Source: Psychrobacter vallis (lineage in GTDB: Bacteria; Pseudomonadota; Gammaproteobacteria; Pseudomonadales; Moraxellaceae). From it: 64,000 nt of DNA. How positions within the stretch are numbered: the stretch's first letter is position 1; every line of letters begins with the position of its first letter. Where the stretch lies: assembly GCF_904846715.1 (NCBI RefSeq), contig NZ_CAJHBU010000007.1:1-64000 (forward strand). Direction: 5' to 3'. Below, piece by piece: positions 1 to 64,000 of the stretch. The position numbers and the translations under genes were made by a program. The notes beneath the pieces are model-generated. The model searched no databases. It was not told where the DNA came from and worked only from the letters and a program-made list of their open reading frames with translations.

Positions 1-77
1 TTAATCCATTAATCCATTAATCCATTAATCCATTAATCCATTAATCCATTAATCCATTAATCCATTAATCCATTAAT
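1..77. repeat. 8-bp tandem repeat (TTAATCCA)n
   Basis: The octamer TTAATCCA is repeated nine times without error (1-72), followed by a partial unit to about 77. The array runs off the left edge of the window, so its full length is unknown. The 8-bp unit is not a multiple of three, so it is unlikely to be coding. It lies about 240 bp upstream of lgt. Confidence 0.95.
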
Positions 78-320
78 ACAGTGCATTAGCACAAGCCCAC
101 ATTATCTAACGCTTCATCAAATATAATGACGAAATATTTATTATGATCCTTATTTTCAGCACTTTTTTTATATCTTAGCGGTTTTCTGGCTTTCTTACTA
201 GATATTACCCATAGCAGATAAGTTGTTACCATGAGATTGGCCTAACCGTAATTTGGTATGCCTCACTGGCTATTTTTGCTATTATGAGCGACATCTTATT
301 ACCAATATTATGATGCCCTT
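78..320. other. AT-rich intergenic region upstream of lgt
   Basis: No open reading frame of note, no RNA gene and no clear terminator are visible. It presumably holds the lgt promoter, but no convincing -35/-10 pair can be singled out. Confidence 0.4.
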
Positions 321-1205
321 ATGATGATTCATCCTCAGTACGATCCAGTAGCCTTGGCAATTGGACCAGTCGAAGTCCATTGGTATGGCCTAATGTATCT
401 GTTGGCATTTGCCGCAGCTTACGGTTTGGCTTGGTATCGCAGTACCAAACGTGACGGTTGGACGACCGACATGGTCTCTGACTTGGTATTTTTTGGTGCG
501 CTTGGTGTCATTTTAGGTGGCCGCGTTGGCTATGTGTTGTTTTATCAATTCGGTGAGCTGCTACAAAACCCTGCTTATCTGCTCAAGGTTTGGGAAGGAG
601 GCATGTCTTTCCATGGCGGCATGATCGGTGTCATGCTAGGGATGCTGTACTTTGCTCGCAAATACAAAAAAACGCCGTTTCAAGTGCTCGATTTTATCGT
701 GCCTTGCGTGCCGACGGGTTTATTGTTTGGCCGTATTGGTAACTATATCAACGGCGAGCTATGGGGACGCGTCTCTGATGGTGGTTATAATTGGCTCACT
801 TATTTTCCACAGGCAGCTGGCTTTGATATGCAGCAACTACAAGCCAATCCTGCACTGCAAGACATTATGACTGAGGTCAATGGTCAATATTTATTGCCTC
901 GTCATCCGTCACAGCTGTATGAAGCCTTTGCTGAAGGTCTGCTGTTATTTTTGTTCTTGTGGTGGTACTCATCAAAACCGCGTCCACGTATGGCAGTGAC
1001 TGGCGTCTTTATGTTCGGTTATGGTTTTAGCCGCTTTATCATTGAGTTCTTTCGTCAGCCAGACGTTGACCAAGGATTCATATTGTTAGGTTGGATGACC
1101 AAAGGACAGATGTTAAGTGCGCCAATGATTATTATTGGCCTGTTCTTGATTGGTTACGCTTACAAGCGCGGCATCTACGATTGGGGTAAGCAGTCAGCTT
1201 ATTAA
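321..1205 (+). CDS. lgt: prolipoprotein diacylglyceryl transferase
   Basis: Inner-membrane enzyme that transfers diacylglycerol from phosphatidylglycerol to the lipobox cysteine of prolipoproteins, the first step of lipoprotein maturation. The 294-residue protein is hydrophobic throughout, with about seven membrane segments. The family signature GRIGNYINGELWGR is at residues 137-150, and the H-G-G segment (SFHGGMIG) near residue 98 is conserved. Two ATGs stand in tandem at 321 and 324; either could be used, and no strong ribosome binding site decides. It is followed by thyA after 61 bp and folA, an lgt-thyA arrangement common in proteobacteria. Confidence 0.97.
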   Translation: MMIHPQYDPVALAIGPVEVHWYGLMYLLAFAAAYGLAWYRSTKRDGWTTDMVSDLVFFGALGVILGGRVGYVLFYQFGELLQNPAYLLKVWEGGMSFHGGMIGVMLGMLYFARKYKKTPFQVLDFIVPCVPTGLLFGRIGNYINGELWGRVSDGGYNWLTYFPQAAGFDMQQLQANPALQDIMTEVNGQYLLPRHPSQLYEAFAEGLLLFLFLWWYSSKPRPRMAVTGVFMFGYGFSRFIIEFFRQPDVDQGFILLGWMTKGQMLSAPMIIIGLFLIGYAYKRGIYDWGKQSAY

Positions 1206-1266
1206 GCGTTATTTTTAGCGAGTATCAAATTAATAATATGCTTTGATAGCATAGAAGAGCATTTTT

Positions 1267-2139
1267 ATGAACAGTAGCAACCTTAACAGTAAAAATGAGC
1301 AAGCCTATTTGGATTTGCTGCGTCAGGTTCTGAATGAAGGTATGGAAAAAGGTGACCGTACTGGTACTGGTACGCTCAGCCATTTTGGCGCGCAGTTACG
1401 TTTTGACTTGGCATCAGGGTTTCCACTGTTGACCACCAAAAAAGTCCACTTTAAATCCATTGTTTATGAGCTATTATGGTTTTTAAGCGGCAGTACTCAT
1501 GTCGATTATTTACAAAAAAATGGCGTGCGCATTTGGAATGAGTGGGCAACGGCAGAGCAAACGGCACGTTTCAATCGCCCTGCAGGTGATTTAGGCCCCG
1601 TTTATGGTCATCAGTGGCGCAACTATGGCGCAAGTAAGCTTGAAGACGGCAGCTATCATAGCGATGGTGTCGATCAAATTGCGCAAGTTGTCGAGCAAAT
1701 CAAAACCAACCCAAATTCACGACGCTTAATTGTGTCAGGCTGGAATCCGGGTGAAGCAGAGCAAGTCGCCTTGCCGCCTTGTCATACGCTGTTTCAGTTC
1801 TTTGTCGCGGACAATAAACTGTCCTGCCAGTTGTATCAGCGCTCAGCAGATTTATTTCTAGGCGTACCATTTAATATCGCTAGCTATGCTTTGCTTACCC
1901 ATATGGTCGCACAAGTTTGCGGATTAGACGTTGGCGAATTTATCTGGACGGGTGGCGACTGTCATATTTATCAAAACCACCGTGAGCAAGTTGAATTACA
2001 GCTGACTCGCTCGCTTTATCAGTTGCCAACATTGACGCTCAATCCTGATGTCGATGATATTTTTGCATTTAACTATGAAGACATTAGCGTGCATGGTTAT
2101 GAGTCACATCCAGCGATCAAAGCAAAAGTAGCGATATAA
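1267..2139 (+). CDS. thyA: thymidylate synthase
   Basis: Makes dTMP from dUMP using 5,10-methylene-tetrahydrofolate as both carbon donor and reductant, leaving dihydrofolate. The catalytic cysteine is C172 in [12 protein letters not shown], and the folate/dUMP motifs RTGTGT (31-36) and [13 protein letters not shown] are present. At 290 residues it is somewhat longer than the 264 of E. coli, because of an insertion around residues 90-145 that many gammaproteobacterial enzymes share. The next gene is folA, which recycles the dihydrofolate produced here, so the two form a functional pair. Confidence 0.98.
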
Positions 2140-2185
2140 ACAGCGGTTTTTACTTCTTTTTTCACGAGAACAATAAGGATAGATT

Positions 2186-2752
2186 ATGAGTTACGCCCGT
2201 ACTGAAGTCGCCCAAATCGCCGCTATTAGTGGCAATCGCTGTATCGGTAAGGGTAACGAGCTACCGTGGCATATCTCAGCAGATTTGCAGCATTTTAAAC
2301 AGATGACGACTAAAGAAAATGATGGCGCTGTTCAGGGCATTGTTATTATGGGTCGTAAGACTTTTGAGTCGATGGGTAGCAAGCCATTACCAAAACGTGT
2401 GAGCTTCATTGTGACGACACAGCTAGATTATGCTGAGCAAAAAAGTCTGATCGGCAAGAATAACGCTTATGTGGTACATAATTTAGACGATGCCTTGACG
2501 CAAGCAGCCAGCCTTGCTCACGGTGCGCATCTTGATACGATTTGGGTAATTGGTGGCGAGCGCGTCTTTAATGACGCTATGATGTATACCGACCGTATTG
2601 AACTGACGCACGTCGATACTGAAATCACTGATGGCGATGCGTTTTATCCTGAATTGCCAAATGAGTTTGTAGTCGCAGAAGAATCTGAGCAAATGCATGA
2701 TGAAAAAAGTGGTCTAAGCTTTAAATTTGTGACTTACAAAATAGAAGCCTAA
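2186..2752 (+). CDS. folA: dihydrofolate reductase
   Basis: NADPH-dependent reduction of dihydrofolate to tetrahydrofolate. The N-terminal pattern (QIAAISGNRCIGKGNELPW) with the W-x-x-S-x-D-L-x-x-F/K stretch, then GIVIMGRKTFESMG and IWVIGGERVF, are hallmarks of chromosomal type I DHFR. It has 188 residues, longer than the 159 of E. coli, mostly through loop insertions around the substrate-binding part. A purine-rich ribosome binding site (AATAAGGA) precedes the ATG. It lies 46 bp after thyA and is probably cotranscribed with it. Confidence 0.97.
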   Translation: MSYARTEVAQIAAISGNRCIGKGNELPWHISADLQHFKQMTTKENDGAVQGIVIMGRKTFESMGSKPLPKRVSFIVTTQLDYAEQKSLIGKNNAYVVHNLDDALTQAASLAHGAHLDTIWVIGGERVFNDAMMYTDRIELTHVDTEITDGDAFYPELPNEFVVAEESEQMHDEKSGLSFKFVTYKIEA

Positions 2753-2810
2753 TTTCGTTTAGTCTTCTATTCAATTTTCATAAGATATAACTTAAGAGGA
2801 GAAATTAGAT

Positions 2811-2903
2811 ATGGAAAATTAAAAAAGCTCAGCAAAATTAATTGCTGAGCTCAAAAAACTTTTAGATAAGACAACTATGGAGCTAGACTCCATTGTTAGC
2901 TGA
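2811..2903 (+). pseudogene. possible decayed small ORF with an early stop
   Basis: An AGAGGAGA ribosome-binding-like site precedes ATG GAA AAT and then a TAA at codon 4. The same frame then stays open for 26 further codons and reads as an amphipathic, Lys/Leu-rich helix (IAELKKLLDKTT) ending in TGA. This could be a pseudogene, a three-residue leader peptide, or chance. Codons 6-14 overlap a perfect 10-bp inverted repeat. No family is recognised. Confidence 0.25.
2820..2851 (-). terminator. hairpin with U-tract on the minus strand
   Basis: AGCTCAGCAA and TTGCTGAGCT form a perfect 10-bp stem around a 6-nt loop. The run of T follows the stem only on the minus strand, facing back toward folA, so it could stop antisense transcription rather than folA transcription. 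Confidence 0.4.
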
Positions 2904-3011
2904 AGCATAAAGTTTATTTACCTTGGACGGTTCATATATTTTATAGCAAATACTAATAAACGTCTACGTCTCCATTGTTGTGAAATTATCATCATAACTA
3001 TGGAGGTCATA

Positions 3012-3149
3012 ATGACCATTCAATGCGGTTATCCTAAAGCTGTGCACGTACGTTGGTACTGGAGATATAGATTTAATCGTTGGGAACACGTTTGTGAGCA
3101 TTGCCGCAGTTATCCAAACCAACAGTTAAGTTTTGATTTTAACGATTAG
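3012..3149 (+). CDS. small Trp/Arg/Cys-rich protein of unknown function
   Basis: A 45-codon ORF with a strong ribosome binding site (TATGGAGGTCATA) directly before its ATG and a good terminator 14 bp after its stop. The product is rich in Trp, Tyr, Arg, His and Cys: it contains RWYWRYRFNRWEHVCEHC, with a C-x-x-C pair at about residues 28-31 that could bind metal or form a disulfide. No signal peptide or membrane segment is seen. The placement between a ribosome binding site and a terminator makes it a plausible real gene. I do not recognise the family. Confidence 0.6.
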   Translation: MTIQCGYPKAVHVRWYWRYRFNRWEHVCEHCRSYPNQQLSFDFND

Positions 3150-3162
3150 AATTTCTAACGTT

Positions 3163-3198
3163 AAAAAGACAACAGCCTAATGGTTGTTGTCTTTTTTT
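3163..3198. terminator. bidirectional rho-independent terminator
   Basis: AAAAGACAACA and TGTTGTCTTTT form the stem, with A-runs on the left and T-runs on the right. It serves the small ORF on the plus strand and uvrC, which converges from the minus strand. Confidence 0.85.
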
Positions 3199-3213
3199 AT
3201 ATAATGAACAAAT

Positions 3214-5058
3214 TTACTCATGCAATACTTTATAAACTGTTTTTGCGAGTACTGGTCCAATCCCTTGTACGCCGGCCAATTCTTGCTGTGACGCCCCTAG
3301 CAATTGCTGCATACCACCAAAGTGGTTGAGTAAATCGCGGCGGCGCTTTTCACCCAGTCCCGGAATCACTTCTAGCACTGACGATGAACGACGCTTATCA
3401 CGCTTTTTACGGTGAGCCGTAATAGCAAAACGATGCGCCTCATCGCGAATATGCATCAATAAATGCAGCGCCTTACTATCCATGGGTAAATCAAGCGGCT
3501 CATGATCGATAAAGTGCAACACTTCAAGCCCCGCTTTACGTCCCTCACCTTTTGCCACACTAATCAGCAAAGTATCACCGAGGATGCCCAGCTCGGTCAG
3601 TACTTCTTTTGCTATGCCCAGCTGACCTTTGCCGCCATCAATGAGCAATAAGTCAGGCAGTGGTTGTTTTTTATAACGGCGCGTCAGCACTTGCTTCATC
3701 GCGGCATAGTCATCGCCACCGATAATATCATGAATGGCATACTGACGATAATCGCGGCGGCGCGAGCCACCTTGATCAAAGACCACGCAGCTGCCAATGG
3801 TCGCCTCACCCATCGTATGAGAGATATCAAAACACTCGATCCGGTCAATAGTACGATCAGTGACATTGGCCAAGACATCTTTTAGGGCACCAAAGCGTGC
3901 ATGCAGCTCCAGATAATCGCCTAGCTTGGTTTTTAGCGCATTATTGGTATTCAATTTTGCCAAATCTAGCCATTCTGAACGATCTTCGCGTACATTGGTC
4001 TTCATCACGACCTTACTACCAAAATGCGTCGCCAGTGCTTCACTAACGGCATTTTGATCCGGCAACTCATGACTTAAAATGATTTCTGCGGGCAAATCAT
4101 CGGTCACCTGAAAATAAAACGAGCTAATAAAGGCCGATAAATTATCTGCCAATGGCTCACTGCTATCGACATCAGGGAAATAATTCTTGCCGCCTAGCAC
4201 GCGGCCACCACGTACGGTCAACACGTTGACACAGGTCATGCCTGCCTGACTGGCAATGGCAATCACATCAGCCTCTCCCTGAACCGTATAAACAGCTTGT
4301 TTCGCTTGTACTTCACGTAGCATAGACAACTGATCGCGATAAAACACCGCTTTTTCAAAGTCTAGTGTTTCCGCAGCAGCTTCCATCTTTTCAATCAAAG
4401 CGCTGTGAATGTCGCTAGAGTCGCCTTTTAGAAAACGAATGGTATTATTAACATCCTCTGCATACTCGTCGGCTGATACTAAACCCACGCAAGGCGCACG
4501 GCAACGCTTAATCTGATACTCAAGACAAGGACGCTTACGCTGTTTAAAAAAAGTATTGGTACATTGGCGCATTTGAAACATTTTTTGCATCAAGACTAAG
4601 GTTTCTTTGGCCGCATGGGCAGAAGGAAAAGGGCCAAAAAATCGACCTTTTTGATGATTGCCTTTACCGCGACCATAAGCCAATCTAGGATAAGGCTTGT
4701 CCGCTGAAATAAACACATACAGGTATGATTTATCATCACGCAATAGGACATTATAAGGCGGACGATATTCTTTAATTAAATTTTGCTCAAGTAGTAACGC
4801 TTCCGTCTCACTACGCGTAATAATGGTCTCGATGTTGTGAATCCGCGCAACCAATGCCCGTGTCTTTGGATGGTCGATGGTCTTGGCAAAGTAACTGTTT
4901 ACGCGGCTTTTTAGCGATTTGGCTTTACCAACATATAAAATATCGCCGTTTTTACCCAGCATTTTGTAAACCCCTGGCAAATTTGGCAGGCGCTGAATCA
5001 AATGCTTAAGACGGGCTTTTTTGTCATCGACAAGACTCGATTCTGAGACAGTAACCAT
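3214..5058 (-). CDS. uvrC: excinuclease ABC subunit C
   Basis: Dual-incision nuclease of nucleotide excision repair; it cuts on both sides of the lesion marked by UvrA/UvrB. An N-terminal GIY-YIG nuclease domain (PGVYKML ... [15 protein letters not shown]) is followed by the Cys-rich segment, a UVR motif ([24 protein letters not shown]), an RNase H-like nuclease domain ([30 protein letters not shown]) and tandem helix-hairpin-helix motifs ([19 protein letters not shown]). The frame is open to 5097 with an ATG there, but the ATG at 5058 (614 residues) gives the usual family length; neither start has a strong ribosome binding site. It converges on the small ORF upstream. Confidence 0.96.
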
Positions 5059-5219
5059 AGAATTTTTTGCTCTCAAAAATGTGAGTAATACCAACATTTA
5101 TGGGGCGACATGACTGATTTTGCAAGCCAATTAGAAACCCAGTCGTACCCACAAAAAAAGCCAGCACAAAACTGACCTTTTCATTTATTAAAATGTCGTT
5201 TACGTCAAACAAAGCTTAC

Positions 5220-6749
5220 TTAATGACGGAAATTTGGTAGCAACGCTGGAATACCAGGCAACATACCAACGACAGCCATTACCCCAGTCAAGATCACGAA
5301 AGTGATAACAGGAATAATCCATCGATTCATTTTTGAGAGATTGGCACTGCGTTCTTTAGAGCCAATGAGTCCTAGATTATCAAGTACCAAGGTGATCGAC
5401 CAACCAAACGCTGGATTTACTAAGGCCGAGGCAAATACGACAATCGCAGCGGATTGCGTCGTCTTACCCTCACGGGTCATCTCCATTCCCGCTTCAAGCA
5501 GGGGAATAAACACGCCGACAATCAGCGCCACACACATCACTGGCTCCCAAATGGCTAAGTCCATTGGATAACCCCAGACACCGGCAATGAGACAGAATAC
5601 CCCAGTGAGTACTGCCCCTGCTGGAATAGGCCGCTTAGCAATCGCCGCTGGCACAATATAAGTACCCCATGACGAAGCAAAGTTAGCACCGCCGAGTAAT
5701 GAGCCTGCCACCTGACGAATTGAGGCACTGGTCATCGTATCATCGATATCCATGAGCACACGCTCAGTGCGTTTTGGATAGCTGATTTTTTGAAACACTT
5801 GATGACCCAAAAAGTCCGGTGACCACATGGCTACCGCCAATACTGCAAATGGTAGCACCACAATAAAACTCTCAACAGTAGGCAATCCTAGCATCCAGCC
5901 CGTGTCTTCACCCCACCAATACATCGGATTCATATTTGGCAGACCTGGTGCGGTTTCAAATGCAAACGGTGCGCCCATGGCGAAGGCGACACCACCACCC
6001 AACAAACAACTTAAAGGCACTGCTAGCCAACGTTTTTGGAAATTTTCTAGTACTGCATATAGGATAATCGTAAGCAAAATTACCACAAAAGCAATGTGCG
6101 CCATGCCAATGCCTTCTGCCCAAGTAAACAGATTCTTAACTTGCGAAATCGTGCCGATAAAGCCTAGATAAAGCAGCAAACCACCACACACGCCTTTACT
6201 GGTCAGATTTGCGAGTAAACTGCCTCCTTTACTGATTGCCAGCAACAAACCAAAAGCCCCAATGAGCAAACCAAAAGCCATTGGATGACCACCAGCGGCA
6301 ACCACAATAGGAATCAGTGGAATTAATGGGCCATGAGTACCAGCAAGATTGGCTGTTGGTAATAAAAACCCTGAAAATAAAATGACAAAAAACGAAACAA
6401 TTAATAATTCATAGCGGACGTTTTCTAAAACGAACGCATCACTCAAACCAAGTGGCCCAGCAAAAGTTGCGGCAATGGCACCCACCATAACCACTTTACC
6501 AATCGTTGCTGCCATCGCTGGAATGGTATCCTCATATTCAAAACGATAATCACGAAATGGCAAGTTGGCACGCCAGCGCTTTGGCTGCATAATCTGTAGT
6601 TCATGGTTGAGATAAGCATCACGATTGTCAAAGCTTGAGCTTGGCTTGTGCAAGTCTATATAACTGCCTTGCAACTCGCTGTCTTGATTGGCTTGGTTTG
6701 ATGGCGGCGGATTAGACCCTGAAGATCGAGTCTGAATGTTACTCATCAC
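5220..6749 (-). CDS. DUF3360 family membrane protein, putative transporter
   Basis: A 509-residue polytopic membrane protein with about 70 hydrophilic N-terminal residues (Ser/Asn/Pro-rich) and then roughly twelve hydrophobic segments. The segments PFRDYRFEYEDTIPA, GTHGPLIPLIP and SPDFLGHQVFQKISYPKR look like the DUF3360 family known from Acinetobacter, Psychrobacter and Vibrio, distantly related to xanthine-uracil/SulP-type carriers. The substrate is unknown. It stands alone, 160 bp downstream of where uvrC begins on the same strand, with a TTCCTTGTATC upstream region that holds AAGGAA as ribosome binding site. Confidence 0.8.
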   Translation of the reverse strand: MMSNIQTRSSGSNPPPSNQANQDSELQGSYIDLHKPSSSFDNRDAYLNHELQIMQPKRWRANLPFRDYRFEYEDTIPAMAATIGKVVMVGAIAATFAGPLGLSDAFVLENVRYELLIVSFFVILFSGFLLPTANLAGTHGPLIPLIPIVVAAGGHPMAFGLLIGAFGLLLAISKGGSLLANLTSKGVCGGLLLYLGFIGTISQVKNLFTWAEGIGMAHIAFVVILLTIILYAVLENFQKRWLAVPLSCLLGGGVAFAMGAPFAFETAPGLPNMNPMYWWGEDTGWMLGLPTVESFIVVLPFAVLAVAMWSPDFLGHQVFQKISYPKRTERVLMDIDDTMTSASIRQVAGSLLGGANFASSWGTYIVPAAIAKRPIPAGAVLTGVFCLIAGVWGYPMDLAIWEPVMCVALIVGVFIPLLEAGMEMTREGKTTQSAAIVVFASALVNPAFGWSITLVLDNLGLIGSKERSANLSKMNRWIIPVITFVILTGVMAVVGMLPGIPALLPNFRH

Positions 6750-7262
6750 ATTTCCTTGTATCGATTACATTTTTGATTGACGCATATTTTTTGGTTTGGC
6801 ATTCACCAAATGACTATGCGGTCATCTTAAGCTGGGAACCATTCTATTCGATGGGATAAGGAAATGCGAACTTGAGACAGATGAAAGATACTGAGCGTAT
6901 CCTTATAATGTATAAATTAAAGTTTTCGTTTAATACGAAATTAAACTTAATAGGAAACTATCAGGAAGAAAAAGCCCTAATATAAGCCTGCAAATAAAAT
7001 AAATGATACTTTTATTAAGAATGATTTACATCTAAATATTTTTTATCATATAACTAAATACTAAAGATAGTTATAATAAATACTAAAGATTACTTTATGA
7101 CAATCATGAAAACTTTATTCCGGTTACGCTTTAAGGCTAGCGAATATAAGGGTTTTTAACTATGCTAAATATTTTTTATCCACTATCATTTAATATCACC
7201 CACTCAAAAATAGTGCTACTGATATCACGATAAAAATCAAGAAAAGGCAATAGGACAAGTTT
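6750..7262. other. AT-rich divergent intergenic region
   Basis: About 510 bp of AT-rich DNA between divergent genes. A direct repeat of TAAATACTAAAGAT is seen twice at about 7056-7097. No ORF, RNA gene or clear promoter can be supported; the promoters of both flanking genes must lie here. Confidence 0.4.
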
Positions 7263-7820
7263 ATGAGTTTACTACCCTTCAACTTTGAAACACTAAAACG
7301 CAACGCTAAGAAAAACATCATGCCGCTGCTAACACCGCATTTAATTAAGCTGCGCATCAATACTTATGCCCCTTATATTGGTGCGGGTATCAAAATTGAC
7401 CATATCGACCTTGATCAAGGGCTATGCGTGGTGAGCATGGGACTCAACCGTCTAAACAAAAACATCGTTGGCACTCAATTTGGTGGCAGCTTATATTCAA
7501 TGGTTGACCCATTTTATATGTTGATGCTCATGCACCAATTGGGCAGCAGCTATGTGGTCTGGGATAAAAGCTCGCACGTTGAATTCATCGCACCGGGCAC
7601 CAGCAAAGTAACCGCCCGAATGAAGATTCCTAGTACCGAAATTACTACCATCCAAGAACTGGCAAAAAATGGTGAAGCAGTATTTCGCCAATATGAAACA
7701 GATCTAGTCGATGATCAACAAAAAATTATTGCTACGGTCACTAAGACGATCTATATTCGACTACGTAAGTACAGTAAATCTAAAGATCAAAGTAGCCATG
7801 TGGACAATATTGATGATTAG
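7263..7820 (+). CDS. DUF4442 domain protein, hotdog-fold thioesterase-like
   Basis: A 185-residue cytosolic protein. The central stretch (GLNRLNKNIVGTQFGGSLYSMVDP, then YVVWDKSSHVEFIAPG) matches the DUF4442 family, whose fold is that of hotdog thioesterases acting on acyl-CoA-like substrates. The exact substrate is unknown. It is monocistronic: a long AT-rich region precedes it and a bidirectional terminator follows. The last ~15 residues are charged and Ser/Asp-rich, and look like a disordered tail. Confidence 0.75.
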   Translation: MSLLPFNFETLKRNAKKNIMPLLTPHLIKLRINTYAPYIGAGIKIDHIDLDQGLCVVSMGLNRLNKNIVGTQFGGSLYSMVDPFYMLMLMHQLGSSYVVWDKSSHVEFIAPGTSKVTARMKIPSTEITTIQELAKNGEAVFRQYETDLVDDQQKIIATVTKTIYIRLRKYSKSKDQSSHVDNIDD

Positions 7821-7862
7821 CATGGGTCTTTAAAGCTAACGTCAAAACTTTAATCTAGGCAT

Positions 7863-7905
7863 ACAAAAACCCCAATCTAGCATTCGCATAGACTGGGGTT
7901 TTGTC
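7863..7905. terminator. bidirectional terminator
   Basis: ACAAAAACCCC...GGGGTTTTGT with the extended AATCTA/TAGACT arms makes a long stem with T-tracts on both strands. It ends the DUF4442 gene and the convergent ribosomal operon. Confidence 0.8.
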
Positions 7906-8024
7906 TTTTTTGGTATGGCCCGCTTATTTATAAATAAACCTATGAATAAGGGCTTGTATCTACTTTTACTTTACTTTTAATCAATCGCAAATTTTACGAT
8001 TGATTAAAAATAGTAATCTGCTGC

Positions 8025-8447
8025 TTAAATACCAGGTGCAGTATCAACTGCATCAGGTACGCCAGCGTCAGTTTTTTTCTGAGCAACTGAACGAGCAGGA
8101 AGCTTTTCGCGGATACGGGCTGATTTACCAGAGCGCTCACGTAAGTAGTATAGTTTCGCACGGCGAACAGCACCGCGACGTTTCACTTCAATGCTATCAA
8201 TGATTGGTGAATGCAATTGGAATGCACGCTCAACACCGACACCACTTGAAATTTTACGTACGGTAAACGCTGAGTTTAGGCCGCGGTTACGCTTAGCAAT
8301 TACAATGCCTTCAAAAGCCTGTAAACGCTCACGATCGCCTTCACGTACTTTTACTTGAACCACAACGGTATCGCCGGGTGCAAAGCTTGGGCGCTCAAGC
8401 AATTGAGCGTTTTCGATGACCTGAACCAATGGATGCTTGTTGCTCAT
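8025..8447 (-). CDS. rplS: 50S ribosomal protein L19
   Basis: Large-subunit ribosomal protein at the 30S-50S interface. The sequence has the family pattern [35 protein letters not shown] (in parts) and [32 protein letters not shown]. At 140 residues it carries a C-terminal extension of about 20 residues ([11 protein letters not shown]) beyond the usual ~118. A good GGAGATAACTCTC ribosome binding site precedes the ATG. It is the last gene of the rpsP-rimM-trmD-rplS operon, with a 205-bp gap before it. Confidence 0.98.
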
Positions 8448-8652
8448 GAGAGTTATCTCCTCACATTAGATAATAGAGGCTTGACGCATATCACCTGTTT
8501 GTAATAATTAATCGCATCTCTTTATAGTGAGACACAACGTAAATGGGTTATAACCAACGGCCATTATGCTATGACTCGTTTTATTATTGCTCAAAATTCT
8601 ATCGCTTAACTGTTTATCAAGCTTCATAACAATAAGGTCAGATTTTAACAAT

Positions 8653-9417
8653 CTACTTCTTATCTGATTTTGCCAATGCTTTTAACCACTTCGCTTGCAT
8701 GACCGTTGGGGTAAACGCTTGCCATAAGTCGGGACGACGCGCTTGCGTGCGACTGACTTGCTGACTAAAGCGCCACTTAGCGATATTGGCATGGTGACCC
8801 GAAAGTAAAACCTCAGGTACTGCCATACCAGCAAACTCATGCGGCTTAGTATAATGTGGACAGTCAAGCAAGCCATCAACGAACGAGTCTTGCTCAGCTG
8901 ACTTGTCATCCCCCATAATATCGGGTAGACGACGTATCACACTATCCATCAACACCATTGCTGGCAACTCGCCACCAGTCAACACATAATCACCTAGTGA
9001 TACTTCCATGTCGACATACTGCGACAGTAAGCGCTCATCAATACCTTCGTAACGACCGCACAATATAATCATGCCATCATACTTAGCCATACTAACCACA
9101 CTACTCTCGCTGAGCGTCTGCCCTTGTGGTGACATATAAATCACCGGACAATGCTCACTGTCGATACGACATCCGTATCGACTAGCTCGTTGACGCGCAT
9201 CCTCAACGGCTTTTGATAATGGCTCAGCCATCATCACCATCCCAGGACCGCCACCATACGGGCGCTCATCAATACGGCGATAGTTATCAGTGGTATAATC
9301 ACGTGGATTAATGCATTCAATCGTCACTTGTTTCTGAGTGACTGCCCTACCCGTAATTCCAAACTCACGAATTGTGGCAAACATTTCAGGAAAAATACTT
9401 ATGACGGCAAAATACAT
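8653..9417 (-). CDS. trmD: tRNA (guanine-37-N1) methyltransferase
   Basis: Methylates G37 of tRNAs that read CNN codons, using S-adenosylmethionine, and so prevents +1 frameshifting. The SPOUT trefoil-knot motifs are visible: [27 protein letters not shown] and [20 protein letters not shown]. The frame opens at a GTG at 9480, but the ATG at 9417 ([13 protein letters not shown]) gives the normal N-terminus and a 254-residue protein, and is preferred. It is the third gene of the rpsP-rimM-trmD-rplS operon, whose gene order is conserved. Confidence 0.97.
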
Positions 9418-9504
9418 CTGATGTCTACTTGCACAGTGGCTAATAACGGCTAAATGAATCGGTATGAATATTGACGACACTTCACAATAAAGTTAAACGT
9501 TATA

Positions 9505-10038
9505 TCAATAATCACTCGGCCATGCCACCAGCACTGTTTTTTCAGTCATATCGACCTGTATAACAGTTTGCTTGTGCCATGGAATCAGGCGCTCTTCACT
9601 GTCTAAACTGTCCGAATTTGCCGTTACCCGCATGATGTCATGGGCACCGGTTTCAAACATTTCAGTGATATTGCCTAGATACTCATCCTGCTCGTTAAGA
9701 ACGCGCAGACTGACCAAATCCGACCAATAATATTCGTCCTCTGCTGTTTCAGGCAAGACGTTTTGTTCGACCCAAACGGTAACACCGTTCATGGTTTCAG
9801 CAACATTGCGATCAGGAACTTGCTCAAATTGAGCCACAATTCCTGTTCCTTGCTCACGCCACGCTTTAACAGTCAAAGGTTTCATGCCAGTGGCAGTTTT
9901 CATCCACCACGGCTGCATGTCGAATATCGCTTTACGATCATCCGTATCGCTAAATACCCAAAGCCAACCTTTGATGCCATAAGGCTTCTTTAGCTGAGCG
10001 ATTTTCATAAGGGCACTCGCGTTTGGAACAGATGACAT
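9505..10038 (-). CDS. rimM: ribosome maturation factor RimM
   Basis: Binds S19 and helps mature the 30S head and process 16S rRNA. The N-terminal beta-barrel (MKIAQLKKPYGIKGWLWVFS) and the PRC-barrel half (EYYWSDLVSLRVLNEQDEYLGNI, then RLIPWH) are clear. Its 177 residues are normal for the family. It sits between rpsP and trmD, 87 bp from trmD's preferred start. Confidence 0.97.
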   Translation of the reverse strand: MSSVPNASALMKIAQLKKPYGIKGWLWVFSDTDDRKAIFDMQPWWMKTATGMKPLTVKAWREQGTGIVAQFEQVPDRNVAETMNGVTVWVEQNVLPETAEDEYYWSDLVSLRVLNEQDEYLGNITEMFETGAHDIMRVTANSDSLDSEERLIPWHKQTVIQVDMTEKTVLVAWPSDY

Positions 10039-10207
10039 AACGGCTAACCTAACAATGATTAAAACAACAATTGCAAAAACAATTGTGCCAAAAGCGATAA
10101 ACAGTTAATGGCGCACCCTGGTCAGACCAGTTACGCTATGTATTCTAAAGTCTACTGAGTCATATCATAGTTTTGCCATGAGCGGCTCACTCAGTAACAA
10201 CGAAAAC

Positions 10208-10477
10208 TTAAGCAGTTGCTTCAGTTTGAGCTGCAGACTTGTTGTAAGCTTTTGCTAATGAAGCAACGCGATCTGAAGGTTGTGCACCTTTTGCGATCCA
10301 CGCATTGTACGCTTCCATGTTTAGGCGTACTGCTTCTTCAGACTCTTTAGCGAGTGGGTTAAAAAAGCCGATGTTTTCAATATAGCGACCGTCACGCGCG
10401 CGGCGTTGATCAGCAACAACTACTTGATAAAATGGGCGTTTCTTGGCACCGCCCCGTGCTAAACGAATAACAACCAT
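10208..10477 (-). CDS. rpsP: 30S ribosomal protein S16
   Basis: Small-subunit assembly protein. [20 protein letters not shown] is the family signature and the 89-residue length is standard. It is the first gene of the operon; a 169-bp gap follows before rimM. A ribosome binding site (AAGAGAG) precedes the ATG. Confidence 0.98.
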
Positions 10478-10804
10478 GTGAATTCTCTCTTTCGCAGGTA
10501 TACCAAAAAGGGCATAATTATATCACAGTCTTGATTTATTGAAAACATAAACTGTGCTTATTTAATTATTTATTAACAATAGCTTAAATGCCCGTTGATG
10601 TAAAACGTTATTGATAATTGGCGCGGATTTTCAACCAGCCGTGTTGTTGGTTTATTGTGCTACTCTATAGCATCATGGCACGATCAGTCATTAAAATGAT
10701 GACTCTCATACTTATAACAATAAAATCGTGCCTTAAAAGTCATAAAAAATCGTTGTCGCTGCACTAAATTTGATAAAGCCTCTTTCTTAACCTGTTGGAT
10801 TTTT
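10478..10804. other. divergent promoter region, rpsP and sensor kinase
   Basis: About 330 bp between the divergent rpsP operon and the EnvZ-like kinase. It must hold both promoters; no ORF, repeat or RNA gene is seen. Confidence 0.4.
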
Positions 10805-12283
10805 ATGATCACTCCAAACCCGCAACCTCGTCGGAAAAGTTGGCGACCACGCTCTTACTCTAATACGTGGCTGACAACGCTGATGGTCGCTTTTATTGTC
10901 CTTATTAGCGTTGGCTTATCGATTCTGTTTTTTTGGCGCAGTCTGTATTTGCCTGAGCTAAAAAACCATGCACGCTATTTGACGAGCGAGTTACAGTTGA
11001 TGAATAGCGTCAATGAAGATTGGCAAAACCGTCCTGAAGTACGTCAGTGGATTTATCAGCACTCTCATGTGGTAGTGGTCAACAACCCCAATGACTTTCC
11101 CATAGTGTCTGATAAAGCATTTGTCGGTGTCTTTACGGATGTGTTACAACGAGAAATTGGGGCGCAGTTAGGTCGGCCTGTTGAGGTTTATTTTAAATTC
11201 AAACCAACGCCGCAGCTTTGGGTACAAGACAGTCGTGACGACAGTTTTTGGATTCGTGAACCAGTGGTTTATTATTCGCAGTACAGTCCGGGATTGTTGG
11301 TCATGTTCCTCATTGGCTTGCCAATTTTGTCGCTGCTGACCATTATTCTGCTAGCGCGGCAATTAAATCGTCCATTACGCTATTTACAGCGCGCAGCGAC
11401 CAACTACATTCGCCTTGGTCATGCAACGACTTTGCCAACGCAAAAAGGCCCAACAGAAATACGTCAGGTAAATATGGCATTCAATCGTCTATTTACCACT
11501 TTAAATCAAGCGCAAAAAGAACGCACGATTATGCTTGCTGGCATTTCACATGACCTACGTACGCCATTGACTCGTATGCGTTTGACCGCTGAGATGTTGC
11601 CCGACGACTTTTTTCGAGAAGGATTGATTTACGATATTGAAGACATGGATGCGATTTTAGAACAGTTTATCTCATTTATGAAAGATGGCTCTGATGAGCC
11701 TGTCAGCTTAACCAATTTAGACACTATCTTTAATGAAATCATGGTGCAGTTCTCACCGATGGAATTTATTTATCAATCAGGGTTTAACGAAGTTGTCCCC
11801 GTACGCCCTATGTCCATTAAACGCTTGATTATAAATTTGGTGAACAATGCAAAACGTTATGGTGAGCCGCCCATTTATCTATCGGCAACTGTCGTACCCA
11901 CCTTCATAGAAACCGTGGTGGAGGAAGATAGCGATATTGTCAGTGAAAGCGTTGTCAATAAAGAAGCTCAAGAGCAACTGATAATATGTGTCCGTGACTG
12001 CGGTAATGGAGTAGCAGAAGACCAACTAGAGCGTATTATGCAGCCCTTTGAGCGCGGAGAGACGGCACGTACCACGCAAGGCAGTGGTCTGGGTCTTGCT
12101 ATTGTAGGTCGTATCGCAAGACTGCACCATGGGACAGTTGAAGCCATCAATCATCCTGATGGTGGCTTACAAGTATGCGTGCGTATTCCGCTACTTTCTA
12201 AGGTTGCTGGAGATACAACCATCGCGGCCGACACAGAAAAAGCATCTGCTTTTGACAATAGCACACTGGATAAAGAAGACTGA
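10805..12283 (+). CDS. EnvZ-like sensor histidine kinase
   Basis: Inner-membrane two-component sensor of 492 residues. Membrane segments lie at about 24-45 and 163-184, enclosing a ~115-residue periplasmic domain; a HAMP linker follows, then the HisKA box GISHDLRTPLTRMRL with phospho-acceptor His at about 249. ATP-binding motifs are in order: N box (NLVNNAKRYG), G1 (DCGNGV), F (PFERG) and G2 (GSGLGLAIVGRI). The overall layout and H-box resemble EnvZ. No response regulator gene lies next to it, so its partner must be elsewhere. A Val/Glu/Asp-rich insertion (about residues 367-392) separates the N box from the G1 box. Confidence 0.85.
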   Translation: MITPNPQPRRKSWRPRSYSNTWLTTLMVAFIVLISVGLSILFFWRSLYLPELKNHARYLTSELQLMNSVNEDWQNRPEVRQWIYQHSHVVVVNNPNDFPIVSDKAFVGVFTDVLQREIGAQLGRPVEVYFKFKPTPQLWVQDSRDDSFWIREPVVYYSQYSPGLLVMFLIGLPILSLLTIILLARQLNRPLRYLQRAATNYIRLGHATTLPTQKGPTEIRQVNMAFNRLFTTLNQAQKERTIMLAGISHDLRTPLTRMRLTAEMLPDDFFREGLIYDIEDMDAILEQFISFMKDGSDEPVSLTNLDTIFNEIMVQFSPMEFIYQSGFNEVVPVRPMSIKRLIINLVNNAKRYGEPPIYLSATVVPTFIETVVEEDSDIVSESVVNKEAQEQLIICVRDCGNGVAEDQLERIMQPFERGETARTTQGSGLGLAIVGRIARLHHGTVEAINHPDGGLQVCVRIPLLSKVAGDTTIAADTEKASAFDNSTLDKED

Positions 12284-12328
12284 AAATGCATTTAAACGCT
12301 TAGGCGGTATTGTTTTAACTGACCCAAA

Positions 12329-12508
12329 CTATTCTTTAGTGCCAATGGTAGGCGGAATGTACTTGGCACTATTGGCAAACTCCAATGGCTGAGTAATATC
12401 CGCTTTCGCCGCTTTTAGCGTTTGAGTCGCCGCTGGCTGCTGCAAGAATAGATAATAACCTAATGTTATCGCATTCAAAAGTACCAAACCACCAAATAAA
12501 TACGGCAT
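12329..12508 (-). CDS. 59-residue membrane-anchored small protein
   Basis: A short ORF with a strong ribosome binding site (AAAGGAGGATAAAAG) before its ATG. The product begins with one hydrophobic segment (LFGGLVLLNAITLGYYLFL, about residues 4-22), followed by a polar tail with KAAKADITQPLEFANSAKYI. It is probably a single-pass inner-membrane protein with the tail outside or in the cytosol. It ends 45 bp from the convergent kinase gene's stop. The family is not recognised; ribosome binding site, codon use and neat placement make it likely real. Confidence 0.7.
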   Translation of the reverse strand: MPYLFGGLVLLNAITLGYYLFLQQPAATQTLKAAKADITQPLEFANSAKYIPPTIGTKE

Positions 12509-12531
12509 CTTTTATCCTCCTTTATATACAG

Positions 12532-12580
12532 CTATAGTCAATCCGCTTTAAACAGAACACAATAAAGAGCACAGTACTGC
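12532..12580. repeat. TATAGTC dispersed repeat, partial copy
   Basis: The sequence begins CTATAGTCAATCCGC and continues AAACAGAACAC, closely matching the start of the dispersed element at 39902. It seems to be one end of the same short intergenic repeat family. Confidence 0.5.
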
Positions 12581-12657
12581 TGAGATGAGTTTTTTGAAAA
12601 ATTCGCTAGCCACAAATAAATCCACTTAAAAACAAGCTATCACCTTACACAGCTACA

Positions 12658-14346
12658 TTATTTTTCATCAAAGTCACTCTCACTTTTTTCTTGCGTCAAT
12701 TCATCCGCCGCAAGAATTTGTGCCAATGGTTTGATAGGCCATGTCATTATAAACCGAGCACCACCAAGATCTTGGCTTTCATCGACTTTCATACCACCAT
12801 TAAACCAAAAAGCAATACGCGATACAATAGACAAGCCTAAACCATAGCCGCCTGACGCTCGTGTACGGCTGTCATCTAAACGTGAAAATGGAATGAAAAC
12901 CTTTTCGCGATCCGCTTCAGGAATACCCTGACCATCATCTTCAACACACACAAAAGCATTACCCTTTTTGACGCCAGCACTAATAATAATTGTCGTTTCT
13001 GCATAACGTAGTGCATTACCTGCTAAATTCTGAATCACACGGTGCAGATAACGTCGATCGGCAACAGCTGTGACTTTGGCATTTGGTAGCTTAGTCACTA
13101 TTTTGATAGGTTTGCCTAAGGCGTTGGTCTCACGTTCAATTTGTTCAAGCAACTCTTTGAGGTTCACTGGCTTTAAGTCTAATTTTGGTGATCCTTCCTC
13201 AAGCTTGGCATAGGTCAACATCTCATCAATCAAACCATTAAGCGATTCGATGTCTTCATCAATATAATCGCGCTGCATAAAACGTGAGTCTTCATCATCC
13301 GTATCCGCAAGCATATCTACTGCAAAGCGAATACGAGCAACGGGTGTACGCAATTCATGTGACACCGCTCTTGTCAGCTCTCGCTGGGATTCAATCAAAC
13401 GTTTGATATGGGAGGTCATAGCGTTAAAAGTCGCTGATAAACGTGCAATTTCATCTTGCCCGATTACCTGAACTTGAATATCAAGATTGCCTTTACTGAC
13501 TTCGTTAACACCCACTTGAATCAGTTGCAATTTGCGCTCAAGTGGAAAAATAAGCGCATACACACCCAAACTGATTAAGAACATGCTGATCAAAATCATA
13601 CTAATGATGAGATTGAGTGGAAACCAATTAAACAAGGGCACAGGGCCGATCAAAATGGCCATGTCATTGATCTCAGATGGTACTATCACTCTAATGGCCG
13701 AGTTACTTTTGCTACTGCTGGTATCTTGTAATGAAATGACCACCTCATCACGGCGCAAGCGCGCCATCTGATCAGTGTCCAAATTCAATGCATTGACCGC
13801 CTTAAACTCTAGCGGAAAAGAGAACTTTTTTTCTAGCTCAGCCAAACGTGCTCGTTTGTCAGACAGCGTCATATGATAAGACAAATCGTCCAATAAGAAC
13901 ACTGCGATTGCCCTTACTTGCTGCTCAGTCACCTCTGATATTCTTGCCGTCAAGACGCTTTGATTGTCTGGCAAACGATAATAGACATCAGCATATATAG
14001 GTTGATTGAAATAACGAACGACCGTATTGCCATTTTCGAAACGCCGTAGTTCACTGGCATTAAAATCTATGTCTTTGATAGGCACAATACTAAATTTTGT
14101 TCCAAACAAACTACTGGCATCGGACAACCAATATTCACGCTGCTCTTCATTGTCTTGATGCGAGATACCTTCACTAACAAGATGAAAAGCCCCCGTTGCC
14201 ATATTTTCACGATAAGACTGCACACGTTCTTTATTGATTGTTTCCATCAATAGCTGGGCAAATAATGCCACACACAAACAGACTATGAGTAGTCCAGCAT
14301 AAATACGAACAAAAATACTGTGTTTAAAAGAAGAAAATAATGACAT
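12658..14346 (-). CDS. bfmS: sensor histidine kinase BfmS
   Basis: Inner-membrane sensor kinase, partner of BfmR, which in Acinetobacter controls envelope, capsule, stress resistance and biofilm genes. N-terminal membrane segment (IFVRIYAGLLIVCLCVALFA), a ~200-residue periplasmic domain, a second membrane segment (LIISMILISMFLISLGVYAL), HAMP, HisKA box AVSHELRTPVARIRFAVDML, then N (NLAGNALRY), G1 (DDGQGIP) and G2 (GYGLGLSIV) boxes. The frame opens from a TTG at 14361; the ATG at 14346 (562 residues) is preferred. The C-terminus is acidic. Unusually, bfmS is separated from bfmR by ~480 bp holding a terminator and a MITE. Confidence 0.88.
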   Translation of the reverse strand: MSLFSSFKHSIFVRIYAGLLIVCLCVALFAQLLMETINKERVQSYRENMATGAFHLVSEGISHQDNEEQREYWLSDASSLFGTKFSIVPIKDIDFNASELRRFENGNTVVRYFNQPIYADVYYRLPDNQSVLTARISEVTEQQVRAIAVFLLDDLSYHMTLSDKRARLAELEKKFSFPLEFKAVNALNLDTDQMARLRRDEVVISLQDTSSSKSNSAIRVIVPSEINDMAILIGPVPLFNWFPLNLIISMILISMFLISLGVYALIFPLERKLQLIQVGVNEVSKGNLDIQVQVIGQDEIARLSATFNAMTSHIKRLIESQRELTRAVSHELRTPVARIRFAVDMLADTDDEDSRFMQRDYIDEDIESLNGLIDEMLTYAKLEEGSPKLDLKPVNLKELLEQIERETNALGKPIKIVTKLPNAKVTAVADRRYLHRVIQNLAGNALRYAETTIIISAGVKKGNAFVCVEDDGQGIPEADREKVFIPFSRLDDSRTRASGGYGLGLSIVSRIAFWFNGGMKVDESQDLGGARFIMTWPIKPLAQILAADELTQEKSESDFDEK

Positions 14347-14504
14347 ACGTGCCGTGACCAACTTAATAGATAAAAATTGCTGATATTGTTTTCAGCATAT
14401 GAATGCTGCATTATAAATGATATCGAGTATTGTTGAAGAAAGACCAATTTTGGCTGCTATATTTTAACTTATACATGATAACTACCTAAAACCACATATA
14501 TTAT

Positions 14505-14678
14505 TAGGGCGTGTCTCCATTTCAAAAATGGTGATAAAAATGAGATAAATTGCTGTCAAACAAGAAAAATAGCGCAGATAATATCGGGATATTAATCAAC
14601 TATTTGACGATGTTTGGCAAGATTTAGCCATTTTTAGCCCATTTAGATGACTATCGAGTGCATTGAAGACACGCCCTA
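14505..14678 (+). mobile_element. MITE copy 1 (174 bp), between bfmR and bfmS
   Basis: Begins TAGGGCGTGTCTCCA and ends with its inverse, TGAAGACACGCCCTA, so it has ~12-15 bp terminal inverted repeats. It has no coding capacity. A second copy, about 85% alike by eye over its whole length, lies in opposite orientation at 59266-59438. Both copies end in TA, as expected if a TA target was duplicated (IS630/Tc1-type transposition), but this is inference. It sits in the gap between bfmR and bfmS. Confidence 0.85.
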
Positions 14679-14752
14679 GTCAGCACCCACAATAATGGCT
14701 TAATTAAACCACATAACGTCGCATTTAAGTTTAAAAATTAAAATTTAGCCAC

Positions 14753-14781
14753 AAAAAAAACCAGCGTATAGGCTGGTTTTT
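14753..14781 (-). terminator. terminator after bfmR
   Basis: AAAAACCAGCC...GGCTGG-type stem with a run of eight T on the minus strand, 46 bp after the bfmR stop. It should end bfmR transcription before bfmS. Confidence 0.8.
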
Positions 14782-14826
14782 AGTGAACGCTAATAATCAG
14801 TAAGCAGTCATATTAGGAAAATTGAC

Positions 14827-15543
14827 TCAGTTGCTTTCTTTCACAAACAAATAACCCTTGCTACGAACGGTTTTGATACGCTTTGGATTTTCTGGGTCAT
14901 CGCCAATTTTTGGACGAATACGTGAAATACGCACATCAATTGAGCGATCCTGACCGTCATACTCAATACCACGTAAACGCTCAAAAATATCTTCACGTGA
15001 CAAAATACGACCAGCATTAGAAGCAAGCAACCATAACAGATCATATTCAGCACTAGTAAAATCGACCAACTCATCACCTAAATTGACTGAGCGACCACCA
15101 TTATCAATAACTAGTTCGCCAAACTCCAAGCGCTGTGGTACATCTTCTGACGGTGCATTTTCTGAGCGACGTAATAAAGCACGAATACGAGCAAGCAATA
15201 CACGTGGCTGAGCAGGTTTTGCAACATAATCATCAGCACCCATCTCAAGACCTAGGACTTGATCCATGTCTTCAGTACGAGCAGTCAACATCAAAATAGG
15301 ATTCTGGTAATGAGGGCGCACTTCACGGCATACCGTAAGTCCATCGCTACCAGGAAGCATGACATCAAGTACGACCAAATCTGGCTGCTCATTGACGATA
15401 CGTCGAATAGCACGGTTACCATCAGTTTCAATGGCTACTTCTAAACCATTTTTGACCAAGTAATCTTGAGTCAACATGGCCAAACGCTCATCATCCTCAA
15501 CAATTAAGATTCGGGGGGTGTTGTCTTCTTCATTCGTTGTCAT
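14827..15543 (-). CDS. bfmR: response regulator BfmR
   Basis: OmpR-family regulator of 238 residues. The receiver domain has the acidic pocket EDD (16-18), the phospho-acceptor D60 in VVLDVMLPGSDG, and the conserved Lys in DYVAKPAQPR. The C-terminal winged helix (FTSAEYDLLWLLASNAGRILSR, then RSIDVRISRIRPKIGDDP) follows. Sequence agreement with Acinetobacter BfmR is very high as I remember it. It is followed by its own terminator, so bfmS may be transcribed separately. The TATAT ribosome binding region holds AGAGGATAT before the ATG. Confidence 0.92.
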   Translation of the reverse strand: MTTNEEDNTPRILIVEDDERLAMLTQDYLVKNGLEVAIETDGNRAIRRIVNEQPDLVVLDVMLPGSDGLTVCREVRPHYQNPILMLTARTEDMDQVLGLEMGADDYVAKPAQPRVLLARIRALLRRSENAPSEDVPQRLEFGELVIDNGGRSVNLGDELVDFTSAEYDLLWLLASNAGRILSREDIFERLRGIEYDGQDRSIDVRISRIRPKIGDDPENPKRIKTVRSKGYLFVKESN

Positions 15544-16100
15544 TGTTATATCCTCTAATACATCTCATTTAAAATCAGTAAAAGTAAGAGCGGTAAAATT
15601 AATAGCACCCTAAAGCGGTACAATTGATGTTCGTATAGCTGTTACAAACTTGGTAGCACAGTATACTATTAAACACTCAGCTTCCTATACTATAGCTTAT
15701 AGTCGTTAACAAAACCTATAAACTACACCTATCAAAACTTTAGTTTACGTCCGAAAATTATATGCTTTAGCGCATAAAAGTGAGTAAGACAACTTTCATC
15801 CTCTTTTCACTGTTTAAATTTGTACAAAAATACATCTATATTTTCGACGTAGTAATCGTACTTTTTATGTTACTCAATACTTATATCATGTTCAACACTT
15901 TGAGTAGCAAGGAAAAAGTACAAATACGGTATTTCATATACTGAGTGCGTTCGACTCCGCTCATGATATTTTTTGGTATTGGCATTACTGTCTATCATAT
16001 CTAATATAACCATATATTAGCATTGTCGCCAGCAACATTTTTAGGGATTTTTCAGTATTAGTTTATTCTTTAATAATTAGTATTAATATTGCAAGAAAGC
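15544..16100. other. AT-rich intergenic region upstream of bfmR
   Basis: About 560 bp without a supportable gene. It should contain the bfmR promoter. The rest of the gap toward atpC holds a dispersed repeat (16101-16240) and the atp terminator. Confidence 0.4.
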
Positions 16101-16240
16101 TATAGTCGGTGAAAAGTAATATCGATACAACACGTACTGCTGGTGCAAATTTTTCTTGCTTGCTGTGCCTACGCAGCTCGATGCTGCAAAAAATTTACAC
16201 CAGAAATACTGTAGCGACTTTAAAGTATTTCAACTATATA
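16101..16240. repeat. dispersed intergenic repeat, TATAGTC family, with conserved core
   Basis: Starts TATAGTCGGTGAAAAG and ends in TTCAACTATATATAG, giving imperfect terminal inverted repeats. The core from about 16150 to 16195 (CTGTGCCTACGCAGCTCGATG flanked by AAATTTTT and AAAAAATTT) recurs with few changes at about 39955-40005. It is non-coding and probably a MITE-like or REP-like repeat typical of this genus. Confidence 0.7.
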
Positions 16241-16303
16241 TAGCATGATTGATATTGCTTTTCATAGCTTATATAACAGAATAAATAACGATGTAATAGA
16301 CGT

Positions 16304-16334
16304 AAAAAAACAGCCCATAATGGGCTGTTTTTTC
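16304..16334 (-). terminator. terminator of the atp operon
   Basis: AAAAAACAGCCCA-taa-TGGGCTGTTTTTT, a 12-bp stem with T-runs on either strand, 36 bp beyond the atpC stop. Confidence 0.9.
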
Positions 16335-16369
16335 ATTACAGGCAAAATTCAGCCTTTTCAACAATAAGA

Positions 16370-16786
16370 CTAAGCGCGGTTTTTGTACTTACGGATGGTT
16401 TGTAACTGCGCCACTGACTCTGCCAACGAGGCCAAAGCTGCATTCGTTTGTACCGTATCAGATTGATTAACCAGCATCTGCTCAGCTTTTTTGCGTGCTT
16501 CAACAATTTTACTTTCGTCCAAATTGTGCGCGCGCATTGCCGTATCTGCCAACACTGTTACCATTTTTGGTTGTATTTCTAATACACCACCTGATACATA
16601 AATCACTTCCTCTTCACCGTCCGGTGTTTGCACTCGCATTGCACCCGGTTTTAGCAAAGTAATAAGCGGTGTGTGACCTGGCAATACACCAATCTCGCCT
16701 TCGGTACCAGTAGCTATTAACATGCTAATTTCGCCTGAATACAACTCTTCACGAGCACTTACGACGCGACATTGTAACGTTGCCAT
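16370..16786 (-). CDS. atpC: ATP synthase F1 epsilon subunit
   Basis: Rotor-stalk subunit that couples and regulates F1. The N-terminal beta-sandwich (LQCRVVSAREELYSGEI, LPGHTPLITLLKPG) and the C-terminal helical pair (ARKKAEQML) are clear. The frame opens further upstream, but the ATG at 16786 has a proper ribosome binding site (TAAGGAGTTAAGT) and gives 138 residues. It is the last gene of the operon, ahead of a strong terminator. Confidence 0.97.
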   Translation of the reverse strand: MATLQCRVVSAREELYSGEISMLIATGTEGEIGVLPGHTPLITLLKPGAMRVQTPDGEEEVIYVSGGVLEIQPKMVTVLADTAMRAHNLDESKIVEARKKAEQMLVNQSDTVQTNAALASLAESVAQLQTIRKYKNRA

Positions 16787-16890
16787 ACTTAACTCCTTAC
16801 GATCAAAACACAAGCAAAACTGCGATACGTTACTAACTGGCAAATAAACTTGTTACGGCCTATCTGCCTTTTAGCAAATGCTAACACAAC

Positions 16891-18342
<1,452 letters not shown>

Positions 18343-18362
18343 CTATATATAGGTGTAGTCAA

Positions 18363-19244
18363 TTATGAAACAGCAGCAGCACCGCCAACGATTTCCGAGA
18401 TTTCTCGGGTAATCGCCGCTTGACGCAGCTTGTTATAAACCAACTGTAAATCGTTAATAAGGTCACCAGCATTATCTGTTGCCGCTTTCATCGCAACCAT
18501 ACGTGAAGATTGTTCAGAAGCAATGTTTTCCATTACCGCTTGATAGACAATCGACTCAATATAACGGCCAAGCAACTCATCAATCAATGTTTTGATATCA
18601 GGCTCGTAGATATAATCCCAGCTCAGTTCTGTTTGAATGCCGCTCTCTTCTTCACCAAACGCACTGTCTGGTAAAGGTACCAACTGATTGACAGTTGGCT
18701 TTTGGGTCATAGCATTCACAAACTTATTATAAACCACGTAAATACGGTCTATTTTACCGTTAGTATAATCATCAAGCATCGCTTGAACCGGTGCATTTAT
18801 CTGCTCAAACGTTGGCTTATCACCATAATCGGTTACCGCCGAGGTCACTTTACCACCAAAGTTTTTGAAAAAACTCACACCTTTAGCGCCAATAACTGCA
18901 AACTCAGTTTGTACAGATTGATCTTGATACTGCTGGATACTCTTAGATAAGGCTTTGAATAGATTAATATTCAAACCACCCGCTAGACCACGATCAGAGG
19001 TAATGACAATATAGCCTACCTTGTTGATTGGACGCGATACCATATACGGATGTTTGTAGTCTGATGAGGCATGCACCAAATGTGAAATAACCCGGCGCAT
19101 ACTATCAGCATACGGGCGACCCACTTCCATGCGCTCTTGAGCACGGCGCATTTTACTTGCGGCTACCATCTGCATAGCGCGAGTAATTTTCTGGGTGCTT
19201 TTAATACTGGTGACTTTGGCACGTATCTCTTTTAAGCTTGCCAT
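18363..19244 (-). CDS. atpG: ATP synthase F1 gamma subunit
   Basis: Central rotor shaft of F1. The N-terminal helix ([32 protein letters not shown]) and the C-terminal helix ([17 protein letters not shown], then [18 protein letters not shown]) are the family's most conserved parts. 293 residues, normal. The gap to atpA upstream is 215 bp, unusually wide for this operon. Confidence 0.98.
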
Positions 19245-19459
19245 AATGATTCCAATATAAGAGGGTTAAAAAGCATTGGCGCATGCAACAATCATTTAAT
19301 ATATAACATTATTTTTATAAAATAGTATTTTATATTTTATATTTTGTGCATTGCGCGATCTAATACCGTCAATGGTTAGAACAATGGCGCAAATATCTGA
19401 TCAGACAACGCGCCACTTTATAAACAACCGTTATAACCAAGTCGGCTTAACCCGTTAAA
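19245..19459. other. wide AT-rich gap inside the atp operon
   Basis: 215 bp between atpA and atpG, where homologous operons have a few tens of bases. It contains an AT-run of overlapping TATTTTATAT-like words (about 19310-19345) and no ORF. It might hold an internal promoter or a processing site; nothing specific can be assigned. Confidence 0.4.
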
Positions 19460-21004
19460 TTAATAACTGTGATTTTGTTTAAAGGTCTCTAAAGCTGACT
19501 TTAAACGACCTGCGATATCATCATTGTAGTTCGCAGTGTCATCAATCTCACGCATCAATTCACTTTGCTCATCATGCATGTAACGTAAGTAAGCCTCTTC
19601 GAAAGAACCGATTTTTTCAACAGGAACATCAGCTAAAAACCCTTCGTTTGAAGCGTAGATAACAGCTGCTTGCTCAGAAACTGACATTGGCTGATACTGC
19701 TTTTGCTTCATAAGTTCGGTAACGCGTTCACCATGATCAAGCTGTTCGCGCGTGGCGTCATCAAGATCTGAGGCAAACTGAGCAAATGCTGCCAATTCAC
19801 GATACTGAGCCAAAGCTGTACGGATACCGCCAGATAGCTTTTTGATGATCTTAGTCTGAGCAGCACCACCAACACGCGATACCGAAATACCAGCGTTTAC
19901 TGCTGGACGGATACCTGAGTTAAATAGGCTAGATTCTAAGAAAATCTGACCATCGGTGATTGAAATCACGTTGGTGGGTACGAATGCAGAAACGTCACCA
20001 GCTTGAGTTTCAATGATAGGTAGAGCCGTTAAAGAGCCCGTTTTGCCTTTCACTTCACCATTGGTGAATTTTTCTACATAATTGGCATTTACGCGTGATG
20101 CACGTTCAAGTAAACGTGAGTGTAAATAGAAGACATCGCCAGGATACGCTTCACGACCTGGTGGACGACGTAACAATAGTGAAATCTGACGATAAGCAAC
20201 AGCTTGTTTTGATAGGTCATCAAATACAATCAGTGCATCTTCACCGCGATCACGGAAATATTCACCCATTGTACAACCTGAATACGGAGCAATATATTGT
20301 AGTGCTGCTGGCTCTGATGCCGAAGCAACTACTACCGTGGTATATGCTAATGCACCAGTTTGCTCAAGCTTGCGTACGACGTTTGCAATGGTAGAACGTT
20401 TCTGACCGATTGCAACATACACGCATTTGATGCCAGATGATTTTTGCGCGATGATCGCATCGATAGCCATCGCGGTTTTACCCGTCTGACGGTCACCAAT
20501 GATAAGCTCACGCTGACCACGACCAATTGGGATCATGGTATCAACGGCTTTATAGCCTGTCATTACTGGCTGATCTACTGATTGACGATCGATAACGCCT
20601 GGCGCGATTTTTTCGACTTTGTCAGTCATTTTGGCATCGATAGGACCTTTGCCATCAATAGGATTACCCAAGGCGTCAACAACACGGCCTAGCAGCTCAG
20701 GACCTACTGGTACTTCAAGAATACGACCAGTACAATAGGCTTTTTGACCTTCTTGCAGCTTTAGGTAATCACCAAGTACTACCGCGCCGACAGAATCACG
20801 CTCTAAGTTAAGCGCCATTCCGTAGATTTCGCCTTCAAACTCAATCATTTCGCCGTACATGGCATCTTCAAGACCATGAATCTGCACGATACCGTCAGAT
20901 ACTTTGACAATCGTGCCTTCATTCTTTGCAGTTGCACCCGCATCAAGGTCTTGAATACGCTGCTTAATCAGGTTACTGATTTCCGCTGGATTCAATTGTT
21001 GCAT
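19460..21004 (-). CDS. atpA: ATP synthase F1 alpha subunit
   Basis: Non-catalytic nucleotide-binding subunit of F1. Walker [16 protein letters not shown], the signature [17 protein letters not shown] and the arginine-finger region (SVSRVGG) are present. 514 residues, the normal length. A clear N-terminal helix ([15 protein letters not shown]) fits contact with the delta subunit. Confidence 0.98.
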
Positions 21005-21096
21005 TGCCTTGTTTCCTTTAATTTATGATAACCCGCCCACTGACTTAAATGCTCTTACTACCACGCAGATATTAATAACTGCGTTGATGAATGGCA

Positions 21097-21720
21097 TTAG
21101 GCAGTTAGCTGTGTTTTTAACTGTTGTAACTTGCCGCGTATCGAATCATCAATGATTTTGTCACCGACTTTGATCGTAGCGCCTGCCAATAAACTCGGGT
21201 CGACCGACTCATGAATCACCACGCTAGCATTTAGCGAGGCAGCAAGACGCGTTTGAAGCATGTCTCGCTGGGCATCGGTCAATGGGTAGGCAGAGGTCAC
21301 ATATGCGTCAAGCTGTTTTAAGCTTATGGCCTTGTGACGGCGATAATGCTCATAAACTTCAGGAAGCAGCGCCAGACGCTCTTGGTGCGCCAACTGCTTA
21401 ATAAAATTATTGAGCTCAGGCGATACTTTAGGGTAGCTAATACTGTTACCGTAGCGAGAACCTTTGCTCTCGCCTAGTAGCTGTTTAAAAGCAGAGTCGC
21501 TATCACCGGCCACTTGTGAGTCATAAAGATCGATCAAAGCAGCTGACTTATGCTCAGCAGAAACAGCTGGATTGTCTAGCCAAGTACTGAACGACTTGTC
21601 ATTGACAACGGTACTGGCAATAAATAAGAAGTTTTCCCACTCATTTACTACCCCATTTTCGTTGGCATAGTCAAACGCGGCTTTAGCGTACGGTCGTGCT
21701 AAGGTTGATAAGTCAGCCAT
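21097..21720 (-). CDS. atpH: ATP synthase F1 delta subunit
   Basis: Peripheral-stalk subunit joining F1 to subunit b. [15 protein letters not shown] at the N-terminus and [26 protein letters not shown] at the C-terminus are diagnostic. With 207 residues it is longer than the usual ~178; the extra length sits at about residues 75-100 ([20 protein letters not shown]), a polar insertion. It lies 13 bp from atpF. Confidence 0.96.
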
Positions 21721-21733
21721 TATATCCTCACAA

Positions 21734-22204
21734 TTACAGCTTCGCCGCCAGTTGATCTAACATGCTGGCATGTTTTTGCACATCGACTTTGTCTTGCAAA
21801 ATCTTTTCAGCACCAAGTACAGCCAGTTCAGCAACTTGGGCACGTAATGACTCACGCGCTTGATTGATCTCTTGGTCGATAGACGCTTGAGCTTGTTGAC
21901 GAATGCGCTCGCTTTCCACTTGGGCTTGAACTTTTGCATCTTCGACAAGTTGGTTAGCACTCTTGTTCGCTTGCTCGATGAGAGCAGCAGCTTTAGTCTT
22001 TGCAAGATCAAGCTCCTGCTGGACATCTTTCTCTGCGGTGGCTGCATCTGCTTTTGCTTTTTCTGCGGCATTCAGGCCTTCAGCAATTTTACGCTGACGC
22101 TCATTAATGGCACCAATAAGTGGTGGCCACACGAATTTCATGCAAAAAACCACAAATATTGCAAAAGCAATGGCTTGACCGACGAGGGTAAAATTGATAT
22201 TCAC
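21734..22204 (-). CDS. atpF: ATP synthase F0 subunit b
   Basis: Peripheral stalk. One N-terminal membrane helix ([23 protein letters not shown]) is followed by a long, charged coiled coil rich in Ala, Lys, Glu and Gln, ending in [20 protein letters not shown]. 156 residues, as in E. coli. Confidence 0.98.
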
Positions 22205-22321
22205 GTGATCACCTCTTTGTTAATGAAAAATCAGTTTCATTGATCATGTTTGGTAGTCAAATTTTGACTACATTTGATAGAAAAGACTTGAGTACCAAAC
22301 ATGTACAACTGAGCTTTCGTA

Positions 22322-22591
<270 letters not shown>

Positions 22592-22609
22592 TTATTGATA
22601 AGTGTCTAA

Positions 22610-24031
<1,422 letters not shown>

Positions 24032-24430
24032 CTAGCGTATATGCCACAACATCCAACTGTGACTAATTTGCATTACCATAAAACCGATAAACAACGCAGG
24101 CGCAGATAGGGGTTGTACGGTAATAAAAATTAGTGCAAATCCAAACACTGTCAATAGCCATTTGGCCATCTGACCGCGATATAGCTGGCGAACAATATGT
24201 TGGCGCGCGCGATATCCGGTAAACCAAAAAACAAAAAAAGCAAACACTGCTTGAGTGAGGAAACTGAGTAGTGCGCCAATGGCGGTGCTTTTTGCGACAG
24301 TAAGCTCACTATGCAACCATATCGTATCTATTATCCAAGCAATAATGATTAGGATAAACAATATCCATGCTTGACGTTTGATATAGATGCCAATTTTATC
24401 TTTTTGGGTGCGTTTGGCAGGCTTGGTCAT
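24032..24430 (-). CDS. atpI: ATP synthase subunit I
   Basis: A 132-residue membrane protein with four hydrophobic segments, a Lys/Arg-rich N-terminus (KPAKRTQKDK) and the position upstream of atpB expected for the AtpI assembly/c-ring helper. The segment AIGALLSFLTQAVFAFFVFWFTGYRAR resembles the AtpI core (GSLIAFLPNLYFA... in E. coli). Sequence is divergent, so context carries much of the call. Confidence 0.8.
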   Translation of the reverse strand: MTKPAKRTQKDKIGIYIKRQAWILFILIIIAWIIDTIWLHSELTVAKSTAIGALLSFLTQAVFAFFVFWFTGYRARQHIVRQLYRGQMAKWLLTVFGFALIFITVQPLSAPALFIGFMVMQISHSWMLWHIR

Positions 24431-24685
24431 CGGTATTCCTATAGCCTTGGACTACTGTATCATGCTTACGACACTTTTATCCATAAATGGTTTATTCTAT
24501 AGGTATTGACTTTTAACCAAAATAAAACGCTCTTTATTATAGGGAGCATAACGGGCATATGCAAGCATAATATTAAACCTATCAACTATTTAATATAAAA
24601 CATGCCTAGAACCAAACGATATACAGTTTCAAAATGTTTGGTTTTGGGCATTGTAAGATTTGTTTAGCAAGCCTTAGAGTTTATC

Positions 24686-25639
24686 CTATTTGCTATCAAT
24701 ACAGTTATTAATTTGCTGTGCCATACGTGTCCATCCTTCTACAAAGTCTTGACTGTCACTCATGTCTTCGACTTTTACCGTAGTGCGCACTGGCTGTAGC
24801 TTCGCCAACAGCCCTTTGGCTGGTTGACTTGAACTGACTAAGCACATCTGCTTGGCGGGGCGGTTGTCAGTAAACCAGCGTAACTGACTGGCTTTTGGCG
24901 AAATATGATGATCGGGGCTTAAGCTACCAGCCAACTGTATTTTTGCCGCACTTTCAATGTACTGATACGCATCATGATATGCCCAGTAAGGACGATTCTT
25001 TTGTGACGCTTGCTGTATCTGTGCGACCGCTTGATCCATACGTTGCGCAAATTTTTGAGCGTTGGCTTGGTAGGTCTCTTTGTACTCTGGATTGGCATGG
25101 CTGTGAATGACGGCCAATGCACGCGTAATGGCTTTGGCGTTTTCAGGATCAAGCCAAATATGCGGATCGAGCGTGCCTGCGATCGGTATACCCTTAACAT
25201 CACGAAGCGGATAACGATTAAAAGCCTTAAAGTCAAACAGGGCAATAGCATTTGGTGCCGTCTTCAAACTACCCGTCAGACTGTTTTCTAGGGAGTCACC
25301 AAACCAAACCACAAATTTGCTGTCTTTGATAGTTTTCATATCGTTGGGACTTATGCTGCCATGATGCCCGACATCACCAGCTTGTAAGATTTGATTGGCA
25401 GAAGGCGTGCCATCAGTTACAGCCTCACTCAGTAAAAACATCGGATGGTTGCTCACGCTAACGGTTGCTGCCTGTACGGGTAAAGAGGCAAACGAGCCAA
25501 GCATCATTAACATGCCTACCATTACGTATCGTGATCGCTTTAAGCGGATAAGTACGTTGTCAAAAAATGAAAGGTAAAAGGATTTTTGAGTGTATGGCTG
25601 CTGATGAGCGGATTTGTTAAGAGTGCGGTGAGCAATCAT
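24686..25639 (-). CDS. znuA: zinc ABC transporter substrate-binding protein
   Basis: Periplasmic zinc-binding protein of the ZnuABC importer. A hydrophobic signal segment (MVGMLMMLGSFASLPVQAA) lies only at about residues 40-58, so the true start may be downstream of the first ATG. Likely zinc ligands are His in SVSNHPM, DPHIWLDPENA and YHDAY. The His-rich loop found in E. coli ZnuA is missing. About 317 residues with the long N-terminus. It diverges from zur-znuCB across a Zur-like operator and is thus probably derepressed when zinc is low. Confidence 0.93.
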   Translation of the reverse strand: MIAHRTLNKSAHQQPYTQKSFYLSFFDNVLIRLKRSRYVMVGMLMMLGSFASLPVQAATVSVSNHPMFLLSEAVTDGTPSANQILQAGDVGHHGSISPNDMKTIKDSKFVVWFGDSLENSLTGSLKTAPNAIALFDFKAFNRYPLRDVKGIPIAGTLDPHIWLDPENAKAITRALAVIHSHANPEYKETYQANAQKFAQRMDQAVAQIQQASQKNRPYWAYHDAYQYIESAAKIQLAGSLSPDHHISPKASQLRWFTDNRPAKQMCLVSSSQPAKGLLAKLQPVRTTVKVEDMSDSQDFVEGWTRMAQQINNCIDSK

Positions 25640-25750
25640 GCGATGATAGTCCTATTAAACAGGTGTGCTGATATAAGTTGGTGTAATGCGCTTGCGCTAA
25701 CGTTATTGATGGTTCATTAAGTGATCATGAGGTTATTTTCTACCTTTAAT

Positions 25751-25767
25751 ATGTTATAGTATAACAT
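25751..25767. promoter_or_regulatory. Zur operator
   Basis: ATGTTATAGTATAACAT is a perfect 17-bp palindrome around a central G, in the divergent znuA/zur region. It closely fits the gammaproteobacterial Zur box (core TGTTATAnTATAACA). It would let Zur repress both znuA and zur-znuCB. Confidence 0.85.
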
Positions 25768-25858
25768 TAATAAGTGCTATGTTATTTTATTACTTACCTT
25801 TTTTTGCGCTTCACTTATACTATCTGGCGTTATAATGTCAATTTTAGGAGCTTGCGTC

Positions 25859-26392
25859 ATGTCTACTAACCCATCTGTCTGTGAGCATCTGCATGATGTT
25901 CAGCATTTTTCACCGCAAGATGTGACCGATCGGGTCGAGGCAGCAAAGGAGCAGTGCCGTGTGCAGGGGGTGCGTTTTACGCCGTTGCGCCAGCAAATAT
26001 ATGCGCTAGTATTGCAAGCGACCAAACCTGTGGGCGCATATGATTTGATCACTCAGTTGCAACAAGCTCGCTTGTCAGCCACAAATGAAGGTGCACAAGA
26101 ATCAGAAGAAAGCGCAAAAAATGTCGCGCCGCCGACGGTGTATCGCAGCTTGGAGTTTTTATTGGCAGAAGGTTTGATACATCAGCTGACATCCATCAAT
26201 GCCTATGTCCCTTGCTGCCATCCCCGCGCCCAGCATACCGCCGCATTTCTAATTTGTGCGCAGTGTCAGCGGGTACAAGAATGCAGCAGTGTACCGGTAC
26301 AAGAAATGATGAGCTTTGCCGAGCAAGATGTCGGATTTATCGTTGAGCGTAGCGTCATTGAGCTTAGTGGTCGTTGCCAAGCTTGCCAGTAA
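25859..26392 (+). CDS. zur: zinc uptake regulator Zur (Fur family)
   Basis: Zn-dependent repressor. HTH region (GVRFTPLRQQIYALVLQ, then APPTVYRSLEFLLAEGLIHQL) and Fur-type metal sites: H-rich stretch CCHPRAQHTAAFLIC with CAQCQRVQEC and a final C-x-x-C (CQACQ). The ATG at 25859 is preceded by AGGAG eight bases upstream and gives 177 residues; an upstream ATG at 25835 is less likely. A long Glu/Ser insertion (about residues 70-90) sits between the HTH helices. It heads a znuC-znuB set. Confidence 0.92.
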   Translation: MSTNPSVCEHLHDVQHFSPQDVTDRVEAAKEQCRVQGVRFTPLRQQIYALVLQATKPVGAYDLITQLQQARLSATNEGAQESEESAKNVAPPTVYRSLEFLLAEGLIHQLTSINAYVPCCHPRAQHTAAFLICAQCQRVQECSSVPVQEMMSFAEQDVGFIVERSVIELSGRCQACQ

Positions 26393-26394
26393 AA

Positions 26395-26502
26395 TATAGT
26401 CAAAGCATTTGTAAATTGGTACGGTGTTAACCTCGCTTGCTGTACAACGGTACTATCTGCGCTCGGTTGCCTTGTTCCAACTTTAAACTGCTTCGACTAT
26501 AG
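26395..26502. repeat. 108-bp dispersed element with TATAGTC inverted ends
   Basis: Left end TATAGTCAAAGCATTTG and right end AACTGCTTCGACTATAG are inverted repeats of one another with few mismatches. The inside, including CGCTTGCTGTACAACGG, differs from the core seen at 16.1 and 39.9 kb, so it is a variant family with the same TATAGTC ends. It lies between zur and znuC. Confidence 0.65.
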
Positions 26503-26592
26503 CGTCATTTTTTATGGGTATTGGGTAATGAGATTTTTATCCTTGCCTTCATTATTGCGTTTATCATTTACTCACTTATCAGTTGTCCTATC

Positions 26593-27390
26593 ATGAGCTT
26601 GTCTATTTCTCCGTCTGGTCAGTCAATCACTTCTGCTATCGATGACAGTGACCGTAACACTGCCCATCAGCTACTGAGCCTAAGCAATATCAGTTATCAC
26701 ATTGGGCAGCAACGCCTACTCTCGCATATTGATATTGATATCGCTGTCAATGAGACGGTCAGTCTTATCGGTCCCAATGGCGCTGGTAAATCAACGTTGG
26801 TTAAACTCATTTTAGGTTTGATTGCTCCGACTCAAGGTAGCCTCACGGCACATCAGCCTTTGCAGCTTGGCTATGTGCCGCAGCGCTTTACGATACCACC
26901 GATATTGCCATTACGTGTATGTGACTTATTGGCACAAGCAGATAAGAAACGCTTAACGCACGTGCAACGACAGTTTATCTTTGATAATTTGTCATTGACG
27001 CACTTGCTATCGCGGCAAATGCTGCATCTATCAGGTGGTGAAACGCAGAGAGTGTTATTGGCACGCGCCCTATTGAGCAAACCCAATTTGCTTATCTTAG
27101 ATGAGCCAATGCAAGGGCTCGACCCTGATACTGAGCTTTGGCTATATCAATTCATTGATGAGCTGCCTGACTTTTTGCGCTGTGCCATGTTGGTGGTGTC
27201 ACATGATTTGCATTGGGTGATGAAAGGCAGTCGGCGAGTTATTTGTCTGAATAAACACATTTGCTGTGAGGGGCAACCAAGCGAGCTTGCCATTAGCACG
27301 GAGTTTCAAAAGCTGTTTGGTCATCATTATGAGCAACCATATGTGCACCAACCGCATGCTTGTGAGCACCACGCACCAAGTGAGCTTTAA
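26593..27390 (+). CDS. znuC: zinc ABC transporter ATP-binding protein
   Basis: Cytoplasmic ATPase of the zinc importer. Walker A GPNGAGKSTLVKLILG, Q-loop LGYVPQRF, ABC signature LSGGETQRVLLARAL, Walker B LLILDEPMQGLD and switch His in VVSHDLHWV. The frame is open upstream to a TTG at 26521, but the hydrophobic extra residues do not fit this family, so the ATG at 26593 (MSLSISPSG) is preferred (265 residues); no strong ribosome binding site supports either. The C-terminus is His-rich (HHYEQPYVHQPHACEHH), perhaps a zinc-binding tail. Confidence 0.93.
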   Translation: MSLSISPSGQSITSAIDDSDRNTAHQLLSLSNISYHIGQQRLLSHIDIDIAVNETVSLIGPNGAGKSTLVKLILGLIAPTQGSLTAHQPLQLGYVPQRFTIPPILPLRVCDLLAQADKKRLTHVQRQFIFDNLSLTHLLSRQMLHLSGGETQRVLLARALLSKPNLLILDEPMQGLDPDTELWLYQFIDELPDFLRCAMLVVSHDLHWVMKGSRRVICLNKHICCEGQPSELAISTEFQKLFGHHYEQPYVHQPHACEHHAPSEL

Positions 27391-27505
27391 CGATAATAAG
27401 ATTGATCATAAATAAAAAAATATAACCCTTACAATGCATTAAAGCTGAAGTTATTCAACATAAAAACAGCTTTTGGTCTCTATAAAACTTTTACGGATAT
27501 TTGTT

Positions 27506-28324
27506 ATGACTGCTTGGTTAGCCATCATTGCCCCTGCTTGGATCGCTGGCAGTATTTTAGCGCTACTATCAGCACCCTTGGGTTGTTTGGTATTGTGGCG
27601 ACGCATGGCATTTTTTGCCGATGCCTTGGCACATGGCACGTTACTTGGCGTCGCGTTGGCAGCATGGTGGCAGTTACCGACAGGCATTGGTATCGCCATG
27701 GTGAGCATCGCTGTGGTATTGGGACTGGTATTTATGGATGATGAGCGTCTGCCAGCTGATGCCGTACTGGCTGTCGTTGCCGTATCATTACTTTGTTTGG
27801 GTCTATTGGCCTTAACCCAATTGACTGATCAACAAGCCAACGTATTGGGGTTTTTATTCGGTAATCTGCTTGAGCTTGATTGGGCGGATTTGCCTTTACT
27901 TGCTGGTAGTGTACTGGTTGGATTGGGATTGCTTGCCTATATATGGCCCGCACAAGTCAAACTTGCCACTCATGAAGCGCTGGCACGTATTCAGGGTATC
28001 AACCCGACACGCCAGCGGCTATTTTTTATGGGAGTATTGGCAGGATTTTGTGCAATCGCCTTGCAAGCTGTCGGCAGTTTACTCATCAGTGGCTTATTGG
28101 TATTACCCGCGCTAACAGCACGTCTGTGGTCAAAATCGCCAAAACAAATGGTCGTTATATCGCTACTTATCGCACAGCTTGGCGTCACCTTAGGCGTTTG
28201 GGGCAGTATTTGGCTCGATATCCAAACTGGACTCTCTATCGTTTTGATATTAGCAATTTTATTTTTTGTCGCATTTATATTTTCAAAAATAATAGCCACA
28301 AAATTTTGGTCAGCACGCCATTAG
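27506..28324 (+). CDS. znuB: zinc ABC transporter permease
   Basis: Polytopic permease of the ABC-3 family with eight or so membrane segments. SAPLGCLVLWRRMAFFADALAHGTLLGVALA (in parts) and DLLLAGSVLVGLGLL-like repeats match ZnuB. The frame opens at a TTG at 27473, but the ATG at 27506 gives the normal N-terminus (MTAWLAIIAPAWIAGS) and 272 residues. It lies 115 bp after znuC and completes the Zur-controlled set. Confidence 0.93.
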   Translation: MTAWLAIIAPAWIAGSILALLSAPLGCLVLWRRMAFFADALAHGTLLGVALAAWWQLPTGIGIAMVSIAVVLGLVFMDDERLPADAVLAVVAVSLLCLGLLALTQLTDQQANVLGFLFGNLLELDWADLPLLAGSVLVGLGLLAYIWPAQVKLATHEALARIQGINPTRQRLFFMGVLAGFCAIALQAVGSLLISGLLVLPALTARLWSKSPKQMVVISLLIAQLGVTLGVWGSIWLDIQTGLSIVLILAILFFVAFIFSKIIATKFWSARH

Positions 28325-28589
28325 CTGTCTCATGTGATGGGCTAGATAACTGCTTTTCTGTGCTGCCTTATCCAACTTTATTTCATCAATATTGCTAGAG
28401 CTTTTATTCGCTTTGTGTTATAAAATTGCCCTAATGCTATTGGCACTGATGAACTACTATCGTACATGGTGTGAGTCGACAACAGTACTAATATAGTAGC
28501 AGTAAGCGGTAAAAAAATGAGTAGTCGTCCGTCTATCCATACTCGTTCTAGCAACATCAATTGTTTTAATTCGATGAGGGACTCACCCA

Positions 28590-29426
28590 ATGCTAAGCTA
28601 TCCTGTCAATCAAATCAGCACTCCCGATGCGCAGTTAAACATATTACAAATTACGGATTTGCATTTATCGACGGCCTTTACTTCTATTACAGATGACAAT
28701 AGTGATGAAATGCTTTGTCAGCAATGTTTTGAGACGGCGCTACAGCAAGCATTGCGGGCAGATATTCGCTGTGATTTGATTATTGTGACTGGTGATTTAG
28801 TAAGTAAGGTTCAGCCTGCTATCTACGATTATATTTTTGAGGTATTACAAGCGACCAATATTCCTTTTGTTTGTATTGCTGGTAATCATGACGTGACGGA
28901 TGAGATGGACAGTCATCTGCCTTTTTTTCAACGCGAACTGATTGCTCAACCTGCTGATGCACGCTTATTAAGCCGCCATATGATTGAGACGGATAATTGG
29001 CAACTGTTGTTATTGGATTCATCGATCACTGGTAAAGTGGCAGGTGAAATCACGCTTACCGATGTTGACTGGTTGCGTGAGAAACTCAGTACTTGTGATA
29101 AACCTGCCCTGATTGCCTTGCATCATCATGTGATACCAGTAGACTCTGAGTGGATTGATAACCATATGGCAGAGAACGCTGAGACTTTTTGGGAGCAGAT
29201 GGCGGCGTTTGCACATTTAAAAGTGATTATCAGCGGTCATACTCACCAAGAGCAAGTTCGCCATCGTCAAGGTGTTACCGTCTATAGCACGCCCTCTACT
29301 TGCTATCAGTTCAAACCTTATGAAGATGACTTTTCTTACGATAAAAACGCGCGCCCCGGTTACCGTTGGTTGCAATTAGCCAACAATGGAACGGTTGCAA
29401 GCTGGGTTGAAAGACTAGATACTTAA
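28590..29426 (+). CDS. cpdA: 3',5'-cyclic-AMP phosphodiesterase
   Basis: Metallophosphoesterase that hydrolyses cAMP. The five metal motifs are in order: QITDLHL, VTGDLV, IAGNHDVTDEM, LHHHVIP and ISGHTHQEQ. The 278-residue length and the STPSTCYQFKP segment are typical of class III phosphodiesterase CpdA. Nearest neighbours are on the same strand but unrelated, so it is probably monocistronic. Confidence 0.9.
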   Translation: MLSYPVNQISTPDAQLNILQITDLHLSTAFTSITDDNSDEMLCQQCFETALQQALRADIRCDLIIVTGDLVSKVQPAIYDYIFEVLQATNIPFVCIAGNHDVTDEMDSHLPFFQRELIAQPADARLLSRHMIETDNWQLLLLDSSITGKVAGEITLTDVDWLREKLSTCDKPALIALHHHVIPVDSEWIDNHMAENAETFWEQMAAFAHLKVIISGHTHQEQVRHRQGVTVYSTPSTCYQFKPYEDDFSYDKNARPGYRWLQLANNGTVASWVERLDT

Positions 29427-29937
29427 TGCCCAGATTTATTGGCGAAAACTTAAATTTTTTGGTAAAAAAAATAATACCAGCCTTTATCTTCTGGGCTTTG
29501 AGCAGATATTTTTTGATGCTATACAAACGAGCTATTAGAGTAAAAATACTGGCATTGTGAAAAATCGCTTCATTATTATTGAAAACAATGATACAACTTA
29601 GACAATTAGCAAAGACCGCATTATGTTTGATATTAAGCAGAACTATAATAGCGAGAATGGCTACATGGATCATAAGCTGAGTTTTTATCGTTAGTGATTT
29701 GTCGCATTATTTAGACAGTACCATTTAAATAAAAATATGTATGACCATATATCTGACCATCGACATATCGATGTAAGTACATCAAAGTACCGTATTATTA
29801 AATCCGCTGTGTTATTTGTGTCACTAGGTGGTAAAACGTTTTATAAAGGGACAAGTTATAGCGTTTGTAAAATTAATAGCGTCTTGTCTTTTGATACGTC
29901 GTTTTATTGAATTAATTTGAAAAAGTAGGATACCCAT
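29427..29937. other. AT-rich intergenic region upstream of dksA
   Basis: About 510 bp with no gene supported. A 58-codon ORF from 29736 lacks a ribosome binding site. The dksA promoter(s) presumably lie here; a TATCCCATATG-like start region with a weak AAGTAGGA ribosome binding site precedes dksA. Confidence 0.4.
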
Positions 29938-30375
29938 ATGAGCACCCTGACCACGAATCCGAGTGAAGTTAAGTTTACTCCTTATGTGCCTGCCGAAGAC
30001 GAAGAATACATGTCTGATGCACAGCTAGAGCACTTTAAGGCTATTTTATTGGACTGGAAAAGCCAACTGATTGGCGAAGCGGATCGTACGAAGACTTATA
30101 TCCAAGATGAATCCAGTGCCATGCCGGATATCAACGATCGTGCCACGCAAGAAGAAGAGTTTGCATTGGCTTTGCGTACGCGTGACCGTGAACGTAAACT
30201 CATCCGTAAAATCGACAAATCCATGTCAGAAATCGAGAATGAAGACTATGGATTTTGTGAGACTTGCGGTGTAGAGATTGGTCTGCGTCGCCTCGAAGCG
30301 CGCCCAACCGCGACGCAATGTATTGACTGCAAAACACTGTCTGAAATTAAAGAACGTCAAAACCAAGGCGCTTAA
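29938..30375 (+). CDS. dksA: RNA polymerase-binding transcription factor DksA
   Basis: Binds the secondary channel of RNA polymerase and, with ppGpp, switches off rRNA and switches on amino acid promoters. The coiled coil carries the tip residues D-x-x-D-x-A (MPDINDRATQEEE), and the zinc-finger C-x-x-C...C-x-x-C is CETCG...CIDC. 145 residues, close to the 151 of E. coli. gluQRS follows, as it does in many gammaproteobacteria. Confidence 0.97.
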   Translation: MSTLTTNPSEVKFTPYVPAEDEEYMSDAQLEHFKAILLDWKSQLIGEADRTKTYIQDESSAMPDINDRATQEEEFALALRTRDRERKLIRKIDKSMSEIENEDYGFCETCGVEIGLRRLEARPTATQCIDCKTLSEIKERQNQGA

Positions 30376-30406
30376 ACCAAATATCATTAATGTAAATATA
30401 AGTACG

Positions 30407-30428
30407 AGCGACCATATCATTGGTCGCT
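30407..30428 (+). terminator. weak hairpin after dksA
   Basis: AGCGACCA-tatcat-TGGTCGCT is an 8-bp stem, but the following tract (TGCTGCGTTTT) has few T's directly after the stem, so it may be only a partial terminator. Confidence 0.4.
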
Positions 30429-30616
30429 TGCTGCGTTTTAGATGGCTGGTTTTTTAGTCAATGCATCATGCCTGATACAGACTTTCAAACTTACTCACAT
30501 TGATTTGACTAACAAAACACCTCATTTCACAAATATCTTTTTACGAAGATATTTATTATTCTATCTCCTATCTTTTCTACTGATAATTTCCTACTTTGAA
30601 AACCAACCCTACTCCT

Positions 30617-31558
30617 ATGCCCAATTCAGTCGTACCAGCAAAGCCCATTGGTCGCTTTGCCCCCTCACCCACTGGTGAATTGCATCTTGGCTCATTGACG
30701 ACCGCCCTTGCCAGCTTTTGCCACATAAAATCAATAGATGGCAAATGGCTACTGCGTATCGAAGATACAGACACTGAACGCTGTGATCGGCAGTTCACTG
30801 AGCAGATTTTGATAGACTTAGAGGCACTTGGGTTACACTGGGATGGCGATGTTATTTATCAATCTGAGCGGATTGATATTTACAATGATTACTTGTCCTC
30901 AGCCCTACGTCCACTAACTTACGGTTGCCAGTGCTCACGTAAAGATTTAGAGCAATATTGGGCACAAGAAATGCCAGACAAAACTTACGAAGATGCCAGC
31001 CAATTACAGCCTCCTAGACAACGTTATCCACGCTGCTGTGTCAAAGCTGACCTTAATAGACAGCAACATAAGCTACGCATACAGCTACCAGAATATAGCA
31101 TTGGTTTTAACGATGGTATTCAGGGATTACAATGGGATAACCCTCAGCAGACATTAGGCGATATGGTGGTTCGCCGTCAAGATGGCATGATTAATTATAT
31201 ATTGGCGGCCAGCCTCGATGATGGCTTACAACAAATCACTCATATCATGCGCGGTTTGGATATCTTACCCATGACCACGGCGCAAATCAGTATCATGCAT
31301 GCCGCTCACTTGCCAGCTATCGATCATTGGTATCATTTGCCATTAATATGTCATCCTGATGGGCAAAAGCTCTCCAAGCAAAATCTGGCTCAGCCCATTG
31401 ATACGCGTGACCCAAGCCAGCTCATCACTGTTGCCTTGCAACTATTACAGCAACCAGCCGTCGATAGAGATACACCCACCAATATGCTCAAGCAAGCCAT
31501 CGCTCAATGGGACAACACGCCGCTACAAGGCAAGCAACAACTGCATCTGCCCAAATAA
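30617..31558 (+). CDS. gluQ: glutamyl-Q tRNA(Asp) synthetase
   Basis: Activates glutamate and attaches it to queuosine at position 34 of tRNA(Asp). It is a shortened GluRS-like catalytic domain: [20 protein letters not shown] holds the HIGH-type motif (HLGS), and [11 protein letters not shown] is the KMSKS-type motif. A zinc site is suggested by CQCSRKD and PRCCV. It lacks the anticodon-binding half, as expected. The frame opens at a TTG at 30596; the ATG at 30617 (313 residues) is the better start. Confidence 0.93.
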
Positions 31559-31582
31559 TGCTTTGTCTCACGAATAACAACC

Positions 31583-31616
31583 AAAAAGCGCCACTACGCT
31601 AATAGTGACGCTTTTA
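31583..31616. terminator. bidirectional terminator
   Basis: AAAAAGCGCCACTA and TAGTGACGCTTTT form a stem with one mismatch and A/T tracts at both ends. It serves gluQ and the convergent ftsW. Confidence 0.75.
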
Positions 31617-31670
31617 AACGTAAAAAATGATAGACGTTGTTCTTCAAAATACTTAATAGCATAAAACCTA

Positions 31671-32867
31671 TCAATAATAACGGCACTGACTCTTTTCTAT
31701 CTCAGGGCTTTCTTTATAGATTTTTAGCAAAAGCGCCACCATTACCAAGCTAATCAGCATAGAAGAACCCCCATAACTAAAGAATGGCATGGTCAAACCT
31801 TTGGTCGGAATCGCACCCATATTCATCGCTGCATTAATAATCGTCTGAGCAATGAACACCACGCCAATACCAAAAGCTGTATAGCTCATACGCATTTGCC
31901 GACGTTTTAGAGCATTATAACTGATACGCATGGCACTACCGATAATCAGTGCTTCGAGTACCAAAACCATGGTGACCCCAACAAACCCCAGCTCTTCACC
32001 AGTGATTGCCAATAAAAAATCGGTATGAGCCTCTGGTAAATGCGACAGTTTCTGCACGCTTTCACCATAACCCACACCCGTCAACTGTCCGCGACCAAAA
32101 GCAATCAAACTGCGCGCTAATTGATAGTCCGTGTCTTGCACGTCATCAAACGGATCCATAAATGACATCACACGCACCAAGCGATACTGTGCCGTCGTTA
32201 CCATTAACACAGCCCCACCAATGGCCGCCGCGCCCAATGCTAAAAAATGCTTATAAGGCGCACCAGCGATATAAAAAATCGCAAAGATGGTGCCCAAAAT
32301 AACGACGAAGGAGCCAAAATCCGGCTGTGATAATAGCAGGATGGTGATTAACGCCACCACCAACATGATGCGCAAAAAGCCATCTAGGCCGTTACGAACC
32401 TCAAAAGAGCGACGCACCACAAAGTCCGATACAAAGACAATCATGACCAGCTTGGCTAGCTCCGCCACCTGAAAATTAAACACACCCAAATTCAGCCAGC
32501 GTTTAGAACCATTAATCGGTGCACTAAACAGCGTTGCCACTAGCAATATGCCCGTAATACCCAATAAAATAAACTGAGTTTCAGTCTTATATAATGTTCG
32601 CAAAGACACACCATAATAAGGTAGGGCAGCAACCATCAGACCAATCGTCATATATAGCAACTGGTTTTTAAAAAAGTACAGCTCTGTCATACCGCGACTG
32701 AGTGCAAAAGGAATAGAAGCAGAAGCCACCATCAACAGACTCAACACCAGCATACAGCCGACGCTTGATAGTAAAATGGCGCGTGCTGACGGCATAGAAA
32801 GAACACCATCTGAGCCAGAGGCTTGCTTGGATTGGGAAGAGCTGCGAAAAAAAGAAGAGAGCGCCAT
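31671..32867 (-). CDS. ftsW: peptidoglycan glycosyltransferase FtsW
   Basis: SEDS-family polymerase of septal peptidoglycan, working with FtsI at the divisome. About ten membrane segments; signature residues occur in NLGVFNFQVAELAKL, SQPDFGSFVV, LPEAHTDFLLAITGEELG and GLTMPFFSYGGSSM. The frame opens at 32918, but the ATG at 32867 (MALSSFFRSSSQS; 398 residues) is preferred. It follows murD by 265 bp. In most gammaproteobacteria murG comes next; here the neighbour is the convergent gluQ, so the dcw cluster is broken here. Confidence 0.93.
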   Translation of the reverse strand: MALSSFFRSSSQSKQASGSDGVLSMPSARAILLSSVGCMLVLSLLMVASASIPFALSRGMTELYFFKNQLLYMTIGLMVAALPYYGVSLRTLYKTETQFILLGITGILLVATLFSAPINGSKRWLNLGVFNFQVAELAKLVMIVFVSDFVVRRSFEVRNGLDGFLRIMLVVALITILLLSQPDFGSFVVILGTIFAIFYIAGAPYKHFLALGAAAIGGAVLMVTTAQYRLVRVMSFMDPFDDVQDTDYQLARSLIAFGRGQLTGVGYGESVQKLSHLPEAHTDFLLAITGEELGFVGVTMVLVLEALIIGSAMRISYNALKRRQMRMSYTAFGIGVVFIAQTIINAAMNMGAIPTKGLTMPFFSYGGSSMLISLVMVALLLKIYKESPEIEKSQCRYY

Positions 32868-33132
32868 AATTTTATATACACTAACGAACGAAAAAACACG
32901 GCGTCTATTAAACGCCACCGTTTGAAAAAAGAAAGTAGATCGTACTAGTTTGGCTTAATTGATGACATGCCTTAGATAGATCGAGCCAATGACACGATAT
33001 GCTCCTCGACTGCCTAATCATGATTGACAGTAGCAGCAATCTATAAGCAAAACAATCATTTATCAAGAAAACGCTGAATACGTTTAAATACTCATGGAAA
33101 TGCCGCTAGAACATGCTTTGCTATTAAGGCGT

Positions 33133-34569
33133 TTAATCAACCGTCAGACTATTTGATGACACAACTGTTAGCTGATTAACCAACGCAATAAAATGTTCAC
33201 CGCGAGCCACGTAGCCACTATATTGATCAAAACTGGCACAAGCTGGGGACAATAACACCGCTTGCACTTGTGATAAGCTGCTTTTGGTCACTTGTTGGAC
33301 AGTCGCCAACGCGTTTTCTAAAGTCTGGCACTGATGTAACGCCACGTCATCGCTGATTTTAGCAGCCCGTAGATGCTGTTCAATCTGCTGAGCATCTTCA
33401 CCAATAAACAGCACTTGGCTCACATACTGATTGATAAAAGGGGTCAACTCGCCAAATTGTTGACCTTTGCCCTGCCCGCCCAAAATCAATAACAATTTGC
33501 CGTCTTTTGGCGCATAGACTGCGCCTAGCCCTTCGATGGCCGCCATAGTCGAGCCAATATTAGTACCTTTTGAATCATTAAAGTAATCAATCCCAGCAGC
33601 ACTTGCCACATATTGGCAACGATGCTCAAGGCCAGTGAACTGCTGTAAGGTCTCTAACATACTGGCAAGTGGTAAGCCAACCAGCCCGCCCAGCGCTAAC
33701 GCTGCTTGCGCATTGAGCAAATTATGACGGCCTTTAATCAACAGTTTGTCTGCCGATAGTAGCCTTTCTGTACCGTGCGCAAGATAAATCTGGCCTTCAG
33801 GATCAGTGATGAGACCATATTGACCTTTATCAGGAGCATGAATGCCTGTGCTCACTCTCGGCAAATTGTCGGCGACCAACGGGCGAGTCAAAGCGTCTTC
33901 GCGATTAATAACCACGGACTTAGCACCTTGAAAGATACGATGCTTGGCTTGATGGTAACCGAGCATATCACCATGACGATCTAAATGATCGGGCGACATA
34001 TTCAGAACCGTCGCCACCTGCGCGCCCAAATTGGTCACAGTTTCTAGCTGGAAGCTGGATAGCTCAAGTACCGCCAATTCCATATCGGTATTGTCAAGCA
34101 AGGTCAGTGCTGGCACGCCAATATTGCCACCGACGCCGACATTAACTCCCGCATCAGCAGCCATTTGCCCAACCAATGTGGTAACCGTGCTTTTGGCATT
34201 AGAACCCGTAATCGCCACTATCGGTACGCTACAGGCTTCACAAAACAGCTGAATATCACTGACGACAGGAATGTTGGCTTGGCGGGCGGCGACAACGGCT
34301 TCGGTAGCAAGAGAGATACCGGGACTGATAATAATACATGCCGCTTGCTGTAGTAGCTCTGCGTCAATCGCCCCAAATTGGCGAATATGGACGTCTGTTG
34401 GCAATTGATCCGCTAAGCGAGGGTTAGCCTGAGCGTCAGTGACTGCTACCTGATAACCTTGATTGGCCAAATAGCGAGCCACTGATAGTCCTGATTGTCC
34501 CAAACCGACCACGACTTGTAGACCACTGCCTTTATGAAGTAAAACGTCTGTTGCAGTATTGGTGGTCAT
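33133..34569 (-). CDS. murD: UDP-N-acetylmuramoyl-L-alanine--D-glutamate ligase
   Basis: Cytoplasmic ATP-dependent Mur ligase adding D-Glu to UDP-MurNAc-L-Ala. The N-terminal Rossmann-type domain (VVGLGQSGLSVARYL), the ATP P-loop (AITGSNAKSTVTTLVGQM), central motifs ELSSFQLETV and NMSPDHLDRHGDM, and the C-terminal DYFNDSKGTNIGSTMAAIEGL and ILGGQGKGQ are present. 478 residues; the P-loop has GSNAKST rather than the common GTNGK(S/T)T, as in other gammaproteobacterial MurD. It starts ftsW's transcription unit on the minus strand. Confidence 0.95.
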   Translation of the reverse strand: MTTNTATDVLLHKGSGLQVVVGLGQSGLSVARYLANQGYQVAVTDAQANPRLADQLPTDVHIRQFGAIDAELLQQAACIIISPGISLATEAVVAARQANIPVVSDIQLFCEACSVPIVAITGSNAKSTVTTLVGQMAADAGVNVGVGGNIGVPALTLLDNTDMELAVLELSSFQLETVTNLGAQVATVLNMSPDHLDRHGDMLGYHQAKHRIFQGAKSVVINREDALTRPLVADNLPRVSTGIHAPDKGQYGLITDPEGQIYLAHGTERLLSADKLLIKGRHNLLNAQAALALGGLVGLPLASMLETLQQFTGLEHRCQYVASAAGIDYFNDSKGTNIGSTMAAIEGLGAVYAPKDGKLLLILGGQGKGQQFGELTPFINQYVSQVLFIGEDAQQIEQHLRAAKISDDVALHQCQTLENALATVQQVTKSSLSQVQAVLLSPACASFDQYSGYVARGEHFIALVNQLTVVSSNSLTVD

Positions 34570-35250
34570 GTTTATTCCTTCTATTGAACGGGCGAAATGG
34601 CAGCCAACAAACCTATTGTGTCAACAAGCTAAGCGATGCCGTTAAGATGAGAAGCATCATAACGGTATCGTTCAGATTTCGGTACTGGTTTTTTATGACT
34701 TTGTGCTATTATGCGCCTGTTTTTATATTAAATTGCTAATGCTATAATAGCCGCCTCAATTTGTATGGGGCTGGCTATTTAATCAAGCATTTTAGTTTAG
34801 CATGTTGTTACATGCATCGCGCTATTGTCACCTTTTTTTGATGACGGTTCGCCTTGTGATAATGCTATATCAAGCGAATGCTATATCAAACGATGGCTTT
34901 TATTTGCCAGATGATCTTATCACCCTCTATTACAGCAAGTTATTGCTGACGCTATAAACGATTGTAGGTGCTATTTTCAACCACCTTACGTTCACAGTCT
35001 GTTTTAAACCATATTTTTAAGTCATTTCACTGAATTTATCATCGTATTTATTATTGATGAGGGTATTGGTGATACCAGCAAGTAAAGCAGTAGACACACT
35101 GATTATTGACCGTTAACAATTCAAGGCCACAACATGATGCCATGCATGTTGCCGCAAAACAAAGATGGAGCGCTATTTTTGTAGCGATGCAATCATTTTA
35201 TGAATGAGTAATGATTACTTTTTTTGCCACTAACCCTATGCAGTGTATTT
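34570..35250. other. divergent intergenic region murD/sulP
   Basis: About 680 bp with no supportable gene. A direct repeat AATGCTATATCAA(A/G)CGA occurs twice at about 34861-34894. Promoters of murD and sulP must lie here but cannot be singled out. Confidence 0.4.
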
Positions 35251-36750
35251 ATGACATCTTTTATTGATAACTTACGTGACGAGTGGTTTTCCAATGTTCG
35301 CGGTGACGTTTTGTCAGGTTTGGTCGTCGCACTGGCCTTGATTCCTGAAGCCATTGCTTTCTCTATCATCGCTGGCGTTGACCCAAAAGTCGGCTTGTAT
35401 GCTTCATTTTGTATCGCCGTGGTGATTAGTTTTGTCGGTGGCCGCCCAGGCATGATTTCGGCGGCGACAGGGGCGATGGCGTTGGTGATGGTCGATTTGG
35501 TCGCCGAGCATGGCTTGCAGTATCTACTGGCGGCTACTTTATTGTGCGGTGCTATTCAGGTCGTGATGGGCGTCTTAAAGCTCGGTAATTTGATGCGCTT
35601 TGTCTCCCGCTCAGTGGTCATTGGTTTTGTCAATGCACTGGCGATATTGATATTTGTCGCGCAACTACCAGAGCTTAACCCCTTGACCGAGCGTGTCGGC
35701 ATGACCGTTTATATCATGACAGCCGCTGGTTTGGCGATTATTTACCTGTTCCCACTTATTCCCAAAATCGGTCGCGTGATTCCTTCACCGCTTATCTGTA
35801 TCGTTGGATTGACCGCCGTCGCGATGTACATGAATCTTGATATTCGTAACGTCGGTAGCATGGGCGATTTGCCAGATTCGCTACCTATGTTTTTGCTGCC
35901 TGACATTCCTTTAAACCTAAATACCTTGCTGATCATCGCGCCTTATTCAATCGCGCTGGCCATCGTTGGTTTGTTAGAATCTATGATGACGGCGACAATC
36001 GTTGATGAATTAACTGATACGTCCAGTGATAAAAACCGCGAGTGTCGTGGCCAAGGTATCGCCAACGTGGTATCGGGTTTCTTTGGTGGTATGGCAGGTT
36101 GTGCGATGATTGGTCAATCGATGATCAATGTCAAATCTGGCGGACGGACACGCCTATCTACTTTGATGGCAGGGGTTGTCTTGCTAATTATGGTGGTGTT
36201 CTTAAGTGAATGGGTCAGCCAAATTCCAATGGCAGCACTGGTTGCTGTGATGATTATGGTGTCAATCGGTACATTTAACTGGCAATCTATTCGCGAGTTT
36301 AAAACGCATCCCATGTCATTTAACATCGTTATGTTAGCGACCGTCTTGACCACGGTCTTTACCCACAATTTGGCATACGGTGTGGGTGTGGGTGTACTGC
36401 TATCTGCTCTGGCATTTGCCAATAAAATTGGTCAGTTTTTAACCATATTTAGCGAGTATGATGACAGTAGTAATAGCCGCTATTATTACGTGCAAGGGCA
36501 AGTTTTCTTCGCTTCTACGACGCAGTTTTTGGGCAGCTTTGATACCAAAGAAGCATTGGACAGCATCCAAATCGATGTCAGTCAAGCGCATTTTTGGGAC
36601 ATAAGCGCCGTTGATACGTTAGACAAATTGGTCATGCGCTTGCAACGTGAAGGCATTGATGTCAAAGTGATAGGACTCAACAATGCGAGCCGAACGTTAA
36701 TCGATCGCTTCTCTGTCCATGATCGCCGCGATATTGGCCTGCTGGATTAA
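35251..36750 (+). CDS. SulP family anion transporter with STAS domain
   Basis: Inner-membrane carrier of the SulP/SLC26 family, which moves sulfate or bicarbonate, often with Na+ (BicA-like). The SulP signature is [22 protein letters not shown]; 10-14 membrane segments follow, with [16 protein letters not shown]; a cytoplasmic STAS domain (about residues 415-499) ends in [19 protein letters not shown]. The frame opens at a TTG at 35224; the ATG at 35251 (499 residues) is preferred. A universal stress protein follows 161 bp downstream, an association seen in related genera. Confidence 0.9.
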
Positions 36751-36911
36751 ATAAAACCGCGTCTACGTACCAAGCTGACGTTGATTCATGATTCATGAAT
36801 GAATAGTTGTATAAACAGCTGCCTTGGCACAGAAAATTGGGCATGAGCATCGCCACCTCGTCTTTGAGCTAAGTAGCTGTCTTTTTATTATTGGAATGAT
36901 GTGATGATCTT

Positions 36912-37766
36912 ATGAGTAATTTAAAGCCAGATAGTGTGATTGCCTGTTTAGACTGCCCTGATCATGTGCAAGCCGTATTAGAGGCAAGCATGTGGGCTTC
37001 GATTCGTCTACAAGCACCGGTGGGTCTGTTGCACTCTGCACCCAACTTGCAGCAAAGAGCCGCTGTAAACTATTCTGGCTGCCTCAATATCAATGATGAA
37101 AACACCTTGCTCGAACAGTTTACGACCAAAGAGCATGTAAATAATTGCCAACTAAAATCCCAAGGCAAATTGTTACTACATCAAGCCACAACCTATTGCA
37201 CGCAGCAGCAGCATAAAATTAAAACCTATACCTTGCATCGTCATGAGAATCTCAATCAAAGTATTGATTACGTCGATGACAAAGCGCAATTGATCGTCAT
37301 CGGTCACCATGTCACTTGCAAATCCACTTTGAGTCAACTTATTAGAGTCAGCCACTGCCCCATTTTGGTGACTCATGCACCATTTTTGCCCCCTACTAAT
37401 GCGCTATTTGCCTTTGATAACAGTCCAACGTCCCATAAACTGCTTAACTGGCTGTGTAAAACGTCACTCATTCGAGCTTTGACCGTTCATATTGTCATGG
37501 TGGGTAAAGACAACTCTGAAAATTGCGACGCCCTGCGCGAAGCTTATGCTCGGCTCAAGCAAGCGGGTATCAAGTCCAAAAAAGCCCTACTAGACTGCCG
37601 TGACGTAACAGCTGCCTTAAATTATTATCAAAATGAGAATAATATAGGTCTGCTGATGACAGGTGCCTTTGGCCAATCGCGTCTGCACGAACTGCTAAAA
37701 GGTAGCGACACAAAAAAACTCCTAGGCAGTACCAAAACTCCGCACCTCCTCTTTCCCAAAGCCTAA
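36912..37766 (+). CDS. universal stress protein, tandem UspA domains
   Basis: A 284-residue protein with two UspA-like halves: residues 1-155 (ending LIVIGHHVTCKSTLSQLIRVSHCPILVTH) and 160-284 (TNALFAFDNSPTSHKLLNWL to LLMTGAFGQSRLHELLKGSDTKKLLG...PHLLFPKA). The second half keeps a G-x2-G-x9-G-(S/T)-type nucleotide pattern (TGAFGQSRLHELLKGSDT). It follows the SulP transporter, so it may sense or regulate the transporter's state; that role is inference. Confidence 0.85.
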   Translation: MSNLKPDSVIACLDCPDHVQAVLEASMWASIRLQAPVGLLHSAPNLQQRAAVNYSGCLNINDENTLLEQFTTKEHVNNCQLKSQGKLLLHQATTYCTQQQHKIKTYTLHRHENLNQSIDYVDDKAQLIVIGHHVTCKSTLSQLIRVSHCPILVTHAPFLPPTNALFAFDNSPTSHKLLNWLCKTSLIRALTVHIVMVGKDNSENCDALREAYARLKQAGIKSKKALLDCRDVTAALNYYQNENNIGLLMTGAFGQSRLHELLKGSDTKKLLGSTKTPHLLFPKA

Positions 37767-38109
37767 GTGGCTTATAGCGTTACGCTCTCTATTCGAGCGC
37801 AGAACGCCAACGCCAATATCAGGCTTTGGCGCTTGCTACTGTTTTGCGCTGCATCTCTCTCATACTTTTCGTCATACCAATCTGTCTACTTAGGTTAGCA
37901 AATCATCACATGAAATACATGGATAGCGCCCCCAAGCACCTAAAAAGTTGGTTATAATAAAGTTTTCATTGGTTTAACGCCAAAGGTTGATTCACATTAT
38001 CTATGCTTATGGTGGCGACTTTTATCGTCACAGCATAGACAGTATTGCGGCTATTATTATCGTCATTTTTAAACAAATAAATCCAATCTTACCTACCCCC
38101 TTGAGTAAA
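37767..38109. other. intergenic region before glnK
   Basis: No gene is seen. A small inverted region GCCAACGCCAATATCAGGCTTTGGCGC lies at about 37808-37834 and could be part of a terminator for the stress protein, but without a T-run. Confidence 0.35.
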
Positions 38110-38548
<439 letters not shown>

Positions 38549-38625
38549 AGCGCAAGGCCAACCTATAGACACAACATTAGAGATCTACCGATAGCTGTAT
38601 TGCATCAATTCAAGGGGGAATTAAT

Positions 38626-39888
38626 ATGCAGAATCAAATCTTCGAGCTCCAGTACGCACTTGATACGTTTTACTTTTTGATATGTGGGGCGCTAGTCATG
38701 TGGATGGCAGCGGGCTTCACTATGTTAGAAGCTGGTCTGGTTCGTTCAAAAAACACGGTTGAGATTTTAACCAAAAACATCGCGCTCTTTGCTACTGCTT
38801 GTACCATGTACATGATATGCGGTTATGCGATTATGTATGGCGGTGATTTATTTTTGAGTGGTATTGCAGGCAATGAGACATTGGTAGAGGACGCGTTAGC
38901 CGCTTCTGCTGAAAATGGCTTCGGCGGTGATTCTGTTTATTCTGCTGCATCTGATTTTTTCTTCCAAGTCGTATTTGTCGCAACCTGTATGTCTATCGTA
39001 TCTGGGGCTGTGGCTGAGCGCATGAAGCTTTGGTCGTTTTTACTCTTTGCTGTGGTCATGACTGGGGTGATTTACCCACTAGAAGGCAGCTGGACTTGGG
39101 GCGGCAAAGACGTTTTTGGCTTATTTAATCTTGGCGATTTAGGATTTTCTGATTTTGCAGGTTCTGGTATTGTCCATATGGCAGGGGCGGCAGCCGCTCT
39201 ATCAGGTGTATTGCTATTAGGCGCACGTAAGGGTAAGTATGGCCCTAAAGGTGAAATACGCGCTATTCAAGGGGCAAACTTACCATTAGCAGCGCTCGGT
39301 ACTCTCATATTGTGGATGGGCTGGTTTGGCTTTAATGGTGGTTCTGTACTCAAGCTTGGGGACATTGCCAGCGCCAACTCAGTGGCTATGGTGTTTTTGA
39401 ATACCAATGCAGCAGCAGCAGGCGGTGCCATTGGCGCGTTATTGTTGGCTCGTCTGATTTTTGGTAAAGCTGATTTAACAATGCTCTTAAATGGTGCACT
39501 TGCAGGATTGGTTGCCATCACGGCAGAACCCTCTACGCCTTCTGCATTGCAAGCGACGCTTTTTGGTTTAGTCGCTGGTGTTATCGTTGTGCTCTCTATT
39601 CTGGCATTAGACAAAATAAAAATAGATGATCCAGTCGGAGCGATTTCAGTTCATGGTGTGGTTGGTCTGTTCGGGCTACTTATCGTACCGATTACTAATC
39701 CAGCGGCATCGTTTGTAGGACAGATTGCTGGTGCTGCTACTATTTTTGTTTGGGTATTCGTGGCAAGCTTAATCGTTTGGGCAATTATCAAAGCTGTCAT
39801 TGGCCTACGTCTATCTGAAGAAGATGAATATGAAGGGGCTGATCTTGCCGAATGTGGTATGGAAGCATATCCAGAGTTCGGTAGATAA
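38626..39888 (+). CDS. amtB: ammonium transporter
   Basis: Inner-membrane ammonium channel of 420 residues with eleven membrane helices. The twin-His pore is present in SGIVHMAGAAAALSG and AISVHGVVGLFGLL; the conserved Asp is in DFAGSGIVH; GWFGFNGGS is conserved. No cleaved signal peptide is obvious, whereas E. coli AmtB has one. An AAGGGGGAATTAAT ribosome binding site precedes the ATG. It is cotranscribed with glnK 77 bp upstream. Confidence 0.96.
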   Translation: MQNQIFELQYALDTFYFLICGALVMWMAAGFTMLEAGLVRSKNTVEILTKNIALFATACTMYMICGYAIMYGGDLFLSGIAGNETLVEDALAASAENGFGGDSVYSAASDFFFQVVFVATCMSIVSGAVAERMKLWSFLLFAVVMTGVIYPLEGSWTWGGKDVFGLFNLGDLGFSDFAGSGIVHMAGAAAALSGVLLLGARKGKYGPKGEIRAIQGANLPLAALGTLILWMGWFGFNGGSVLKLGDIASANSVAMVFLNTNAAAAGGAIGALLLARLIFGKADLTMLLNGALAGLVAITAEPSTPSALQATLFGLVAGVIVVLSILALDKIKIDDPVGAISVHGVVGLFGLLIVPITNPAASFVGQIAGAATIFVWVFVASLIVWAIIKAVIGLRLSEEDEYEGADLAECGMEAYPEFGR

Positions 39889-39901
39889 ATACATCGAACC
39901 T

Positions 39902-40020
39902 TATAGTCAATTTCAAATAGAACAGAACCATTATATTTCAACGCGGAACTGGTATAAATTTTTCTGGCTTACTGTGCCTGCGCAGCTCGATGCTACAAAA
40001 AATTCATTCCAATTCCGCTG
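39902..40020. repeat. dispersed intergenic repeat, TATAGTC family
   Basis: Starts TATAGTCAATTTCAAATAG and contains the core CTGTGCCTGCGCAGCTCGATG between AAATTTTT and AAAAAATT, matching the copy at 16.1 kb with few changes. It is non-coding and lies between amtB and its terminator. The right boundary is uncertain. Confidence 0.7.
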
Positions 40021-40064
40021 ACTCGTTTTTATACTAAGCTCAATATCGTTAAAATTGATCTAAG

Positions 40065-40104
40065 AAAAATCCCGCAAAACCTTTCGGTAATGCGGGATTT
40101 TTTT
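40065..40104. terminator. bidirectional terminator
   Basis: AAAAATCCCGCA and TGCGGGATTTTTTT pair around a 14-nt loop. It serves amtB and the convergent DUF2147 gene. Confidence 0.9.
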
Positions 40105-40137
40105 GAACTATAATTAATATTCAAAAAAGCGATGGAT

Positions 40138-40521
40138 TTATTTCTTTTTCCACTGCTGGCTACGTGAGAATGGACCGATGTAACCTTTAATATTTAGCGT
40201 GTTACCGCTTAGCGTTGCGGTCATACGATAGTCTTTGCCTTTTGCTGGGTCAGTAATCGTACCCCCACTATATTTACCACCGCCATCAGATTTCAGACCT
40301 TTGATGACCGTCGTACCAACGTGCTGTTTGCCTTTAGCAGTATTAGCAGCAATAAGTGTACCGGTTAATACGCCATTTGATTCAGTGATCTTTACCGTAC
40401 CTTTTGGCTGACCTTCATCAAACGTCTGCCAAGTAGTATTGGCTAGCGGATCAGCAGCAAATGCCATACTGGCCAAACTGATACCAGCAACTGCTAACGT
40501 GGTTTTTGTGAATAATTTCAT
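40138..40521 (-). CDS. DUF2147 family secreted protein
   Basis: A 127-residue exported protein. Signal peptide MKLFTKTTLAVAGISLASMA with cleavage near FAADP. The mature part has the DUF2147 layout: W-x-T-x-(D/E) (NTTWQTFDEGQPKGTVKI), then GGTITDPAKGKDYRMTATLSGNTLNIKGYIG and RSQQW. Function unknown; the family is common in the envelope of gammaproteobacteria. A clear GGGAG ribosome binding site precedes the ATG. Confidence 0.85.
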   Translation of the reverse strand: MKLFTKTTLAVAGISLASMAFAADPLANTTWQTFDEGQPKGTVKITESNGVLTGTLIAANTAKGKQHVGTTVIKGLKSDGGGKYSGGTITDPAKGKDYRMTATLSGNTLNIKGYIGPFSRSQQWKKK

Positions 40522-40782
40522 AAATTGACTCCCTTCATATAATGATGATGCGAAACAGTATGTTTCTGATGTTCTATGCTTATCCTTTGCTAGAATCTTT
40601 TATTACAAGCGTTGCGATTTTATGCTGTTTAGAAGCACATTATCGCAATGGCTTATAAGCTTTTTTTCAAAGACTTGCGCGACATAAGCGATGTCTTGCC
40701 TCATTATAAGCAATTTTTAGATTTTACCTAGTAATTTTTTTATACTTTATTATTTCCATAAAAATAAAACCATATCAAAGAG

Positions 40783-41070
40783 TTACAGGAAAGGATTGTC
40801 GATATTTTTACCCGATTGGTCATCATTTTCTTTTGACTTGACCTCATTATTACTATAAAGGTTATGAGGAATATCACGAGAAAAGTCACGAGTTTGAAAG
40901 GCTTGCATAATTTCAGTCGTGAGTTTGTGCAACTGATGGGCTTGCTGATAGCCAGAAGCGTCTAAAGTCAGTTCCATATCACCGTATATGATAATTTTGT
41001 CTTCTTGATTCTCAATGACCAGCTCACCTATTTGCATGCTTTGGTGATTGTTGGCAAATGGTTCAATCAT
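40783..41070 (-). CDS. hypothetical protein, 95 residues
   Basis: A cytosolic protein of unknown family. The first ~60 residues look folded (QIGELVIENQEDKIIIYGDMELTLD, in parts), followed by a helix (YQQAHQLHKLTTEIMQAFQTRD) and a charged, probably disordered tail. An AAAGGGATAACCAA ribosome binding site precedes the ATG. It precedes the nuclease gene on the opposite side of a short gap with no overlap. Confidence 0.7.
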   Translation of the reverse strand: MIEPFANNHQSMQIGELVIENQEDKIIIYGDMELTLDASGYQQAHQLHKLTTEIMQAFQTRDFSRDIPHNLYSNNEVKSKENDDQSGKNIDNPFL

Positions 41071-41143
41071 TTGGTTATCCCTTTTATTAACAGCCTTTTA
41101 CATGATGTTTTATAGCGTCCACGTTTAGTCACCCAATGAATCT

Positions 41144-42037
41144 TTATGCTCGTAGTTGTGCCAATAACCATTCAAAAATGGCAAAAACAAATAACATCCA
41201 AGCAGGCTCTTCTATTGTGGCATCAGGTAGATCCGAGCTCTCACCTGCCTTTAAGGGCAGTGCAAATGCCTGTGTTTTGGTTTTGGCATCTAATACAGGT
41301 AGCACATCAACACCAATCTCGGTGGCCAATTCATCGATGCTGATGACTTCTATGCGTTCTGATTCATCATTTGGTGCATAATAGACCCCAGCTTGATTGA
41401 TCGCTGGGATATAAACTGCTTTAAAGAAATGACTAGGAACGAGTACGCGGTCAGCCAATTGCTTGGTTTTTTTATCGGTAAATGCCACACCTGTGACCGT
41501 ATAAACCTCACCATACTGCTGGGTCAAATAGCGGGTAGCAGACTCGATATTGCGCCAGATATAACGGTTGTTGCGTGGTGACTGGGGGGCAATATTGGCC
41601 AAACTAAAGCTATCATACTGTTGGCTACGCGTTGCCATATCCGCATTTGGCGCCAAATGCCCACGGTCATAGCCAGAACCTGAATAATCGGACAATGAGG
41701 CACGCATCGATTGTGGCAATCTGCTTTCTTCATGAAAGCTGTCTTCGCGGTCTATTTGCTTGGCTTGTTGTAGACGATCACGGTTCAAATACTCTGCCGA
41801 CCAAAGTGGCGTACGTGACACACCCGAATACATAACGGCAAAGCCATCCATGCACAGCGCTTGCGTTTGATTGCTGAGCTTGGTATTGATAAATTCAGGA
41901 TAAACACCGCCGTAAAAAGATTGGCTGCACTGGGTAAAGTCATCCGCGTGCGCTGATGTCAGACCGATAACAGCGGTCATCGCTGCCATTATTATGCTGT
42001 TTTTTAAATCGTATTTGAGCTTACCGAAACTTATCAT
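41144..42037 (-). CDS. DNA/RNA non-specific endonuclease, secreted
   Basis: Beta-beta-alpha metal nuclease of the NUC1/NucA family. Signal peptide of about 31 residues ending at TSAHADD. The catalytic motif is DRGH (124-127) in GYDRGHLAPNAD, followed by the conserved metal-binding Asn in NIAPQSPRNNRYIW. 297 residues. The C-terminus is hydrophobic (WMLFVFAIFEWLLAQLRA), perhaps a membrane anchor. It would digest extracellular or periplasmic nucleic acid for nutrient or uptake purposes; that role is inference. Confidence 0.9.
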   Translation of the reverse strand: MISFGKLKYDLKNSIIMAAMTAVIGLTSAHADDFTQCSQSFYGGVYPEFINTKLSNQTQALCMDGFAVMYSGVSRTPLWSAEYLNRDRLQQAKQIDREDSFHEESRLPQSMRASLSDYSGSGYDRGHLAPNADMATRSQQYDSFSLANIAPQSPRNNRYIWRNIESATRYLTQQYGEVYTVTGVAFTDKKTKQLADRVLVPSHFFKAVYIPAINQAGVYYAPNDESERIEVISIDELATEIGVDVLPVLDAKTKTQAFALPLKAGESSDLPDATIEEPAWMLFVFAIFEWLLAQLRA

Positions 42038-42165
42038 TTAACTTTCAACCATCGATACTTGTTATTGCCTATACGCTATCCTAGCAGGCGTCTGCAAATA
42101 AAGAAAGATGGCGTGCAAGTCGTGACATTCTAAATGGTATCGGCTATACTAGGCCGTTCAAAAAC

Positions 42166-42256
42166 GGTGAAGTGGGTGAGTGGCTGAAACCGCACGCCTG
42201 GAAAGTGTGTATACGTTAATCGCGTATCGAGGGTTCGAATCCCTCCTTCACCGCCA
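42166..42256 (+). tRNA. tRNA-Ser (anticodon GGA)
   Basis: Acceptor arms GGTGAAG and CTTCACC pair; the anticodon loop is CTGGAAA with anticodon GGA; a long variable arm (GTATACG...CGTATC) marks a class II serine tRNA; the T arm is GAGGGTTCGAATCCCTC. Discriminator G and encoded CCA end at 42256. A terminator follows. Confidence 0.97.
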
Positions 42257-42326
42257 ATCTTAGTTATTCTCTGCTTTCCTATCTTGTCCTACCCTATCCC
42301 AAAAACCCCTTAAGCCCTTTATAAAT

Positions 42327-42347
42327 AACGCTTCTAGCGTTTTTTTT
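42327..42347 (+). terminator. terminator after tRNA-Ser
   Basis: AACGCT-tct-AGCGTT followed by eight T's, 70 bp after the tRNA. Confidence 0.8.
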
Positions 42348-42401
42348 ATGCCTGTTGTTTTCCCAAGCTATCAGAACATAACCCACCTATACCGTGGCTT
42401 G

Positions 42402-42441
42402 TGTTGGTCTATTATTCATATACACCTAAATTAGACCAACA
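42402..42441. repeat. 10-bp inverted repeat at the RHS junction
   Basis: TGTTGGTCTA at 42402-42411 and TAGACCAACA at 42432-42441 are exact inverses with a 20-bp spacer, right at the point where RHS coding sequence begins. It may mark a recombination junction; GACTTAGACCAACAAACC a few bases on repeats the same word. Confidence 0.6.
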
Positions 42442-42606
42442 TTCTATCTAGAATTATATGACTTAGACCAACAAACCAAAGAGGGACAAGTCACCACCTA
42501 CCGTTATGATAACAATGACCGTCTGACACAAGAAACAGGAGCAAGAACCGCCAGCTATACCTATGACAAGCAAGGCAACACCCTAGCGCAAAACGTCAAT
42601 GGGCAA
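42430..42606 (+). pseudogene. upstream in-frame RHS sequence without a start
   Basis: From 42430 the frame of the RHS gene is open but has no usable start. It reads as RHS/YD repeats (TYRYDNNDRLTQETG, then SYTYDKQGNTLAQNVNGQ). This shows that the RHS gene has lost its 5' part, whose usual length is over 1000 residues. Confidence 0.75.
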
Positions 42607-43767
42607 ATGACCAGCTACAGCTATAACGTCAGAAATGAGTTAGTCCAGACTGATGATGTCAACTTTGGTTATGACATTGACGGTATCAGAAACAGCAAAG
42701 CCAAAAACGGCGTAACCGTCGACTATATCACCGATAAAAACCGTGACTATGCTCAAGTCATTTTAGAGAAACAAAACAACACCCCCGTGGCTAGCTACAG
42801 CTACGGTGACGACTTAATCAGTCAGAATGTGAATGGGATGACGAGTTACTTTGGTTACGATGGCTTGGGCTCAACTAAGTTCTTGACCAATCAGGTCGGT
42901 CAAATCACCGATAGCTATCAATACGATGCTTATGGTGAGATTACTGCTAAAACAGGCAATACTGATAATATCTATCTGTACACAGGTGAGCAGTTTGATC
43001 GATCGTTGAATCAGTACTATTTGCGTGCTAGATACTATAATCAGGGTGTGGGACGATTTACGCAGATGGACTCATGGCAGGGTAAAGCTAGTAATCCGAC
43101 CACATTAAATAAGTATTTGTATGCGAATGCTAATCCAACTTATTATACTGACCCAAGTGGACATTTTGGATTGGCCAGTTTTGGCTCCAACTTTTCAGTA
43201 ATGTCTACATTGAATTCTATTGCGATTCCGAGTTCTACAGCTTTTCTAGCGAAAGCAAGTGTTGGATTATTAACTGCTGGAGTTATTACCCACACAGCAA
43301 TTGATAGTGATAGTACTATTGCTAGAATATTACTTTCAGGGATTGCTCAACAAGCACTGAACATTGAACGTGGTATACAAAAAGAGAGGATTAAGCGACG
43401 TTCTAACGGTAAACCCATTAAGTTTTACTACTCATCTAGGCTTAGGATTATAAGTATTTCTAGCGGAGGAGGAACAATGGCGACTCCAAAGTACTCTGGT
43501 CGTCTAGGTAATGGCGTACCAAAACCGTCTGGTTTCTATGGGGCAGATATACAACCTTGGGATAAAACTTATACTCAAGAGAGTTTATCAGCTTTATTTT
43601 ACGGTGGAGATAAAAAAAGGGATGTGAGTTGGTTCTTAGCTTTTGATGGTACAACGTGTATTCCTGTTTATAGCACTCCGCACGAATGCTATATCCCAAG
43701 TGCACTAGGTATGCATGTACCCGTTCAAGCGATTACAATAGGTCCTAATCTTATGGAGCCTTATTGA
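42607..43767 (+). CDS. 5'-truncated RHS protein with C-terminal toxin domain, probably ADP-ribosyltransferase
   Basis: Residues 1-185 are RHS shell and the RHS-associated core (YRLRARYY-type ARYYNQGVGRFTQMDSW, NKYLYANANPTYYTDPSG). After the core the sequence changes to a unique domain (about 190-386). Its end, GFYGADIQPWDKTYTQESL, LFYGGDKKRDVSWFLAFDG and AITIGPNLMEPY, with FYYSSRL just before, resembles the HYD1-type ADP-ribosyltransferase toxins as I remember them (first His replaced by Tyr). The family call is inference. The stop overlaps the ATG of the next gene (TGATG), so the two are translationally coupled, as toxin-immunity pairs are. Confidence 0.7.
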   Translation: MTSYSYNVRNELVQTDDVNFGYDIDGIRNSKAKNGVTVDYITDKNRDYAQVILEKQNNTPVASYSYGDDLISQNVNGMTSYFGYDGLGSTKFLTNQVGQITDSYQYDAYGEITAKTGNTDNIYLYTGEQFDRSLNQYYLRARYYNQGVGRFTQMDSWQGKASNPTTLNKYLYANANPTYYTDPSGHFGLASFGSNFSVMSTLNSIAIPSSTAFLAKASVGLLTAGVITHTAIDSDSTIARILLSGIAQQALNIERGIQKERIKRRSNGKPIKFYYSSRLRIISISSGGGTMATPKYSGRLGNGVPKPSGFYGADIQPWDKTYTQESLSALFYGGDKKRDVSWFLAFDGTTCIPVYSTPHECYIPSALGMHVPVQAITIGPNLMEPY

Positions 43768-44606
43768 TGTCAACCCTATTGATGCGTTGTAGTGTTACAA
43801 ATATGAGAATGCCTATAGAGCGTTGGGTAGATATAACAGTGTATGAATTTATAACTAAATTTTCGACGTTTGCAGATGATATTTACTTTGGATATTTCCC
43901 TCCTCTAGATTTGCTCAATCATTATACAAATCTTGGTGAGCAAAATGAGGGTATGGGTAATAATGCAGTATGGTATCCATTTTCTCTAACTCAATATGGC
44001 TATGACGAACTTATCCAAAACATTAATAGAAATAAAGAAAAACCATTGTTATTTTTTGATAATACAGCAATTCTTTCATTAGAAAGTTGGAGGCATATGA
44101 TCATACAGCAACATAAGGATAATAATTTTTTCGGCCAGCAAAACTATCGAAATCCTATAAAATTTTATCACCCTAGAGAAGCATATGGCGAATTTACAAA
44201 TTTCTCAAATCACGGCATATTAATGGATAACCTGTGGTGGAAAACCATTGAGCACTATTATCAAGCTCAAAAATTTGCTGACAAGGAATATCAAGAGAAA
44301 ATAATGGAGGCAGACACACCGAAGATAGCTTCATTATTAGGTCGTAACAAAAAGCGAAAAATAAGAGAGGACTGGGATGACATCAAGGATGATGTGATGT
44401 ATGAGGCAGTGTTTCAAAAGTTTACTACACACAAAGAATTAAAAGATTTACTTCTATCCACAGCGGATAGGAACATTATAGAAAACTCCCCAACTGACTA
44501 TTACTGGGGTTGCGGAATTGATGGATGGGGGAAAAACATATTAGGTAAGATACTAGAGCAAGTAAGAGATAAATTAAGAACAGCTGATCTAAACGAACTA
44601 TCCTGA
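43767..44606 (+). CDS. NADAR (YbiA-like) domain protein, probable immunity factor
   Basis: 279 residues from the ATG at 43767 (a TTG three bases earlier is possible). Residues about 127-272 are a NADAR domain: KFYHPREAYGEFTNFSNHG, KTIEHYYQAQKFAD, LLGRNKKRKIREDW, LLSTADRNIIENSPTDYYWG and GIDGWGKNILG. NADAR proteins are N-glycosidases acting on ADP-ribose conjugates, and some serve as antitoxins to ADP-ribosyltransferases. About 125 N-terminal residues are unlike known domains and could bind the toxin. The one-base overlap with the RHS gene supports an immunity role; that role is inference. Confidence 0.8.
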   Translation: MSTLLMRCSVTNMRMPIERWVDITVYEFITKFSTFADDIYFGYFPPLDLLNHYTNLGEQNEGMGNNAVWYPFSLTQYGYDELIQNINRNKEKPLLFFDNTAILSLESWRHMIIQQHKDNNFFGQQNYRNPIKFYHPREAYGEFTNFSNHGILMDNLWWKTIEHYYQAQKFADKEYQEKIMEADTPKIASLLGRNKKRKIREDWDDIKDDVMYEAVFQKFTTHKELKDLLLSTADRNIIENSPTDYYWGCGIDGWGKNILGKILEQVRDKLRTADLNELS

Positions 44607-44760
44607 TGGAAGTAGCCAGTTCAATACCTATAATGCAGCTGGTAACGTCGTTACTGAAAAAGATGCCATGGGCAATATCACTACGCATGACTACGACGCA
44701 TTGAACCGTAAGTTTGAGACTACTCTAGACACTAACTTGGGAGATTCCTACGCAACCTAA
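44605..44760 (+). pseudogene. internal RHS repeat fragment
   Basis: Directly after the NADAR gene, 49 codons read as RHS repeats: SSQFNTYNAAGNVVTEKDAM and GNITTHDYDALNRKFETT, ending in TAA. No start and no C-terminal domain are present. It overlaps the NADAR stop codon region, so it marks another RHS recombination scar. Confidence 0.75.
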
Positions 44761-45205
44761 CGGTAGTAGTCAAACCACATCTGTTTTGGCTTTTTAGGGC
44801 CTAAACCCTTTTGGGTCCTAGTCTGGCTATACTCACGCTCAATATATTTAGTGATATCGTTTATGAGTTCAAATCTTGTTTCATAGTCTTGGTGATATGA
44901 TATACATTAGCTCACTCTTCAACGTACTTCAGAAGCCCTCTATGGATGCGTTACCAAAGCAGTTGTCACATCTTGATATCGAACTTTTAAACTTATGCTA
45001 CTTGATAGTCTTATGAGACCCATTGCTATAATACTGACTGTCTCTGTCAGAATGAACGATTATATCTGTGTCTATGCTAGATTTTTTATTCTTAATGGGA
45101 ATATTCAGTGCACGGCATACTAAATCAGTGTTTATGCGTTTATTGATGGTGCTCTAATAATCGCTACCTGCCTTCAGCAACATCGGCTCAGACATAGTTA
45201 GAATG
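44758..45205 (-). pseudogene. decayed IS3-family transposase (OrfB)
   Basis: On the minus strand the DDE-transposase words HSDRDSQYYSNG and CDNCFGNASIEGF (about 44925-45065) and QTRTQKGLGPKKPKQMW (about 44765-44830) are readable, but in different frames and with internal stops. So it is a broken IS3/IS150-type insertion sequence. The ends cannot be fixed. Confidence 0.8.
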
Positions 45206-45211
45206 ATTCGA

Positions 45212-45245
45212 ATAAAAAAACCTCACTAAGTTTGTATGAGGTTTG
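45212..45245 (-). terminator. terminator after the small acidic gene
   Basis: AAACCTCA and TGAGGTTT form the stem around an 11-nt loop; on the minus strand a run of seven T's follows. Confidence 0.8.
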
Positions 45246-45255
45246 GTATAAATAT

Positions 45256-45402
45256 TTAACTATTTTCTGTGTCAACGAAAGCTCTATCATCATCTTCGTG
45301 GTCATCAAATATAGATTGCTCAGCCTTTTTTTGAGCAATGTCGTTTCTCAACTGTTGCTCTTCATCACTTAACTCTTCATCATCGTCATATGGGCCACTC
45401 AT
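45256..45402 (-). CDS. 48-residue highly acidic protein
   Basis: ORF with a good ribosome binding site (ATAAGGAAATTGTA) and its own terminator. About 18 of 48 residues are Asp or Glu and only about five are basic; it starts MSGPYDDDEELSDEEQQL. No cysteines or membrane segment. Strongly acidic small proteins next to restriction systems can be DNA mimics, but no homology is claimed. It lies 181 bp from the M48/hsdR end of the type I locus. Confidence 0.65.
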   Translation of the reverse strand: MSGPYDDDEELSDEEQQLRNDIAQKKAEQSIFDDHEDDDRAFVDTENS

Positions 45403-45583
45403 TACAATTTCCTTATATCCATTAAGTAAGGAGGTAGTATCAAATGATTAAGTTATTCTTACAAGTAAATTTTTGATAGTTTATCGCAAAACCTTTTTTT
45501 GACGTTCGTTTATATATAGTTGGACACCTTCCCAAAAAATTGTCTTGAATTATTTTGACATAGTTTTTATTTAGTCTCGAATT

Positions 45584-46393
45584 TCACTCATTCAAGTACA
45601 GCTCTGCCATCCCATCAAGTCTCGCTTTTACCTCTTTCCAGTTCGGCATCACTTGCGTTAGTAAGCGCCAAAAGTGCTCACTGTGATTGTGCTCGGCAAT
45701 ATGACACAGCTCATGCAGTATCACGTAATCAATACATTCCTTTGGGGCTTTTACCAAATGTGGATTAAGTATTAAATTACCTTTAGTTGAGCAGCTCCCC
45801 CATTGCTTTTTCATTACCATTAATTTAAACGAAGGACTATTCTCGACCCATGAAGCCTTATAAATCAAAGACTTAATCCTCTCTCTAGAGATTAAGTCAG
45901 CTCTATCTTTATACCATTTATCAATAAGGCTTTTGACGAGGGCAGCTCGTTCTTCGGAGCCTAGCTGAGAATCACTTTGAGACAATTCTACATTCAGCTT
46001 GCCTCGGCTAAGCTTCACAGTGCGTTTTATTGTATCGTCAGTCTCAGAATTAATGATCACCTTGAGCATATAACGACGACCGAGATAAAACTGGGTTTCA
46101 CCGCTAACATAACGCTTGGGTAATACATGGTCTTTTTGCTTAGCAAAGTCCTGTAGGTTTTGCCATATCCAGCGAGCACGCTTCATCATGGCGTTATGTA
46201 TCATCTCATCCGTAGCGTCGATAGGCGCTGTGGCAACCACACGCTGATCCGGATGTACTTTAATCACCACTTTGCGAGGCTTTCTTTTTTTGTTGATGAT
46301 CGGATCGCTTTTAGACTTGTCTGCTGCTTCCTTATGCACCACTGCATAATGAATCTTATCTTCACCATAATAAAAGTCGCCATTCTCAGTCAT
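45584..46393 (-). CDS. M48/YgjP-type metallopeptidase-like protein
   Basis: A 269-residue protein of the YgjP/DUF45 type. Zinc motif H-E-x-x-H is in YVILHELCHIAEHNHSEHFWRLL, and the conserved MKKQWGSCSTKGNLILNPHL segment lies before it. The family is common beside hsdR genes in type I restriction loci. Its stop-start distance to hsdR is 6 bp, so it is cotranscribed with hsdR. Its biochemical role in restriction is unknown. Confidence 0.85.
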   Translation of the reverse strand: MTENGDFYYGEDKIHYAVVHKEAADKSKSDPIINKKRKPRKVVIKVHPDQRVVATAPIDATDEMIHNAMMKRARWIWQNLQDFAKQKDHVLPKRYVSGETQFYLGRRYMLKVIINSETDDTIKRTVKLSRGKLNVELSQSDSQLGSEERAALVKSLIDKWYKDRADLISRERIKSLIYKASWVENSPSFKLMVMKKQWGSCSTKGNLILNPHLVKAPKECIDYVILHELCHIAEHNHSEHFWRLLTQVMPNWKEVKARLDGMAELYLNE

Positions 46394-46399
46394 TTGCTA

Positions 46400-49300
46400 C
46401 TACCCTCTTGCTGCTCTTGGGCTTCTTGTCTCTCTTGACAGCCCAAGACGGGTAATTTTTAGCACTGCTTCAATGAGCTGTTGCGCTTTATCGATACCCA
46501 AATCCATAAATAACATCGGTAGTAATTTGACACTAATGGCATTTTCAATTTCTGCTGGATTGATAGAATACTCAGCCACTGCTGTCTTAACAATCTTGTT
46601 AATCTCAAAGGCGTAAGCGACGAGCTTATCATTATCTAACTCTTTATCCACTAAGAAATCAGCGTCAAACAAATGCTTAAACAAACCAAAATACGCCTGA
46701 GCATGTTTGTTTAATTTGCCACTACCATCGATAAATCTATTTGGTACATCAGCGACATCGCGGTCTTTTACGGCTTGCTCGAAGTCAGCAAACATCATGT
46801 ACTGCTTCACTGGTGCATCAAACATGGCTTTGGCATCAGCAATTGCTTGCTTAAGTAATTTCGAAAAATACTCTTGGGCATAAGGATCATCCGCAAGATC
46901 TTGTTCAATCATCTTGGTCACACGACCAGTAATTTTATCCGTTTGATTGCGCGCTTCATCATCACTCATCGCCTCAGGCTTAGCATTTTTTCCTAGGTTG
47001 TCTACTAGGTAAACGCCTTTGGCTTCGCGAACCTCAAGCCCTGCGATATGCTTATCAAGCAAGCTACGAATATCTGCTTCATACTCATCATAATCAATGG
47101 TTTCGTCAGCATCAGCGCGTACTTGCTTACGTAAATTCATGAAAGCTTTTAGATCTTGTTTATAACGATCACGCTTGCTATCAAACGAGGAATCTTCAAA
47201 GAAAGACGCTGACTGCAAGGCAATTTTCATGGCGTTAGAAAATGTGGTCAAGGCCGCATAAAAGTCATCACGTTCCTTGAGCTTGGTATCGACTACTCTG
47301 CCATCGATTTCCTGCATTTTTGGTGCAAGCACTTGTCTTAATGCTTGTCCATCTTGCTTGTTTTTCACCGATGAGAATATCACCCACAGCTCGCTATGTA
47401 GTCTTGGTAGCTGCTTGTACTCGGTATCCATCGAGTTATATAGACCTTTGAGATCCTCAATATCAAAGCCACCTTGCGTACGTTCTGCCAAGTCTTGGTA
47501 CTTTTCAATGGTGATATCCAACTCTTTTAAGATGCCACGATAATCAATCAGATAACCAAAACGTTTTTTCTCATGCAAGCGGTTCACCCGTGCAATCGCC
47601 TGAATCAAGTTATGCTGCTTCAATGGCTTATCGATATACAGCACGGTGTTTTTTGGCTCATCAAAGCCCGTTAGTAGCTTATCGACGACGATCATAATGT
47701 CAGGAGCGTTACCATTAACATTGTCCTGACTAAAGGCTTCTATAATAGCCTTGGTATAGGCTTTTTCATCACCTCCGTACTCGTTAGCAACGTTGGCTTG
47801 CCACCAATTCTGGACGATATCTTTTGACTCGCCATCGACGGTATCATGCCCTTCACGGGTATCAGGTGGTGACATGGCAACCACTGAGGTCACTTTGCCA
47901 ATCTTGTCCAATGCCATTTTATAGCGGATAGCTGAGGCTTTAGAGTCACAAGCCAACTGACCCTTTAGATGTTGCTGTTTAAAGTTTTGGAAGTGATCAG
48001 AGATGTCATGAGCGATCAACTCAATACGACCTTCAACTTGATAGATTTGACCTTTCTGTGAGAACTTACGTTTGAGATCCGTTTTTTGATCATTGGTAAG
48101 CTTTTGGGTGATACGGTCAAACCAGCTATCGATGGCTTGGTCATTGGTATTCAATTCAGGGATACGCTCTTCATATAAGAGTGGCGTAACCGTTTTGTCT
48201 TTGACCGCTTGCTGCATGGTGTAGGAGTGAATGATGCTACCAAATTTGTTTTCGGTCTTGTCATCCTTTAGCAAAGGCGTACCTGTAAAGGCAATAAAGG
48301 CAGCGTTTGGCAAGGCTTGCGCCATACGAATGTTGTTCTCACCGTTTTGGCTACGGTGACCTTCATCAACCATGACGATGATATTGGGGCTGTCGTTATA
48401 ACATTCATCATACTTCACTGCTGAGCCAAACTTATTAATAATAGAGAAAATAACCCGCTCATTACCATGACCGATCTGCTGGGCTAGACGGCGACCCGAG
48501 GTTGCCATGGCACCCGTTTTGTCGCGATCGGATAATACACCGCCAGAAGCAAAGGTTTTACTAAGCTGGGTTTCAAGATCGACACGGTCGGTGACGATAA
48601 TGACCCGGCACTTCGCAAGCTCTTCTAACCAAATAAGTGCTTTGGAGAAAAACACCATGGTAAAAGATTTACCACTGCCTGTGGTATGCCAGATCACTCC
48701 ACCTTCACGACTGCCCTTTTCATCAAAGGTACTAATGCGATCAATCAAGGCTTTGATGCCAAAAACTTGCTGATATCGAGCAACAATTTTGCCAGCTTTT
48801 TTATCAAACAAGGTAAACAGGCGTGTCATCCCAAGCAGACGCTTTGGCTGCAAAAGACTGATAATTAAGCGGTCTTGATCGGTAACGACTAGATCACCGC
48901 CAGCAATCAGTGATTTATATTCATTTGTAACCGCGGCAGGACGATGAGCAAACAAATTCTCAATCTGCTCAGGACTGAGCGCTTGATTTTTTAGACGGAT
49001 AAACTCAGGCTCTTGGATCTCTTCTTCGACCCATTTTGCCCAAAACTTCTCAGGCGTACCGCAAGTGGCATACAGACCGTCATTGCCATTGATCGCCAGT
49101 AATAGCTGGCTATAGGCAAATAGATGCGGGATTTCTTTTGGCTTTTGATTGCGAATATGCTGGGACACCGCTTGGGCATTGGTCGATTGCCACTCTCTAC
49201 TCGAATCAGGACGTTTGGCTTCGATCACTGCTAGCGGTAGACCATTCACAAAGCAAACAATATCAGGTCTACGACTATTCGTACCCTCGCTATTGAGTAC

Positions 49301-49735
49301 CACCAGCTCTTCGGTAACGTGAAAGCTATTATTGTCGATAGTATTCCAATCTATCAGAGCGATGGTCTGCGCGGTTTTTTTACCGTCGATAAACTCAGTC
49401 ACTGTCACGCCATAGAGCATGGCGTTATATAGCGCCTCGTTTGCAGCCTGCAAGCCTAAGTTCATGGCTGGGGTGAGCGTATGCATGATTTTATCAATGG
49501 CGCTGTCTGATAAATGATATGACTTACCTTCAAACATAAAAGTTTGCTTTGCTAAAAACGCACGCATGATAGGCAATAACACCACTTGGTTGGTGGCTTT
49601 ATTTAAAGCCGCTTTTGAGCGCATGGCATTGCATTGACTTGGCGGAATAAACTCATAGCCCAGCGTGGTGAGCAAGGTTAAGGCGGGGAGCTTTGAGCTA
49701 AATTCTTCGGCGAAGTTGATGCTTTGTGTGGTCAT
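46400..49735 (-). CDS. hsdR: type I restriction enzyme, R (motor/nuclease) subunit
   Basis: 1111-residue DNA translocase and nuclease. The N-terminal PD-(D/E)XK nuclease site is RRPDIVCFVNGLPLAVIEAKRP. Helicase motifs follow: Walker A (HTTGSGKSF), DEGH (IVMVDEGHRSQ), motif III (AFIAFTGTPL), and motifs V-VI (IVVDKLLTGFDEPKN, QAIARVNRLH). With HsdM and HsdS it translocates unmethylated DNA and cuts at a distance. In this locus it is separated from hsdS by five other genes, which is unusual. Confidence 0.95.
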   Translation of the reverse strand: MTTQSINFAEEFSSKLPALTLLTTLGYEFIPPSQCNAMRSKAALNKATNQVVLLPIMRAFLAKQTFMFEGKSYHLSDSAIDKIMHTLTPAMNLGLQAANEALYNAMLYGVTVTEFIDGKKTAQTIALIDWNTIDNNSFHVTEELVVLNSEGTNSRRPDIVCFVNGLPLAVIEAKRPDSSREWQSTNAQAVSQHIRNQKPKEIPHLFAYSQLLLAINGNDGLYATCGTPEKFWAKWVEEEIQEPEFIRLKNQALSPEQIENLFAHRPAAVTNEYKSLIAGGDLVVTDQDRLIISLLQPKRLLGMTRLFTLFDKKAGKIVARYQQVFGIKALIDRISTFDEKGSREGGVIWHTTGSGKSFTMVFFSKALIWLEELAKCRVIIVTDRVDLETQLSKTFASGGVLSDRDKTGAMATSGRRLAQQIGHGNERVIFSIINKFGSAVKYDECYNDSPNIIVMVDEGHRSQNGENNIRMAQALPNAAFIAFTGTPLLKDDKTENKFGSIIHSYTMQQAVKDKTVTPLLYEERIPELNTNDQAIDSWFDRITQKLTNDQKTDLKRKFSQKGQIYQVEGRIELIAHDISDHFQNFKQQHLKGQLACDSKASAIRYKMALDKIGKVTSVVAMSPPDTREGHDTVDGESKDIVQNWWQANVANEYGGDEKAYTKAIIEAFSQDNVNGNAPDIMIVVDKLLTGFDEPKNTVLYIDKPLKQHNLIQAIARVNRLHEKKRFGYLIDYRGILKELDITIEKYQDLAERTQGGFDIEDLKGLYNSMDTEYKQLPRLHSELWVIFSSVKNKQDGQALRQVLAPKMQEIDGRVVDTKLKERDDFYAALTTFSNAMKIALQSASFFEDSSFDSKRDRYKQDLKAFMNLRKQVRADADETIDYDEYEADIRSLLDKHIAGLEVREAKGVYLVDNLGKNAKPEAMSDDEARNQTDKITGRVTKMIEQDLADDPYAQEYFSKLLKQAIADAKAMFDAPVKQYMMFADFEQAVKDRDVADVPNRFIDGSGKLNKHAQAYFGLFKHLFDADFLVDKELDNDKLVAYAFEINKIVKTAVAEYSINPAEIENAISVKLLPMLFMDLGIDKAQQLIEAVLKITRLGLSRETRSPRAARG

Positions 49736-49773
49736 ATTAGTATGCTTATCGTTATCACTTATTAAGCGTGGAT

Positions 49774-50454
49774 TTAGTCACGACATTTTTTATAATTTAA
49801 TGAAGTGTTATCCCAATCGGCTTTAATACTCACACTCTTATCAGATAAATATTTATAATTTATCTTGTGTATGACTGGATCTGCTTCATAATAAAAAGCG
49901 CCTATGACGTTCACTTCATTTGAAGAGATAGGATCTACTTTGATAACTCTGAATCGCTGAACACCATTTGAAGATACTCTATTTGCATTCAAAAATGCTG
50001 GCTCACGAATTGCTTTAGGGAGATCGCAGTCTCCCCAAGAGCCTTGGTACTTTTTAGGAACAATGCTGGACTGCTTAGAATAGACGTAAGAGCCATTAAA
50101 CGCCCTTTCAGTAGACGTACAGTTATTCAAACTTTTTAGTTGAATTTCATTAGGTGAAAATTTAACCTCAACTTGGCAACCTAAGTTGGGCTGATACTCT
50201 AGGTAAGCACTCTCTGGCACCGTAAAAATAATGCTTTGATCGTCTTGAATAGGCTTCGCTTTACTAGCGGTAACAAAGCTAGAGTCGCCAGTCATGTTGG
50301 CAAGGAAAAGCTCATAATGCTTTGAACCTTCATAATCAAAACTGCTGAGATGTACTCGCTTATTACTACCGCTAACATAGGTGCCTTCTGCTACAGGGGC
50401 AGCCATGGCGGTCATAGGTAACATCATAATAAGTGCAGATATAATTTTACTCAT
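49774..50454 (-). CDS. secreted protein of unknown function
   Basis: 226 residues. Signal peptide MSKIISALIMMLPMTAMA with cleavage before AP. The mature part is rich in Ser, Tyr, Asn and Lys with two to three Cys pairs (C at GCQVEV, NNCTST, GDCDL, KKCRD), fitting a periplasmic disulfide fold. It lies 38 bp before hsdR inside the restriction operon, a surprising place for an exported protein. The family is not recognised. Confidence 0.75.
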   Translation of the reverse strand: MSKIISALIMMLPMTAMAAPVAEGTYVSGSNKRVHLSSFDYEGSKHYELFLANMTGDSSFVTASKAKPIQDDQSIIFTVPESAYLEYQPNLGCQVEVKFSPNEIQLKSLNNCTSTERAFNGSYVYSKQSSIVPKKYQGSWGDCDLPKAIREPAFLNANRVSSNGVQRFRVIKVDPISSNEVNVIGAFYYEADPVIHKINYKYLSDKSVSIKADWDNTSLNYKKCRD

Positions 50455-50504
50455 AGCTCAGCCTTCATACGTTTAAACTTGAATCAAATGGTATAAATAC
50501 AAAC

Positions 50505-51602
50505 CTACCATTGAGAACGAACCTTAGTCTCAAACTCATCAAGTAATTTGAGTTTTTTTATTAATAATTTATGCGCAGTATCTTTATCAAAGGAATCATA
50601 GGATGTTCTAAAGCATTTTATTGTGCCTGAACTCTCAAGCCAATCTTTTGTACAATCATCTTGTTTTAAAAAGGCTTCAGCAATTTCATGTTCTTTTGGT
50701 GTAGTAATATTATAAGCATAAAGATCAACGCAATATTTTTTGTCCTTGCGCCCATCTAGAAACATTACTACAACTGATTCGGTTTTCCATGATTCTAAGG
50801 TGAAACGCAGTACAGGGAATCCATACCAATGATGTATTTTAGTATCAATGTTATCCTTTGGAAAAACGGCTTGTACTTCCTCTACGAGTTCGTCTTTAAA
50901 AGCAGTAACAACCTCTATTTTTAAATCTTGAATATCTTTGATTTGACTTAAGTTTCCTAAAACGTATTTTGCCGTATCTTCCTCTATATTAGAACCAGTC
51001 ATAATGCCCTCTAAATGTAGTATAAACTCACGTAATAAAAGCATCCACTTGTTTAATGGTTGAGAAATAAAAGTATCTGCCAATTTTTGTTTAATAGCAT
51101 TAATCAATACTGGATAGCTTAAGCCAAGCCAATCATCAGGTGATTGACCATCTGGCGATAACACAACATAAAAAGACTGCTTTTTTTTGAAGTAATTATT
51201 TGACTCTACGTGCTTTATATAGCTATCAAAAGGGTTGGTTTGATGATGATAGATTTTATTCTCAATCAACATGACCCACTCATTGCCCTCTAACAGCAAG
51301 TCGATTCTTTTTTTGCCTTTGGTAATGGCCTCACGTTCAGGCGGATTGATAACAGAGAAGTCATCAACATTCAAAATAGTACAATCAGGATTGGCTGTAG
51401 AAAGCGCATCAAATAGTGCCTCTATCATTAGAGAGCCTAAACCATGGTCACCTTCACTATCACAAAAGAAAGCTAGCACATCGGAGGTTGGGTTTTCGTA
51501 GTAACCACGGCTACCAATACTGAATATTGTTGTCTCAGGCGTTTCTGAGATTGGTAAGGTCTTTATGTGTTCTAATAATCCCTTTAACTGAATAATATCC
51601 AT
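50505..51602 (-). CDS. PD-(D/E)XK nuclease superfamily protein
   Basis: 365 residues. The catalytic core D101-(x12)-E114-N-K116 lies in KKRIDLLLEGNEWVMLIENKI, followed by Gln121; an N-terminal E-N pair (YYENPTSDVLAFF) is typical of the PDDEXK_4 group seen in defence islands. About 235 residues of alpha-helical C-terminus follow. Its ATG overlaps the stop of the chimeric fragment upstream (TAATG), so translation is coupled. A role as an added effector nuclease in the restriction locus is inference. Confidence 0.8.
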   Translation of the reverse strand: MDIIQLKGLLEHIKTLPISETPETTIFSIGSRGYYENPTSDVLAFFCDSEGDHGLGSLMIEALFDALSTANPDCTILNVDDFSVINPPEREAITKGKKRIDLLLEGNEWVMLIENKIYHHQTNPFDSYIKHVESNNYFKKKQSFYVVLSPDGQSPDDWLGLSYPVLINAIKQKLADTFISQPLNKWMLLLREFILHLEGIMTGSNIEEDTAKYVLGNLSQIKDIQDLKIEVVTAFKDELVEEVQAVFPKDNIDTKIHHWYGFPVLRFTLESWKTESVVVMFLDGRKDKKYCVDLYAYNITTPKEHEIAEAFLKQDDCTKDWLESSGTIKCFRTSYDSFDKDTAHKLLIKKLKLLDEFETKVRSQW

Positions 51603-51736
51603 TAATCTACCTTGATCCTTTTCTTGCCTGTTAACAATTGCTGCTTAATAAACTGATAGTCTGGCGTGGTAAGTAGGATTAAGGCATAAATTTTTGAGCT
51701 ACACTTTTCTTGGAAGCTGCTGCTGGGATTGGTCAT
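51602..51736 (-). pseudogene. chimeric hsdR-start / hsdS-end fragment
   Basis: 44 codons from the ATG at 51736. The first 30 residues align with the start of HsdR of this same locus (F-x-E...SSK...AL-x-LLTT-x-x-Y-x-FI), while the end, QQLLTGKKRI, equals the HsdS repeat QQLLTGKKRL at the end of its first half. So it is a recombination scar joining an hsdR start to an hsdS end. The frame is open to 51838, but the terminator at 51809-51857 argues against the longer start. Confidence 0.7.
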
Positions 51737-51808
51737 ATCTGCCCACTTTAGACATAGCGTTTGTTTGGTTTTATCAATTGTAACTGATACCGTCATAAAA
51801 AAGGTAAC

Positions 51809-51857
51809 AAAAAACCGCCAAAGTTGCGCGTAGCCCAAGAGGCGTAGCGTGGCGGTG
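51809..51857 (-). terminator. terminator after the PIN gene
   Basis: ACCGCCA and TGGCGGT pair around a 29-nt loop holding smaller stems (GCGTAG words); on the minus strand TTTTTTG follows. It should separate hsdM-hsdS-PIN transcription from the downstream genes. Confidence 0.65.
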
Positions 51858-51976
51858 ATGTTAAGTCATGAATACGCACGTATGTTAGGTTTTAGCCTAG
51901 CTTTAAGACTCTGTAAAACTCTAACGCTAAGCTAGACAACCATTATGTTCACCTAAATTTATCTTAATAATGCTGT

Positions 51977-52459
51977 TTATAAGTATTTTCGCAAATGAGT
52001 AAAGTTAATAGCTTCTATGCCATGACCTGCTGCAAAACCATATAAATCCAAATCGGCGGTTAATAAGACGCATTTATCTAAATGGCAAATATCAAATAAC
52101 GCAGCATCCGATAATCCTAGCTTAATAAAGGCAGGGCTAAGTATGATTTGCTTAGCAGTTAAATATTTTTCATCGACTGTGATAACAAACTGACTCAGAT
52201 AACCAAATAGTATTTGCCGCTTTTTTCCTGTGAACCAATCGAGCAAATTCGCAGTTTCTGTCAAGACTTGAGGCGTAGTGATAATAGATTTAAAACCTAA
52301 CAAAGTCTCATCTAATATTTTGGCATCGGCCGTCTTATATTCCTGTGTGCGTTTAAACTTTTCTACTTCCCCATCACCAAGCTGAGCCACTAAATACATG
52401 GTTAGTAAATTGGCATCAAGCAGTACATGTCTTGATTTATCAATATAATGGTGAGACAT
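51977..52459 (-). CDS. PIN-domain protein, possible toxin RNase
   Basis: 160 residues. PIN acidic residues: D15 in HVLLDANLL, Glu in TTPQVLTETANLL, Asp in LGLSDAALF and Asp in LLTADLDLYG. PIN domains are Mg2+-dependent RNases, often VapC-type toxins. The gene starts 2 bp after a 102-residue partner, so the pair is coupled like a toxin-antitoxin module. The partner is not a known VapB-type antitoxin. It sits between hsdS and hsdR. Confidence 0.8.
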   Translation of the reverse strand: MSHHYIDKSRHVLLDANLLTMYLVAQLGDGEVEKFKRTQEYKTADAKILDETLLGFKSIITTPQVLTETANLLDWFTGKKRQILFGYLSQFVITVDEKYLTAKQIILSPAFIKLGLSDAALFDICHLDKCVLLTADLDLYGFAAGHGIEAINFTHLRKYL

Positions 52460-52461
52460 GA

Positions 52462-52770
52462 CTAACCCACATCACGTATTAACATACCTTTAAAATCGCC
52501 ATTTTCAACGCCAATACGGAACGTTTTATATTCACGTAAGGTTTCTTTTTTTATGTTGCTTGGTGCAAGTGCACTCAGTGCTGAGTAAGAGCTTGGGGCA
52601 GTTTCTATAGTTTTTACTCGATGAGAGTCATAGCCCAAAGTTATCCGCCATTCATTGTCAGACTCTTCAAATACGACTTCTTCTAGTCCTAGGTTTTTTA
52701 TGTTCTCGCCTTCAAACAAATCTGCGGCAAATTGTCTAGCAAGTTTTACAGCTTCAGTGACTTCAATCAT
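52462..52770 (-). CDS. small protein paired with the PIN protein
   Basis: 102 residues from the ATG at 52770, which has an ACAGGAGTAAACGAC ribosome binding site; a longer start at 52797 is open. It contains helix AVKLARQFAADLFEGE, then LGLEEVVFEESDNEWRITLGYD and a tail EYKTFRIGVENGDFKGMLIRDVG. It resembles families of unknown function found next to PIN genes, and could be the antitoxin. No DNA-binding motif is recognised. Confidence 0.7.
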   Translation of the reverse strand: MIEVTEAVKLARQFAADLFEGENIKNLGLEEVVFEESDNEWRITLGYDSHRVKTIETAPSSYSALSALAPSNIKKETLREYKTFRIGVENGDFKGMLIRDVG

Positions 52771-52851
52771 GTCGTTTACTCCTGTTAAGCCCTTCATTCA
52801 TTCTAAACTATTTAGATGCGCTAGGGTGGATGAAACGTACTCTACCTAAAA

Positions 52852-54138
52852 TCAGCTTTCCCGCTCAACCACCACCCTAACCTTACCCGTCAACAACACC
52901 TGCATCAACGCCTTTTTCTCTTGCTGTAAATCCACTAATTGCTGCTTAAGCAGATCAATTTCTTTATCCGCACTGGTTAATACGGTGGCGATTTTTTGTT
53001 GTTCTTTGATCGGTGGAATCAATATTTTTATTCGTTCTATATCTTTGTTGCTAATATTTGGCTGTGCCCCGCCAACTGCATCAATAAGTATTTCGTGTTG
53101 AATTTTAGGAAGCTTTAATAGTTGAAAAATATAACTTTTTGTTGTTAGCCCTTTCCTTACATCAAAACGACCAACTCGTTGGTTTAAATACGCTATTTCA
53201 TCAAAAGTATATTTCCCAATTTTCCCTGTTGTTGCGCCAGACATAGCAATTAACACATCACCGTTTTTTATTTGGAACTTGTCGTACTTTTGATCTAATG
53301 CAATAAACACTGAGGATTTAATACTGACTGAGTAATCTGGTTTAATGTTAGAGATTTTAATTAATGGAATTCCTGAATCTTTGAAATCTGTACTTTTAAA
53401 AGCATTTCCCCCTGTTACTTTGACTATTGCACTTAGTTTCACATCTCCCCACTCACCTTCAAACCTTTTACCCGATTCATCAAGCAAACGCTTTTTACCC
53501 GTTAGCAATTGCTGCATCAACGCTTTTTTCTGCTGGGTACTATTGTCAATTAAACACTCGGTAGTGCTAATCGCGTTATCCCAAGTGGATAGGATGTTGG
53601 CGATTTTTTGTTGTTCATTGATAGTAGGTTGAGGAAGACGAATTTTTTTAAAATCTGTTAACGAAACTCTTTCTCTAGTTCCTGAAATTTTAATCTGTTG
53701 AACTTGCCTTTTACCAATATCACTATTAAGCAGATATTTTAAAAATATAGATTGTGGTAGTTCCTCACACCTTATTCTTATAACATCTTGTGTCACTATT
53801 CCAGAGATTTGGGAATCATATATAGCTGCCTCACATGGAGGAGCGCCTACCTTACTAATAATCACATCACCAAATACTACTTGGCAAGAGGGCAAAGACT
53901 CAAATTTTTCTTCAGTAATACATATATTTGACTTATTTTTGTAGCTACCATTTTGAATGTCACGTATATATACAACAGGTCTCCCTTCATTAGTTAGCTC
54001 AGAGGATAGTAGATCGCTTCCAAATGGACCATTAACAAAGCTATTTTTAGCCTTAGTGCTAAAGCTGTTTAACTTAACGACTTTCCAATCCGATGTATTC
54101 TTTTGAATTTCTTTCAAAGTTGACCATTTACTCACCAT
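52852..54138 (-). CDS. hsdS: type I restriction enzyme specificity subunit
   Basis: DNA-recognition subunit of HsdM/HsdR. 428 residues: two target-recognition halves, each followed by a conserved repeat helix, ALMQQLLTGKKRLLDESGKRF around residue 215 and ALMQVLLTGKVRVVVERES at the end. The spacer helices (EQQKIANILSTWDNAISTTE and EQQKIATVLTSADKEIDLL) are clear. It overlaps hsdM by 11 bp, so the two are coupled. Confidence 0.95.
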   Translation of the reverse strand: MVSKWSTLKEIQKNTSDWKVVKLNSFSTKAKNSFVNGPFGSDLLSSELTNEGRPVVYIRDIQNGSYKNKSNICITEEKFESLPSCQVVFGDVIISKVGAPPCEAAIYDSQISGIVTQDVIRIRCEELPQSIFLKYLLNSDIGKRQVQQIKISGTRERVSLTDFKKIRLPQPTINEQQKIANILSTWDNAISTTECLIDNSTQQKKALMQQLLTGKKRLLDESGKRFEGEWGDVKLSAIVKVTGGNAFKSTDFKDSGIPLIKISNIKPDYSVSIKSSVFIALDQKYDKFQIKNGDVLIAMSGATTGKIGKYTFDEIAYLNQRVGRFDVRKGLTTKSYIFQLLKLPKIQHEILIDAVGGAQPNISNKDIERIKILIPPIKEQQKIATVLTSADKEIDLLKQQLVDLQQEKKALMQVLLTGKVRVVVERES

Positions 54139-55663
54139 AACCCAACTCCTTTAAATACCCTGCCATCTCAGTCTCTAACTTATCCAATTCAGCCTTTAAT
54201 TCAAGACGCTCAGTACGCACCATGACCAGATCAATCTCCGCCTCTTCCTCAAAGGTATCGACATAGCGTGGAATGTTTAGGTTAAAGTCGTTTTCTGCTA
54301 TCTCATCAAAGCTCGCTAGATACGCGTATTTATCCACGCTTTCCCGCGCTTTATACGTCTCAATGACTTTGGCAATATTACTATCGGTGAGCTGGTTTTG
54401 GTTTTTACCAGATTTAAACTCATTACTGGCATCGATAAACAGTACTTTGTCATCGGTCTTACTCTTCTTAAAAAGCAGAATAGCCGCTGGAATCCCCGTC
54501 CCAAAGAACAGCTTTTCGGGTAAGCCAATCACCGTATCGAGCAGGTTTTCTTCAATGAGTTGCTGACGGATTTTACCTTCACTTGATGCACGAAACAGCA
54601 CGCCATGCGGTACGACCACACCCATACGACCAGTAGATGGCTTGAGCGTTTCAATCATATGACTGATAAAGGCATAGTCGCCCTTGGTCTTGGGCGGTAC
54701 ACCGCGATGGAAGCGACCATAGGGATCGCTGCTGGCATCTTCATGACCCCATTTATCTAGTGAAAACGGAGGGTTGGCGGTCACCACATCGAACTGTAAT
54801 AAGTGCTTGCCGTCTTTATCAAGTAGCAGCGGATTACGGATGGTATCGCCCCACTCGATACGGTGGTTGTCCTCACCGTGTAGGAACATATTCATCTTGG
54901 CCAGTGCCCATGTCGAGCCAATGGCTTCTTGACCGTATAGCGCATACTTTTTGGAGCCGGAGTTTTTGCGTACCATCGCCCCGCATTTAATGAGTAGCGA
55001 CCCTGAACCGCAAGCAGGATCACAGATCTCATCACCTTCGACAGGCTCAAGAATAGTCGCTAGTAAATTGGATACTTCTGGTGGCGTATAGAACTCGCCA
55101 GCCGTCGCACCACTACTCGCGGCAAAGTGCTTGATTAAATACTCATAAGCATTACCAATCACATCGAGGCTACCGACACGCTCAGCACTTAGATTTAAGA
55201 TCTCTTTGCCAAAGTCTTCTAATAAATGACGTAGTAGCTCGTTCTTTTGCTTTTCTTGACCCAACTTATCAGTATTGAAGCTGATATCTTGAAAGACGTT
55301 CTTGAGCTTAGTACCGTTGGCTTCTTCAATGGCGTGTAGCGCCTCGTCAATACGTTGACCATTACCCGGCTGATGACGCTCCTCGTATAAATCCCAAAAG
55401 CTTGCACCCTCAGGTAAGACAAAACGCTGCTTGGACATCATGGCGTGGATCAGCTCAGGCTTGTCGCCAAACTGTTCGACCAGCTTGATGTACTCATCAC
55501 GGTAAACGTCTGATAAGTACTTGAGGAACAGCATGGTTAAGATAAAGTCTTTATAGGTATCGGCGCTGATGACCCCGCGAAAGGTGTCACAGGCGTTCCA
55601 TACGGCTTTATTAATATCGTCTTGATTGATTTGGCTAGTATTAGTAGCAGAGCTGGTGGGCAT
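54128..55663 (-). CDS. hsdM: type I restriction enzyme, M (methyltransferase) subunit
   Basis: Adenine-N6 methyltransferase of 511 residues. HsdM N-terminal helical part (NKAVWNACDTFRGVIS, LFLKYLSDVYRDEY), SAM motif I (DEICDPACGSGSLLI) and the catalytic NPPF (VVTANPPFSL) are clear. GEFYTPPEVSNLL is diagnostic. It starts the operon; a divergent lipoprotein gene begins 155 bp away. Confidence 0.97.
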   Translation of the reverse strand: MPTSSATNTSQINQDDINKAVWNACDTFRGVISADTYKDFILTMLFLKYLSDVYRDEYIKLVEQFGDKPELIHAMMSKQRFVLPEGASFWDLYEERHQPGNGQRIDEALHAIEEANGTKLKNVFQDISFNTDKLGQEKQKNELLRHLLEDFGKEILNLSAERVGSLDVIGNAYEYLIKHFAASSGATAGEFYTPPEVSNLLATILEPVEGDEICDPACGSGSLLIKCGAMVRKNSGSKKYALYGQEAIGSTWALAKMNMFLHGEDNHRIEWGDTIRNPLLLDKDGKHLLQFDVVTANPPFSLDKWGHEDASSDPYGRFHRGVPPKTKGDYAFISHMIETLKPSTGRMGVVVPHGVLFRASSEGKIRQQLIEENLLDTVIGLPEKLFFGTGIPAAILLFKKSKTDDKVLFIDASNEFKSGKNQNQLTDSNIAKVIETYKARESVDKYAYLASFDEIAENDFNLNIPRYVDTFEEEAEIDLVMVRTERLELKAELDKLETEMAGYLKELGYGE

Positions 55664-55817
55664 TGATGATTCCTAGATACTTTGGAAAATTGCGAATAGT
55701 TATAGTGAGATAATGATAGCAGGGTCTGATATGGATATCTTAAACTGACAAGCATTTAATTATGCAATTTCTTCAAAGTGGTGTAACATTTGTTTGTTAA
55801 TATTTTGAGAGAAAAAG

Positions 55818-56519
55818 ATGAAGACTTTAGCATTATTGATAGTGGCAGGCTTAAGCTTAAGTGCGTGCACAATGGGTATGAATACTGTTGTACCGACAGA
55901 TAATAGCGAAAAAGAGATTACTGAGTACCCTATTGAGACTGCAATGAATAATATATATACAAAAGCACGTAGCGAAAAGCTGTTTACTGTTATGTATGGT
56001 CTAAAAATGATAGCAGAGTTTACAGTTACGCCCAAAGGTACAACTGTATTCAATAATCAGCAGGTACAGAGTGCCGAAGTAGTTACGGTTAGTAAAGTCG
56101 AAGGACAGGTCGTTGATAAATCAGTAGGCGTAAACTATTTTACTTTAAATCCATTGGTTTTTCATGGCTTTACCAAAGATTCAGGCGAGTATTCTATAGC
56201 GACTCAAAGCGCGACTATCCCCAAGGTAGCGAGTGTTGGCGACTCAAGTACTTATCTTACAGAAAACGTCTATTCGGATAGTAGTAAAAGCCAACAAGTG
56301 GAAAAATTCACTCAATCATGGTCGTTAACACAAGCGACTAGAGATACTGCTTGGCTGCGTATTACAAGCTCAGAGAACCTGTTAGTCGGTAGCGAGCCTG
56401 ATGGCACAGTCGATCAATATTATAGAATTAATAACAAGGGTGATTTATTAAATAGTGAATTGAATTCTACGTACCAAACACAAGATGGTTTTGAGATAAT
56501 AGCTTATATGAGTGAATGA
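55818..56519 (+). CDS. lipoprotein of unknown function, 233 residues
   Basis: Signal peptide with lipobox LSAC (MKTLALLIVAGLSLSACTMG). The mature part is beta-rich with no recognised domain; YFTLNPLVFHGF and TQATRDTAWLRIT stand out. Likely anchored to the inner leaflet of the outer membrane. It diverges from hsdM and ends before a decayed gene. Function cannot be assigned. Confidence 0.75.
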   Translation: MKTLALLIVAGLSLSACTMGMNTVVPTDNSEKEITEYPIETAMNNIYTKARSEKLFTVMYGLKMIAEFTVTPKGTTVFNNQQVQSAEVVTVSKVEGQVVDKSVGVNYFTLNPLVFHGFTKDSGEYSIATQSATIPKVASVGDSSTYLTENVYSDSSKSQQVEKFTQSWSLTQATRDTAWLRITSSENLLVGSEPDGTVDQYYRINNKGDLLNSELNSTYQTQDGFEIIAYMSE

Positions 56520-56617
56520 TGGCGTCAATTTGAAACTTTGCAAAAATATCAACGCTAATTTAAATCAACTTATGTTTTATACTTTATAATGCAATAATTA
56601 GGGTATCACTCAACACA

Positions 56618-57235
56618 ATGCTGAATCTAGCAAATAGTACTGTAAAGCTCACTGAGACGGCACTCAGTATAGAAAGTTATTATCATTTGAAGTGAGGTCT
56701 TATCGATAGCATAGGCAAAGACTTCATCAAACTGCATTATGATGAAGTCTTGCCCGATGCGAGCAATTTATCTCTATATAGGAATATCGAAAGGGAGTTT
56801 TTAAAAAATGGCTTAGCTACCATTTACTTAAGGACGAGTGAAATAGCTGAGCTTGTGATCGATAAGTCAGACAAGGCAGCGCCGAGTCTATGGCAGCGGT
56901 AAACCTACAACCATCTCTAGCATCTCTAGCATCTCTAGCATCTCTAGCATCTCTAGCATCTCTAGCATCTCTAGCGAAAGCATTTGTCTTGATATTTACT
57001 CGCTTTTTTTTCACCGATCAAAATATCGTTCACAATTCAATAGAAAGTTTATCCTTTAAACTTCGAAAAACTGCTGATTGTTATAGTAAACAATGATAGT
57101 ACGATTGACTCGTTTTTCTTGGAAGTATAGCCCACATTGCTATTTTGAATAAGGCTCAAGGCGCTGCAGTTTTTGAGATATCACATTTTCGATGATGCAA
57201 AGACCTCAATGGATAGAATCGAAAAGCTATTGTAG
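56618..57235 (+). pseudogene. decayed gene with in-frame stop, tandem repeat and frameshift
   Basis: From an ATG at 56618, 25 codons run to a TGA (56693); the same frame then reads well, with DFIKLHYDEVLPDASNLSLY and IEREFLKNGLATIYLRTSE, to a TAA at 56900. A 9-bp tandem repeat follows. Further on, readable pieces LNKAQGAAVFEISHF and, one frame over, DDAKTSMDRIEKLL (TAG at 57233) look like the C-terminus. So one gene has broken down by a nonsense change, repeat expansion and a frameshift. The family is not recognised. Confidence 0.5.
56913..56975. repeat. 9-bp tandem repeat, seven copies
   Basis: ATCTCTAGC is repeated seven times without change. As 9 is a multiple of three, both strands stay open through the array (SLA repeats on plus, ARD repeats on minus), which creates false ORFs. 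It lies inside a decayed gene. Confidence 0.95.
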
Positions 57236-57327
57236 CGATAATGTTAAAAGTGAAAATTTGTTTTGCAAATAAAAACTCATAAGACTAAGCTTTAATTTCT
57301 TACGGAAAGATTACAATAGGTAACATT

Positions 57328-58251
57328 ATGAAAATTAATAAAATTTATGCAGGTGTGGCGTTGGCAAGCACTTTAATGCTAACAGGGTGCGGTGATGATA
57401 ACGATGAATACGTATCAAACCCAGATGATAATGCAGGGCCTATCGTTAATAATGAACTGAACTACGCAGTGTTTGATCCTTTCACTGACATGTCAAATGA
57501 TAAATACGAAGATGCTTGGGGAAAGCTAGCATACAAAATCAGTAATAATGGAGTGACACAGACAATCACTACTGTGGTAGGAAGCTCGCCTACTGCCTAT
57601 CAAGACAGCAGACGTGATGTTTCTGAATTAGAATTTTATGCTGGTCAAAATCTATTTGCAGCTGTTCCCGAAGATTTCGATAGTAAGTTCTATAAAATTA
57701 GTTTTGTTGATAGCAATACGTTTAAGCTAAATATTTATTCAGGCAATGCTCCTATTAATTTAACTTATGACATCATAACGCTTGATCTTGCAGGTGTAGG
57801 CAAACAGCCATCTGATGCAACCATTGGTATAGATACGGATTTATCCTACTTCCCTGATGGCTTTAACGCTACTTTCCCTAGTGGTTCTCAATGCTATATC
57901 TGGTTAGAAACACCCAATCAAACTTTCTATACTTTTTCTGAAGACGAGGATGAAGGTGGCATGACTATAGATGAATGGGTTGCTAACCAGCAGACGTATT
58001 ATACAGTCACTGACCTTGTCAAAGAGAATATTGGACTCAATAACGAACTACCTGCTGCTAGATATACCGACGAAGATGGTGATATCGTTGCCGCTGTTAG
58101 ATATAACGGCTTGATATACAGCGCGTCATATAATCAAAAAGGGGTTCAAGAAAAATCCGATATTGACCCTGATGTTTCAGAAGTTAATTGTGATCAGTAC
58201 AACGATGTAGCGACTGACTTCTTGGAAACACAAATCAAAGCCAATTATTAA
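57328..58251 (+). CDS. lipoprotein of unknown function, 307 residues
   Basis: Signal peptide with lipobox LTGC (MKINKIYAGVALASTLMLTGC), then a very acidic linker (GDDNDEYVSNPDDN). The mature part has Cys at QCYIW and NCDQY, possibly one disulfide, and an acidic stretch SEDEDEGG. Probably surface- or periplasm-facing. No family is recognised. A terminator follows 66 bp downstream. Confidence 0.75.
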   Translation: MKINKIYAGVALASTLMLTGCGDDNDEYVSNPDDNAGPIVNNELNYAVFDPFTDMSNDKYEDAWGKLAYKISNNGVTQTITTVVGSSPTAYQDSRRDVSELEFYAGQNLFAAVPEDFDSKFYKISFVDSNTFKLNIYSGNAPINLTYDIITLDLAGVGKQPSDATIGIDTDLSYFPDGFNATFPSGSQCYIWLETPNQTFYTFSEDEDEGGMTIDEWVANQQTYYTVTDLVKENIGLNNELPAARYTDEDGDIVAAVRYNGLIYSASYNQKGVQEKSDIDPDVSEVNCDQYNDVATDFLETQIKANY

Positions 58252-58316
58252 AAGTTGTGGTGTATCAAGAGGTAGCTATAATATTGAGCGCTTCTTCTGC
58301 CTCATAAAATTGAGAT

Positions 58317-58350
58317 AAAAAATAGCGCCTACAATGGGCGCTATTTTATT
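58317..58350 (+). terminator. terminator after the lipoprotein gene
   Basis: AAAATAGCGCC-tacaat-GGGCGCTATTTTATT, an 11-bp stem followed by T-rich sequence. Confidence 0.85.
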
Positions 58351-58446
58351 ATGTCACTACACTTCATACATATTCAAAAGATAGAATAGGTGGCTAAACT
58401 TTATTTAGTAAATATTTTATCATCAGGTAGCTTGACCAAGCGCCTA

Positions 58447-59163
58447 TTATTTTTTAATTAAAGTGTAGGCTACGTTGGTATCATCCAACTGCACTAAAGA
58501 AGCCAGTCTGGCTGATAGTGGATCTTTACTCTCGATTGCCGTTAATATCGCCTTGTGCCTTGGCAATGAATGCGTTTGTAAATTAGGCCTTAGGCTGGTC
58601 AGCTTAATGGATTGTTGTAGCGGTAACACCAACATTTTTGACATATAAGCCAGTAGGTCGTTATGCGTGGCCTTGGCAATGGCAAGATGAAACTCTATGT
58701 CAGGTTGCATAAACTCTTCTGCATTTGTCGCCTTCTCCATGCCCTCATACGCTGTTTTAATCTGTGCAATATCATCATCGGTTGCGGTACTCGCAGCGAT
58801 ATAGGCCATCTCAGGCTCTAAGACACGTCGAACGGTCGATAAGGACTTGAAAAAATCATTTTCTGGTGTGGATTCAATCAACCAAAATAGCACGTCTGGA
58901 TCAAGCATATGCCATTCATCCTTTGGACGCACGACCGTGCCCACTTTTGGACGGGAGTATGTCAGTCCTTTTGAATTAAGAACCCGTATTGCTTCACGAG
59001 AAACGGGCCGACTGACCTGAAACTCTTCACACAACTCGTCTGAGGAAGGTAATTTTTCGTTTTCAGGAAAATGACCAGAAACGATTTTTAGACCCAATTG
59101 TTGAACAATCAATGCATGTTGGCTTTTGCTTGGAACAGGATTCTTGTAGTCGGCAGCGCTCAT
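58447..59163 (-). CDS. FadR-subfamily GntR transcriptional regulator
   Basis: 238 residues. N-terminal winged helix (LGLKIVSGHFPENEKLPSSDEL, EEFQVSRPVSREAIRVLNSKGL) and a C-terminal FCD ligand domain with metal His residues in EFHLAIAKATHN and HSLPRHKAILTAI. It would sense a sugar acid and control the catabolic genes next to it. It is separated from the dehydratase gene by a MITE. Two boxes fitting its family's operator pattern lie between the dehydratase and the transporter. Confidence 0.9.
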   Translation of the reverse strand: MSAADYKNPVPSKSQHALIVQQLGLKIVSGHFPENEKLPSSDELCEEFQVSRPVSREAIRVLNSKGLTYSRPKVGTVVRPKDEWHMLDPDVLFWLIESTPENDFFKSLSTVRRVLEPEMAYIAASTATDDDIAQIKTAYEGMEKATNAEEFMQPDIEFHLAIAKATHNDLLAYMSKMLVLPLQQSIKLTSLRPNLQTHSLPRHKAILTAIESKDPLSARLASLVQLDDTNVAYTLIKK

Positions 59164-59265
59164 ATCTTATCGTTACTCATATTTGACACTAGTATGTTAT
59201 AGAAGACCTTGTCAATAAACAAGGTCTTCTATTTTGCATAAACGAGTGCCAATATTTGAATAAAC

Positions 59266-59438
59266 TAGGGCATGCCCTCAATTCAATCGATAATCATCTA
59301 AATGGACTAAAAATGGCTAAATTTTGCCAAACTGCGTCAAATAGCTAGGTAATATCTCGATATTATCTAGCTATTTTCCTTGTTTGACGGCAATTTATCT
59401 CATTTTTATCACCATTTTTGAAATGAGGGCACGCTCTA
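59266..59438 (-). mobile_element. MITE copy 2 (173 bp), between regulator and dehydratase
   Basis: On the minus strand it begins TAGAGCGTGCCCTCA and ends TGAGGGCATGCCCTA; the inside matches the copy at 14505-14678 closely, including CATTTCAAAAATGGTGATAA. It is non-coding. Its first three bases on the minus strand form the TAG stop codon of the dehydratase gene. Confidence 0.85.
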
Positions 59439-61169
59439 GTGCGAGTGACGAGGTACCTCAGAACCGCGACAGCCGACCAAAAAATCGAAATCGCAGCCTT
59501 CATCCGCTTGCAGCACGTGCTTGACATAGAGTTCACGATACCCACCAATAAAATTGGGTGTAGGTGGTGCTGGTAAATTTGCTAAGCGCTGCTGTAGCTC
59601 TTCATCGCTAACCTCTAAGTGCAATTTGCCTGCGTAGGCATCAAGCTCAATAAAGTCACCGTTTTGTACCGCAGCCAGCGGTCCCCCTGCGCGGGCTTCT
59701 GGAGCTACATGTAATACCACGCTACCATACGCTGTGCCACTCATGCGTGCATCAGAAATTCGTAGCATATCTGTGATTCCTTTTTCTAACAGCTTGGGCG
59801 GCAATCCCATATTGCCGACTTCGGCCATACCCGGATAGCCTTTAGGCCCTGCGTTTTTTAACACCAAAATACAGGTTTCATCGACATCTAAATCTGGATC
59901 TACGATACGTGCTTTATAGTCATCAAGATCTTCAAACACCACAGCGCGGCCACGATGTTTCATCAATTTTTCTGACGCGGCAGACGGTTTAAGCACAGCG
60001 CCCTTTGGTGCTAGATTGCCGTGTAAGATACACATGCCGCCATCTTTACTCAGAGGATTATCTACTTGACGGATGACCTCATCATTATAAATGGGCGAGC
60101 TTTGACAATTCTCCCAAATGCTTTGACCGTTCGCAGTCAGTGCTTGCGGATGCGGTAGCAGATTGTGCTCACCCATACGGCGCAATACCGCAGGCAGACC
60201 ACCGCTATAATAAAACTCTTCCATCAAAAATCGTCCTGATGGCTGCAAATCAACAATGGTGGGCATGCCACGACCTATACGATTCCAATCCTCTAGCTCT
60301 AAATCAACACCAATACGCCCAGCAATGGCTTTTAAGTGAATCACTGCGTTAGTCGAACCGCCAATGGCTGCGTTGACTTTAATCGCATTTTCAAACGCTT
60401 CCTTGGTTAGAATTTTAGACAGCGTCAGATCTTCTTTAACCATATCAACAATACGCATACCTGATAAGTGCGCCAGAACATAACGGCGCGAGTCCACTGC
60501 TGGAATAGCAGCATTGTGCGGTAAAGACGTACCTAATGCTTCAGCCATACAGGCCATGGTAGAAGCTGTGCCCATTGTATTACAAGTACCCGCTGAACGA
60601 GACATTCCTGATTCTGCAGATAGGAATTCGTTTAGATCGATTTTCCCTGCTTTTAACTCTTCGTGCATTTGCCAGACGATGGTACCTGCGCCGATATCTT
60701 TGCCTTTATGTTTGCCATTTAACATCGGCCCGCCTGTGACGACGATGGCCGGAACATCACAACTGGCTGCGCCCATCAATAGCGCTGGCGTGGTTTTATC
60801 ACAGCCTGTTAATAGCACAACCCCATCCATAGGGTTACCGCGAATTGCTTCTTCCACATCCATACTCGCCAAATTACGCGTCAGCATAGCCGTTGGGCGT
60901 AGGTTGGATTCACCACTTGAGAAGACAGGAAATTCAACAGGATAGCCACCCGCTTCTAAGATGCCTTTTTTGACATGCTCAGCAATTTTGCGGAAATGTG
61001 CATTACAAGGGGTCAATTCTGACCACGTATTACAAATACCGATGATAGGTCTACCATCAAACTCATGATCTGGAATACCTTGATTTTTCATCCAGCTACG
61101 ATACATAAATCCATTTTTGTCCGCCGTTCCAAACCAAGCTGCTGAACGTAGTGGCTTCTTGTTTGACAT
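59436..61169 (-). CDS. IlvD/Edd family dehydratase, probably pentonate (L-arabonate/D-xylonate)
   Basis: Iron-sulfur dehydratase that removes water from a sugar acid to give the 2-keto-3-deoxy acid. Cluster cysteines: C55 in NTWSELTPCN, C in LTGCDKTTPAL and C in SAGTCNTMGTAS. The 577 residues and the neighbours (transporter, AraD1/GguC-type protein, aldehyde dehydrogenase) fit L-arabonate or D-xylonate dehydratase rather than the valine enzyme. The stop codon TAG is supplied by the end of a MITE, so the last residues (VPRHSH) may not be the ancestral end. It diverges from the transporter gene. Confidence 0.88.
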   Translation of the reverse strand: MSNKKPLRSAAWFGTADKNGFMYRSWMKNQGIPDHEFDGRPIIGICNTWSELTPCNAHFRKIAEHVKKGILEAGGYPVEFPVFSSGESNLRPTAMLTRNLASMDVEEAIRGNPMDGVVLLTGCDKTTPALLMGAASCDVPAIVVTGGPMLNGKHKGKDIGAGTIVWQMHEELKAGKIDLNEFLSAESGMSRSAGTCNTMGTASTMACMAEALGTSLPHNAAIPAVDSRRYVLAHLSGMRIVDMVKEDLTLSKILTKEAFENAIKVNAAIGGSTNAVIHLKAIAGRIGVDLELEDWNRIGRGMPTIVDLQPSGRFLMEEFYYSGGLPAVLRRMGEHNLLPHPQALTANGQSIWENCQSSPIYNDEVIRQVDNPLSKDGGMCILHGNLAPKGAVLKPSAASEKLMKHRGRAVVFEDLDDYKARIVDPDLDVDETCILVLKNAGPKGYPGMAEVGNMGLPPKLLEKGITDMLRISDARMSGTAYGSVVLHVAPEARAGGPLAAVQNGDFIELDAYAGKLHLEVSDEELQQRLANLPAPPTPNFIGGYRELYVKHVLQADEGCDFDFLVGCRGSEVPRHSH

Positions 61170-61184
61170 GTCTATATCCTTATA

Positions 61185-61195
61185 TAGTATTACTA
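61185..61195. promoter_or_regulatory. FadR-family operator box 1 (dehydratase side)
   Basis: TAGTATTACTA exactly fits the FadR-subfamily pattern T-N-G-T-N3-A-C-N-A. It lies 16 bp upstream of the dehydratase ATG and is part of a 21-bp segment (TATAGTATTACTATTTAAATG) mirrored at box 2. Confidence 0.75.
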
Positions 61196-61244
61196 TTTAA
61201 ATGATAATAATCAAAATACACTAAAAACTATCTTTTTAAAAGGG

Positions 61245-61273
61245 TTTACATTTAAATAGTATTACTATATTTT
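61245..61273 (+). promoter_or_regulatory. sigma-70-like promoter of the transporter gene
   Basis: TTTACA at 61245-61250, then a 17-bp spacer that contains operator box 2, then TATTTT at 61268-61273. A repressor bound to the box would cover the spacer and block RNA polymerase. Confidence 0.5.
61257..61267. promoter_or_regulatory. FadR-family operator box 2 (transporter side)
   Basis: TAGTATTACTA again, within CATTTAAATAGTATTACTATA, the inverse of the box-1 segment except for one base. The box centres are 72 bp apart. Confidence 0.75.
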
Positions 61274-61385
61274 AGTTAAAGCTTTTATACATTATTTCAG
61301 TTATCGACTGATAACGCCCTTAACTACAGATAACTTCTCTTTGGCATGATGCCTGAGAATAACCACATGGAACGTGGAGTTGGAT

Positions 61386-62693
61386 ATGGATTTCGAAAAG
61401 AACGTTATACGAACAGTGACCTACAGATTAATCCCTGCATTGATTGTGCTTTATGTGGTTGCTTATATTGATCGCGGTGCGGTTGGCTTTGCTCACCTAC
61501 ATATGGGCGCTGATGTCGGTATCGGTGACGCCGCTTATGGATTTGGCGCAGGTTTATTCTTTATTGGTTACTTTATGTTTGAGGTGCCCAGTAACTTACT
61601 ATTGGCCAAGTTTGGGGCGCGTAAGTGGTTCACTCGCATTTTATTGACATGGGGTTTGATAACCATGGCAATGGCGCTCATACAAGGCCCTAAAAGCTTT
61701 TATGCTCTTAGGTTCTTACTTGGTGTTGCTGAAGCAGGGTTTTTTCCTGGTGTTTTATATTTGATTACCCAGTGGTTCCCTGTGCGTCACCGCGGAAAAA
61801 TCATGGGGATGTTCGTGCTATCTCAGCCTATTGCCATGGTGATTGCAGGACCGTTGTCTGGTGCCTTACTAGGTATGGATGGCATGGCAAACCTGCATGG
61901 CTGGCAATGGTTGTTCATAGCCGTCGGCTTACCTGCTGTTCTTTTGGCTCTACCCACTTATTTGTATTTGCCAGATGATATTAAAACAGCCAAATGGTTA
62001 ACAGCAGAGCAAAAGAATTGGCTACAAAATGAATTGGTTAAAGATGAGTCTGAGTATGAACAAACACGACATGCCAATCCTTTACATGCGCTAAAAGATA
62101 AACGTGTATTGCTCCTTGCGCTGTATTACCTGCCTGTCACCTTGAGTATTTACGGTTTAAATTTGTGGCTACCCACTATTATCAAACAGTTCGGTGGTGG
62201 CAGCGATCTACGAGTTGGTTTCATATCGAGTATTCCTTATATTTTTGGGGTTGTCGGATTATTGATTATTCCACGCAGTAGTGACCGCTTAAATGATCGT
62301 TATGGACACCTTGGTTTTCTTTATGCAGTAGGTGCTTTTGCCATGTTCTTAAGTGCTTGGCTCACCTCTCCTGTCTTGCAATTGGTTGCACTATCTGCCG
62401 TCGCTTTTTGCTTATTCTCAACGACGGCTGTTTTTTGGACACTGCCGGGCCGATTCTTGACAGGTACCAGTGCAGCGGCTGGTATTGCCTTGATCAATTC
62501 CGTGGGTAACTTGGGCGGTTATCTGGGACCTTATGGCATTGGCTTGTTAAAGGAGTACACAGGCCATATGGCAGCAGGCTTGTACTTCCTTTCTATAGTT
62601 ATGGTTTTTGGTTTGATCCTAACCTATTTCGTCTATGCCAAATTTGAAAAAAAGACATCCCAAAAAATAAACGTTAGCGAACAAACGTACTAA
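61386..62693 (+). CDS. MFS anion:cation symporter
   Basis: 12-helix major facilitator of the anion:cation symporter group (sugar acids, tartrate, galactonate). YVVAYIDRGAVGFAHLHMG and NLLLAKFGARKWFTRILLTWG match the usual motifs. The frame opens at a GTG at 61374; the ATG at 61386 with GGAG upstream gives 435 residues. It probably imports the acid processed by the neighbouring enzymes. The next gene begins 11 bp further on. Confidence 0.85.
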   Translation: MDFEKNVIRTVTYRLIPALIVLYVVAYIDRGAVGFAHLHMGADVGIGDAAYGFGAGLFFIGYFMFEVPSNLLLAKFGARKWFTRILLTWGLITMAMALIQGPKSFYALRFLLGVAEAGFFPGVLYLITQWFPVRHRGKIMGMFVLSQPIAMVIAGPLSGALLGMDGMANLHGWQWLFIAVGLPAVLLALPTYLYLPDDIKTAKWLTAEQKNWLQNELVKDESEYEQTRHANPLHALKDKRVLLLALYYLPVTLSIYGLNLWLPTIIKQFGGGSDLRVGFISSIPYIFGVVGLLIIPRSSDRLNDRYGHLGFLYAVGAFAMFLSAWLTSPVLQLVALSAVAFCLFSTTAVFWTLPGRFLTGTSAAAGIALINSVGNLGGYLGPYGIGLLKEYTGHMAAGLYFLSIVMVFGLILTYFVYAKFEKKTSQKINVSEQTY

Positions 62694-62704
62694 GGACATT
62701 GACT

Positions 62705-63703
62705 ATGAACATCATTCAATTTGAAGCCCAAGACCAGCAGCGCGCGGTTGGCATTGTCGAAAAGAATACCGTCAAACCAGTCAATCAGGTTGAAACGGTT
62801 CGAGACTTGGCATTAATGGCAATCGAAAATACCGTGAGCCTAGAGCAACAGATCGAACAATTAGGCTTTGCCTCTGAGAGCTATGACTACGCACAACTAC
62901 TAGATAACTTACAGGTACTTCCGCCTTTAGATCATCCAGATACTGCGCATTGTTTTGTCTCAGGGACGGGTTTGACCCATTTAGGCTCTGCCGCTACTCG
63001 TGACAAAATGCACCAACAGAACGCGGCTGATACTGCCTCAGTGACTGACACCATGCGTATATTTCAATTAGGTATTGAAAAAGGTAAACCTGCTGAAGGT
63101 AATGTGGGCGCACAACCTGAATGGTTCTATAAAGGCGACGGCTCTATTGTGGTTCGTCCTGGTGCAGATCTGCCGATGCCTAATTTTGCAGAGGATGGCG
63201 GTGAGGAGCCTGAAATTGCAGGTCTGTATGTGATCGGCCTAGACTCAAAACCATATCGCATTGGCTTTGCCATGGGCAACGAATTTTCTGATCACATCAT
63301 GGAACGTCGAAACTATTTGTACCTTGCCCATTCGAAATTACGTTTCTGCAGTTATGGCCCAGAGCTACGTACGGGTGAGCTGCCAAAACATTTGGTCGGC
63401 ACCAGTCGCCTGCGCCGTGATGGTGACGTGATTTGGGAAAAAGAATTTTTATCAGGTGAAGACAATATGTGTCATAGCCTAACCAATCTTGAATACCACC
63501 ATTTTAAATATCAGCAATTTTTAAAACCAGGTGATGTGCATATTCATTATTTTGGTACGGCGACGCTGTCATTTGCAGACGGTATACAAACCCAAATTGG
63601 TGATGAATTCGAGATTGAGATGAAAGAATTTGGTCATTCTTTAAAAAATAAGATTGCACATACTCAACCTGAACTATCCATTGGTTCAGTTAAAACACTC
63701 TAA
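62705..63703 (+). CDS. AraD1/GguC family protein, probable 2-keto-3-deoxy-pentonate dehydratase
   Basis: 332 residues of the fumarylacetoacetate-hydrolase superfamily. Characteristic stretches are FVSGTGLTHLGSAATRDKMH, FYKGDGSIVVRPGADLPMP, GEEPEIAGLYVIG and GVHIHYFGTATLSFADG-like VHIHYFGTATLSFADG. In pentonate pathways a homologue turns 2-keto-3-deoxy-arabonate into 2-oxoglutarate semialdehyde. The ATG at 62705 has AAGGA seven bases upstream; a TTG at 62699 is less likely. The transporter gene ends 11 bp upstream, so the two are cotranscribed. Confidence 0.8.
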   Translation: MNIIQFEAQDQQRAVGIVEKNTVKPVNQVETVRDLALMAIENTVSLEQQIEQLGFASESYDYAQLLDNLQVLPPLDHPDTAHCFVSGTGLTHLGSAATRDKMHQQNAADTASVTDTMRIFQLGIEKGKPAEGNVGAQPEWFYKGDGSIVVRPGADLPMPNFAEDGGEEPEIAGLYVIGLDSKPYRIGFAMGNEFSDHIMERRNYLYLAHSKLRFCSYGPELRTGELPKHLVGTSRLRRDGDVIWEKEFLSGEDNMCHSLTNLEYHHFKYQQFLKPGDVHIHYFGTATLSFADGIQTQIGDEFEIEMKEFGHSLKNKIAHTQPELSIGSVKTL

Positions 63704-63713
63704 GGAGAATACT

Positions 63714-64000
63714 ATGGTTATTGGACAAAATTTTATTGCAGGTCAACGCAGTGCGCTTGGCAGTAAAGTCTTACAAAGCGTTAATGCCAGCACAGGAGAA
63801 GCCTTGGATTATGAGTTTCATCAAGCCACTGAAGAAGAGGTCAATCAGGCGTGCGAAGCCGCCAGTGAAGCCTTTAAAAGCTATCGTAATACGTTACCTG
63901 AACAGCGTGCGTTATTTCTAGAAGCGATTGCCGATGAACTGGACGCTCTAGGACAAGATTTTCTCGAAAATATTTCTCAAGAAACCGCGCTACCACTTGC
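63714..64000 (+). CDS. aldehyde dehydrogenase, probable 2-oxoglutarate semialdehyde dehydrogenase (start only)
   Basis: The frame opens at an ATG with TAAGGAGAATACT before it and runs off the window after 95 codons. The N-terminus (VIGQNFIAGQRSALGSK, ASTGEALDYEFHQATEEEV, AFKSYRNTLPEQRALFLEAIADEL) is that of the NADP-dependent 2-oxoglutarate semialdehyde dehydrogenase group. It follows the AraD1-type gene by 10 bp and would complete the pathway to 2-oxoglutarate. Confidence 0.82.
   Translation, partial: MVIGQNFIAGQRSALGSKVLQSVNASTGEALDYEFHQATEEEVNQACEAASEAFKSYRNTLPEQRALFLEAIADELDALGQDFLENISQETALPL

Follow-up and report, generated by a model that had tools for sequence, protein, structure and literature searches.

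The 64,000-nucleotide stretch of Psychrobacter vallis DNA analyzed here (hereafter, the window) contains, close to its right end, a set of genes whose products belong to families involved in the catabolism of sugar acids, together with the gene of a putative local regulator. Two identical short palindromic boxes are located between the pentonate-type dehydratase gene of this cluster and a divergent operon that encodes a transporter, a GguC-family protein and an aldehyde dehydrogenase. The genes are as follows.

58447..59163, minus strand: GntR/FCD regulator of the FadR subfamily (Pfam GntR and FCD domains), gene located 3' of the dehydratase gene
59436..61169, minus strand: IlvD/Edd-type sugar-acid dehydratase, pentonate-type by profile matches
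61386..62693, plus strand: MFS transporter, relative of D-galactonate transporters (TIGR00893, 311.5 bits, under the cut-off of 395)
62705..63703, plus strand: GguC/AraD1-family protein, probable 2-keto-3-deoxy sugar-acid dehydratase (NF040903, over the cut-off)
63714..64000, plus strand: aldehyde dehydrogenase, probable ketoglutarate-semialdehyde dehydrogenase (Pfam Aldedh), continuing past the window end

The dehydratase scored 962.9 bits against the NF004784 model (cut-off 539); against NF009559, the model for L-arabinonate dehydratase, it reached 830.4 bits, short of the cut-off of 882. The GguC/AraD1-family protein has a weak match in the PDB to 2-keto-3-deoxy-D-arabinonate dehydratase (E = 0.0023), and the open reading frame of the aldehyde dehydrogenase extends in L060 to position 8289. 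Judged by sequence family, these proteins suggest uptake of a sugar acid, followed by its conversion via a 2-keto-3-deoxy acid towards 2-oxoglutarate, and the gene neighbourhood suggests a pentonate or another aldonate as the class of effector. Farther past the window end (L060, 12794-18999), there are minus-strand genes that, from their translations, we take to resemble a malonate decarboxylase cluster and a permease. A membrane PQQ glucose dehydrogenase is encoded in the same genome (1058.9 bits against TIGR03074, above the cut-off). In Pseudomonas, the periplasmic enzyme of this type, Gcd, produces xylonate (PMC10107873) and, by analogy, the P. vallis enzyme might supply xylonate to the cluster.

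Both domains that define the FadR subfamily are detected in the regulator (PF00392, 50.1 bits with a cut-off of 27; PF07729, 81.3 bits with a cut-off of 24.3). Its best match in the PDB is 7C7E (E = 3.9e-31), which is DgoR of E. coli (PMC12288454, PMC7674646). Residues D155, H159 and H203 of the regulator (counted by hand) align with the metal residues D146, H150 and H195 of DgoR and are invariant in 15 aligned relatives; by alignment, the Asp-His-His metal site that DgoR-type regulators have in the effector pocket is present. Given the relationship to DgoR, repression and a sugar-acid effector are likely.

Two elements were noticed between the dehydratase and regulator genes. A strong stem-loop, AGAAGACCTTGT-CAATAA-ACAAGGTCTTCT, is located just before the regulator gene (59199-59232); it also occurs in relatives from Psychrobacter and Acinetobacter (paired changes are visible by eye in L031-L033) and could tune the expression of the regulator from the dehydratase transcript. 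The second is a MITE-like element of ~175 bp (59265-59439) with imperfect terminal inverted repeats (CTAGGGCATGCCCTCA...), which overlaps the dehydratase stop codon and may reduce the extent to which the two genes are co-transcribed. This element is absent from L029-L033; the P. vallis genome contains 40 matches to it, of which 28 score at least 129 bits and cover most of the element.

The box pair in the window and in the genome

The boxes and the inverted repeat to which they belong map to the following positions.

61185..61195, no strand: left predicted operator box, TAGTATTACTA, flanked by the candidate leftward transcription start and the ribosome-binding site of the dehydratase gene, whose start codon is 15 bp away
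61257..61267, no strand: right predicted operator box, TAGTATTACTA, within the 17-bp spacer of the candidate rightward promoter
61182..61203, no strand: left arm of the inverted repeat, partner of 61249-61270
61249..61270, no strand: right arm of the inverted repeat, partner of 61182-61203

Operators of the FadR subfamily have been described as TKGT/ACMA palindromes, usually with 3 nt between GT and AC (PMC4494728). An initial sequence-only reading of the window had pointed out two identical 11-mers of this type, 72 bp apart and embedded in 21-bp arms that are inverse to each other with one mismatch. Both copies are exact, lie at the positions given there, 72 bp apart from start to start, and fit the FadR-subfamily pattern, with the qualification that the second base of the box is often A (TAGT) as opposed to the K of the published TKGT half-site. 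The inversion and the single mismatch were reproduced as well; the arms, however, span 22 rather than 21 columns, and the mismatch falls on the central T shared by two odd palindromes. Because each core is itself palindromic, the description of the boxes as mirror images holds only through the flanks, TTTAAA on the inside and TATA on the outside.

No second inverted repeat matching in at least 20 of 21 positions within about 150 bp was found in the window, and six Markov-shuffled windows yielded none each. The strict pattern, TNGTNNNACNA, occurs 18 times in the 64-kb window (expectation, 0.06 per 216 bp), and only in this pair are two matches 70-76 bp apart. On the genome scale, the bare 11-mer is not enriched (5 exact copies vs 9 for the reversed control), so that a single box alone proves little. 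The extended 17-bp motif, with up to 2 mismatches allowed, is found in the 3.22-Mb genome at these two places only; at 3 mismatches, there are 47 matches, fewer than the 79 of the reversed control. A wider regulon was not seen in this genome: the other three exact 11-mers score below the window boxes (13.1 for L003, 10.1 for L004 and 19.1 for L005 vs 27.6), and the best of these, L005, is inside a long open reading frame. Probably, then, the regulator is local in its targets, to judge from the restriction of the 17-bp motif to these two places. In the region before the regulator gene itself (59164-59435), there is no strict box and only one loose GT...AC match, at 59380; thus, autoregulation through the regulator's own promoter was not seen.

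Conservation of the pair in relatives

A search with the regulator yielded 31 named loci, of which 28 contain a complete divergent region between the dehydratase and transporter genes. The box pair is present in all 28 (4 from Psychrobacter, 13 from Acinetobacter and 11 from Pseudomonas). Together with the window, L035, L113 and L107-L111, these amount to 36 readable loci whose regulators are no less than about 55% identical, across Psychrobacter, Acinetobacter and Pseudomonas (L107-L112 are from genomes of the same order, and the genus Pseudomonas is certain for 11 loci only). By the criterion of the sequence-only reading itself, a lack of the boxes in orthologous clusters with the same regulator would have spoken against it; at this level of identity, the pair was found in every readable locus (36/36) under a pattern that allows one change and was widened after the Pseudomonas boxes were seen, whereas the strict pattern matches both boxes in 32 of the 36, the right box being one base off in four Pseudomonas loci. 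In all 36, the left box is 14-19 bp from the dehydratase start. Outside this set are L056, where the contig ends inside the dehydratase gene, L059, with another gene context, and L112, which has no box.

Of 299 genomes drawn from the family of the window, 23 gave a match to the regulator and the same 23 to the dehydratase (E cut-offs of 1e-30 and 1e-240, respectively); at these cut-offs, no genome that lacks the regulator but has the dehydratase was available as a control. All 23 contain the pair, with a spacing of 72 bp (7), 73 bp (15) or 74 bp (1); this set overlaps the named loci, and the counts of 36 and 23 are not additive. The 390 genomes drawn from the order added six relatives, of which five contain the whole cluster and the pair, 74 bp (4) or 75 bp (1) apart. 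A class-wide search for the regulator recovered the source genome alone (1 of 369). In the sixth of the relatives from the order, L112, where the regulator is ~50% identical, no box was found near the dehydratase or the transporter, which counts against extending the box rule to all homologues.

Two Psychrobacter loci, L035 and L113, retain the pair at 72 bp despite a decayed transporter gene, and here the regulator gene is at the far end of the cluster. The transporter remnants consist of DNA pieces 81.5%, 75.2% and 85.2% identical in L035 (13725-14524) and of one 71% identical piece in L113 (9117-9437), with both operators intact in each locus. A second cluster, with a transporter 71% identical, lies nearby in L035. 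In Paraburkholderia, where the gene context differs, the same box adjoins a regulator that is 58% identical: L059, from Paraburkholderia polaris, contains a strong box and a weaker FadR-type box, at 5931 and 6076, between the regulator gene and a gene identified from its translation as that of a sugar ABC transporter. The distance between these two boxes, 145 bp, is about twice that in the window.

Taken at the level of sequence, conservation in the relatives is strong evidence for the box pair. The lack of enrichment of the bare 11-mer would fit chance palindromes in an A+T-rich spacer. We rejected this explanation, to which we assign a vanishingly small probability, on the grounds that, among 15 representatives of three genera, GT...AC is invariant in both boxes while the sequence in between has drifted. 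It is also improbable that the boxes serve a different regulator whose control of the cluster is incidental: in line with this scenario, some loci have the regulator gene apart from the dehydratase gene, but the two genes occur in the same 23 of the 299 genomes, the boxes match the FadR-subfamily pattern, and in Paraburkholderia, with its different enzyme genes, the box still lies beside the regulator.

Promoters, control and the spacing of the boxes

Two candidate promoters were delineated between the divergent genes.

61245..61273, plus strand: rightward promoter candidate, TTTACA-17-TATTTT, with a frame conserved in relatives
61213..61241, minus strand: leftward promoter candidate (weak), TTTTAA-17-TATTTT, its -35 element 3 bp from the rightward -35

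For the rightward candidate, the two hexamers recur 17 bp apart as TT[GT]NNN in 33 and TATNNT in 36 of the 36 loci. The bare consensus is not above chance, with 2 promoter-like sites in 61150-61400 compared to 1.6 +/- 1.4 in shuffled sequences. Accordingly, the earlier statement that one box lies in the spacer of a good promoter is borne out by the position and the conserved frame but not by the consensus match alone, which is within chance.

The leftward candidate was not singled out by promoter scoring, and in many loci, other frames score better. It is suited by the T, T and A residues at -22, -21 and -17 before the right box, which are invariant in 15 representatives, and the transcript would begin roughly 10 bp before the left box. 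The corresponding A/T element between the boxes, TTTTTAAAA (61233-61241), is conserved in three genera; we take it as the leftward -35, although it could alternatively be the site of another factor. A mirror promoter that reads leftward through the left box, TTATCA-17-TATAAG, has the best score in the window, yet it was set aside by judgement: its start would coincide with the dehydratase ribosome-binding site (AAGGA) or lie beyond it, hence our preference for the upstream candidate.

Considering all these observations, we find it highly probable that the regulator encoded at 58447-59163 has its paired operators in the two boxes; it would control both promoters and be released by a sugar acid. 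Under this scheme, in the absence of the effector, a dimer on the right box would cover the spacer of the rightward promoter, from which the transporter, the GguC-family protein and the aldehyde dehydrogenase are expressed, and a dimer on the left box, located between the leftward start and the dehydratase ribosome-binding site, would block the dehydratase transcript. Both boxes would be freed by the effector, either an aldonate or the 2-keto-3-deoxy acid formed from it, so that uptake and breakdown would be switched on together. Repression in both directions by the nearby GntR regulator, as originally suggested, is thus supported, in that the positions of the boxes suit two-way control; repression as such is predicted from DgoR.

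The spacing between the boxes varies little. From start to start, it is 72 bp in 7, 73 bp in 16, 74 bp in 11 and 75 bp in 2 of the 36 loci, that is, close to seven helical turns (73.5 bp at 10.5 bp per turn). By comparison, among the 34 loci in which the transporter gene is intact, the intergenic regions range from 165 to 325 bp, and the spacing is uncorrelated with their length (r = 0.25, p = 0.16, n = 34). In the analysis of Suvorova et al., a constant distance between sites indicates joint action and a growing distance, independent operators; joint pairs are placed mid-region in divergons, and for divergons without a regulator gene, only independent pairs are reported (PMC4494728). The pair described here resembles their joint double-site divergons in that the distance between sites does not grow as the intergenic length increases, and departs from them in that the sites are not central, the left box being close to the dehydratase start and the right box separated from the transporter start by 66-222 bp.

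Within the preferred scheme, the regulator could use the two boxes in either of two ways. Somewhat favoured is the possibility that the operators are independent, one per promoter, and that their spacing is fixed by the packing of the back-to-back promoters. Each box is at its own promoter, and the candidate -35 elements, 3 bp apart, leave little room for a change in length; furthermore, pairs of this kind are the only ones that Suvorova et al. report in divergons without a regulator gene (PMC4494728), and DgoR is described as a dimer (PMC12288454). Against this weigh the constant spacing, a sign of joint action in the same analysis (PMC4494728), its retention at 72 bp in the loci with a decayed transporter gene (though the remaining operon still needs a promoter), and the ability of related FCD proteins to bridge two sites (PMC7797058, PMC5412874).

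The other possibility, to which we give distinctly less credence, is that two dimers touch, in a tetramer or a short loop of about seven turns, with each box strengthening repression from the other. The ~7-turn spacing would set both dimers on one face of the DNA, so that they could meet or enclose the leftward promoter in a short loop. Distances of 72-75 bp across three genera, near the 73.5 bp of seven turns of 10.5 bp, fit such an arrangement, which has precedents in the loop formed by the Atu1419 tetramer (PMC7797058) and in the tetramer drawn for LldR (PMC5412874). Four neighbouring spacings within 4 bp are, however, too narrow a range for helical phasing to be recognized, and packing explains them equally well. 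Likewise, the DNA looping that the sequence-only reading raised as a possibility is compatible with the constant spacing, but so is back-to-back packing of the promoters, and we regard looping as a minority possibility. The most specific version, in which a DgoR-like FCD repressor silences two overlapping back-to-back promoters at a stroke by a very short, seven-turn loop, with one operator within a promoter, the other immediately downstream of the opposing one, and both kept in phase across three genera, is rather unlikely. The natural spacings of 72, 73, 74 and 75 bp provide ready-made promoters for asking whether FCD regulators act jointly over two sites.

Relation to known systems

A literature search by title and the beginning of the abstract, which took in neither preprints nor subscription journals nor the supplements of PMC4494728, found no work on this regulator or box, and of the 19 papers that contain one of the 11-mers, none is, by title, on such a regulator. 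The box pair and its regulator form a well-supported further case of a known regulatory type, previously undescribed in the literature searched. For Psychrobacter, Acinetobacter and Pseudomonas, the regulator thereby gains a firm prediction of its binding site and of the genes under its control, along with a probable type of inducer.

With respect to metabolism, the closest parallel is with Weimberg-type clusters for oxidative non-phosphorylative use of pentoses, which share the dehydratase, the 2-keto-3-deoxy acid dehydratase and the ketoglutarate-semialdehyde dehydrogenase (PMC10107873, PMC6336799). In contrast to these, the cluster described here encodes a GguC/AraD1 protein, and the xylose cluster of Pseudomonas has a LysR-type regulator (PMC10107873).

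Among the regulators, LldR of the E. coli lactate operon is likewise a member of the FadR subfamily, with two operators at one promoter that are drawn as joined by a tetramer; it differs in that one operon is controlled rather than two and in its ligand (PMC5412874). Atu1419 of Agrobacterium fabrum, a tetrameric FCD repressor, similarly has two identical palindromes in a divergent region, one of them in a promoter spacer, and a DNA loop between these palindromes, 190 bp apart, has been proposed and imaged (PMC7797058). In addition to this greater distance, the Atu1419 system differs in its 10-bp palindrome, ATGTATACAT, and in that the regulator is itself one of the divergent genes (PMC7797058); furthermore, Atu1419 belongs to the VanR group and the window regulator to the FadR group.

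DgoR, the repressor of D-galactonate use in E. coli (7C7E), is likewise a GntR/FCD protein and the closest relative with a solved structure, with aligned metal residues. As in the case described here, there are two inverted repeats, and the core of IR1, TTGTAGTACAA, fits the same 11-mer pattern (PMC12288454). The DgoR repeats are closely spaced over the single promoter of the regulator's own operon (PMC12288454), whereas the boxes in Psychrobacter and its relatives are 72-75 bp apart between divergent operons, and the window regulator, in contrast to DgoR, is not encoded by the first gene.
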